From: an uncultured Verrucomicrobiota bacterium
GTDB lineage: Bacteria > Verrucomicrobiota > Kiritimatiellia > RFP12 > UBA1067
Direction of reading: 5' to 3'
Length of the DNA stretch: 37,165 bases
NCBI GenBank assembly: GCA_946623785.1
Contig: CAMORM010000011.1
Coordinates: 1-37,165 of the forward strand
Every line of letters starts with the position of its first letter. Position 1 is the stretch's first letter. The position numbers and the translations under genes were made by a program. The notes below the pieces were generated by a model. That model did no database searches and was not told where the DNA came from. It worked only from the letters and a program-made list of their open reading frames with translations. This document shows, piece by piece, positions 1-37,165 of the stretch.

Positions 1-2
1 CG

Positions 3-1043
3 CAGATGGTGATGCTCTACCACCGCGCGCTCGACAAGGCCGAGGAGGCCGCGCGTCCGAAGGGCAAGAAGATCGGAACGACCGGCCGCGGAATCGGGCC
101 TGCCTACGCCGCGAAGGTGAGCCGCACAGGGCTTCGCTGCGGCGACATGCTCGCGGACAACTTCCTCGAACTCGTGCGCGACCAGGTGGAGGAGACGAAC
201 GCCAAGCTCCGCATGCTCCGAGCGGAACGGGTGGACGAAGGCGACTCGATCGAAGTGCCCGGCTGCACGATCAGGGACTACCAGCTCGACGCCGACGAGA
301 TCGCGGCGATCTACAAGGTCGCCAAGGAGAAGCTCTCGCCGTACATCATCGACACCGTTCCCTTCCTCCACAAGGCTAAGGCCGATGGCAAGTCCATCCT
401 CTGCGAAGGCGCGCAGGGGACGATGCTCGACATAGACTTCGGAACGTATCCTTTCGTGACTTCATCCAACCCTACCTCCGGCGGGGCGTGCATCGGAAGC
501 GGCCTTTCTCCGCGCGACATCGACTGCGTGGTTGGCGTCGTGAAGGCGTACACGACGCGCGTAGGCGAAGGACCGTTTCCGACGGAGCTCTACAACGCCG
601 TGGACATGCTCGACGAAGACGGCAAGACGATGGCTGAGCGCGGCCACGAGTTCGGCGCCGTCACGAAGCGCCCGCGCCGCACCGGCTGGTACGACGCCGT
701 GATAGCGCGCTACGCGCAGCAGGTCAACGGAGTGGACTACTGGGCGCTCACGAAGCTCGACGTGATGGACGTGTTCCCGAAGATCAAGATATGCGTGGCG
801 TACGAGCTGGACGGGAAGCGCATCGACTACGTGCCCACGACGGCTGCGGAGCTCGCGCGCGTGAAGCCGATCTACGAGGAGATGGACGGCTGGATGTGCG
901 AGACCTCGAACATCACCCGCATGGAGGACCTTCCGCCGAAGGCGAAGGCCTACGTGGACCGCCTCGTGGAGCTTTCCGGCGGAAAGCTCGGAATACTCTC
1001 CATTGGACCGGCGCGCGAGTCGACTCTCCGCGTGGCCCTTTGA
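3..1043 (+). CDS. purA: Adenylosuccinate synthetase, 5'-truncated by the window edge
   Basis: Frame open from the window start; KKIGTTGRGIGPAYAAK, ILCEGAQGTMLDIDFGTYPFVTSSNP and GAVTKRPRRTGWYD are PurA signatures. Confidence 0.97.
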   Translation, partial: QMVMLYHRALDKAEEAARPKGKKIGTTGRGIGPAYAAKVSRTGLRCGDMLADNFLELVRDQVEETNAKLRMLRAERVDEGDSIEVPGCTIRDYQLDADEIAAIYKVAKEKLSPYIIDTVPFLHKAKADGKSILCEGAQGTMLDIDFGTYPFVTSSNPTSGGACIGSGLSPRDIDCVVGVVKAYTTRVGEGPFPTELYNAVDMLDEDGKTMAERGHEFGAVTKRPRRTGWYDAVIARYAQQVNGVDYWALTKLDVMDVFPKIKICVAYELDGKRIDYVPTTAAELARVKPIYEEMDGWMCETSNITRMEDLPPKAKAYVDRLVELSGGKLGILSIGPARESTLRVAL

Positions 1044-1067
1044 CGCAACGGTCTCGGAGAGTATGAC

Positions 1068-1784
1068 ATGGGAGCGAACGTTCCGCAGCACATAGCGGTG
1101 ATAATGGACGGAAACGGGCGTTGGGCGAAGGCCCGCGGAAAGGCCCGGCTGTCCGGACACCGCGCCGGGACCGATGCCCTTGAGCGCATTCTTGGCTATT
1201 GCAGCGACGCTGGCGTAAAGTACCTCACGGTGTACGCGTTCTCCACCGAGAACTGGAAGCGCTCAAAAGAGGAGGTGTCTGGGCTCATGAAGCTGCTCTC
1301 CGCGTTTGTCAAGGGCAAGGAGAAGATGCTCGTGAAGAACAAGGTCCGCTTCCGCGTGATAGGCCGAAGGTCAGACCTCTCTGAAAAGCTCCAGCGGGAG
1401 ATCGCGGGCCTCGAGGAGAGGACGGCGAATTTCGAGAGGCAGCTCATAGTGGCGCTGTCGTACGGCGGGCGGGCGGAGATCGTGGATGCGGCCGTGAAGT
1501 TCGCGCACGTGGTGGGGAAGGGCGGGCTCCCGGCTGACGTACATGAGGCTGAGCGGCTTTTCGCGTCGTGCCTCTATGCGCCTGACGTCCCTGATCCGGA
1601 CCTTCTCATACGCACATCCGGCGAATGTAGGATATCGAACTTCCTCCTCTGGGAGCTTGCGTACACAGAATTCCACTTCACCGACACGCTGTGGCCGGAT
1701 TTTTCGCGCGAGGACTTCGACCGCGCGCTCGAATCGTACGCGCACCGTGAGCGCCGCATGGGCGGCAGACTGGAGACAAAATGA
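1068..1784 (+). CDS. uppS: Isoprenyl transferase (undecaprenyl diphosphate synthase family)
   Basis: HIAVIMDGNGRWAKARG, YAFSTENWKR, DLLIRTSGECRISNFLLWE. Confidence 0.97.
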   Translation: MGANVPQHIAVIMDGNGRWAKARGKARLSGHRAGTDALERILGYCSDAGVKYLTVYAFSTENWKRSKEEVSGLMKLLSAFVKGKEKMLVKNKVRFRVIGRRSDLSEKLQREIAGLEERTANFERQLIVALSYGGRAEIVDAAVKFAHVVGKGGLPADVHEAERLFASCLYAPDVPDPDLLIRTSGECRISNFLLWELAYTEFHFTDTLWPDFSREDFDRALESYAHRERRMGGRLETK

Positions 1785-2689
1785 ACCCTGTTGCAAAGAG
1801 GACTTTCACGGGAATCGCCACGGGACTGCTCGTGATTGGGGTGTTCCTCTACTGCCCGATGAGGGCGTTTCTCCCGATAATAATTGTCCTCTCCAGCCTC
1901 CTGCAGCTTGAGTTCTACGGCCTTGCGAAGAAGTCGCAGCCGGTGGAGTGGCTCGGCATCGCGATCGGGTGCGTGTGCCTTGTAGCAACGGGCCTTTTCG
2001 GCTTCAACACGGGGATAATCGCGGTGCCGGTCTACATCACGCTAGGCCTTCCGCTGGCCGGAGGGCTGATTGCGCTTGCTGTGCTGTTCGACTCCAAGCG
2101 CGAAGATCCGGTTGCGTCCATTGCCACTACGCTTTTCGGCGTAGTGTACATCCCGTTCCTGCTGTCCTTCTTCCTCTTCCTCGTGCAGATCACGGGCAGG
2201 GGGTTCTGGGGCGGCGGAGACGTCGAGGGGTACGCGTGGACGCGTACCGGCCTCTACACGCTTCTCGCGCTCGTGGCGACCGCCAAGTTCTCCGACACCG
2301 GCGGTTTTGCGTTCGGGCTCGCGTTCGGCAAGCACAAGATGTGCCCTGGCATATCCCCGAAGAAGAGCTGGGAGGGAATGCTGGGCTCTGCGATCTTCGC
2401 GGCGATAACGATGTGCGTGTTCTACATGCTGTCGGTGAAGTTCGGCTGGGCGGACGAGATCCGCGCGTGGGGCAGGCTTTCGTACCCCACTGCGGCCGCG
2501 CTCGGGGCGGTGCTTTCGGTTGTGGCGACTCTCGGCGACCTTGTGGAGAGCCGGTTCAAGCGCGCGGCTGGCGTGAAGGACTCGTCGTCGTTCATGCCGG
2601 CGGGGATCGGCGGGTTCCTGGACATGTTCGACTCAGTGCTGTTTCTCCCGGCGCTTGTGTTCCCGGCGGTGGCGATGCTTTCCGTGTGA
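1781..2689 (+). CDS. cdsA: Phosphatidate cytidylyltransferase
   Basis: Multi-TM protein with C-terminal CdsA signature SPKKSWEGMLGS...GDLVESRFKRAAGVKDSSSFMPAGIGGFLDMFDS; ATGA overlap with uppS. Confidence 0.96.
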   Translation: MNPVAKRTFTGIATGLLVIGVFLYCPMRAFLPIIIVLSSLLQLEFYGLAKKSQPVEWLGIAIGCVCLVATGLFGFNTGIIAVPVYITLGLPLAGGLIALAVLFDSKREDPVASIATTLFGVVYIPFLLSFFLFLVQITGRGFWGGGDVEGYAWTRTGLYTLLALVATAKFSDTGGFAFGLAFGKHKMCPGISPKKSWEGMLGSAIFAAITMCVFYMLSVKFGWADEIRAWGRLSYPTAAALGAVLSVVATLGDLVESRFKRAAGVKDSSSFMPAGIGGFLDMFDSVLFLPALVFPAVAMLSV

Positions 2690-2721
2690 TCTGCAACACC
2701 TGAACAAAGAGGAGCGATGAG

Positions 2722-3234
2722 ATGAAGACAAATGCGAGGATCATTCTTGCGGCGCTTGCCGTCGCCGCGCTTTCCGCGTTCCAGGGCTGCGCCACTTGGG
2801 ACTGCCGGTTCAAGCCGAACATGACCATGTGGTTCATCAACGACCTCAACGACGTCCTGAAGGTCGACTACGGCGACGAAGTGCGCACTAGGACGCTCTA
2901 TCGCGATGACGGCACGGAAGTCCCCTACAAGTCGCGCTACAAGGTGCGCGCAACATTCCCGAGCGGGTACAGGTTCGTAGCGTACGACGTCCCTTCCACA
3001 GGCGGCACGCTATACCGTTCTGACGACGGAGAATGGGAGCTCCTTTCCGCGGGGTACGCCTGCCGTGTGTACCAGTACACGGGCGACGAGTCCGAGATGG
3101 TGTTCGAGGGGATGATCTACTCCCAGAGCGACGGCGGAATGAGCAGGGGCGACCGCAAGAAGGGCAAGAAGGTGTACAATTCGCCGCGCGAGCACGGCAA
3201 CAATTCGTACAAACGCAAGAAGGTGACCAAGTGA
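2722..3234 (+). CDS. Putative lipoprotein of unknown function
   Basis: Signal peptide MKTNARIILAALAVAALSAFQGC with lipobox-like AFQGC; purine-rich RBS upstream; basic C-terminus. Confidence 0.75.
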   Translation: MKTNARIILAALAVAALSAFQGCATWDCRFKPNMTMWFINDLNDVLKVDYGDEVRTRTLYRDDGTEVPYKSRYKVRATFPSGYRFVAYDVPSTGGTLYRSDDGEWELLSAGYACRVYQYTGDESEMVFEGMIYSQSDGGMSRGDRKKGKKVYNSPREHGNNSYKRKKVTK

Positions 3235-4004
3235 ACCCGCTGGACAACATACGCATTGTCCTTGTTGGGACGCTCTATTCGGGCAATGTCGGGTCCGCAT
3301 GCCGCGCAATGGCGAACATGGGCATCAGGCACCTGCGCCTGGCGGCGCCGAACATCCAGGACAAGGACTGGCGAGAAGGGGAGAAGCTGGCTGTTCACGC
3401 AGACGATGTCCTCAAGAACCGCGAGGAGTTCGCCACGTTCGAGGAGGCGGTGGAAGACTGTGTGGCTGTCGTGGGAACTACCGCGCGCGGCGGGCTTTTC
3501 CGTCAGCACGTGAAGGCGCCGCGCGACCTTGCGCCGGAGATACTCGACCTTGCGTCGAAAGGCCCTGTCGCGGTGGTTTTCGGACGCGAGGACAAGGGGC
3601 TTCTCAACGAGGAGGTAGCGCAGTGCACGCACCTTCTGCGCATACCCGTCGACGTGGGGTACACGTCCATCAACCTCGCGCAGGCTGTGCTGATAACGGC
3701 ATACGAGATATTCGCGGCAAGCGGGTCCTACGTCCCGCCGCACGAAAAGTCCGCCGCCGCGCCGCAGGGGCTCAAGATGGTGCTGACCCGCAACTGGGAG
3801 ACTGCGCTCACGGACATCGGCTTCATGAGCGAAAAGGAGTCAGAGTACATGATGCAGGGGGTGCACCGCATCTTCTCCCGCGGCGTGCAGACGGCCGACG
3901 ACGCGTCCATCATGCTCGGAATCGCCCGCCAGATGCTCTGGAGCCACCGCCACGGCGTTCCGCCTGACACTCCCGCGGGCGAAGGCTACAAGCCGTTCCA
4001 GTGA
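3231..4004 (+). CDS. TrmJ/TrmH-family (SPOUT) RNA methyltransferase
   Basis: GTG start overlapping the upstream TGA (GTGA). NIRIVLVGTLYSGNVGSACRAMANMGI, GPVAVVFGREDKGLLNEE, YTSINLAQAVLITAYEI are SPOUT motifs. The listed ORF 3033..4004 is an upstream over-extension. Confidence 0.9.
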   Translation: MNPLDNIRIVLVGTLYSGNVGSACRAMANMGIRHLRLAAPNIQDKDWREGEKLAVHADDVLKNREEFATFEEAVEDCVAVVGTTARGGLFRQHVKAPRDLAPEILDLASKGPVAVVFGREDKGLLNEEVAQCTHLLRIPVDVGYTSINLAQAVLITAYEIFAASGSYVPPHEKSAAAPQGLKMVLTRNWETALTDIGFMSEKESEYMMQGVHRIFSRGVQTADDASIMLGIARQMLWSHRHGVPPDTPAGEGYKPFQ

Positions 4005-4051
4005 TTCCCGTTCCCGATGTGGCCGCGGACGGTTTGTACAGTAGCGAAAGC

Positions 4052-4096
4052 ATGGCTGACACCGACGACTGGTTACAGGCGGGCGAGGAATTTTGA
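4052..4096 (+). CDS. Possible short ORF (MADTDDWLQAGEEF)
   Basis: 15-codon ORF with -10-like TTTGTACAGT (4033-4042) ending 9 nt before the ATG; no homology basis. Confidence 0.2.
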   Translation: MADTDDWLQAGEEF

Positions 4097-4133
4097 AAAC
4101 AACATGGACAACGCGAGGACAACTTTGATTTCA

Positions 4134-4155
4134 GCGCGCGCCAACCGGCGCGCGC
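4134..4155. repeat. GC-rich perfect hairpin (9-bp stem, AACC loop)
   Basis: GCGCGCGCC-AACC-GGCGCGCGC; no T tract follows, so not a canonical terminator. Confidence 0.7.
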
Positions 4156-4237
4156 GGCAATCCATCTCGCCTCGCCAGAACCTGAAAAACGGGTAAACTC
4201 CAGGGAGAATTCCGTCTCGCGGAGCGCGGGCGGAATG

Positions 4238-4246
4238 TGGTATAAT
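4238..4246 (+). promoter_or_regulatory. Putative extended -10 (TGGTATAAT) for thrH
   Basis: TGGTATAAT 55 nt before the thrH ATG; inverted repeat ATTCCG-N16-CGGAAT (4209-4236) directly upstream. Confidence 0.55.
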
Positions 4247-4301
4247 TACGGCGTCAACCGCATTGGGACCAAATCAAATCAAAGGAAAGCGAAAGGGACA
4301 A

Positions 4302-4904
4302 ATGGACATTGTATGCTTGGACCTGGAAGGCGTTCTCGTGCCTGAAATCTGGATAGCGTTCGCAGAGGCGACCGGCATCTCCGAGTTCCGCCGCACCACG
4401 CGCGACGAACCCGACTACGACAAGCTCATGCACTACCGCATGGACCTTCTGGACAGGCACGGCTTCGGCCTCCACCAGATACAGGACGTGATCTCCGGGA
4501 TGCGCCCGCTCATCGGCGCGCAGGAGTTCCTCGACCAGCTGCGCGAGCGCACCCAGGTGCTGATCCTGTCGGACACGTTCGACCAGTTCTCGCAGCCGCT
4601 GATGCGCAAGCTCAACTGGCCGGCCATCTTCTGCAACTCGCTCGTCGTCTCCCCGGAAGGGCGCGTGACCGGCTACAAGATGCGCTGCCCGCAGTCGAAG
4701 CTCACCACCGTTAAGGCGCTGCAGAGCTGCGGCTTCCAGACAATCGCCGCGGGAGACAGCTTCAACGACCTCGCGATGATACGCGCGTCCAAGGCGGGGT
4801 TCCTCTTCCGCTCCACGCCCGAGATCAAGGCCGCGAACCCGGACATCCCGGCGTACGAGACGTACGACGACTTCCTCGCTGCCATTTTCAAGCAGCTCGG
4901 CTGA
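4302..4904 (+). CDS. thrH: ThrH-type bifunctional phosphoserine phosphatase/homoserine phosphotransferase
   Basis: MDIVCLDLEGVLVPEIWIAFAEATGI...ILSDTFDQFSQPLMRKLNWP...IAAGDSFNDLAMI matches the ThrH HAD family as I recall it. Confidence 0.92.
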   Translation: MDIVCLDLEGVLVPEIWIAFAEATGISEFRRTTRDEPDYDKLMHYRMDLLDRHGFGLHQIQDVISGMRPLIGAQEFLDQLRERTQVLILSDTFDQFSQPLMRKLNWPAIFCNSLVVSPEGRVTGYKMRCPQSKLTTVKALQSCGFQTIAAGDSFNDLAMIRASKAGFLFRSTPEIKAANPDIPAYETYDDFLAAIFKQLG

Positions 4905-4956
4905 ACGGCCCGCGGCCGCGCCCGAGGCCAAAAGTGTTCTTTATGGCGGCGGCCCG

Positions 4957-4968
4957 TTTTGGTAAAAT
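4957..4968 (+). promoter_or_regulatory. Putative -10 (TTTTGGTAAAAT), predicting a leaderless mRNA
   Basis: 8 nt between the -10 hexamer and the ATG at 4977; no SD possible in the predicted transcript. Confidence 0.55.
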
Positions 4969-4976
4969 ACATAACT

Positions 4977-5483
4977 ATGAAAAACGAAGAACTTTGTCCA
5001 TGCTCGTCGGGTAAGACCTTTGGCGAGTGCTGCGGTCCGGTTCTGTCCGGCGAAAAGAAGGCCGAGACGGCTTCGCAGCTGATGAGAGCGCGTTATTCCG
5101 CATACGCGGTGTGCGACACCGATTTCCTCTACAAGTCGTCCGGCGACGAGATCCGCAAGGAGTTCGACGCCGAGGCGTCCGAGAAGTGGTCCAGGCAGGC
5201 CGAGTGGAACGGAATGGAAATCGTCCACGAGGAAAAGGGCGGCAAGGACGACGAGGAGGGCGTAGTCGAGTTCGTTGCCCACTACAAGGCTGGGGGACGC
5301 GACTGCGAGCACCACGAGCGATCCATTTTCCGCAAGATCGACGGCGAATGGCGCTTTATCGACGGCGTAATCCGCGGCACAGACACCTACAGGCGCGAGA
5401 CGCCGAAGGTTGGGCGCAACGACCCGTGCCCGTGCGGCTCGGGGAAGAAGTACAAGAAGTGCTGCGGACGCGGCGCTGCATGA
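4977..5483 (+). CDS. YchJ-family (UPF0225) protein with N- and C-terminal SEC-C motifs
   Basis: [15 protein letters not shown] at the N-terminus and [17 protein letters not shown] at the C-terminus, with a YchJ core ([19 protein letters not shown]). Confidence 0.92.
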
Positions 5484-5505
5484 TGGTTCAATCGGGGGCG
5501 GTTTG

Positions 5506-6252
5506 ATGAAGCCAGCGGCGTTCTTCTTCGACCTGGACGGCACGCTCGTCGACACGGAAACACCGTGGACGCGGGCCATACTCGCTTTTCTCGCTGACCG
5601 CGGGGTGGCCGCGTCGGAGGCGGACATAGCGCCGATCGTCTGCGGGCGCAGCTGGTACGACATCCATTCCGAGCTGCACTCCAGGTACCCGTCTCTTCCG
5701 AAGGCGGATCCCGCGGCGGACGCCGTTGTGCTTCGCCCATACTACGACCGCGTGGTCGTGGATCCGAAGTCGGTCGTGATCGAAAGTTCGGTGGAGTTCC
5801 TCAAGAAGGTCGCGTGCTTCGCGCCGGTGGCGATAGTCTCCGGCTCGCCGCGCGCAGACGTCCTGGACATGGCGCGCACATGCGGAATCGCGGACATCCT
5901 CCAGTTCGTGCTCGGCACGGAGGACTATCCGCGCGGCAAGCCGGCGCCGGACAGCTTCCTCAGGGCCGCCACGATCCTCGAGGTCGACGCATCCGAGTGC
6001 GTTGTGGTAGAGGACTCGACCGCAGGCGTCAAGGCCGGAAGGGCCGCGGGGATGCATGTCCTTGCGCTCAACCGCAGCACGCTCGTGCCGCAGGACCTCA
6101 CAGGCGCGCAGTGGCTCGTGGGCGACCTTTCGGAGATCAACGTCGACACGGAGTTCGAGCCTTCCGGCATCAGGTACCAGGTCAGGAAGGTCCGCGATCT
6201 GACAAACGCTACGATACAGGACCTCGCGAAATGGAAAATTTCGAAGAAATAG
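5506..6252 (+). CDS. HAD-family hydrolase (phosphoglycolate phosphatase/beta-phosphoglucomutase-like)
   Basis: FFFDLDGTLVDTETPW, VAIVSGSPRADV, GKPAPDSFLRAA, VVVEDSTAGVKAGRAAGM. Confidence 0.9.
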   Translation: MKPAAFFFDLDGTLVDTETPWTRAILAFLADRGVAASEADIAPIVCGRSWYDIHSELHSRYPSLPKADPAADAVVLRPYYDRVVVDPKSVVIESSVEFLKKVACFAPVAIVSGSPRADVLDMARTCGIADILQFVLGTEDYPRGKPAPDSFLRAATILEVDASECVVVEDSTAGVKAGRAAGMHVLALNRSTLVPQDLTGAQWLVGDLSEINVDTEFEPSGIRYQVRKVRDLTNATIQDLAKWKISKK

Positions 6253-6686
6253 TTGGCAAGTGCCCCGTCGTGCTCGGCATGCGCGGGCGTACCTTCCCAG
6301 AGATAGTCGCCGAGCTGATAGACGCCATGGTCTCTTCCGGAGGGCTTGACTCATCGCTCCGCGACAGCGCGGAAACGGCTATTCTCGAGCGCGAGCAGCT
6401 CGGCTCGACCGCGATATCGAGCGGAATAGCGATCCCCCACGGCTACATCGAGGGCGTCAATGGGACGTGCGTTGCGATAGGCGTCCTTCGCGAAGGCGCT
6501 GAGTGCGGTGCCGCGGACGGCGCGCCTTCCCGCATATTCGTGCTCATGCTCAACTCCTCAAAGGCCGCTACAGGCCACATAAAGTTCCTTGTCTCCCTCA
6601 ACCAGAGGCTCCTCCAGGCGCCCGTCCGCGAGGCGATCCTCGCCGCGGAAACGCGCGAGGACGTTGTGACGGCGCTGTGCGGCTAG
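6231..6686 (+). CDS. PTS EIIA type-2 (PtsN-like) domain protein
   Basis: [34 protein letters not shown] with the phospho-His region AIPHG; overlaps the 3' end of the HAD gene. Confidence 0.85.
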
Positions 6687-6739
6687 CACTCCCGCCCTCA
6701 GCCAAGAAAGTCCTAGAACATCAAAACACCAGCAAAACG

Positions 6740-9700
6740 ATGAACAAACCGATTCTCCTTTTCGGCGGCGACGCACATTCGAAGTTCCGCATCGACGCGC
6801 TTCGCGCAGCATTGTCAAAGGCGAGCCCCGCGTTTGCGGACGCAGGGATAGACGCCAAGTGGGTGTACGCAATCCAGCCGGATGGCGCTGGCCCGGACGA
6901 GGAGACGCTCGCCCGCGCGGCGCTTCTCCTGAACGCCGGGCCGGGGAGCGTCTCGGACGTCCCGCAGGGCGCGCGCGCGTTCTTCGTGACGCCGCGCAAG
7001 GGCACCATCTCGCCGTGGTCCTCGAAGGCGACCGACATCTTCCGCAACTGCTCGCTCGGCGGCATTGCACGCGTGGAGCGCGGCATACGCTACGCCATAT
7101 CCGGCGTTTCCGCGGAGGACCTCACTCCGCAGGCCCTCAACGCGCTGCACGACCGCATGACGGAAGGGGTGTACGAGTCGATCGACGACATCTTCGAGTG
7201 CCCGCCTCCCCGCCCCGGCCGCACTTACGACGTTATGGCGAAGGGCGTAGACGCGATTCGCGAGGCGAACGCCGAGATCGGGCTTGCGATCTCCGAGCAG
7301 GAGATGCAGTACCTCGCCGACTCCTTCCGGGCCGCCGGACGCAATCCGACCGACACCGAGCTTACGATGTTCGGACAGGTCAACTCCGAGCACTGCCGGC
7401 ACAAGATCTTCGGCGCCGAGTTCACGATCAACGGGAAGAAGATGCCCGACTCGCTTTTCGACATGATCAAGAACACGCACAAGAAGCACGGCAAGGGCAC
7501 GCTTGTGGCGTACAAGGACAATTCGTCCGTCGTAGAGGGGTTCGCAACCGAGATGTTCCTCCCGGACAAGGGACACAAGTACGGATTCAAGAAGGTGCAG
7601 CTCGACCAGTTGATGAAGGTCGAGACGCACAACCACCCGACGGCCATCTCGCCGTTCCCCGGCGCAGCGACAGGTGTCGGCGGAGAGATACGCGACGAGG
7701 CTGCCACCGGCAGCGGATCGCGCACGCACGCCGGCATCTGCGGCTTCATGGTCTCCGACCTGCATATCCCGGGGTTCCCGCAGCCGTGGGAGCGCGAGTA
7801 CGCCGAGTTCCCGCGTCGTCTCGCGACACCGCTCGCGATCATGACGGAGGGGCCGCTTGGCGGGGCGGCGTTCGGCAACGAGTTCGGGCGTCCGCAGCTC
7901 ACGGGCTTCTTCCGCACGTACGAAGGCGAAGCCGCCGGGCTCTATCGCGGCTACCACAAGCCGATCATGCTCGCCGGCGGACATGGCGTCATCGTGCGGG
8001 ACCAGGTCGACAAGAAGCCCGTGCCTACTGGTGCGTACATCGTCCAGATCGGCGGACCGGCGATGCGCATCGGGCTTGGAGGGGGCGCGGCTTCGTCGAT
8101 GATGACGGGCACGAATTCCGAAGCGCTCGACTTCAACTCCGTGCAGCGCGGAAACGCAGAGATGCAGCGCCGCTGCCAGGGCGTGATCAACGCGTGCTCG
8201 GCGATGGGAAGGAAGAATCCCGTGCTTTCGATCCACGACATCGGAGCCGGCGGGCTTTCGAACGGCTGCCCCGAGCTCGTGGAGGCGACGGGCGGAAGGT
8301 TCGAGCTCCGCAAGGTCCACAACGAAGAGCCTTCGATGAGCCCGATGGAGATATGGTGCTGCGAGGCACAGGAGCGCTATGTGCTTGCGCTCAGGCGCGA
8401 CGCCCGCGCGTTCTTCGAGGAACTCTGCGAGCGCGAGCGCTGCCCCGTGGCGTTCATCGGCGAAGCCACGGGCGACGGGCGTCTTGTCCTCGAAGACGAC
8501 TATTTCCACGACTCTCCGATCGACATGGACATCAGGGTCCTGCTGGGCAAGCCGCCCAGGATGCGCCGCGATGTCAAGCGCGTGAAGCGTCCGGCGAAGG
8601 CGCTCGACCTAGCGGGGGTAAGGCCGCAGGACGCGCTGTTCCGCCTCCTCCGCCTTCCGACGATTGCCGACAAGACGTTCCTCATCACGATCACAGACCG
8701 TTCGGTCACCGGACTTGTCGCGCGCGACCAGATGGTGGGCCCCTACCAGCTGCCCGCGGCAGACTGCGCCGTCACGACGATGGGCTACAAGACGCTCAAC
8801 GGACAGGCGATGGCGACTGGCGAGCGCACGCCGGTGGCGCTTCTGGACGGACCAGCTTCGGGGCGCCTCGCCGTTACCGAGGCGATAACGAACCTCGCCG
8901 CGGCGGACTGCGGCTCGATCGGCAACGTCCGACTTTCTGCGAACTGGATGGCTCCCTGCGGGGAGCCCGGCGAAGATGCCGTTCTCTACGACACTGTCAA
9001 GGAGCTCGGGCTGAGCTTCTGCCCGGACCTCGGCGTGTCGATTCCCGTTGGCAAGGACAGCTGCTCGATGCACACCACGTGGGAGGACTCGAAGGGCGTC
9101 TCGCACCGTCAGATCGCGCCTCTTTCGCTCGTCGTTTCAAGCTTCTCGCCTGTTGCCGACGCCTCGCTCACGCTCACTCCGGACCTTAAGGGGGTGAAGA
9201 CGGCGGACGGCAGGCTTTCCGCTGCCGGGACGCGCCTTGTCTACGTCGACCTCGGGCATGGCGCGAACCGCCTCGGCGCGAGCTGCCTCGCGCAGGTCTA
9301 CAACCAGCTTGGCGACGACCATGCCGATGCGGACGCGAAGAGCGTGAAGGCGTTCTTCAAGGCGATGAACAAGATCGTCGCGAAGCGCCTCGCGCTTGCG
9401 TACCACGACCGCTCCGACGGCGGAATTGCAGTGACCCTCGCCGAGATGGCGGTTACAGGAGGACGCGGCCTTTCGGTTGAGCTTCCTGGCGGCGACGCTC
9501 TTTCGGCGCTCTTCAGCGAAGAACCAGGCGCAGTGCTTCAGGTCGAGGAGAAGAACCTCAAGGAAGTGCTCGCCATCTTCAGGCGTGCTGGGCTCGAGGC
9601 GGACACGCACGTCATCGGCGAACCGTCGGATGACCGCTCGTTCACCGTTTTCGTGGGGAGCCGCCGCGCAATCGCGACGGACGTGAAGTCGCTCCGCCGC

Positions 9701-10633
9701 GCGTGGAGCGAGACCACATACCGCATGCAGGCGCTGCGCGACAATCCCGCCACGGCCAAGGAGGAGTACGACAACGGTCTCGACGACTCCGACCCCGGGC
9801 TGTCCTTCGCGCTCACCTACGATCCCGAGTCGCGTCCCGCGCGCGCATCGCGTTCGGCGAAGCCGCGCATGGCGATTCTGCGCGAGCAGGGGGTGAACGG
9901 ACACATCGAGATGGCCGCGGCGTTCGCGCTTGCAGGGTTCGAGAGCGTAGACGTCCACATGACGGACCTTCTTTCGGGACGCGTCGACCTCGCTGACTTC
10001 CAGGGCCTTGTGGCGTGCGGAGGATTCAGCTACGGCGACGTGCTGGGCGCAGGTTCCGGATGGGCGCGCTCGATCCTCTTCAACAAGAGGCTCAAGGCGA
10101 TGTTCCGCAAGTTCTTCCACAGGAAGGACACATTCTCGCTAGGAGTGTGCAACGGATGCCAGATGCTCTCGCAGCTCAAGGACCTCATTCCCGGCGCAGA
10201 GGACTGGCCCGAGTTCAAGCGTAACACGTCCGAGCAGTTCGAGGCGCGCTACTGCACGCTCGAGGTCCTCGACTCGCCGTCGATCTTCTTCAAGGGGATG
10301 GCTGGGAGTCGCATTCCGATCGCGGTGGCGCACGGAGAGGGCCGCGTGGTGTTCCCGGACGGTGCGGACGCATCGCGCGCCAAGGCGGCGCTGCGGTACG
10401 TCGACGGTCGCGGCAACCCCACGGAGCGCTATCCGTGGAACCCGAACGGCTCGGCGGGCGGCCTAACGTCGTTCACGACGCGCGACGGCCGCGCCACTAT
10501 CATGATGCCGCATCCGGAGCGCGGCTTCCGCGCGGTCCAGCTCAGCTACAACCCCGGAGTCTTCACGGGCGAGGCAGGGCCGTGGATGCGCATGTTCCGC
10601 AACGCGTACGCATTCGCCACCAAGGGGCGCTAG
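6740..10633 (+). CDS. purL: Phosphoribosylformylglycinamidine synthase, large single-chain form
   Basis: [43 protein letters not shown]-terminal glutaminase [18 protein letters not shown] and MPHPERGFR. Confidence 0.97.
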
Positions 10634-10650
10634 CGGCGTCGCTTGCCAGA

Positions 10651-10680
10651 TTGCGCATCGGGGCGGGAAAATGGTATACT
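10651..10680 (+). promoter_or_regulatory. Putative distal promoter of the pheA operon (TTGCGC-N18-TATACT)
   Basis: -35 TTGCGC 10651-10656; extended -10 TGGTATACT 10672-10680. Confidence 0.5.
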
Positions 10681-10687
10681 GTACGGC

Positions 10688-10717
10688 GTCGGCGGAAAGG
10701 CGCGTCCGTCCGCCGAC
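10688..10717. repeat. Inverted repeat, 9-bp perfect arms
   Basis: GTCGGCGGA (10688-10696) / TCCGCCGAC (10709-10717). Confidence 0.8.
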
Positions 10718-10723
10718 AATGCG

Positions 10724-10751
10724 CAGTTCCGTAACATCACGTTACGGACTG
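10724..10751. promoter_or_regulatory. Inverted repeat / candidate operator overlapping the proximal -35 region
   Basis: CAG-T-TCCGTAAC-ATCAC-GTTACGGA-CTG; 8-bp perfect core extended by 3 bp across one bulge. Confidence 0.5.
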
Positions 10752-10762
10752 TCGTCCGGGCG

Positions 10763-10773
10763 TTTGGTACAAT
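10763..10773 (+). promoter_or_regulatory. Putative proximal -10 (TTTGGTACAAT)
   Basis: Ends 7 nt before the leader-peptide ATG; same core as other -10 elements in the window. Confidence 0.5.
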
Positions 10774-10780
10774 AAGCGCA

Positions 10781-10855
10781 ATGAACAAGCAGTTTAGCCT
10801 TTACTTTGCGTGGTACTACGGGTCCGGGAGGACGCGGGGCGTCGGCGCTATTTGA
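10781..10855 (+). CDS. Aromatic-rich attenuation leader peptide MNKQFSLYFAWYYGSGRTRGVGAI
   Basis: 24 aa with F5, Y8, F9, W11, Y12, Y13 (6 aromatics in 9 residues), followed by competing antiterminator/terminator segments and pheA. Confidence 0.85.
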   Translation: MNKQFSLYFAWYYGSGRTRGVGAI

Positions 10856-10916
10856 AAGGCAACGACATAAAGAGCAAGCCAAGGCCCCGCGTCAAAAGGA
10901 ACGCGAGGCTTTTTTT
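10831..10916 (+). promoter_or_regulatory. Transcription attenuator: antiterminator segment 2 pairs with terminator 5' arm
   Basis: GACGCGGGGC (10831-10840) is the perfect reverse complement of GCCCCGCGTC (10884-10893), the 5' arm of the downstream terminator. Confidence 0.85.
10884..10916 (+). terminator. Intrinsic terminator within the attenuator
   Basis: GCCCCGCGT-CAAAAGGA-ACGCGAGGC (one C/A mismatch) followed by TTTTTTT (10910-10916). Confidence 0.88.
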
Positions 10917-10929
10917 ATGGGAGCGTCAG

Positions 10930-12096
10930 ATGGGAGAATGTGACAGAGAGGGCAACCTCAAGAAAGCGCGTGTCGAGATAGACCGCATCGACGAGGAGCT
11001 GGTGAAGCTCTTCCTCAAGCGGCTCGAAGTGTCGCGGGACGTTGCGCTGGCGAAGCGCGCCACGGGCGGTTCGATACTCGACCCGGCGCGGGAGCGCGAG
11101 ATTCTCACGCGCGTCTCCGAGGCGGCAGGCCCGGAGAACGAAAACGCGGCGCGTCTTTTCTTCTCGACGCTCTTCTCGATCTCCAAGGCGCGCCAGAGGA
11201 GCATCATCAAGGGCACTTCGCCCCTCGTGGAGGAGATCGAGGCCTCGCAGCGAAAGCACGTTGCGGGGCTTCCCTCGCGCGCGTTCGTGGCATGCTGCGG
11301 AACGGAGGGCTCTTACGCGCAGCAGGCCGTGTCGCGCCTAGTGAAGGTTCCCACGATTGTATACTTCAACGAGTTCGAGCGTGTCTTCGAGGCGGTGGAA
11401 AAGGGCCTATGCCCATATGGCGTGCTGCCGATCGAAAACTCCGCCGCGGGTTCGGTTACGGCCGTGTACGACCTCATGCAGAAGCATTCGTTCCACATCG
11501 TGAAGGCGCTTCGCCTGAAGGTGGACCACGTTCTTCTCGCAAACCCTGGGGTGAAGTTCGGCGACGTGAAAGAGGTCATGAGCCATCGCCACGCGCTTGC
11601 GCAGTGCAACAACTTCCTAAAGGCGAATTCGTCCATAAAGGCCACCCCGATGTCAAACACCGCCACGGCAGCGAAGGAACTCGCCGCTTCAGGGCGGCGC
11701 GACGCCGCGGTGATAGCGTCCCGCTCATGCGCGGAGCTTTACGGGCTCGAGGTCATCGCCGAGAAGATACAGGACGCCGCGTACAACTACACGCGCTTCA
11801 TCTGCATCTCGAAGGACCTGGAGGTCTATCCGGACGCCAACAAGATATCGATCATGCTGTCGCTGCCCCATCGCCCCGGAGCTCTTCAGGCGATCATATC
11901 GAAGTTCGCCGCGATCGACGTGAACCTCACGAAGCTCGAGTCTCGCCCAGTTCCGGGAATGGACTTCGAGTTCAGCTTCATATTCGACTTCGAGGCTTCG
12001 CCTTCGGACCCGTCGGTGCGGAGCCTTCTTTCCGAGATTTCGCAGGACCCCGAGATAGACCACTTCGGATTCCTCGGGGCGTACAGGGAGAAGTAG
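10930..12096 (+). CDS. pheA: Chorismate mutase/prephenate dehydratase (P-protein)
   Basis: N-terminal chorismate mutase (RIDEELVKLFLKRLEVSRDVALAKR), dehydratase (GTEGSYAQQAV, PIENSAAGSV), C-terminal ACT (PHRPGALQAIISKFAAIDVNLTKLESRP). Confidence 0.95.
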   Translation: MGECDREGNLKKARVEIDRIDEELVKLFLKRLEVSRDVALAKRATGGSILDPAREREILTRVSEAAGPENENAARLFFSTLFSISKARQRSIIKGTSPLVEEIEASQRKHVAGLPSRAFVACCGTEGSYAQQAVSRLVKVPTIVYFNEFERVFEAVEKGLCPYGVLPIENSAAGSVTAVYDLMQKHSFHIVKALRLKVDHVLLANPGVKFGDVKEVMSHRHALAQCNNFLKANSSIKATPMSNTATAAKELAASGRRDAAVIASRSCAELYGLEVIAEKIQDAAYNYTRFICISKDLEVYPDANKISIMLSLPHRPGALQAIISKFAAIDVNLTKLESRPVPGMDFEFSFIFDFEASPSDPSVRSLLSEISQDPEIDHFGFLGAYREK

Positions 12097-12100
12097 CGGC

Positions 12101-13207
12101 GTGACGAGAATCGAGCCAGGTGCGAGACGAGGGGAAATGCGGCTTCCGGTATCGAAGTCGCACGCCCACCGCGTGCTGATCGCGGAGTTCCTCGCGGGAC
12201 GGCTCGCCTCGCTTGCGCCGTCGGAGGCAGACTGCGACGACGTCGCCGCAACGAAGCGTTGCCTTGTCGCGCTCGCATCCGGGGCGTCTGCGCTTGATTG
12301 CGGTGAGTCGGGGACAACTCGCCGCCTGCTCGGCCCCGTTGCAGCGGCGCTTGGCATAAAGGCAGAATGGATCATGCGCGGTAGGCTCGCGTCGCGTCCT
12401 CAGATAGAATACCCCGAGATAGCGCCGGGAGTGCACGAGCTTCCCGGGGATGTCTCCTCGCAGTTCGTCAGCGGGCTCCTTTTCGCGCTTCCGGTTCTCC
12501 GCGGTGATTCGGAAATCGTCCTTACGTCTCCGCTCAAGTCGCGCGGCTACGTCGACATGACTCTTGGCGTGCTGCGCGAGTACGGGATTTCGGTCGCCGA
12601 GACGGGCCGCGGGTTCCGCGTGCCGGGGAGCCAGGGCTACACGGCCCCGGCTAAGGGGCCTCGCATCGAGGGCGACTGGTCTTCGGCCGCATTTGCCCTT
12701 GCGATGAACGCGCTTGGAAGCGAAGTCCAGTTCGCGGATGGGGGCGCAGCGTCGCTTCTGTCCGATTCGCTGCAGCCCGACCGCGCGGTTGTCCGCCTGC
12801 TCGATGTCCTTTCAGGCGAAGGCGAGAGGATGCTTGACGTCGACCAGTGCCCGGACCTGTTCCCGGTCATGGCCGTTGTGGCGGCGTGCAGGAAGGGAAG
12901 GACGGCCTTCGGCGGGACGCGCAGGCTGCGCCTCAAGGAGTCCGACAGGGTGGCGGCCATGGCGGATGTGCTTGGCAGGTTCGGAGTCCGCTGCTGCGCC
13001 GATGAGGACGGGTTCTCGGTCGACGCGAAGGGCGGGCCGCTCGCAGGCGGGGCTTTTTCGTCGTTTGCCGACCACCGCGTGGCGATGGCGGTGGCGGTTG
13101 GCGCAACGTGCGCCGGAACGCCCGTGGAGATCGACGACACGGCGTGCGCCGCGAAGTCGTACCCGACGTTCTTCGGGGATTTTGGGAGGTTGGTCGTTGG
13201 TAGTTAG
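12101..13207 (+). CDS. aroA: 3-phosphoshikimate 1-carboxyvinyltransferase (EPSP synthase)
   Basis: LPVSKSHAHRVLIAEFL, DCGESGTTRRLLGPVAAALG, RLRLKESDRVAAMADVLGRFG; GTG start 4 nt after pheA. Confidence 0.94.
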   Translation: MTRIEPGARRGEMRLPVSKSHAHRVLIAEFLAGRLASLAPSEADCDDVAATKRCLVALASGASALDCGESGTTRRLLGPVAAALGIKAEWIMRGRLASRPQIEYPEIAPGVHELPGDVSSQFVSGLLFALPVLRGDSEIVLTSPLKSRGYVDMTLGVLREYGISVAETGRGFRVPGSQGYTAPAKGPRIEGDWSSAAFALAMNALGSEVQFADGGAASLLSDSLQPDRAVVRLLDVLSGEGERMLDVDQCPDLFPVMAVVAACRKGRTAFGGTRRLRLKESDRVAAMADVLGRFGVRCCADEDGFSVDAKGGPLAGGAFSSFADHRVAMAVAVGATCAGTPVEIDDTACAAKSYPTFFGDFGRLVVGS

Positions 13208-13223
13208 TCGTTGGTGGCTAGTG
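13189..13223. repeat. Degenerate heptamer tandem array (GTTGGTC-like, 5 units) spanning the aroA stop codon
   Basis: GTTGGTC GTTGGTA GTTAGTC GTTGGTG GCTAGTG. Confidence 0.75.
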
Positions 13224-13247
13224 GCACGGATTTAAGAGGAAAGCAAA

Positions 13248-14258
13248 ATGATAATAATACTGAAGAAAGGTACGAGTTCCGCGCAGGTCGAGAACCTGAA
13301 GGCGCTGCTCAAGTCCAAGAACATCACGCCCAACGTTTCCGAGGGCCAGCTAGAGACGGTCATCGGGTGCGTAGGCGACATCGCGCACATCGACCCGGGG
13401 CTCATCGAGGCGATGGACGGCGTGGAGAAGGTCCAGCGCATCCAGGAGCCGTACAAGGCCGCGAACAGGAAGTTCCACCCGGAGGACACGGTCGTAGACT
13501 GCTCCGGCGTGAAGATAGGCGGCGGCGCGTTTGCGGTGATAGCCGGGCCGTGCTCCGTAGAGAGCGAGGAGCAGCTTGTGGGGATTGCGCGCAGCGTTAA
13601 GGCCGCAGGCGCATCGATGCTGCGCGGCGGCGCGTTCAAGCCGCGCACCTCGCCTTATGCGTTCCAGGGGCTCGGCGCTGAGGGGCTCAGGCTTCTCGCG
13701 CTGGCCAAGAAGGAAACGGGCCTCCCGATCGTCACGGAGCTCATGGACTTCAGGGACATCGAGCTTTTCAACGACGTAGACGTAATCCAGATCGGCGCGC
13801 GCAACATGCAGAACTTCAACCTCCTCAAGGAGGTAGGGTCGTACACGAAAAAGCCGATTCTCCTCAAGCGCGGCATGTCGGCGACGCTGCAGGAGCTCCT
13901 TATGAGCGCCGAGTACATCATGGCGTCGGGCAACCCGAACGTCATCCTGTGCGAGCGCGGCATACGCACGTTCGAGACGGCTCTCCGGAATACGCTCGAC
14001 CTCGGGGTAGTTACGCTGCTCCACCGCCTTTCCCATCTGCCCGTTGTGGTTGATCCCTCGCACGCGACGGGCCATGCGTACATGGTAGACTCTGTTTCCG
14101 TGGCGGCGTCGGCCATTGGCGCCGACGGTCTGATCATCGAGGTGCACAACGACCCGCAGCACGCGAAGTGCGACGGCGCGCAGAGCCAGACGCCGGAGAT
14201 GTTCGCGTCGACAATGCGCCGCATCGCCCGGGTGCGCGAGGCCATATCGCAAGGATGA
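13248..14258 (+). CDS. aroF: 3-deoxy-7-phosphoheptulonate synthase, type I with N-terminal ferredoxin-like regulatory domain
   Basis: MIIILKKGTSSAQVENL...; FAVIAGPCSVESEEQLVGIA, GASMLRGGAFKPRTSPYAFQGLG, PVVVDPSHATG. Confidence 0.94.
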   Translation: MIIILKKGTSSAQVENLKALLKSKNITPNVSEGQLETVIGCVGDIAHIDPGLIEAMDGVEKVQRIQEPYKAANRKFHPEDTVVDCSGVKIGGGAFAVIAGPCSVESEEQLVGIARSVKAAGASMLRGGAFKPRTSPYAFQGLGAEGLRLLALAKKETGLPIVTELMDFRDIELFNDVDVIQIGARNMQNFNLLKEVGSYTKKPILLKRGMSATLQELLMSAEYIMASGNPNVILCERGIRTFETALRNTLDLGVVTLLHRLSHLPVVVDPSHATGHAYMVDSVSVAASAIGADGLIIEVHNDPQHAKCDGAQSQTPEMFASTMRRIARVREAISQG

Positions 14259-14265
14259 CAACGGC

Positions 14266-14940
14266 ATGAGAAACGCATCCATAACCGAGCTTGCCGGCGA
14301 CACGTGGTTTTTCCGCGGCATGTCGCGGGAAGAGATAGAGCGACTGCTTTTCCGTTTCAACGGCGTGAAGAAGTCGTACAGGAAGGGCGAACTGATTGTC
14401 CATGCCGGCATGCTGGCGACGCGGCTCATGATCGTGGTCTCAGGGCATCTCCACGTCTACCAGCGCGTAATGGACGACCGCGAGGTGCTTGTGCGCGAGA
14501 TCAAGAAGGGCACGGTCCTGGGGCTTTGGATGCTTAACAACACCGAGATCGAGAACTGGCCCGCGACCGTTGTGGTCGAGGAGCCGTGCGTGACGATTTC
14601 TCTCGACATGGCGCGCGTGCGCAGGTTCCTTGAGTCCGGGGATCCGGCGGTGTCCAAGATAGCGATAAACGTGGCGTGTCTACTTTCGCGGGAGCTTTTT
14701 TCGGTGTGGCGGAAGCTCTCGGTGCTGAGCGAGCAGAACCTCGTCGCCCGCATACACATGTACCTTTCCGAGCTGTACCACGAGTCCGGGGATTCCGCCG
14801 AGGTGTCGGTACCGTTCAACCGCGAGCAGATGGCCGAGTACTTCGGAGTAACCCGTCCGGCCCTCTCCCGCGCGCTCGGCCAGATGCGCGACCGCGGCCT
14901 GATTTCGTGGCGCAAGAACGTGTTCAAGCTGCGGTTCTGA
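14266..14940 (+). CDS. Crp/Fnr-family transcriptional regulator
   Basis: cNMP-binding-like beta-barrel plus HTH: REQMAEYFGVTRPALSRALGQMRDRGLISWRKN; starts 7 nt after aroF. Confidence 0.88.
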   Translation: MRNASITELAGDTWFFRGMSREEIERLLFRFNGVKKSYRKGELIVHAGMLATRLMIVVSGHLHVYQRVMDDREVLVREIKKGTVLGLWMLNNTEIENWPATVVVEEPCVTISLDMARVRRFLESGDPAVSKIAINVACLLSRELFSVWRKLSVLSEQNLVARIHMYLSELYHESGDSAEVSVPFNREQMAEYFGVTRPALSRALGQMRDRGLISWRKNVFKLRF

Positions 14941-15016
14941 CCGGCACGCCTGCGGTAGCGCGCTACGCGCGCCCCTGCTGAAATGCGCCCGCCCCGTTAA
15001 TGGCAGTACATTCGCA

Positions 15017-15045
15017 TTGTGCCGCGGAGGGCGTTTTGCTATAAT
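15017..15045 (+). promoter_or_regulatory. Putative promoter TTGTGC-N17-TATAAT
   Basis: -35 TTGTGC 15017-15022; TTTTGCTATAAT 15034-15045; 19 nt before the ATG. Confidence 0.55.
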
Positions 15046-15064
15046 TGGGCGAAAGGGAACAACC

Positions 15065-16435
15065 ATGGAACTCAATCGCCGCAACTTCTTCAAGAGCGCA
15101 GCCGCAGGAGCGGCGTTTCTGCCTAGTTTCAACATACTGGGCGACGATGCCGTTGCCCCTGACAAGCGCCCCATCGGTCCAAAGGACGACCAGCTGAACA
15201 TCGCGATGATAGGCTTCGGCGCGGAAGGCAAGGTCTTGGGGGGCTCCTTGGCCAGAATACCGGGAATCAGGGTTCGCGCAGTGTGCGACATCTGGAAGTT
15301 CCAGCTGAACGAGGCACGCACATATTTCGAGCCGTACGGCATGAAGGATGTCGCCTTGTACGAGGACTATCGTGAAATGCTCGACAAGGAAGACAAGAAC
15401 ATCGACGCGGTTGTGATCGCGACGCCCGACTGGATGCACTGCGAGCATACGTGCGCGTGCCTCCGCGCGGGCAAGCACGTCTACTGCGAGAAGGAGATGT
15501 CGAACCACCTCGAGCAGGCTGCCGAGATGGTTCGCTGCCAGCGCGAGACGGGCAAGCTCCTGCAGATCGGCCACCAGCGCCGCTCCAACCCGCGCTACCG
15601 CCACGTGTTCGAGAAGGTCGTGCCGCAGATGCTCGGGCGCGTGACCCACGCATACGCGCAGTGGAACCGCACCCTGGCTGGGTTCACAAAGCACAAGCAT
15701 CCTCCGAAGCCCGATGTTCTGATGAAGTACGGCTACGAAAACGCGGAACAGTACTTCAACTGGCGCTGGTTCCACAAGTACGGCGGCGGTTCGATGGTTG
15801 ACTTAGGGTCCCACCAGATCGACCTCTTCTTCTGGGCGTGGGGCGTCCCGCCGAAGTCCGTAACCGCAATAGGCGGCAAGGACGTGTTCGACCCCCCGCG
15901 CGAGACGTACGACAACGTGATGTGCCTCTACGAGTTCGAGATGCCGGACGGCAAGGTGAACCGCGCGTACTACCAGGTGGTTTCCTCGAACGGACGAGGC
16001 GGCTTCTACGAGCAGTTCATGGGCGAGAACGCAACCGCAACGATCGCCGAGATCTCCGCCTGCGGCAACGAGGTGCAGCGCGAGCTCCGCACTGGCGGGA
16101 CGCCGCTCCTCGAATGGCAGAAGTTCATCGACGCGGGCCTCATTCTCCCCATCCGCGAGCCGGTGAAGGCGGACGACGAGAACAAGAAGAACAACATTGT
16201 CGTCGACACGCGTCCCTCCCGTCAGGCGCGCGGCAACCCGATTGCCGTCGAGCTCAACAAGCCGGCGCACATGCCGCACCTCGAGAACTTCTTCGCCGCG
16301 GTGCGCCACGGCGAGAAGCTCAACTGCCCCGCCGAGCTCGCCTACGAGAGCGCGGTTGCTGTGCTTGCCGCAAACAGGGCGGTCGAGGAACGCAAGACGA
16401 TCTATTTCAAGCCCGAGGACTTCAAGGTCGTGTAA
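15065..16435 (+). CDS. Gfo/Idh/MocA-family oxidoreductase with Tat signal
   Basis: MELNRRNFFKSAAAGAAFLP (twin-Arg); LNIAMIGFGAEGKVLGGSLARIPGIRVRAVCDIW; YCEKEMSNHLEQAAEM; GSMVDLGSHQIDLFFW. Confidence 0.92.
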   Translation: MELNRRNFFKSAAAGAAFLPSFNILGDDAVAPDKRPIGPKDDQLNIAMIGFGAEGKVLGGSLARIPGIRVRAVCDIWKFQLNEARTYFEPYGMKDVALYEDYREMLDKEDKNIDAVVIATPDWMHCEHTCACLRAGKHVYCEKEMSNHLEQAAEMVRCQRETGKLLQIGHQRRSNPRYRHVFEKVVPQMLGRVTHAYAQWNRTLAGFTKHKHPPKPDVLMKYGYENAEQYFNWRWFHKYGGGSMVDLGSHQIDLFFWAWGVPPKSVTAIGGKDVFDPPRETYDNVMCLYEFEMPDGKVNRAYYQVVSSNGRGGFYEQFMGENATATIAEISACGNEVQRELRTGGTPLLEWQKFIDAGLILPIREPVKADDENKKNNIVVDTRPSRQARGNPIAVELNKPAHMPHLENFFAAVRHGEKLNCPAELAYESAVAVLAANRAVEERKTIYFKPEDFKVV

Positions 16436-16484
16436 GATGACCGTCCGCGGGCGCTTTGTGCTGACAAAAGTAAGGAGCAGGAAA

Positions 16485-17183
16485 ATGAAGAAAATGCTGT
16501 TTGCCGCGGCCATCGCCGCCGCGATGTCGGCTTCCGCCGACGAGGCCGCGAAGAAGTCCGAGACCGCCGAGAAAAGCGAGAACGTCGAGAAGGTCGCCAT
16601 AAGGATGGAGCTTCCCGAGCCGCGAATCGTCGGTACGCCGAAGGAACTGAAGGACAAGTCGAACCTCGAGGCGGATCCCGGCATCGGCAAGCTGCGTCCG
16701 GCGATCATGGTCCCAAAGGGCTATGACAAGCTGCTTTCGCTGGAAAAGACGGTAACCGGATCCGTAGAGCCGCTCAACGGCGAGTTTGAGTATCTTACGG
16801 ACGGCGACAAGGAACTCGACATGACCTCTATGGTGATGCTCCCCGGCGGACTCCAGTGGGTGCAGGTGGACCTCGGCGAAGAGCACGAGATATCGGCGTG
16901 CTGCGTTTGGCACGACCAGGGAGACGACCGCGTCTACCACGACGTCATCTGCCAGATATCGAACGACAAGGAGTTCAAGACTGGCGTCAAGACCGTGTTC
17001 AACAACGACCACGACGAATCCGCCAAGCTCGGAAAGGGCAAGGACAAGGAGTACCGCGAGCGCAACGAGGGACGTCCCTTCCCCGTCGGCATGGTCAAGG
17101 GCCGCTATGTGCGCTTCTACTCGAACGGGTCTTCGTCGGAAGCGGGAAACAAGTACATTGAAGTAGAAGTCTACGGCAAGTGA
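16485..17183 (+). CDS. Secreted protein with discoidin (F5/8 type C)-like domain
   Basis: Signal peptide MKKMLFAAAIAAAMSASA; WVQVDLGEEHEISACCVWHD...GRYVRFYSNGSSSEAGNKYIEVEVYGK. Confidence 0.7.
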   Translation: MKKMLFAAAIAAAMSASADEAAKKSETAEKSENVEKVAIRMELPEPRIVGTPKELKDKSNLEADPGIGKLRPAIMVPKGYDKLLSLEKTVTGSVEPLNGEFEYLTDGDKELDMTSMVMLPGGLQWVQVDLGEEHEISACCVWHDQGDDRVYHDVICQISNDKEFKTGVKTVFNNDHDESAKLGKGKDKEYRERNEGRPFPVGMVKGRYVRFYSNGSSSEAGNKYIEVEVYGK

Positions 17184-17902
17184 AATCCGTCCGCGACATC
17201 GCGCGAGAGTTCTTGGGTCGCGGGGGTAAGAGGCTGCGCCCGCGACTTTGCCGTATTGTATACGAGGCACTTCTTCCTGAAGGAGGCGGGGATGTCCGGT
17301 CTGGCGAAATCGCCCAGGTGCTTGAGGCGGTCGAATGCTTCCACAAGGCGTCGCTAATACACGACGACATACAGGACGGCGACGAAGAGCGCTACGGGAA
17401 GCCTTCTGTGCACGCCGAGCACGGCATCCCGCTTGCGATAGCGGTTGGGGACTGGCTTGTCGCGGAAGGCTACCGCCTGCTGGCGACTTCCGGTTTCCCG
17501 CGAGCCGCGGACATGCTCGAGGCCGCGTCTGAGTCGCACCTGCAGCTGAGCGAAGGGCAGGGCGACGAGCTTGCGATGCGCTTTTCGGGCCCTCGCCGGA
17601 CAACGGAGGAAGAGACACTTTCGATCTACAGGCGCAAGACGGGCGAAGCGTTCGCGCTTGCGGCCCGGCTCGGGGCGATTGCGGCGCTTTGCAAAGGCGA
17701 GCGCTCCCGGCTGGTCGAACGCGAGCTTGTCCGCTTTGGGATTTCGTTTGGGGTTCTCTTTCAGATGCGCGACGATGCTGCTGACGGAGAAATCGCGCTT
17801 CCGCCTGCGCAAAGCGAGGCGGCGCGGGGGGAATGCTTCTCGTCTGCTTCCGCTATCGGCAATTCCGCGCTTGCCGCAGCCCTCCTGTCCTTCCTCGGTT
17901 GA
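17180..17902 (+). CDS. Polyprenyl synthetase family protein (short, 240 aa)
   Basis: GGKRLRPRLC, first Asp-rich motif HDDIQDGDEERYGKPSVHAEHG, second DDAAD; GTG start overlapping the previous TGA. Confidence 0.85.
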   Translation: MKSVRDIAREFLGRGGKRLRPRLCRIVYEALLPEGGGDVRSGEIAQVLEAVECFHKASLIHDDIQDGDEERYGKPSVHAEHGIPLAIAVGDWLVAEGYRLLATSGFPRAADMLEAASESHLQLSEGQGDELAMRFSGPRRTTEEETLSIYRRKTGEAFALAARLGAIAALCKGERSRLVERELVRFGISFGVLFQMRDDAADGEIALPPAQSEAARGECFSSASAIGNSALAAALLSFLG

Positions 17903-17980
17903 AATGAGGTTAGAAATGATCAACGCAAGAACAGTGCTGGGATCGACAATGGACCCATGGTAGTCAATCTGGGAAGGATC

Positions 17981-18949
17981 ATGGAAATGGCTGTTGTAGA
18001 AGGCAAAGATATCCTCAGCGACCTGTCGCAGCTTTCGAAGTCGATAGTTGTGGAGAAGAAGCCCGAGCCGAGGCCGGCAAGGCAGGAACCGAAGAGCGAT
18101 GCGGTGCCGTCGCTGCTCGGGGAGATGATGGGCGTTTCGTCCGTCGCCAAGGCGCCTCCTCCGCCGAACCGGCGGGCCGATGCAGCTATGCAGGCGCAGA
18201 ACGCGCGCAGCGAGGCTGCCGCGTACGAGGAGGCGCTTCAGGAAATGGCGCAGGAGAAGGTCGAGGTCGAGATGGAGCTCGAGGCTGCGAAGAAGCGTGT
18301 CGGGGAGCTTGAGGCTTCGTCCGCGGCGTTCGCATCCGAAAAGGCGACGCTCGAAGAGCGGCTTGCCGCGGCGGAAAGACGCGCGGCGGAGAACGACGCG
18401 GCGGCCGCCGAGCTCGCGCGCGTCAAGAGCGAGCTTGCGAAGGTGCAGAGTGCCCAGGCGGCGAAGGCTGCCGAGGCTGACGAGAAGGTGCGCGCCGCGG
18501 AGGAGCGGTTCAGGCTGGAGCTCGAGGAGGCGCGTGCGCATTCGGCGTCTGTTTCCGTACTCCTCGACCGTCCCGATGAGTTCCCAGAGGTGTTTTCCGG
18601 AGAGGTGCGCGAACATGTCCTGTCGACTCTCAGGGAGGCGTTCGCCGCCGCGGAAGGCGGCGGCAGGGAGCGCAGGGCGAGCGTCCTTGAGGCGGTCATC
18701 GCGGCTAACCCGTCCACGGGCGAGCTCGAGCGGAGGCGCGCCGAGGTGAAGCGCATTGTGCGCGAGGGCGGGCGGTTTGTCGACGATTCCGTCATATCGG
18801 AGCTTGCGCGGCTTGGGTTCCGCCACGTGAGCGGGAGCAACCACCACAAGCTCGTCTACGCCGGTGTGCGCATCGCGCTTTCCAAGACGCCGAGCGACCA
18901 CCGCGCCGTGCTGAACAACTCTACGGAAATCAACAACCTGGTCTACTGA
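17981..18949 (+). CDS. Ala/Glu-rich coiled-coil protein with a globular C-terminal domain
   Basis: Long heptad-like region (about aa 85-200); C-terminal LGFRHVSGSNHHKLVYAGVRIALSKTPSDHRA. ATG at 17981 has SD GGGAAGG; the listed start 17957 is less likely. Confidence 0.7.
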   Translation: MEMAVVEGKDILSDLSQLSKSIVVEKKPEPRPARQEPKSDAVPSLLGEMMGVSSVAKAPPPPNRRADAAMQAQNARSEAAAYEEALQEMAQEKVEVEMELEAAKKRVGELEASSAAFASEKATLEERLAAAERRAAENDAAAAELARVKSELAKVQSAQAAKAAEADEKVRAAEERFRLELEEARAHSASVSVLLDRPDEFPEVFSGEVREHVLSTLREAFAAAEGGGRERRASVLEAVIAANPSTGELERRRAEVKRIVREGGRFVDDSVISELARLGFRHVSGSNHHKLVYAGVRIALSKTPSDHRAVLNNSTEINNLVY

Positions 18950-18971
18950 CGACAGCGGCAACACAAGGAGA

Positions 18972-21875
18972 ATGGCGATGAAATCCATTGAGATGAAGGA
19001 TGGACGGAACGGGAACCTTGCGACAAGCAAGGCCCGCAGACTTGTTTTGGCGTCGATTGCATGCGCGCTGGCGGGTTGCGCGCTTGCGTCGCCGATTGCC
19101 GCACCGGCCGAGACATACGACGTTGTGGTCGTAGGCGGTACGTCCTACGGCATCGCAGCCGCGACTGCCGCGCAGGAAGCTGGTGCGAAGGTGTTCGTGG
19201 CGGCTCCGCGCGGGTACCTCGGCGAAGATCTCGCCGGCAAGTACATCCTTCTGCCTGACAATACTGACGACGCTTCGCACCCGATGTACGCTAAGCTCTG
19301 GGCTGAGAAGGGCAGGGTGCAGAAGCCGCTCGCCATCAAGAAGCTCCTTGACCGCACGCTCCTCGACGCGAAGCTCCCGTTCCGCACGTGGATGCCGACC
19401 GTCGACGTTGCGAAGGACTCCGAAGGGCGCGTTGCAGGAATCGTGGTCTGGACGCGCAGCGGCAGGCGCACCATCGGCGCGAAGTGCGTGGTCGACGCAA
19501 CCGAGCGCGCGTGGATTTCGCGCTGCGCCGGCGCGGAGTTCGCGCCTTTCCCGTCAGGCGAATACGTCTTCACGCGCAACGTCGTGTCCGGTGAGGAGCC
19601 GAAGGCGGAGGGCATTGAGGTGTGCAAGCTGGCCGGCGTCGGCAAGCACCGCATACAGAAGCGCCTAAGCGAAACAGATCCGGCGGAGGTGCATGGGACG
19701 CTCTGGTCGTGCACGATGAAGATCCCGATGAAGGACGGCAGCGCGCTTTCCTTCGCCGCCGCAGAGCAGTTCGCGCGCGACAAGACGTGGACACGCCAGC
19801 ACCTCGAGGCGGCCGATACGCTCGTGATGGCCTCGCCGCCGGACCGGCTCCTCAAGCCTGCCGAGGGCGTGTTTACGGCAGGGCCCCTTGCCGGCGAAGC
19901 CTATGCGAAGCCAGGTTCGGCGCTTGTCGCGGCGGCTGAGCTCGGCCGCACTGCGGCTGCGTACGCGAAGACGAGCAAGGCCGGCAAGCCGGTTGCCCCG
20001 TCCAGGGAGGTCATTCCGGCAGTCGCTTCCTGCGACGTTCTCGTGGCTGGCGTTGGGACCGGCGGCGCGCCCGCGACTATCGCGGCGGCGCGCAGCGGCG
20101 CGAAGACCATGGGCTTCGAGTGGGCCTACAAGTGCGGCGGACTTACGACCGAGGGCATGATCGGCGGCTACTACTACGGCAACTGCGTTGGCTTCACTAA
20201 GGAGATCGACGCCGGAGTGCCGGGCGAAGGCATTGTCTACGTGGCGGCGAAGGACCAGTGGTTCCGCAGCGAGGCGCGCAAGGCCGGCGCGGAGATCGTG
20301 TTCGGCTCGTTCGTCGCAGATGCCGTTGTCGAGAACGGTCGCATCGCAGGCGCTGTCGTGGTGTTTTCCGACGGCTCGACGGGCGTCGTCAGGTGCCGCG
20401 CGGCTGTCGACTCCACTGGCAACTCCGACCTTGCGGCAGCCGCAGGCGAGGAGACCGAGTTCATCAACGCCGACGAGCTCTCGCTCCAGGGCGCGTCGTT
20501 CGTGCGCAAGTCGCTCGGCGCAAGCAACCAGAACGTCGACTACTCGTTCATCGACGACACAGACGCGGAGGACCTCTGGTACATCTCCCTGCGCGGACGT
20601 GTCTGCTACCAGGACTACTTCTGGGACCAGAGCCAGGTCATAGACACGCGTGAACGCCGCCGCATCCGCGGGGTCTTCAGGGTCAGCCCGCAGGACGTGA
20701 TGCTCGCGCGCACGTACCCCGACACCGTGTGCATAACGCGTTCAAGCTTCGATACGCACGGGCAGACCATAGACCCCCAGTTCTTCATCGAGGCACCGCC
20801 GCACAAGCCGATATTCGTGAGCCTCCCGTACCGTGCGCTCCAGCCCAAGAAAACGGACAATCTGCTCGTGATTGGCCTCGGACTGAGCGCGCATCGCGAC
20901 GCGATGCCGATCCTCCGCATGGAGCCGGACGTCCAGAACCAGGGCTTTGTGGCGGGCACGGCCTGCGCGATGGCGCTGAAGGACGGCAAGACCACGCGCA
21001 CTCTCGACGTCAAGGAGCTGCAGAAGGTGCTTGTCGACAAGGGCGTAGTGCCGGAGTCCGTGCTTACGGAGAAGGACACGTTCCCGCTCTCCGACGGGAC
21101 AATCGACGAAGCTGTTGCGTCGCTGCCCGAGGCGTTCAGCGGCCTTGAAGGGGAGTACACTAAGACCACTGCAGACGCATACCGCTGCCTCGCGGTCGTG
21201 TTCGCAGAACAGCAGCGCGCGCTTGCGCCCCTGCGCGAGGCCTATGGAAAGGCCGATTCTGCTGCGAAGAAGCTTGTCTACGCGCACATGCTCGCCTTCC
21301 TCGGCGACGGAACAGGCGTTGCCGACATCGCAGCAAAGGTCATGGAATCGTCCTGGGACAAGGGATGGAACTACCGCGGCATGGGCCAGTTCGGGCGCAG
21401 CGTGAGCTGGCTCGACAGCTACATCATCGCGCTCGGCCGCACGAAGAGCCCTGCGGCTTTCGGTGCCGTGGCCATGCGCGCAAAGGAGCTTGGGCCGGAC
21501 AGCGAATATTCCCACTTCCGCGCCGTGGCGATGGCGTTCGAGTCCATTGGCGACCGCCGCGCAGCGCCGATTCTGAAGGAGCTCCTCTCCAAACCGGGGG
21601 TTGGCGGTCACTCTTTCCTCTTCGAGCGCGACGGCGTGCCGGCAATCAAGGACTACGACAAATACAAATTCTCCGACAAGGACGGAAAGGCGACTGGCGG
21701 CAACGCGGTGCCGGACCGCGAGCGTTCGGCCTGCCTGCGTGAGCTCGCGCTCGCGCGCGCGCTGTACAGGCTTGGCGACGCTGACGGCCTTGGCGAGAAG
21801 ACGCTCCGCGCATACGTGGCGGATCCACGCAGGGCCTACGCCAACCACGCCAGCAAGGTCCTTTCCGGTAAATGA
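18972..21875 (+). CDS. FAD-dependent oxidoreductase lipoprotein with two FAD_oxidored-like segments and helical-repeat C-terminus
   Basis: Lipobox ACALAGC; dinucleotide motifs TYDVVVVGGTSYGIAAATAAQEAG and SCDVLVAGVGTGGAPATIAAARSGA; CGGLTTEGMIGGYYYGN. Confidence 0.85.
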   Translation: MAMKSIEMKDGRNGNLATSKARRLVLASIACALAGCALASPIAAPAETYDVVVVGGTSYGIAAATAAQEAGAKVFVAAPRGYLGEDLAGKYILLPDNTDDASHPMYAKLWAEKGRVQKPLAIKKLLDRTLLDAKLPFRTWMPTVDVAKDSEGRVAGIVVWTRSGRRTIGAKCVVDATERAWISRCAGAEFAPFPSGEYVFTRNVVSGEEPKAEGIEVCKLAGVGKHRIQKRLSETDPAEVHGTLWSCTMKIPMKDGSALSFAAAEQFARDKTWTRQHLEAADTLVMASPPDRLLKPAEGVFTAGPLAGEAYAKPGSALVAAAELGRTAAAYAKTSKAGKPVAPSREVIPAVASCDVLVAGVGTGGAPATIAAARSGAKTMGFEWAYKCGGLTTEGMIGGYYYGNCVGFTKEIDAGVPGEGIVYVAAKDQWFRSEARKAGAEIVFGSFVADAVVENGRIAGAVVVFSDGSTGVVRCRAAVDSTGNSDLAAAAGEETEFINADELSLQGASFVRKSLGASNQNVDYSFIDDTDAEDLWYISLRGRVCYQDYFWDQSQVIDTRERRRIRGVFRVSPQDVMLARTYPDTVCITRSSFDTHGQTIDPQFFIEAPPHKPIFVSLPYRALQPKKTDNLLVIGLGLSAHRDAMPILRMEPDVQNQGFVAGTACAMALKDGKTTRTLDVKELQKVLVDKGVVPESVLTEKDTFPLSDGTIDEAVASLPEAFSGLEGEYTKTTADAYRCLAVVFAEQQRALAPLREAYGKADSAAKKLVYAHMLAFLGDGTGVADIAAKVMESSWDKGWNYRGMGQFGRSVSWLDSYIIALGRTKSPAAFGAVAMRAKELGPDSEYSHFRAVAMAFESIGDRRAAPILKELLSKPGVGGHSFLFERDGVPAIKDYDKYKFSDKDGKATGGNAVPDRERSACLRELALARALYRLGDADGLGEKTLRAYVADPRRAYANHASKVLSGK

Positions 21876-22063
21876 CGGCAGGCTATATTCGTCTGCCGAC
21901 ACATGGACAACTAGCCATGGCAATGCCTCTGAAACAATGAAACATATTGATGTCAAGAAGCGCGCTGTTGCATGCTGAGCGGTTGCAGCCGCAAATGCGG
22001 CGTATGCGTCAAACGGGTCTTCGGGAGTATTTGGAAAGCTGATTTCAGAAAGGGTTCTACCGA

Positions 22064-23110
22064 ATGGAAAACGTAAAGGTTCTGGTTACAGGCGGAAGCG
22101 GTTTTCTCGCCATCAACATGATTCGCTATCTGCGCGACCACGGAGTGAAGGACATCCGCACGCTCGACATCGCGCCGTTCGACTATCCCGAGGCGGATGA
22201 GGTCGACCACGTTCTCGGCGATGTGCGCGACCTCGAGTGCGTGCGCAAGTGCATGAAGGGCGTGAAGTGGGTGATACACACTGCAGCCGCGCTTCCGCTC
22301 TATTCAGAGGAGGACATCATCTCCACCGAGGTCAAGGGCTCGGAGAACGTCCTCAAGGCGGCCGAAGAAGAGGGCGTCGAGAGGTTCGTCCAGATTTCCT
22401 CGACCGCGGTATACGGCGTGCCCAAGCACCATCCGCTCTACGAGACGGACCTGCTTGTCGGCGTCGGTCCGTACGGCCTCGGCAAGATCAACGCCGAGAT
22501 AAAGTGCCACGAGGCGCGTCAGCGCGGAATGTGCGTGACGATCATCCGTCCGAAGAGCTTCATCGGACCGGAGCGTCTCGGAGTGTTCGCGCTCTTCTAC
22601 GACTGGGCGTACACGGGACACGGCTTCCCGATGATCGGAAGCGGCAAGAACCGCTACCAGCTGATGGATGTCGATGACCTGGACCAGGCGATATGGCTGT
22701 CCCTCACCGGCCCGCGCGAGGCCGCGAACGACACGTACAACATCGGCGCGGAGGAGTTCACCACGATGCGCGAGGACTACCAGGCGGTCCTTGACCGTGC
22801 GGGCCACGGCAAGAAGATACGCGGGATGCCGGTTAAGCCGATAGTCTTCATCCTGCGCATACTCGAGAAGCTGCATCTTTCGCCGCTGTACCCGTGGGTC
22901 TACGAGACGGCGTCCACCGACAGCTTCGTCTCGATCGACAAGGCGAAGGCGAAGCTCGGGTTCCGTCCGAAGTACTCCAACAAGGACGCCCTTTTGCGCA
23001 ACTATGACTGGTATGTGGAGCACCTGAAGGAGTTCGAGGGCAAGACCGGCGTGTCGCACCGCGTCCCGTGGAAGCAGGGCCTTCTCGCCTGCGCCAAGTG
23101 GTTCTTCTAG
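22064..23110 (+). CDS. NAD(P)-dependent epimerase/dehydratase (extended SDR)
   Basis: [50 protein letters not shown] (YxxxK variant). Confidence 0.88.
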
Positions 23111-23129
23111 CCTCCCACCCCCACCACCC

Positions 23130-23233
23130 AACCACCCAACCACCCAACCACCCAACCACTTAACCACCTAACCACCTAACCACCTAACCACTTAACCACC
23201 TAACCACCTAACCACCTAACCACATAACCAATT
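23130..23233. repeat. Octamer tandem array, about 13 AACCACYY units
   Basis: aaccaccc x3, aaccactt, aaccacct x3, aaccactt, aaccacct x3, aaccacat, aaccaatt; ends 3 nt before the next ATG. Confidence 0.95.
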
Positions 23234-23236
23234 ACC

Positions 23237-24499
23237 ATGGAACGTTTCGAACTTGAACAGCCGCTCCAGGAGGAGATCCGCGGCGGAGTGCTCGGCGATG
23301 GCTTCATGAAGCTCGTGCAGAGCGTGCGCCGAAACGGAAAGACATTCCGCATCGCGCTGAGGCCCGTCGAGATCGGCGGCGAGAAGCGCTTCCAGGCGGA
23401 GATGACGGACGAAGGCCGCACGCAGGTGAAGAACTTCGACGCGAACGGAATCGCCGCGGGGCTCGAGGAGATCATCGCGCAGAAGGGCGCGCGAGAGCTG
23501 CACCTCATGACCGCGAAGGGCGATCTCCACGTGCGCGTCACGAAGAAGGGTCATGTGCTCGTGTCGCGCAGCGCGCAGATGAACCGCGTCGCGAAGGTCC
23601 AGCCGCACGACCGCGTGAAGCACCTTCCCCTGAACTCCTTTGATTCCGGTGCGCTTCTCAAGTCAATCGGAATAGCGGACGGCGAAGGCAAGGTTCGCGC
23701 CTCCATGCGAGGCAAGTACGACCAGGTGAACGAGTTCCTCAAGGTAGTCGGCGAGACCGTGCCGAACGCAAAGTCGGAGTCACCCGATTCGCCGGCCTCG
23801 ATAACCGTTGTCGACTGCGGATGCGGCAAGGCGTACCTCACTTTCGCGCTTTGGTACTACCTGTCGCAGACGCTCGGATACGCCAAAGTGCGCGTAATCG
23901 GGGTCGACCGGCGGGATGACGTGATATCGTCCGCTGAGAAGACAGCGGGCGAACTCGACCTCTCGGGGCAAGTGTCGTTTGCCAAGTCAGACCTTGCGGA
24001 CTTCGACCTTAAGTCTTCGTTCCCTGACGCCTCCGAGGCACCGCTCATGGTCGTTTCGCTCCACGCATGCGACACAGCCACGGACGAGGCGCTCGCCAAG
24101 GCCGTCGAGTGGAAGGCCCGCTGGATACTTTCGGCGCCGTGCTGCCAGCACGAACTGCAGAAGTCCGTCGGTTCGGAGGGGAACATGAACCTTCCGCGCG
24201 CGGCGTTCAACGCCGTAATGCGGCACGGCATCCTGCGCGAGCGCCTCTGCGACATTCTCACCGATTCGTTCCGAGCGACCATCCTGCGCATCCTCGGGTT
24301 CAAGACGCAGGTCATGGAGTTCGTCTCTCCGGACGCGACCGCGCGGAACATCATGCTCAAGGCGGAGTTCTCCGTAAAGCGCGGGCAGGCGCAGCCAGTC
24401 TCGGAGTATCTCGAGCTCAGGGATTTCTGGGGCGTTACTCCATGGCTCGAGACGCGCCTCGCCACGCTCCTCGACCCTCATCTAAAACGGTTCGACTGA
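23237..24499 (+). CDS. Class I SAM-dependent methyltransferase (Methyltransf_32-like)
   Basis: TVVDCGCGKAYLTFALWYYLSQTLGYAKVRVIGVDRRDDVI; LMVVSLHACDTATDEAL; APCCQHEL. Confidence 0.82.
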   Translation: MERFELEQPLQEEIRGGVLGDGFMKLVQSVRRNGKTFRIALRPVEIGGEKRFQAEMTDEGRTQVKNFDANGIAAGLEEIIAQKGARELHLMTAKGDLHVRVTKKGHVLVSRSAQMNRVAKVQPHDRVKHLPLNSFDSGALLKSIGIADGEGKVRASMRGKYDQVNEFLKVVGETVPNAKSESPDSPASITVVDCGCGKAYLTFALWYYLSQTLGYAKVRVIGVDRRDDVISSAEKTAGELDLSGQVSFAKSDLADFDLKSSFPDASEAPLMVVSLHACDTATDEALAKAVEWKARWILSAPCCQHELQKSVGSEGNMNLPRAAFNAVMRHGILRERLCDILTDSFRATILRILGFKTQVMEFVSPDATARNIMLKAEFSVKRGQAQPVSEYLELRDFWGVTPWLETRLATLLDPHLKRFD

Positions 24500-24543
24500 A
24501 ACGAAATTCGGCGCCCGTGATTTCCCCAGCCTGCGGTTGGCTG

Positions 24544-24573
24544 TTGCAGCTGCCGAAGGTGGTGTGGTATAAT
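24544..24573 (+). promoter_or_regulatory. Putative promoter TTGCAG-N18-TATAAT
   Basis: TTGCAG 24544-24549; GTGTGGTATAAT 24562-24573, upstream of the GH95 gene. Confidence 0.55.
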
Positions 24574-24619
24574 TCACGCAGTATGTAAAGGAAAATCATA
24601 TTGCCACGGAGGGAAAAGG

Positions 24620-26575
24620 ATGATGAAGGCGGCTGTGTTTGCGTTGGCGGCGATGGCGGTATCAGGCGCGTTCTGCGCCGAGAACGTGATCTGGGATGAC
24701 CGTCCGGGCGACAAATGGGAGAATTCGTGGTATCCGCTCGGCAACGGGCGGCTTGGCTGCATGGTCGACGGCGGGGCGCGGAAGCTCCGCATCCAGTTCA
24801 ATGTCGACTCGCTCTGGACCGGCGGCGAGAACGTCTCCACCGCTGTGAGCGACGGCGAGTCGGACAGGACCGACGCCACGATGGGCAACTACCAGAACTT
24901 CGGCGAGCTTGAGATCGAGCTCCCAAAGCTTCCCGAAGGTGAGATTACAGGATATCGTCGCGAACTCAATCTCTCCACAGCTACGTATACCGACAGGTTC
25001 AAGGTCGGAGGCGTTGCCATTCGCCGAAGGATATTCGTAAGCGCCCCTGACGATGCGGTGTTCATCGAAACATGCATGGATCCAGGCGACGGGCCAGGCG
25101 CAATCGAAATGAACATCTCTCTCAATGGCGCACACGGCGAGCCGAAGGAGTCATCTTCTCTGAACGGTAATCCTGTCAAGTTCTCAGGCCGTCTTGCAAA
25201 CGGGTTGGAATACGCCGCTTGTGCGGAGTTCATACCGATGGGATCCAAGCTTCAGTCGGTCGTCGCGCTTAGGGCTGCAACGGGAAAGCCATTCACTCCT
25301 CCGGTAAAGCGGGAATTGCTCGATAAACTTCTCGACCGACACGTCAAGGACTATAGGAAATACTACGACCGCATGACGTTCGAGCTCGGCGATGGCGACA
25401 AGACTGTGCCCACGCGCGTGCGCCTCGACCGCGTGCGCAAGGGCGCGAAGGATACAGGGCTTGTCGCGCTGCAGTTCAACTTCGGGCGCTACCTGCTCAT
25501 TTCCTGTTCGCGCCCGGGAACGCTCCCCGCGAACCTGCAGGGACTTTGGAACAACTCGAACAAACCGCCGTGGCACAGCGACTACCACACGAACATAAAC
25601 CTCCAGATGAACTACTGGGGGGCGGACGCGGCTAACCTCTCTGACTGCTTCACGCCGCTCTCCGACTGGATGATCAAGACGCTTCCCGTCGTTGAGAAGG
25701 GGACGCGCGCAGCATTTCCCAATTCGAAAGGCTACGCCTACCGCACGAGCGCGAATGCGATCGGCGGGGGCGGCTGGCGCTGGAACTTCGCCGGCGCTCC
25801 GTGGCTCGCTGCGCAGTGCTACGACCACTGGCTCTTCACGCGCGACGACAAGTACCTGCGCGACGTGTGCTGGCCGCTCATGAAAGGCGCGGCGGAGTTC
25901 ATGATCACAACGCAGCTCAAGGAGCGCCCCGACGGAACAGTCGTCGTGAAGAACGGCTGGAGCCCCGAGCATGGTCCGCGCGAGGACGGCGTTGCGCACG
26001 ACCAGCAGATCGTGCGCGAGCTCTTCCGCTGCATAGTCGCTGCGGCGAAGCAGCTAAAGATCGACGACGATTTCACGCGCGAGGTCGCGCGCATCGAGCC
26101 GAAGCTCCTCAAGGACAAGATCGGCAAGTGGGGCCAGCTCCAGGAATGGGAGACCGATCGCGACGTTAAGGGCGACCAGCATCGTCATACGAGCCACCTC
26201 TACGCAGTGTACCCCGGTTCCACCATTTCGCCAAAGACGACACCTGAGCTCGCCGAAGCCGCCAAGGTCGCGCTTGCTGGCCGCACGCTTACTGGCGATT
26301 CGCGCCGCAGCTGGACGTGGCCCTGGCGCGCAGCGCTGTGGGCGCGCCTAGGAGAAGGCGGCAAGGCCGGCGAGATGCTGGAGTCGCTTCTCAGGTACAA
26401 CACGCTCGACAACATGTTCGCGACGCATCCGCCGTTCCAGATCGACGGCAACCTCGGAATGGTCGCCGCTGTCTGCGAAATGCTCCTTGAGCGCGCCATT
26501 CCGTCCGACTGGCCGCACGGCTCCGCAAACGGGCTGCGCACGCGCGACGGCAAGACGACTGAAGTAAAGTGGTGA
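24620..26575 (+). CDS. GH95-family glycoside hydrolase (alpha-L-fucosidase/galactosidase-like), compact form
   Basis: WYPLGNGRLGCMVDGG...LQFNVDSLWTGG; SRPGTLPANLQGLWNNSNKPPWHSDYHTNINLQMNYWGA; NGWSPEHG; FQIDGNLGMVAAVCEML. Confidence 0.9.
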   Translation: MMKAAVFALAAMAVSGAFCAENVIWDDRPGDKWENSWYPLGNGRLGCMVDGGARKLRIQFNVDSLWTGGENVSTAVSDGESDRTDATMGNYQNFGELEIELPKLPEGEITGYRRELNLSTATYTDRFKVGGVAIRRRIFVSAPDDAVFIETCMDPGDGPGAIEMNISLNGAHGEPKESSSLNGNPVKFSGRLANGLEYAACAEFIPMGSKLQSVVALRAATGKPFTPPVKRELLDKLLDRHVKDYRKYYDRMTFELGDGDKTVPTRVRLDRVRKGAKDTGLVALQFNFGRYLLISCSRPGTLPANLQGLWNNSNKPPWHSDYHTNINLQMNYWGADAANLSDCFTPLSDWMIKTLPVVEKGTRAAFPNSKGYAYRTSANAIGGGGWRWNFAGAPWLAAQCYDHWLFTRDDKYLRDVCWPLMKGAAEFMITTQLKERPDGTVVVKNGWSPEHGPREDGVAHDQQIVRELFRCIVAAAKQLKIDDDFTREVARIEPKLLKDKIGKWGQLQEWETDRDVKGDQHRHTSHLYAVYPGSTISPKTTPELAEAAKVALAGRTLTGDSRRSWTWPWRAALWARLGEGGKAGEMLESLLRYNTLDNMFATHPPFQIDGNLGMVAAVCEMLLERAIPSDWPHGSANGLRTRDGKTTEVKW

Positions 26576-26600
26576 GAATTCCCGCGGATGCCCCTTTGGT

Positions 26601-27482
26601 CTACTTGTTCTCGGTGAAGTCGTCTTCAGTGTCCATGTTCCATCCGCGCGGTCCGTATATGCCGTTGCCCGACGATATGAAGGCCGTGTGGCTCTTTTCG
26701 TGGACCCAGCCTTCCTTGCCGTTCGACTTGTATGGCGTATGGAAAGACTCCACGTGGCAGTCGAGGAACGCCATGTTGCAGTGGCGCTTCCTTCCTCTTC
26801 CATGGCGGAAGGCCTGCGTCCCTGCTTTTCTGAGCGAGCTGGACGAGCCGTCCCAGTCCATGTCCTGCTTTGTCGCGCGCATGAACTTGTTGGCGCCGCC
26901 CGAGTACCCGCCGTCGCCGAACACGACAACGCGGTCCGGGAACTTCACCTGGTCTCGGTGCGTTGGATAGCGGCGCTTCCCGGCGTCTCCTTCGGCGTAG
27001 CCGATGTACGCAACGTTGTAGTTGTATCCCGTGAGAGTGTTTTCGTCCCAGTTGTCGGAATCGCCCAGGCATTTTGGGCATCCCAGGATCAGCGACTTTC
27101 CGCGTTCACCCCTGAACATCTCCCCGGCCTTCCAGAGGTTGTCGCCTTTCTTCTTTGTGAAGTCCCAGCAGAACGACTCGTACTCCTTCCAGGTCGTCAC
27201 GCCGTGGAGCTCGGGTTTTTCCCTGGGGTAGATCCATACGTCGCCGGTGTGCATGCAGTAGTTCGCGTCGTGGCTGCCTGGGTCGATGTATCCCCATGGA
27301 TAGTAGCCTGTCTCCAGCGCGTAGCTGTTGGCGAACTGCGCAAGCTGGCGGAGGCGGCTTTTGCACAGCGTGTCGATCGCCTCTTCGCGGGCATCGACTG
27401 CGATTGGGATGATTGCCGACATGAGTATGCCGACAACCGCCACCACCACCAGTAGTTCGAGTATTGTGAAGGCTCTCTTCAA
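26601..27482 (-). CDS. Type II secretion/prepilin-like protein (H-X9-DG-like family)
   Basis: TTG start overlapping the upstream TGA (TTGA); prepilin motif KRA/FTILELLVVVAVVGILMSAIIPIA; C-terminal FRHGRGRKRHCNMAFLDCHVESF. The listed start 27554 is an over-extension. Confidence 0.85.
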   Translation of the reverse strand: MKRAFTILELLVVVAVVGILMSAIIPIAVDAREEAIDTLCKSRLRQLAQFANSYALETGYYPWGYIDPGSHDANYCMHTGDVWIYPREKPELHGVTTWKEYESFCWDFTKKKGDNLWKAGEMFRGERGKSLILGCPKCLGDSDNWDENTLTGYNYNVAYIGYAEGDAGKRRYPTHRDQVKFPDRVVVFGDGGYSGGANKFMRATKQDMDWDGSSSSLRKAGTQAFRHGRGRKRHCNMAFLDCHVESFHTPYKSNGKEGWVHEKSHTAFISSGNGIYGPRGWNMDTEDDFTENK

Positions 27483-29272
27483 CGTGCAGACTCCTCGATT
27501 GCGAGCTTGAAGAACTTTCCTCCCGTCGACACTCGCATCGGGGTGATTATGCATCCTGTGCCGTCGGTGTGCGACGGCTGGAGAGATGGAATTTCCTCAG
27601 ACCAGACGGATAGATCGTTTGAGGTCTTCACCTTGATTCCGCAGTTGGCTGAAAGTGGCTTCTTGGAGCGGAAGAAGAGGTCCACATAACGTGCAGTCAC
27701 TTCGATGCCGTCGACCATGAATCCAAGCTTGTCGGGAACGGTCGCTCCAGTGGCGGGGTCGGTCTTGGTGCCGACAACCGGGCTTTCCGATGCGGCGAGC
27801 CCAAGCACCTGATTGACGGCATTGGGCAGACCGTTTGCCGCGATTGCCGACTTGCCGGTCAGGTCTGCTTTCCATGCCGTGTTCCAGTCGGTGTAGTTCT
27901 CGATCTTCCACAGCTCGTATTCGGTCGCAGGGCGCACGTCCGCAACGGCGTCGACTTCTGGCAGTGTCCATTCATCCTCTTCTTCGTCGTATAAGGGCTT
28001 GATTCTGACGTACTTTATGTACTTGCGGCCCTTTGCGTCCCTTGGAAGGTTGAACTTGCCTATGTCGAACGCAGCGCCGCCGGCTGAACCGTCGTAGCGG
28101 TAGGAGAGCGTCTCGATCGTCAGCTTAGAGGTGTTTTCCGCCTTCATGCCGGGATGCACGGGCCAGGTGGCGTCCGTTGTCACAGACCACCATGCGTTGC
28201 CAGCGTAGAGGTTCGTGTTCGCATTTGCGGGATCGTATATGTATCCCTGGGTGGGAGCCCAGGAATCGCAGAACGGACCGTCGATGAACGAGAACCAGGT
28301 CGATCCGTCTGCCGAAACTTCGATCACCGCCTTTTCGTCGGATAAGACGCCGGTGTACTCCCAGTTTCCCGGGTTCGAAGTCTCCTCGTAGTAGTCCTTC
28401 TTCTTGCCCTCAAGCAGGGAGTTGCCGAAGACGATGAGGTCTAGCCCCCACGGGTTCTTAGGGTCGTCAACGACGTTATGGTCGAACGCGATCGTCACGT
28501 AGTCGCCTTCGCCGTTGAGGGTAAGTATCTCGCCGGCCATCCAGGCGGGGTTGTACGGGCTCACAACGCCGCCCCATTGTCCTTCCATGTAGCATGTAGG
28601 GCGGTGGAGCGCGTTGTCTGGGTTTTTGAAGTTGGCTGCCGTCGTCGTGATCTTGGAGGCGGTCACCGAGTATCCGTAAGGCGACTCTGCCGGGGTCCAG
28701 TCAGGCGGGGTTGTTGGTGATTCGTTCCAGTTCCCGTCGTATTCCGGACTTCCTATGGTGAACAGGTAGACCTTGCCGGACTCGACCTGAACCTGGTTGG
28801 CCGCTGACCAGGAGGAGGACACTGCCGTGTTGCCGTAGTCCGACGATTCCAGCGGGCCGTAGAACACCCACCACTGCGAGAAGTTCAGTCGGTCCTCCAT
28901 GCCCACTAGCGCCGCGGGGTCTGACGAGCCTCCGTTTTCCGTGTTCCACAGGGGGGCGGAGTCGTTGACGTCGTAGCCCATGAAGTAGATGTCGATGTAT
29001 TCCGCGGTCATCTTCTGGATGGCTATGTGGAGCCTGTGGTCCTCGTGGTCGATTTCCCGAAGGGCGGTTTCGACAGTCGGGGCGGGCTTGGACGATCTCC
29101 ACCTGTATCCCCAGAGCTTTGCCTCGCCGTACCAGTCGAGGACGAAGTAGCAGAGCTTGTCGCCTTCCCCTACGATGAAGTGCGGCGAGGTGGATGTGAT
29201 TGGCTGGGCATGGCCGGCAAGGCAGCCGATGCCGAGCGCGAGCGCGGCAATGGTATTCGTAATGTTCTTCAT
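27479..29272 (-). CDS. Secreted protein of unknown function under cobalamin riboswitch control
   Basis: MKNITNTIAALALGIGCLAGHAQP signal; N-terminal VGEGDKLCYFVLDWYGEAKLWGYRWRSSKPAPTVETALREID; central LTLNGEGDYVTIAFDHNVVDDPKNPWGLDLIVFGNSL...AVIEVSADGSTW. Confidence 0.85.
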   Translation of the reverse strand: MKNITNTIAALALGIGCLAGHAQPITSTSPHFIVGEGDKLCYFVLDWYGEAKLWGYRWRSSKPAPTVETALREIDHEDHRLHIAIQKMTAEYIDIYFMGYDVNDSAPLWNTENGGSSDPAALVGMEDRLNFSQWWVFYGPLESSDYGNTAVSSSWSAANQVQVESGKVYLFTIGSPEYDGNWNESPTTPPDWTPAESPYGYSVTASKITTTAANFKNPDNALHRPTCYMEGQWGGVVSPYNPAWMAGEILTLNGEGDYVTIAFDHNVVDDPKNPWGLDLIVFGNSLLEGKKKDYYEETSNPGNWEYTGVLSDEKAVIEVSADGSTWFSFIDGPFCDSWAPTQGYIYDPANANTNLYAGNAWWSVTTDATWPVHPGMKAENTSKLTIETLSYRYDGSAGGAAFDIGKFNLPRDAKGRKYIKYVRIKPLYDEEEDEWTLPEVDAVADVRPATEYELWKIENYTDWNTAWKADLTGKSAIAANGLPNAVNQVLGLAASESPVVGTKTDPATGATVPDKLGFMVDGIEVTARYVDLFFRSKKPLSANCGIKVKTSNDLSVWSEEIPSLQPSHTDGTGCIITPMRVSTGGKFFKLAIEESAR

Positions 29273-29302
29273 AGTATTCGCCTTTGCGTGAGGTTTCAAC
29301 TA

Positions 29303-29444
29303 AAGCCGACGACCGCGTCTCCGGACTCAACCTCATCCTCGCTCCCGCCTTCTCGGGGAAATCCCCAATGGCATGTCGGGAGTCCGTCGGTTCCTACCGT
29401 TGCACGACAGTGTGGGTTCACCACTTCCGTTTGATTGTCGGCCT
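29303..29444 (-). ncRNA. Cobalamin (AdoCbl-type) riboswitch
   Basis: Minus strand ACGGAAGTGGTGAACCCACACTGTCGTGCAACGGTAGG...ATGCCATTGGGGATTTCCCCGAGAAGGCGGGAG...GATGAGGTTGAGTCCGGAGAC (B12 box AGTCCGGAGAC at 29317-29327); P1 AGGCCGAC/GTCGGCTT closes it (8 bp, one G-U). Confidence 0.9.
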
Positions 29445-29527
29445 GCACGTATGTTGAGTAGTATGGCTTGTGCTGTCCTGTCTCCGTTAGGTTTAGCGTT
29501 CTCTTCCTTGTTTTCGGAAGGCCGCGG

Positions 29528-29556
29528 ATTATACCAAATTGACGAGCCTCCCACAA
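29528..29556 (-). promoter_or_regulatory. Putative promoter of the riboswitch transcript (TTGTGG-N17-TATAAT)
   Basis: Minus strand -35 TTGTGG 29556-29551; TTTGGTATAAT 29538-29528. Confidence 0.65.
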
Positions 29557-29604
29557 GCGCGCAAACCATCACGTTCCAGCCCGAGGCAAGCCTCAAGTGG
29601 AAGA

Positions 29605-29633
29605 TTGACCGCTGGCGTTGCATTTGGTAGAAT
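29605..29633 (+). promoter_or_regulatory. Putative promoter TTGACC-N17-TAGAAT, predicting a leaderless mRNA
   Basis: TTGACC 29605-29610; TTTGGTAGAAT 29623-29633; 6 nt to ATG 29640. Confidence 0.7.
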
Positions 29634-29639
29634 CTAGCC

Positions 29640-32600
29640 ATGACAAGAACATCAAAGTCGTGTTTTGCCGTGGCATTCGCGGCATTGTGCGTCTCGCAGG
29701 CTGTCCGCGCAGATGTAGTTCGCGTGGTCGACTGCGTGAGGGACTCGGAGCTCGACGTGTGGGCCGCACCGGACGTGCGCTATGCGCACGAGGTGATGGA
29801 GGAGGTCTTCAAGACGGCCGGGCTTGAGCCGGCATGGGGCAAGCCTGGAAGCGACGCCTCGCTTCCGGGGGACGATGTGGACGTGATATGCTCCGCGTTC
29901 AGGACCCCCGAGCTGCTGGAGAAGTTCGATTTCCCGCTTCAGCCTATGAGCGTAATGCATTTTGCGCTATACGCCGAGCCGAACCGCTCCAAGGAGATGA
30001 TTTCAACCAAGATCTCCGAGTGGCCGTCGATGAGAGTCGGCTACTCGCCGGTCTCTCAGGGCCAGAACGGCGACAGAACCAATTATTTTGAACATGTGAG
30101 GCTCTCTCCGGACTACGTGGAGTTCCCGCGCAGCGCAGACGCCGTGCAGGCGCTCCACAAGGGCGGCGTGGATGCGCTCTTCCTCTACACGCCACACAAC
30201 CGGCGTCCGAAGGGCATTGTGGAGGTTGTCCCGATCGGCGCGCGGAACGCGTACTTCGCCGTGCGCAAGGGCAAGCCAGAGCTGCTTGCGAGGCTCACAA
30301 AGGCGTATCGCGACTTTTACATCGGCAAGATAGACAAGGTGGACGAGCTGCGGGCGCGGCATTTCGGCATCCAGAAGCCAGCGAACCGCGTCCGTGTTGC
30401 GGCCTACAGCCGCGGCGACATATTCAGTGTTTCGCCAGACGGCGACCACTCCGGAGACCTTGAGACCTGGCTCAAGGCGGTCAGCACAACAGCGAAGTGG
30501 GAGCTCGACTACGTGTACGGCGGATACGAGGAGAGCGTCGCAGACGTGAAGGCCGGGAGGCTGGACATCATCGGCGGACTCAGCTTCGACGTCACGCGGC
30601 GCGGGAGCTTCCTCTTTCCGCACACGCCAATAGGAATGCTCCGCGTCTACCTTTGGACTCACAAGAGCCTTCCCTACGAGCCTGGCAGCCCACAGACATG
30701 GCGTGGTATGAAGGTCGGCCTGCTTACGGGGACTGTGAGCGCGCAGCGCGTGAGGAAGCAGCTAGAGGCGGAGTCGCTCGGATTGTCGTTCCGGGAATAT
30801 TCCTCTGACCGCGAGATGCTGCGCGCCTACTTCGGCGGCGAGATCGACGCGTGTGTGGACGTGGAGATGCTTGAGCTCGCACACGAGACAGCGCTGCACT
30901 TGTGCGTCGCACATCCGATGTACATCTGCGTTGCGCTCGACAAGACGGAGATATTCGCGTCGCTTGAGAACGCGCTTGACGAGCTTTGCGACGACCTTCC
31001 CAAGTACATGAGGATGATCAGGGACCACCACTACGGCTCGAGAAGCGAGATGGCGACCCTCACGCTGAAGGAGTCGGAGTGGCTGAACTCCTGGCTAAAG
31101 ACAGGCAAGCCCGTCTACGTCGACTTCTCCCCGTGGCCGTTTGCCATTAGGGACAAGTCGGGCCGCGCGCTCGGGCTGGCGCTCCTGCTGCAGTCCGAGG
31201 TCAAGCGCCGCACGGGGCTTGAGATACTTCCGCAGGAGCAGACCGGCGTCTACACGGCGCAGGCGAAGTTCATGCGCGGCGAGACGATGTTCTGGATTCC
31301 GTATCCGGCCAAGGTGGAAGACGCCACGTTCGGCGCGAAGCCCGTGTTCTCGATCCCGGTGCCCTCTATGGTCGCGGAGTTCTACGGGGCGGAAGACGAC
31401 ATGCAGGAGTTCGAGATGTTCGCAAACCCGTCCGCTCCGCCGGAGCTGGTGTCTATCCTGAAGAAGGCCGTCACGGGAATCGACGCCGTGCGGCTGCAGG
31501 AGATGTTCATGAGCGCCGCGGCCGAGCGGAAGGTCGTCCCCAAGGTGTTCGGGCTCACAAGCGACCAGCTGCTCAAGGTGATAGTCCTTGTCGTGGTGAT
31601 GGTGATGCTTGCGATAGTGGCGTACAGCATGTACATGGTGAGGCTCCTCAAGCGCGAGGCGAAGAAGTCAAACGACGCTGCCGCTGCGGCCGAGGAGCAC
31701 GCTATGGCCAAGACGCGCTTCCTTGCGATGATGTCGCACGAGCTGCGAACCCCGCTCAACGCCGTGATCGGATTCGCCGAGTTCATGTCGCGCAAGGACG
31801 TTGACAGCGACAGACGCAGGGAGTACACGGACGGGATCCTCACGAGCGCCAACGCGCTCCTGGACCTCATAAACGACATCCTCGACCTGTCGAAGCTAGA
31901 GGCGGGCGCAACGGACATGCGCGCCGGCGAGTGCGACATAAAGAAGCTCCTGGCCGAGCTGCCGGCGATCTTCGGCTACCGCATAAGGCGCCACGGCGTG
32001 AAGCTTGAGGTGACGGCCGAGTCGGGAATCCCCGTTGTCGCGCTTTCGCAGCAGGGAATGAGGCAGATACTCATCAACCTCGTGGGCAACGCGGCCAAGT
32101 TCACCAAAACGGGCACAATATCCGTGAAGGCCGCATGGCGCTCAGGCGACAATGCGCTGCACATAGAGGTCGCCGACACTGGGTGCGGCATATCTGAAGA
32201 GAAGATGGCGAAGCTCTTCGACCCGTTCGTGCAGGACATCGCAAGCCGGATGGAGCGCAAGGACGGCGACGCGAAGGGCACAGGGCTCGGGCTTCCGATC
32301 GTGAAGCGAATGGTCGACAACGCGCATGGCACCGTCACCGCGAAGAGCTCGCTCGGGAACGGCACGGTGTTCTGCATCGACATACCGGGGCTTGAGGTCG
32401 TAGGCCATTCGCCGACGGTGCACGGCACGGTGGAGGCCGTCCTCTCTACGCTTCCGAGGCAAGTGCTCGTTGTTGACGACATGGACACCAACCGCAGGAT
32501 CCTCAGCATTCACCTCAAGAACCTCGACATAGAGGAGGTGCGCACTGCAGAGAACGGCGAGGATGCCCTTGCGATGATGGCGGGATGGGTCCCGGACGTG

Positions 32601-32819
32601 GTGCTGACAGACATGTGGATGCCGAAGATGGACGGCGCGCAGCTTGCTGAGGCGATGCGCGCGGACAGGCGACTCGCCGATGTTCCGATTGTGGCCGTTA
32701 CCGCCGACGTTGATGTCGGCTCGACGTTCGACATGAGCCTCTTCGCAAAGGTGCTCGCGAAGCCAGTTACAACGGAAAAGCTCCAGTGCCTGTTCGGGGA
32801 GATCGTCCGCGAATCGTAG
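29640..32819 (+). CDS. BvgS-like hybrid sensor histidine kinase (periplasmic SBP-like domains, TM, HisKA, HATPase, REC)
   Basis: Signal peptide; repeated SBP-like segments; TM IVLVVVMVMLAIVAYSMYMV; FLAMMSHELRTPLNAVIGFAEF; ADTGCGI, GTGLGLPIVKRMV; VVDDMDTNRRI...VVLTDMWMPKMDG. Confidence 0.93.
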   Translation: MTRTSKSCFAVAFAALCVSQAVRADVVRVVDCVRDSELDVWAAPDVRYAHEVMEEVFKTAGLEPAWGKPGSDASLPGDDVDVICSAFRTPELLEKFDFPLQPMSVMHFALYAEPNRSKEMISTKISEWPSMRVGYSPVSQGQNGDRTNYFEHVRLSPDYVEFPRSADAVQALHKGGVDALFLYTPHNRRPKGIVEVVPIGARNAYFAVRKGKPELLARLTKAYRDFYIGKIDKVDELRARHFGIQKPANRVRVAAYSRGDIFSVSPDGDHSGDLETWLKAVSTTAKWELDYVYGGYEESVADVKAGRLDIIGGLSFDVTRRGSFLFPHTPIGMLRVYLWTHKSLPYEPGSPQTWRGMKVGLLTGTVSAQRVRKQLEAESLGLSFREYSSDREMLRAYFGGEIDACVDVEMLELAHETALHLCVAHPMYICVALDKTEIFASLENALDELCDDLPKYMRMIRDHHYGSRSEMATLTLKESEWLNSWLKTGKPVYVDFSPWPFAIRDKSGRALGLALLLQSEVKRRTGLEILPQEQTGVYTAQAKFMRGETMFWIPYPAKVEDATFGAKPVFSIPVPSMVAEFYGAEDDMQEFEMFANPSAPPELVSILKKAVTGIDAVRLQEMFMSAAAERKVVPKVFGLTSDQLLKVIVLVVVMVMLAIVAYSMYMVRLLKREAKKSNDAAAAAEEHAMAKTRFLAMMSHELRTPLNAVIGFAEFMSRKDVDSDRRREYTDGILTSANALLDLINDILDLSKLEAGATDMRAGECDIKKLLAELPAIFGYRIRRHGVKLEVTAESGIPVVALSQQGMRQILINLVGNAAKFTKTGTISVKAAWRSGDNALHIEVADTGCGISEEKMAKLFDPFVQDIASRMERKDGDAKGTGLGLPIVKRMVDNAHGTVTAKSSLGNGTVFCIDIPGLEVVGHSPTVHGTVEAVLSTLPRQVLVVDDMDTNRRILSIHLKNLDIEEVRTAENGEDALAMMAGWVPDVVLTDMWMPKMDGAQLAEAMRADRRLADVPIVAVTADVDVGSTFDMSLFAKVLAKPVTTEKLQCLFGEIVRES

Positions 32820-32837
32820 GAACGAGTGGACGTGCGC

Positions 32838-33848
32838 TCAATGTTTCCCGTCTTTCTTCTGTCCGAATATCCTGGAGAAAAAGGACGGCTTCGGTTCCGC
32901 CGCAGCGGGCTGTCCGCTTATGTCCGGGAGGATCAGTCCGTCGACTTTCGCCCGTGAAAGCAGGTCTACGACTACGCTCGGGGAGTTCGGGCGGTCCTCC
33001 GGCTTCGGCGCGCACATGAGGGAGAGCACATAGGCAACTGACGCGGAGACCTCCGGACGCATCTTGCGCACGTCGGGAAGAGGCTCGCCCCTGATGGCCT
33101 TTGTGAGAAGTCCCATAAGGGTGCTGCCGGCGTTGGGCTTCTTGCCGGTGAGCATCTCGTAAAGCACAACTCCGAGCGAGTAGATGTCGGCCCGAGCGTC
33201 GATGTGGTGCGAGTCCATCATCTGCTCCGGGGCCATGTATGCGGGGGTTCCGAGTATGTGGCCCTTGACGGTGAGTGTTGAGCTCTGCGCGTTACTGAAG
33301 AATTTCGCCACGCCAAGGTCGCCGAGCTTCGGAACGCCGTCCGCTGTGAACAGGATGTTGTCTGGCTTTATGTCGCGGTGGATCACGCCATGGCTGTGCG
33401 CGAGCGCGAGGGCGTATGCGATCTGGGAGACGAAGGAGATCGCCTGCTCTATTGGAAGGGCGCCGTCGGTGGCAATCCTGTCCTTTAGGCTTCCGCCGGC
33501 CATGTACTCCATGAGTATGTAGCAGAATCCCTTTTCCGGCTCTTCGCCCGCATCGCGAACCTCCACGAGGTTGTTGTGGCGTATGGTCATCGCGAACTCT
33601 GCTTCATGGAGGAATCGGCGCTTCATGTCGACATCGTGGCGCTCGAGCTCGGGATGCAGTACCTTCAGCGCGTAGTTGGTCCCGTTTGGGGCCATGATGA
33701 GGTATACCTGGCCCATTGCGCCGGAGCCGAGCGGGCGCACGATCGTGCAGTCGCCGAACTTGTCGCCCGGTTCAAGCACTGGCTTGCCGTGGCGGTGGCC
33801 TTCATTGCCCCGCCTGACGGACTGCTCGTTGTCTTGCTGCTCTTTCAT
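32838..33848 (-). CDS. Hanks-type Ser/Thr protein kinase, apparently soluble
   Basis: LGSGAMGQVYL, ALKVL, HRDIKPDNILF, GDLGVAKFF, GTPAYMAPEQ; no TM segment visible. Confidence 0.94.
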   Translation of the reverse strand: MKEQQDNEQSVRRGNEGHRHGKPVLEPGDKFGDCTIVRPLGSGAMGQVYLIMAPNGTNYALKVLHPELERHDVDMKRRFLHEAEFAMTIRHNNLVEVRDAGEEPEKGFCYILMEYMAGGSLKDRIATDGALPIEQAISFVSQIAYALALAHSHGVIHRDIKPDNILFTADGVPKLGDLGVAKFFSNAQSSTLTVKGHILGTPAYMAPEQMMDSHHIDARADIYSLGVVLYEMLTGKKPNAGSTLMGLLTKAIRGEPLPDVRKMRPEVSASVAYVLSLMCAPKPEDRPNSPSVVVDLLSRAKVDGLILPDISGQPAAAEPKPSFFSRIFGQKKDGKH

Positions 33849-33941
33849 CTGATGCGTGGTTGTTCAGGCATTCCTCCCCGGCGCGATCCCGTCGGGCCGT
33901 GTGGCCGGACGGACATTGCGGGGACGAATCTCGCGGCGGTA

Positions 33942-33970
33942 TAATACCAAAATCCTCGACTCGGACGCAA
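33942..33970 (-). promoter_or_regulatory. Putative promoter of the Ser/Thr kinase gene (TTGCGT-N17-TATTAT)
   Basis: Minus strand TTGCGT 33970-33965; TTTTGGTATTAT 33953-33942. Confidence 0.5.
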
Positions 33971-34004
33971 GGGCCGCAATGACCTCTTCGGAATGGCCAG
34001 GCGA

Positions 34005-34033
34005 TTGACCGCGGGCGGTCTGTTTGGTAAAAT
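34005..34033 (+). promoter_or_regulatory. Putative promoter TTGACC-N17-TAAAAT, predicting a leaderless mRNA
   Basis: TTGACC 34005-34010; TTTGGTAAAAT 34023-34033; 6 nt to ATG 34040; same layout as the promoter at 29605-29633. Confidence 0.7.
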
Positions 34034-34039
34034 TTTTGT

Positions 34040-37000
34040 ATGCACAAGCCAATAATGTTTGTGCTGTCCGCCGTGTTGGCGGCAGCCGTTCCAGCGGAGG
34101 GCCTTTCGGCCGAGTCCGTGCGTGTAGTAGACTGCGTCAGAGATCCCTCGCTCGACGTCTGGACCGCCTCCGATGTGCGCTATGCGCACGCCGTAATGGA
34201 GGAGGTGTTCCGTCGCGCGGGGATCGTGCCTGAGTGGACGAAGCCTGGAACAAGGGCGACCACGCCAGAGAACGATGCCGACGTTATATGCTCCGCGTTC
34301 AGGACGCCAGAGCTCCTCGAGAAGTACGACTTCCCGCTCCAGCCGATGAACAAGATGCGCTTCGCGCTCTATGCGGACCCCAAGCGCGCAAAGGACATGA
34401 TCGCCACGACGCTTACGGACTGGGACTGGCCGAACATGAAGGTCGGCTATTCGCCGGTGGCGCAGGGCCAGAGCGACGACAGGACGCGCTACTTCGAGCA
34501 CGCCCAGCTGACGCCAGGCGGCTATGTGGAGTACCCTACGAGCGCCGGCGCGGTGCAGGCGCTTCTAAAGAACGAGGTCCAGGCGCTCTTCCTGTACACC
34601 ACGGGGACGTGCATTCCCGAAAGTCTCGCGCAGATCGTCCCGATCGGCACGCGCAACGCGTACTTCGCCGTCAAGAAGGGCAAGCCCGAGCTGCTTGCCG
34701 CGCTGACCAGGGCGTACCGCGACTTCTACATCGACGGCATCGACAAGATCGACGCGCTCCGCGAAAAGCATCTCGTCCTGCCGAAGCCCGTGAACCGCGT
34801 GCGCGTGGCGGCGTACAGCCGCGGCGACATCTTCTCGATTTCGCCTGACGGCGCCCATTCCGGAGCCCTGGACAAATGGCTGAAGACGATCTGCTCCGTG
34901 ACGCGCTGGGACCTCGACTACGTGTACGGAGACTTCGACGAGTGCGTGTCGGATCTCAAGAGCGGGCGGCTCGATCTCCTTGGCGGAATCGTCTTCGACG
35001 AATCACGCAACGAAAGCATGCTTTTCCCGCGCACGCCCATCGGGATGCTCCGCCTCTACCTCTGGACACACAAGGGAAGCTCCTACAAGCCCGGCAGCCC
35101 CAAGACCTGGCGCGGGATGAAGGTCGGCGTGCTCGCTGGTTCCCGTGGCGCGGCAGTGGTAAGGAGCCAGCTCGACACGGAGAAGTTCGGGATAGACTGC
35201 CGCGAATATCCGTCCGACAGGGAGATGCTTCGCGCGTACTTCTCGGGAGAGGTTGACGCATGCATCGACGTCGAGATGCCGGAGCTGGCGGAGGAGGTTG
35301 CGCTCCACCTGTACTCGTCGCGGCCGATGTACATCTGCGTGGCGAAGGGCCGGCGGGACCTGTTCGACGCGCTCGAGAAGGCGCTTCACGAGACGTGCGA
35401 CGACTTCACAAAGTACATGAGGCTCCTGACAGACCACCACTACGGGGCGCGCGGGGAAATGGCGGCGCTGACGCTCAGGGAGGCCTGGTGGCTCAATTCG
35501 CGCCTGGAGTCCGGCGAGCCGGTTTACGTCGACTTTTCGCCGTGGCCGTTCAACATCAGGGACAAGTTCGGCAAGGCGCAGGAGCTTGCGCTCATGCTCC
35601 AGGAGGAGGTGAGGCGCCGCACCGGGCTGGTGCTGCAGCCGCAGGAGCAGACGGGCCTGCAGACGGCCGAGGCGAAGTTCCTTCGCGGCGAGACGATGTT
35701 CTGGATACCGTATCCGGAAAAGCCGGCCGACGACGCCACGTTTGGGGCGACATCCGTGTTCTCGATACCCGTTCCCCCGACTGTCGCCGATTTCTACGGT
35801 GCGAAGAACGACCTCCTCGAGTTCGAGATGTTCGCCAATCCGTCGGCTCCGCGCGAGCTTGTGTCGATCATCAGGAAGGCCGTAACGGGCATCGACCCGG
35901 TTCGCTTCCAGGAGATGTTCATGAGCGCGGCGGCCGAGCGCAAGGTGGTGCACAAGGTGTTCGGGCTCACAGGCGGCCAGCTGATGAAGATCCTTGCGGC
36001 CGTATTCTTCGTGATACTCGTCGGGATATCCGTCTACAGCGCGTTCATGGTAAGGCTTCTCCGCCGCGAGGCGGCTGTTGCGGAGGAGCACGCGATGGCC
36101 AAGACGCGCTTCCTTGCGATGATGTCGCACGAGCTCCGCACGCCACTCAATGCGGTGATCGGATTCGCCGAGTTCCTTGGACGCAAGGACGTAGACAACG
36201 ACAGAAGGGAGGAGTACACCTCCGGAATCCTTACGAGCGCAAACGCGCTCCTGGGACTCATCAACGACATCCTGGACCTGTCAAAACTTGAGGCAGGCGC
36301 GATGGACATGCGCTCCGGCGAGTGCGACATCAAGAAGCTCCTCGACGAACTGCCGGCGATCTTCGGCTACCGCGTGCGCAGGCACGGAGTAAAGCTGGCA
36401 GTCTCCTCCGACGGCGGATCGGCCGGCATTCCGGTGGTCAGGCTCTCGCAGCAGGGCATGCGGCAGATACTCATCAACCTCGTGGGCAACGCGGCTAAGT
36501 TCACCAAGGAGGGGACGATATCCGTCAAGGCCTCGTGGAACAACGAGAAGCGGGCTCTGCACATCGAGGTGGCGGACACGGGATGCGGAATCTCGGACGA
36601 GAAGATGTCGAAGCTGTTCGACCCGTTTGTGCAGGACATCGCAAGCCGCATGGAGCGCAAGGAAGGCGACGCGAAAGGCACTGGGCTCGGGCTTCCGATC
36701 GTGAAGCGCATGGTCGACAACGCGCGCGGAACAGTGACTGCGCGCAGCGAGCTCGGGAAGGGCACTGTGTTCTACATCGACATACCGGACCTTGAGGTGG
36801 TGGGCGGTTCGTCGACTTCCAGCAAGTCTTCGGAGGCTGTGTTTTCCTCCGTGCCCGCAAGCGTGCTGGTTGTGGACGACATGGAGGCCAACCGCAGGAT
36901 ACTCAGGATTCACCTCAAGAACCTCGGCGTTGCCGAAGTGCGCACGGCGGAGAACGGCGAAGAGGCTCTTTCTGCCATGGAGGACTGGGTTCCCGAAGCG

Positions 37001-37165
37001 GTGCTGACCGACATGTGGATGCCGAAGATGGATGGTGCAGAGCTGGTGGCGGCCATGCAGAAGGACAGGCGGCTGGCGGGCATACCGGTAGTGGCGGTCA
37101 CAGCAGATGTAGACGTCGGCTCGACCTTCGACATCAGCCTCTTCGCGAAGGTGATCGCAAAGCCG
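34040..37165 (+). CDS. Second BvgS-like hybrid sensor histidine kinase, paralogue of 29640..32819, 3'-truncated by the window
   Basis: Own translation: MHKPIMFVLSAVLAAAVPAEGLSAESVRVVDCVRDPSLDVWTASDVRYAHAVMEEVF...FLAMMSHELRTPLNAVIGFAEFLGRKDVDNDRREEYTSGIL...VVDDMEANRRILRIHLKNLGVAEVRTAENGEEAL...VIAKP; no in-frame stop before the window end (1042 codons). Confidence 0.93.
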   Translation, partial: MHKPIMFVLSAVLAAAVPAEGLSAESVRVVDCVRDPSLDVWTASDVRYAHAVMEEVFRRAGIVPEWTKPGTRATTPENDADVICSAFRTPELLEKYDFPLQPMNKMRFALYADPKRAKDMIATTLTDWDWPNMKVGYSPVAQGQSDDRTRYFEHAQLTPGGYVEYPTSAGAVQALLKNEVQALFLYTTGTCIPESLAQIVPIGTRNAYFAVKKGKPELLAALTRAYRDFYIDGIDKIDALREKHLVLPKPVNRVRVAAYSRGDIFSISPDGAHSGALDKWLKTICSVTRWDLDYVYGDFDECVSDLKSGRLDLLGGIVFDESRNESMLFPRTPIGMLRLYLWTHKGSSYKPGSPKTWRGMKVGVLAGSRGAAVVRSQLDTEKFGIDCREYPSDREMLRAYFSGEVDACIDVEMPELAEEVALHLYSSRPMYICVAKGRRDLFDALEKALHETCDDFTKYMRLLTDHHYGARGEMAALTLREAWWLNSRLESGEPVYVDFSPWPFNIRDKFGKAQELALMLQEEVRRRTGLVLQPQEQTGLQTAEAKFLRGETMFWIPYPEKPADDATFGATSVFSIPVPPTVADFYGAKNDLLEFEMFANPSAPRELVSIIRKAVTGIDPVRFQEMFMSAAAERKVVHKVFGLTGGQLMKILAAVFFVILVGISVYSAFMVRLLRREAAVAEEHAMAKTRFLAMMSHELRTPLNAVIGFAEFLGRKDVDNDRREEYTSGILTSANALLGLINDILDLSKLEAGAMDMRSGECDIKKLLDELPAIFGYRVRRHGVKLAVSSDGGSAGIPVVRLSQQGMRQILINLVGNAAKFTKEGTISVKASWNNEKRALHIEVADTGCGISDEKMSKLFDPFVQDIASRMERKEGDAKGTGLGLPIVKRMVDNARGTVTARSELGKGTVFYIDIPDLEVVGGSSTSSKSSEAVFSSVPASVLVVDDMEANRRILRIHLKNLGVAEVRTAENGEEALSAMEDWVPEAVLTDMWMPKMDGAELVAAMQKDRRLAGIPVVAVTADVDVGSTFDISLFAKVIAKP

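Follow-up and report, generated by a model that had tools for sequence, protein, structure and literature searches.

The window analysed here is a stretch of 37,165 nucleotides (contig CAMORM010000011.1 of assembly GCA_946623785.1, from an uncultured Verrucomicrobiota bacterium), the source assembly being 2.79 Mb in size and 78% complete. Near its first third lies a run of aromatic amino acid biosynthesis genes preceded by a short open reading frame and a set of competing RNA segments, a configuration that an earlier sequence-only reading had proposed to be a complete ribosome-mediated attenuator with a mixed Phe/Tyr/Trp leader. Rechecking bore out all of its coordinates, from the leader ORF through the segments numbered 2 to 4 to the run of seven Ts, and the features are as follows.

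10765 to 10773, + strand: extended -10 element TGGTACAAT (TTTGGTACAAT from 10763), a promoter-like motif
10781 to 10855, + strand: leader peptide ORF MNKQFSLYFAWYYGSGRTRGVGAI, ending in a stop codon, with homologous leaders in relatives
10793 to 10819, + strand: sensing codons F5, Y8, F9, W11, Y12, and Y13
10831 to 10840, + strand: segment 2, GACGCGGGGC, the antiterminator 5' arm, overlapping leader codons Arg-Thr-Arg-Gly
10884 to 10893, + strand: segment 3, GCCCCGCGTC, partner of segment 2 in the antiterminator or of segment 4 in the terminator
10901 to 10909, + strand: segment 4, ACGCGAGGC, the terminator 3' arm
10910 to 10916, + strand: U7 tract of the intrinsic terminator
10930 to 12096, + strand: pheA, chorismate mutase-prephenate dehydratase, the first structural gene, with GGGAG shortly 5' of its ATG
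12101 to 13207, + strand: aroA, EPSP synthase, with a GTG start and an N-terminal part divergent from the family profile
13248 to 14258, + strand: DAHP synthase of the aroF/aroG type, the first enzyme of the shared pathway

The identities of the three downstream genes, given earlier as pheA-aroA-aroF, were confirmed, and the distances between them (4 nt between pheA and aroA, and 40 nt between aroA and the DAHP synthase gene) are compatible with one operon. By eye, the N-terminal part of the aroA product carries EPSPS-like motifs. We also considered whether aroA is a second, truncated EPSP synthase and rejected this, the sole other EPSP-synthase-family match in the genome reading as MurA by eye. 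A Crp-family regulator gene (14266 to 14940, + strand) begins 7 nt after the DAHP synthase gene and may belong to the operon; upstream lies a purL-type gene in the same orientation, ending at 10633. Elsewhere in the window there is a cobalamin riboswitch (Rfam RF00174, 50.7 bits, 29297 to 29467, - strand). The close pheA relatives come from uncultured gut and rumen genomes.

Six of the 24 leader residues are aromatic (two Phe, three Tyr, and one Trp), and Tyr-13 ends at 10819, 11 nt 5' of segment 2, in agreement with the spacing first reported. Segment 2 is the exact reverse complement of segment 3, giving the perfect 10-bp pairing claimed for it; the 2:3 duplex has a folding energy of -21.1 kcal/mol and beats 97% of its own shuffles (p=0.03). 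Segment 3 also pairs with segment 4 ahead of the U7 tract, as had been described, in a terminator hairpin (10881 to 10912) of -14.6 kcal/mol. Folding the whole leader to its minimum free energy was uninformative (z only -1.5) because alternative structures compete, and restricted folds were used instead. With 10831 to 10916 free, the RNA that would be exposed by a ribosome stalled at Trp-Tyr-Tyr, the 2:3 stem wins with a total of -34.0 kcal/mol; with only 10862 to 10916 free, as after passage of the ribosome, the terminator forms at -15.2 kcal/mol.

Two further claims of the sequence-only reading stood only in part. A 1:2 pairing between TTTGCGT and ACGCGGG exists on paper, with three G-U pairs; however, the best 1:2 duplex in the window does not outdo shuffled sequence (p=0.09), and the combined value over 23 relatives is p=0.05. 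The classical model has a 1:2 hairpin aiding termination, but we treat this as a common accessory and not as a requirement, since the ribosome here reads through segment 2. A ribosome at the stop codon had also been expected to mask segment 2, but the stop lies 13 nt beyond it, so a ribosome resting there masks its 3' half only; segment 2 is covered by a ribosome translating the Thr-Arg-Gly codons, passing rather than parked at the stop.

Such an arrangement rarely arises by chance. When the 296-nt intergenic stretch was put through 3,000 dinucleotide shuffles, 15 of these contained an ORF with six or more Phe, Tyr, or Trp codons, and none combined such an ORF with a terminator. A scan of the entire window on both strands returned one further, weaker match, in another region.

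The -10 element ends 7 nt 5' of the leader ATG, and there is no Shine-Dalgarno motif. With normal promoter geometry this spacing puts the mRNA start probably at the AUG or 1 nt before it, and the leader ORF is probably leaderless. The recognisable promoters of the homologous leaders all have an extended -10 (TGnTAnnnT), and the gap to the ATG is either 7 to 12 nt, without an SD-like motif, or about 18 to 29 nt, often with one. Genome-wide, TTTGGTAnnnT lies 6 to 9 nt before an ATG at 63 sites, compared with none for the reversed pattern and with 12 for gaps of 12 to 15 nt; within the window there are six TTTGGTAnnnT sites (4958, 10763, 29623, and 34023 on the + strand; 29528 and 33941 on the - strand) where 0.15 are expected. 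The 63 closely spaced sites suggest that leaderless mRNAs are widespread in this genome.

Looking for the leader and its competing stems in related genomes had been proposed as a check, and both recur across the window's family: about 40 distinct sequences have an aromatic leader ORF, segment 2, and a terminator ahead of DAHP synthase or pheA, whereas a scan of the opposite strand of 40 upstream regions gave one weak match. Where DAHP synthase is the first gene there are 28 distinct mixed-codon leaders, with Phe and Tyr in all and Trp in 22 (for example MNGTFKFAWYYYFGFTAGAARAC and MNQRYYFFAYVNFAFIPRGALLSY). Eleven distinct aromatic leaders lie directly upstream of pheA in the family, most pheA genes having no such leader; a terminator stem is visible by eye in all 11, and a strict detector missed four of them. 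The stems that this detector missed mostly have short U-tracts (L003, L175, L179, L199, and L192 among them) and were read by eye. In one relative (L134; genome G069, contig C143), pheA and DAHP synthase are separated by a gene that is no EPSP synthase and by eye resembles methylenetetrahydrofolate reductase.

The proposed alignment shows that the aromatic codons are conserved, as are the codons overlapping segment 2, with the remainder of the peptide poorly conserved. Across 23 aligned leaders the 3:4 stem covaries: 8 of its 11 pairs have changed on both sides, and its cells are 94.5% paired compared with 86.1% in shuffles, none of 500 shuffles scoring as high. The 2:3 stem is kept in 23/23 sequences, in varying register, with matched changes such as an A-T swap in L202 and a G/C variant in the window itself; its combined p value over 31 leaders is 4e-17, the sequences not being independent. 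The window's variant is a three-way matched change, in which a G in segment 3 takes the place of the T seen in others and is matched by a complementary C in segments 2 and 4 alike.

The suggestion that mixed codons fit a shared-pathway operon is backed by a correlation between codon content and operon content. Leaders of operons containing DAHP synthase have Phe and Tyr in 33/33 cases and Trp in 25/33, whereas those of pheA genes without a DAHP synthase on the same stretch have Phe in 6/6, at least two Tyr in 1/6, and Trp in 1/6, most of them being Phe-dominated. The two groups differ in having at least two Tyr (Fisher p=2e-4) and in the presence of Trp (p=0.011), with ancestry ignored. One relative (G082) has both kinds, with MNKYFDFRFFFFFASLA before pheA and MKANYFGYWFHFYFTP before DAHP synthase. 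There are exceptions: L003 and L034 lack Trp despite a DAHP synthase in the operon, and L105, a pheA leader without a DAHP synthase nearby, has Trp-Trp. An operon-label permutation over 76 leaders gave expected residues at 30% versus 16%, with 0/20,000 permutations reaching the observed match; like the other residue-operon statistics this takes no account of common descent, and we picked the operon classes, as well as several of the peptides, after inspection.

A covariance model built from the pheA and DAHP synthase leaders was run over 347 genomes of the class; matches outside the family that cover the terminator only (positions ~85 to 143) were not counted as attenuators. Full-length matches in relatives include Leu leaders before leuA and Trp leaders before trpE. 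The window's own genome has a Leu-codon leuA leader (L125, contig C24), the L-rich MNTNLLLNGLLLLALTGRGAGLLV, matched by the model at E=4e-12, and a Trp-codon trpE leader (L127, contig C47), MKNFVNNSNWWWRLASEAW, containing NWWWR, each with a terminator; this trpE gene was missed at E<=1e-30 on a 140-position domain and was found with a second family. A Tyr-rich leader and terminator (L270, MTYSPYAGKFYYYAFIQTRGCVVA) precede tyrA, the prephenate dehydrogenase gene, and Ile-rich leaders with a terminator (L258, L265, and L276) precede a gene with an MbcS-like acyl-CoA synthetase domain, where Ile is possibly made from 2-methylbutyrate. Two other families of the class likewise have mixed Phe/Tyr/Trp leaders before DAHP synthase (L268, with the enzyme confirmed by profile, and L255, with the enzyme read from its N-terminus). 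Two operons with the order leuB-DAHP synthase-pheA, taken from gene coordinates, have mixed Phe/Leu/Tyr leaders (L273 and L275; MKKTTQFLLFKGFFLAYKRRGV and MNQAEQFFLFEVYFLAYRRRGV), and one of these two genomes has the leuA leader MKKTFELLLLEGLLLAYKRRGV.

We conclude, with a probability of roughly 0.88 for the explanation as a whole, that 10765 to 10916 is a ribosome-mediated transcription attenuator governing the pheA-aroA-DAHP synthase operon. This reading is built on the elements themselves and their conservation, on covariation in the 3:4 stem and the persistence of the 2:3 stem, and on the way codons match genes across the genome family; where transcription starts, that the ribosome stalls, that transcription terminates, and that each of the three tRNAs elicits a response are predictions from the sequence. 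Transcription would start at or next to the AUG of the 24-codon leader, which ribosomes would therefore probably translate from a leaderless transcript. A shortage of charged tRNA-Phe, -Tyr, or -Trp would stall the ribosome within codons 5 to 13, and, with a standard value for the ribosome footprint, a ribosome stalled at any of the sensing codons should leave segment 2 free. Segment 2 could then pair with segment 3, blocking the terminator and allowing polymerase to read into pheA. With all three charged tRNAs plentiful, the ribosome would cross segment 2, segments 3 and 4 would pair, and transcription would stop near 10916, at the U-tract. One terminator would thus, by virtue of the mixed codons, respond to a shortage of any of the three shared-pathway products, and the codon content strongly suggests that all three tRNAs are sensed.

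An attenuator of this kind could work and nonetheless sense just one of the three amino acids, most likely Phe, with the Tyr and Trp codons as bystanders or weak contributors. Phe is the sole residue found in every pheA and DAHP synthase leader, and the Corynebacterium glutamicum aroR leader, with Phe-Tyr-Phe before aroF, responds to Phe and not to Tyr, as summarised in a review (PMC11802643). Nonetheless, the Tyr codons that are universal in leaders of DAHP synthase operons are sparse in the pheA-only ones, Trp is frequent in the former despite being a rare, single-codon residue, and the last three sensing codons in the window, those nearest segment 2, are Trp-Tyr-Tyr. Both operons found in which leuB leads DAHP synthase and pheA have mixed Phe/Leu leaders, which likewise argues against sensing of Phe alone, and we regard that as unlikely, if far from negligible.

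Departures from ribosome-mediated control fare worse. The leader might encode a functional small protein, the terminator merely separating transcripts, and some attenuator leader peptides do act in trans, such as Sinorhizobium peTrpL in the account given in part of PMC7298713; here, the weak conservation of the peptide beyond its aromatic residues and the segment 2 codons makes this very improbable. Switching between terminator and antiterminator is common to ribosome-mediated control, T-boxes, riboswitches, and protein-binding leaders, so the locus might instead be one of the latter three. No Rfam family scores above its gathering threshold at the locus, however, relaxed thresholds give chance-level matches only (E 5 to 8), and the conserved blocks are codons and stems with no aptamer-like conserved unpaired block, so that we give such leaders even less weight. 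Finally, the hairpin and T-run could be the terminator of the purL-type gene, which lies upstream on the same strand, with the short ORF there by chance. That we find scarcely credible given the shuffle results, the promoter-like element between that gene and the leader, and the recurrence of the ORF-terminator pair in dozens of relatives with codons matching the downstream gene.

As read from its sequence, then, the window locus is a genuine ribosome-mediated attenuator whose leader mixes aromatic codons, a new example of a textbook mechanism. We found no description of ribosome-mediated attenuation in the window's lineage in the literature searched, which is no proof of absence, and the locus extends this form of control to a lineage without such a description there. 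If the leaderless leader is real, it is also a case of attenuation without a Shine-Dalgarno site outside Actinobacteria. Among the relatives, leader codons and operon content vary together, and this natural series makes it directly testable whether a mixed leader senses each encoded amino acid or only one; the chimeric Phe/Leu/Tyr leaders of the leuB-DAHP synthase-pheA operons are a natural test of multi-amino-acid sensing. More broadly, we lean towards a view in which the Kiritimatiellae reuse one attenuator scaffold, often leaderless, as a modular control before DAHP synthase, pheA, tyrA, trpE, leuA, leuB, and an Ile-linked acyl-CoA synthetase gene. Each rearrangement of an operon would bring a re-matching of the codons, and leaders of operons that are fused or serve a shared pathway would thereby sense several amino acids at once (Phe, Tyr, and Trp, or Phe and Leu). 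Such reuse of a single scaffold, its codons adjusted to each new operon, would be a more interesting result than the single locus.

The Escherichia coli pheL and trpL leaders each sense a single amino acid and have a strong 1:2 hairpin and a ribosome binding site, whereas the window leader has codons for three amino acids, is probably leaderless, and has no convincing 1:2 stem. The E. coli thr (Thr and Ile) and ilvGMEDA (Ile, Val, and Leu) leaders have codons for several end products of their operons, and the window leader resembles them in serving several end products, with different amino acids and genes and with the comparison made by description only. It shares with pheL-pheA and trpL-trpE (Yanofsky, as outlined in PMC11802643) the end-product codons, mutually exclusive 2:3 and 3:4 stems, U-tract, and biosynthetic operon. 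In Streptomyces lividans, leader ORFs on leaderless transcripts precede trpE, leuA, and ilvB, with terminators in several; unlike the window this is a member of the Actinobacteria, and the part of PMC8079986 dealing with these leaders describes no aromatic mixed leader. According to reference 42 as quoted in PMC4046766, the C. glutamicum ilvBNC leader is also made without a ribosome binding site. The uORFC-13-1 motif before aroF in Acholeplasma, an unrelated lineage, has a candidate uORF described as having a ribosome binding site and one or more Phe codons, and like the window it places a uORF and a terminator before DAHP synthase (PMC8632094). The best-studied aromatic DAHP synthase leader found in the literature searched is that of the C. 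glutamicum aroR-aroF attenuator (Neshat et al. 2014, via the review PMC11802643). It differs in phylum, in its first gene, and in that no Trp codon is reported for it, and it shares with the window locus an aromatic-codon leader peptide placed before a DAHP synthase gene (PMC11802643; also PMC4046766).

Follow-up and report, generated by a model that had tools for sequence, protein, structure and literature searches.

Organization of the locus

The analysed stretch of DNA (the window, 37,165 nucleotides) carries on its minus strand a cobalamin riboswitch followed by a gene for a secreted protein of 597 amino acids and a predicted pseudopilin gene. The following features have been identified:

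29528..29556 (-): candidate promoter, TTGTGG (29556-29551), 17 nucleotides and TATAAT (29533-29528), read from the sequence
29297..29467 (-): RF00174 cobalamin riboswitch aptamer (cmscan, model positions 1-189)
29303..29444 (-): P1-closed aptamer core (sequence)
29412..29424 (-): P5/L5, GUGG-UGAAC-CCAC (sequence and comparison with 21 relatives)
29281..29293 (-): putative expression-platform hairpin, CCU (29293-29291) with AGG (29283-29281), loop CACGCAA; layout kept in relatives of the family
27479..29272 (-): secreted 597-residue protein, with signal peptide, domain A and domain B (open reading frame; domains defined through relatives)
28712..29191 (-): domain A, about 165 residues, WVGEGTN...AWGYRWNG family (alignment A1, 30 copies)
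27491..28705 (-): domain B, about 400 residues, with the motif FDHxVxDDPxNPxGxDxIVFGN (alignment A2, 25 copies)
26601..27482 (-): predicted pseudopilin, 293 residues from TTG (TIGR02532; junction sequence)

The gene of the secreted protein (the A+B gene) starts with ATG at 29272-29270 (-) and ends with GCACGTTGA. The TTG start of the pseudopilin gene overlaps its stop codon (TTGA), and GAGGAG lies upstream of this TTG. The riboswitch-controlled unit is a two-gene operon, in which the A+B gene is followed by the start-stop-overlapping pseudopilin gene. An earlier note on this DNA had named the secreted protein as the regulated gene, which holds, but the unit is an operon and its pseudopilin gene had been omitted.

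The divergent gene upstream (29640-32819, +) encodes a hybrid histidine kinase with two PF00497 solute-binding sensor domains and a receiver, and the convergent gene downstream (24620-26575, +) encodes a GH95 fucosidase-type enzyme, the C-terminal domain of which was matched partially. In the closest relatives the riboswitch and the A+B gene are separated by the gene of a small protein that has a single hydrophobic segment (L066:9373-9777 (-) and L082:8237-8623 (+)); this protein is absent in the window.

Cobalamin riboswitch and expression platform

The minus-strand leader is a genuine cobalamin riboswitch of the RF00174 type. The check suggested in the earlier note, cmscan with the Rfam Cobalamin model, returned a significant, full-length match in the window (50.7 bits, gathering threshold 31.5, E = 6e-10), bearing out the minus-strand riboswitch proposed there at 29303-29444, and all the core motifs that it quoted were found on that strand at that location. 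P1 is formed by AGGCCGAC (29444-29437) and GTCGGCTT (29310-29303), with 8 bp including one G-U, and the B12 box is AGTCCGGAGAC (29327-29317, -). The folding energy of the leader is ordinary (MFE folding, z = -0.18) and uninformative, so that the case for the riboswitch rests on the covariance-model score and the conserved comparative context. The leader shares with RF00174 (clan CL00101) the full-length match above gathering, the B12 box and the position ahead of a B12-linked operon; it differs in scoring lower than most relatives (50.7 bits versus up to 86) and in the very short, 3-bp Shine-Dalgarno hairpin. Neither a second RF00174 site nor an AdoCbl-II site was detected in the host MAG (2.79 Mb, 257 contigs, 78% complete).

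The promoter proposed earlier is plausible overall: the TATAAT at 29533-29528 is perfect and the TGG before it makes an extended -10, whereas the -35 element TTGTGG has three of six matches and falls below the threshold of the consensus promoter scan, which did not report the candidate.

Directly 3' of P1 the leader reads AAACCTCACGCAAAGGCGAATACTATG. The sequence GUGA in L5 (29421-29418) is complementary to UCAC in the loop of the hairpin after P1, and by this complementarity the two may come into contact in the window leader. The 3' arm of the hairpin is part of the Shine-Dalgarno sequence AAAGG (29285-29281), 8 nt 5' of the ATG. The layout recurs in relatives as CCUUCGC..GAAAGG, CCCUCGC..GAGG and UCCUCAC..AGGA, with GUG at L5 opposite CGC or CAC of the hairpin. 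Across relatives, C-G is replaced by T-A at pair 1 of this P13 hairpin, a change of both partners; pair 4 is T-A, T-G or C-G; and four cells are mismatched at pair 3, which makes the covariation support moderate for a hairpin that in the window has only 3 bp. At L146-L148 the hairpin does not clearly coincide with the ribosome site.

As previously stated (coding start about 30 nt downstream, no U-tract terminator before it), the ATG of the 597-residue frame lies about 31 nt after P1, and no terminator-like site or U-tract was found between the aptamer and the ATG. Known cobalamin riboswitches provide the analogy for translational OFF control, which is likely for this leader because the small hairpin can mask the Shine-Dalgarno sequence, as in relatives; the translational model preferred in the earlier note as the simplest is thereby kept. 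Control through transcription termination is improbable: terminator-like hairpins with U-tracts do follow the aptamer at some distant loci (L141, L143 and L063), but the window has no such site from aptamer to ATG and its close relatives share the Shine-Dalgarno hairpin layout.

Domains of the secreted protein

The 597-residue protein has no match in Pfam, NCBIfam or PDB, and searches of the same collections with the alignments of domain A and of domain B returned nothing usable. The conserved core of domain B comprises about 270 residues, the remainder being missing in L072 and L074. Domain A occurs fused to B, by itself, or tandemly repeated (L071, L076, L077, L088), and domain B occurs with A, by itself, or behind a PQQ-type beta-propeller (L063). 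A homologue in the MAG RUG14463 is 64% identical to the window protein; the AlphaFold model built from these two sequences had a pLDDT of 30 and was discarded.

BtuJ/DUF4465 proteins are secreted B12-binding jelly-roll proteins encoded in riboswitch operons, PVC bacteria included (PMC12751083, PMC13398666). The window protein is likewise secreted, encoded in a riboswitch operon and a probable B12 binder, but the Pfam model DUF4465 matches neither its domains A and B nor any member of alignments A1 and A2.

Domain B was compared with the BtuH domains of PDB entries 7biz and 8blw. These structures were located by a BtuH-like query, and the comparison used the retrieved PDB sequences only. In the profile-profile alignment (hhalign) domain B scored 46.3 against BtuH (E = 7e-6), while 200 column shuffles averaged 14.6 (sd 2.8, maximum 24.7) and the reversed profile gave 15.9; the similarity is significant mainly along a single segment some 50 residues long. 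With an ordinary HMM built from the two BtuH structures, most domain-B proteins gave only weak matches, and for this reason the shuffles and a bridge sequence were needed. The bridge, L100_0 (G023:C307), is a BtuH-like protein of 1288 residues that matches both BtuH and domain B. Its contig also carries a cobalamin riboswitch, and this contig may be contamination from a Firmicute, as the signal peptides at this locus look Firmicute-like. A three-member bridge profile searched against 1095 ORFs found, down to E = 1, domain-B proteins and the bridge itself only, with the window protein at 0.0044.

In the alignment of domain B and BtuH the motif reads VGFDHSIPNSGNQYDFCVQGNAF versus IAFDHNVVDDPKNPWGLDLIVFGNSL. 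The invariant Asn of the FGN in domain B aligns with Asn399 of BtuH2, a residue in contact with the B12 phosphate (PMC8941943); its number was assigned from the two-residue spacing of Asn399 and Phe401 in GNAF. The corrin contacts of BtuH (His476, Tyr510, Trp511 and Trp577) are not alignable to domain B. Judged by these alignments, domain B is distantly homologous to the B12-binding domain of BtuH and probably binds cobamide. The product had been described as uncharacterised, which is right in so far as it has no characterised close homologue; it can nevertheless be linked to B12, with domain B as a predicted remote relative of BtuH.

The window protein has features in common with BtuH (BT_1956) and BtuG1 (BT_1490) of Bacteroides thetaiotaomicron: (i) a B12-riboswitch operon; (ii) a secreted B12-related product; (iii) a C-terminal domain with the FDH...D-F/L...GN motif, which in L063 also stands behind a beta-propeller. 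The differences relate to the very remote sequence, to domain A in place of PKD domains, to the lack of a clear lipobox (read from the sequence), to the pairing with a pseudopilin gene and to the occurrence outside Bacteroidetes.

The pseudopilin and the conserved cassette

The second gene of the operon encodes a predicted pseudopilin of the type II secretion/type IV pilus class, recognised by an N-terminal methylation motif and a hydrophobic helix. It scores 23.6 bits against TIGR02532 (cut-off 16.3) and 21.0 bits against PF07963, slightly under the cut-off of 21.2. The motif lies 3' of domain B for 19/25 genes of the family versus 2/256 other ORFs, and at least two of the misses among the 25 carry a variant motif (L071 and L073). 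Outside the host's family the pseudopilin is present at nearly all loci. Its style is suggestive of a host from the PVC group.

The riboswitch, the A/B gene and the pseudopilin gene together form a cassette, which has been traced in a sample of 115 genomes of the family. A sequence search found the A/B protein in 31 of the 115; G023, with a weak match on the suspect contig C307, was excluded, leaving 30 cassette genomes. A cobalamin riboswitch lies upstream on the same contig and strand as the A/B gene in 20 of these 30, and AdoCbl-II stands at the cassette instead in G088 and G092. As for the others, G034 and G030 are truncated by contig ends, G020 has the riboswitch with a domain-A gene on a separate contig, no riboswitch was recognised at the loci of G036, G037 and G111, and G040 and G042 were left unassigned in the count. 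At loci outside the family RF00174 was found in 15 of 19 cases, and two further sites in the right place were marginally below gathering. Riboswitch, A/B gene and pseudopilin gene occur together in many families of the phylum. A literature search of limited coverage returned nothing relevant on the cassette, nor on B12 with pseudopilins or pili.

Genes of the BtuF, BtuC or BtuD type lie within or adjoin the cassette in six genomes (L073, L068, L134, L145 and G036/G037). Two gene fusions were observed, an ABC ATPase with a FecCD permease (L134:1328-3010, -) and a BtuF-like protein with FecCD (L073:2912-4450, +). The earlier statement that the window has no known B12 gene downstream holds as worded; the BtuC/BtuD-like genes of the host are on another contig, G000:C34, where adjacent genes encode FecCD and an ABC ATPase with 50% and 56% identity to their L073 counterparts. 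The host also encodes proteins with a B12-binding domain, one of them of MetH size, and no BtuF-type protein was detected in its genome at 78% completeness.

Cassette and TonB receptor under the same riboswitches

The RF00174 sites in the host's family number 46, with 21 placed before the cassette and 16 before a TonB plug. By coordinate comparison of sites and plugs, 36 of the 40 AdoCbl-II sites have a TonB plug a few hundred bases downstream; three others precede the cassette, and the last is at the end of a contig. AdoCbl-II (RF01689) precedes the cassette in two relatives of one genus (L082:8119-8191 (+) and L085:2375-2449 (+)); in their sister genomes this class precedes a TonB receptor instead.

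The TonB plug PF07715 has no match in the 78% complete host genome. Strong plugs (E up to 1e-15, a threshold picked after the data had been seen) are present in 61/85 genomes without the cassette versus 4/30 with it (Fisher, 2e-8), and all plugs point in the same direction (68/85 versus 14/30, P = 9e-4), although these P values are overstated owing to the non-independence of related genomes. Within genera g12, g15 and g18 the cassette genomes lack strong plugs that are present in sister genomes. In several relatives the cassette occupies the place of the riboswitch-controlled TonB receptor (BtuB), and it tends to occur where this receptor is missing.

Proposed function

The riboswitch, the operon layout, its conservation, the link to B12 genes and the remote homology have all been computed, and we infer a ligand response, B12 binding, a role for the pseudopilin and delivery to BtuCD. 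Taken together, the locus is probably a riboswitch-repressed operon for the capture of cobamides at the surface or in the periplasm, which would pass them to BtuCD and be able to replace BtuB. When B12 is abundant, the riboswitch would repress translation of the operon: the ligand would stabilise the contact of L5 with the loop of the hairpin immediately past P1, this hairpin contains the Shine-Dalgarno sequence, and ribosome access to the first gene would drop. Translation of the second gene would follow through start-stop coupling. The first gene would supply the secreted two-domain protein, with domain B as the putative cobamide binder, and the pseudopilin would probably display, tether or export it, although retrieval is also conceivable. 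A BtuCD-type ABC importer, encoded at another place in the genome, would then take over the captured cobamide.

In textbook uptake, BtuB and TonB carry B12 across the outer membrane. The proposed system shares with BtuB-BtuF-BtuCD the riboswitch families and, through the genes associated with the cassette in relatives, the BtuC/BtuD (and BtuF) types; it differs in a host without a detected TonB plug and in having a secreted binder and a predicted pseudopilin under the switch instead.

BtuH of Bacteroides is an accessory binder that works with BtuB. The A/B protein could be a similar accessory to an unseen BtuB, with the pseudopilin gene a mere neighbour and the TonB receptor lost to incomplete assemblies. 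This explanation is possible, though it is considerably the less convincing one: it agrees with the 78% completeness of the host genome, with the four genomes in which the cassette coexists with strong TonB plugs (G006, G104, G105 and G114) and with the weak genus-stratified anticorrelation (z = -2.1, four informative genera), but it is opposed by the pseudopilin adjacency (19/25 versus 2/256), retained across many families, and by 16 cassette genomes without any plug, 15 of which have FecCD and some of which are 97-100% complete. Cobamide capture by the cassette is preferred. A more specific form of it, a TonB-independent route for bacteria that lack TonB receptors, in which a dedicated pseudopilus displays or moves the BtuH-like binder and cobamide crosses the outer membrane to BtuCD in replacement of BtuB, with the riboswitches unchanged, is a speculative proposal and appears unlikely.

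It is more doubtful still that the operon responds to B12 and serves another surface function when B12 is scarce, such as adhesion or carbohydrate binding. Such a role would suit a secreted protein without a characterised close homologue, and most cassettes of relatives are not in a single operon with BtuFCD genes; however, some operons do include BtuF, BtuC or BtuD types, domain B shows remote BtuH homology, the TonB receptors of sister genomes stand under the same riboswitches, and FecCD is found in 28/30 cassette genomes.

Under the preferred reading, cobamide capture, the cassette is a probable B12-capture system in uncultured bacteria and extends BtuH-type proteins to another phylum. The same riboswitches, placed before either a TonB receptor or the cassette, constitute a natural experiment; if the swap is functional, the outer-membrane step of BtuB and TonB has a testable alternative.

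Other genes were also observed behind RF00174. PQQ-type beta-propeller proteins, which recall BtuG, are encoded right after it at L063:11935-14631 (-), L079:1745-4585 (-) and L089:2183-4036 (-), the propeller being assigned by a Pfam match for L063 and L079 and by resemblance for L089. At L098 an RF00174 site (620-812, +) precedes a gene (837-1583, +) that, by sequence resemblance, encodes a CbiM-like cobalt transporter.
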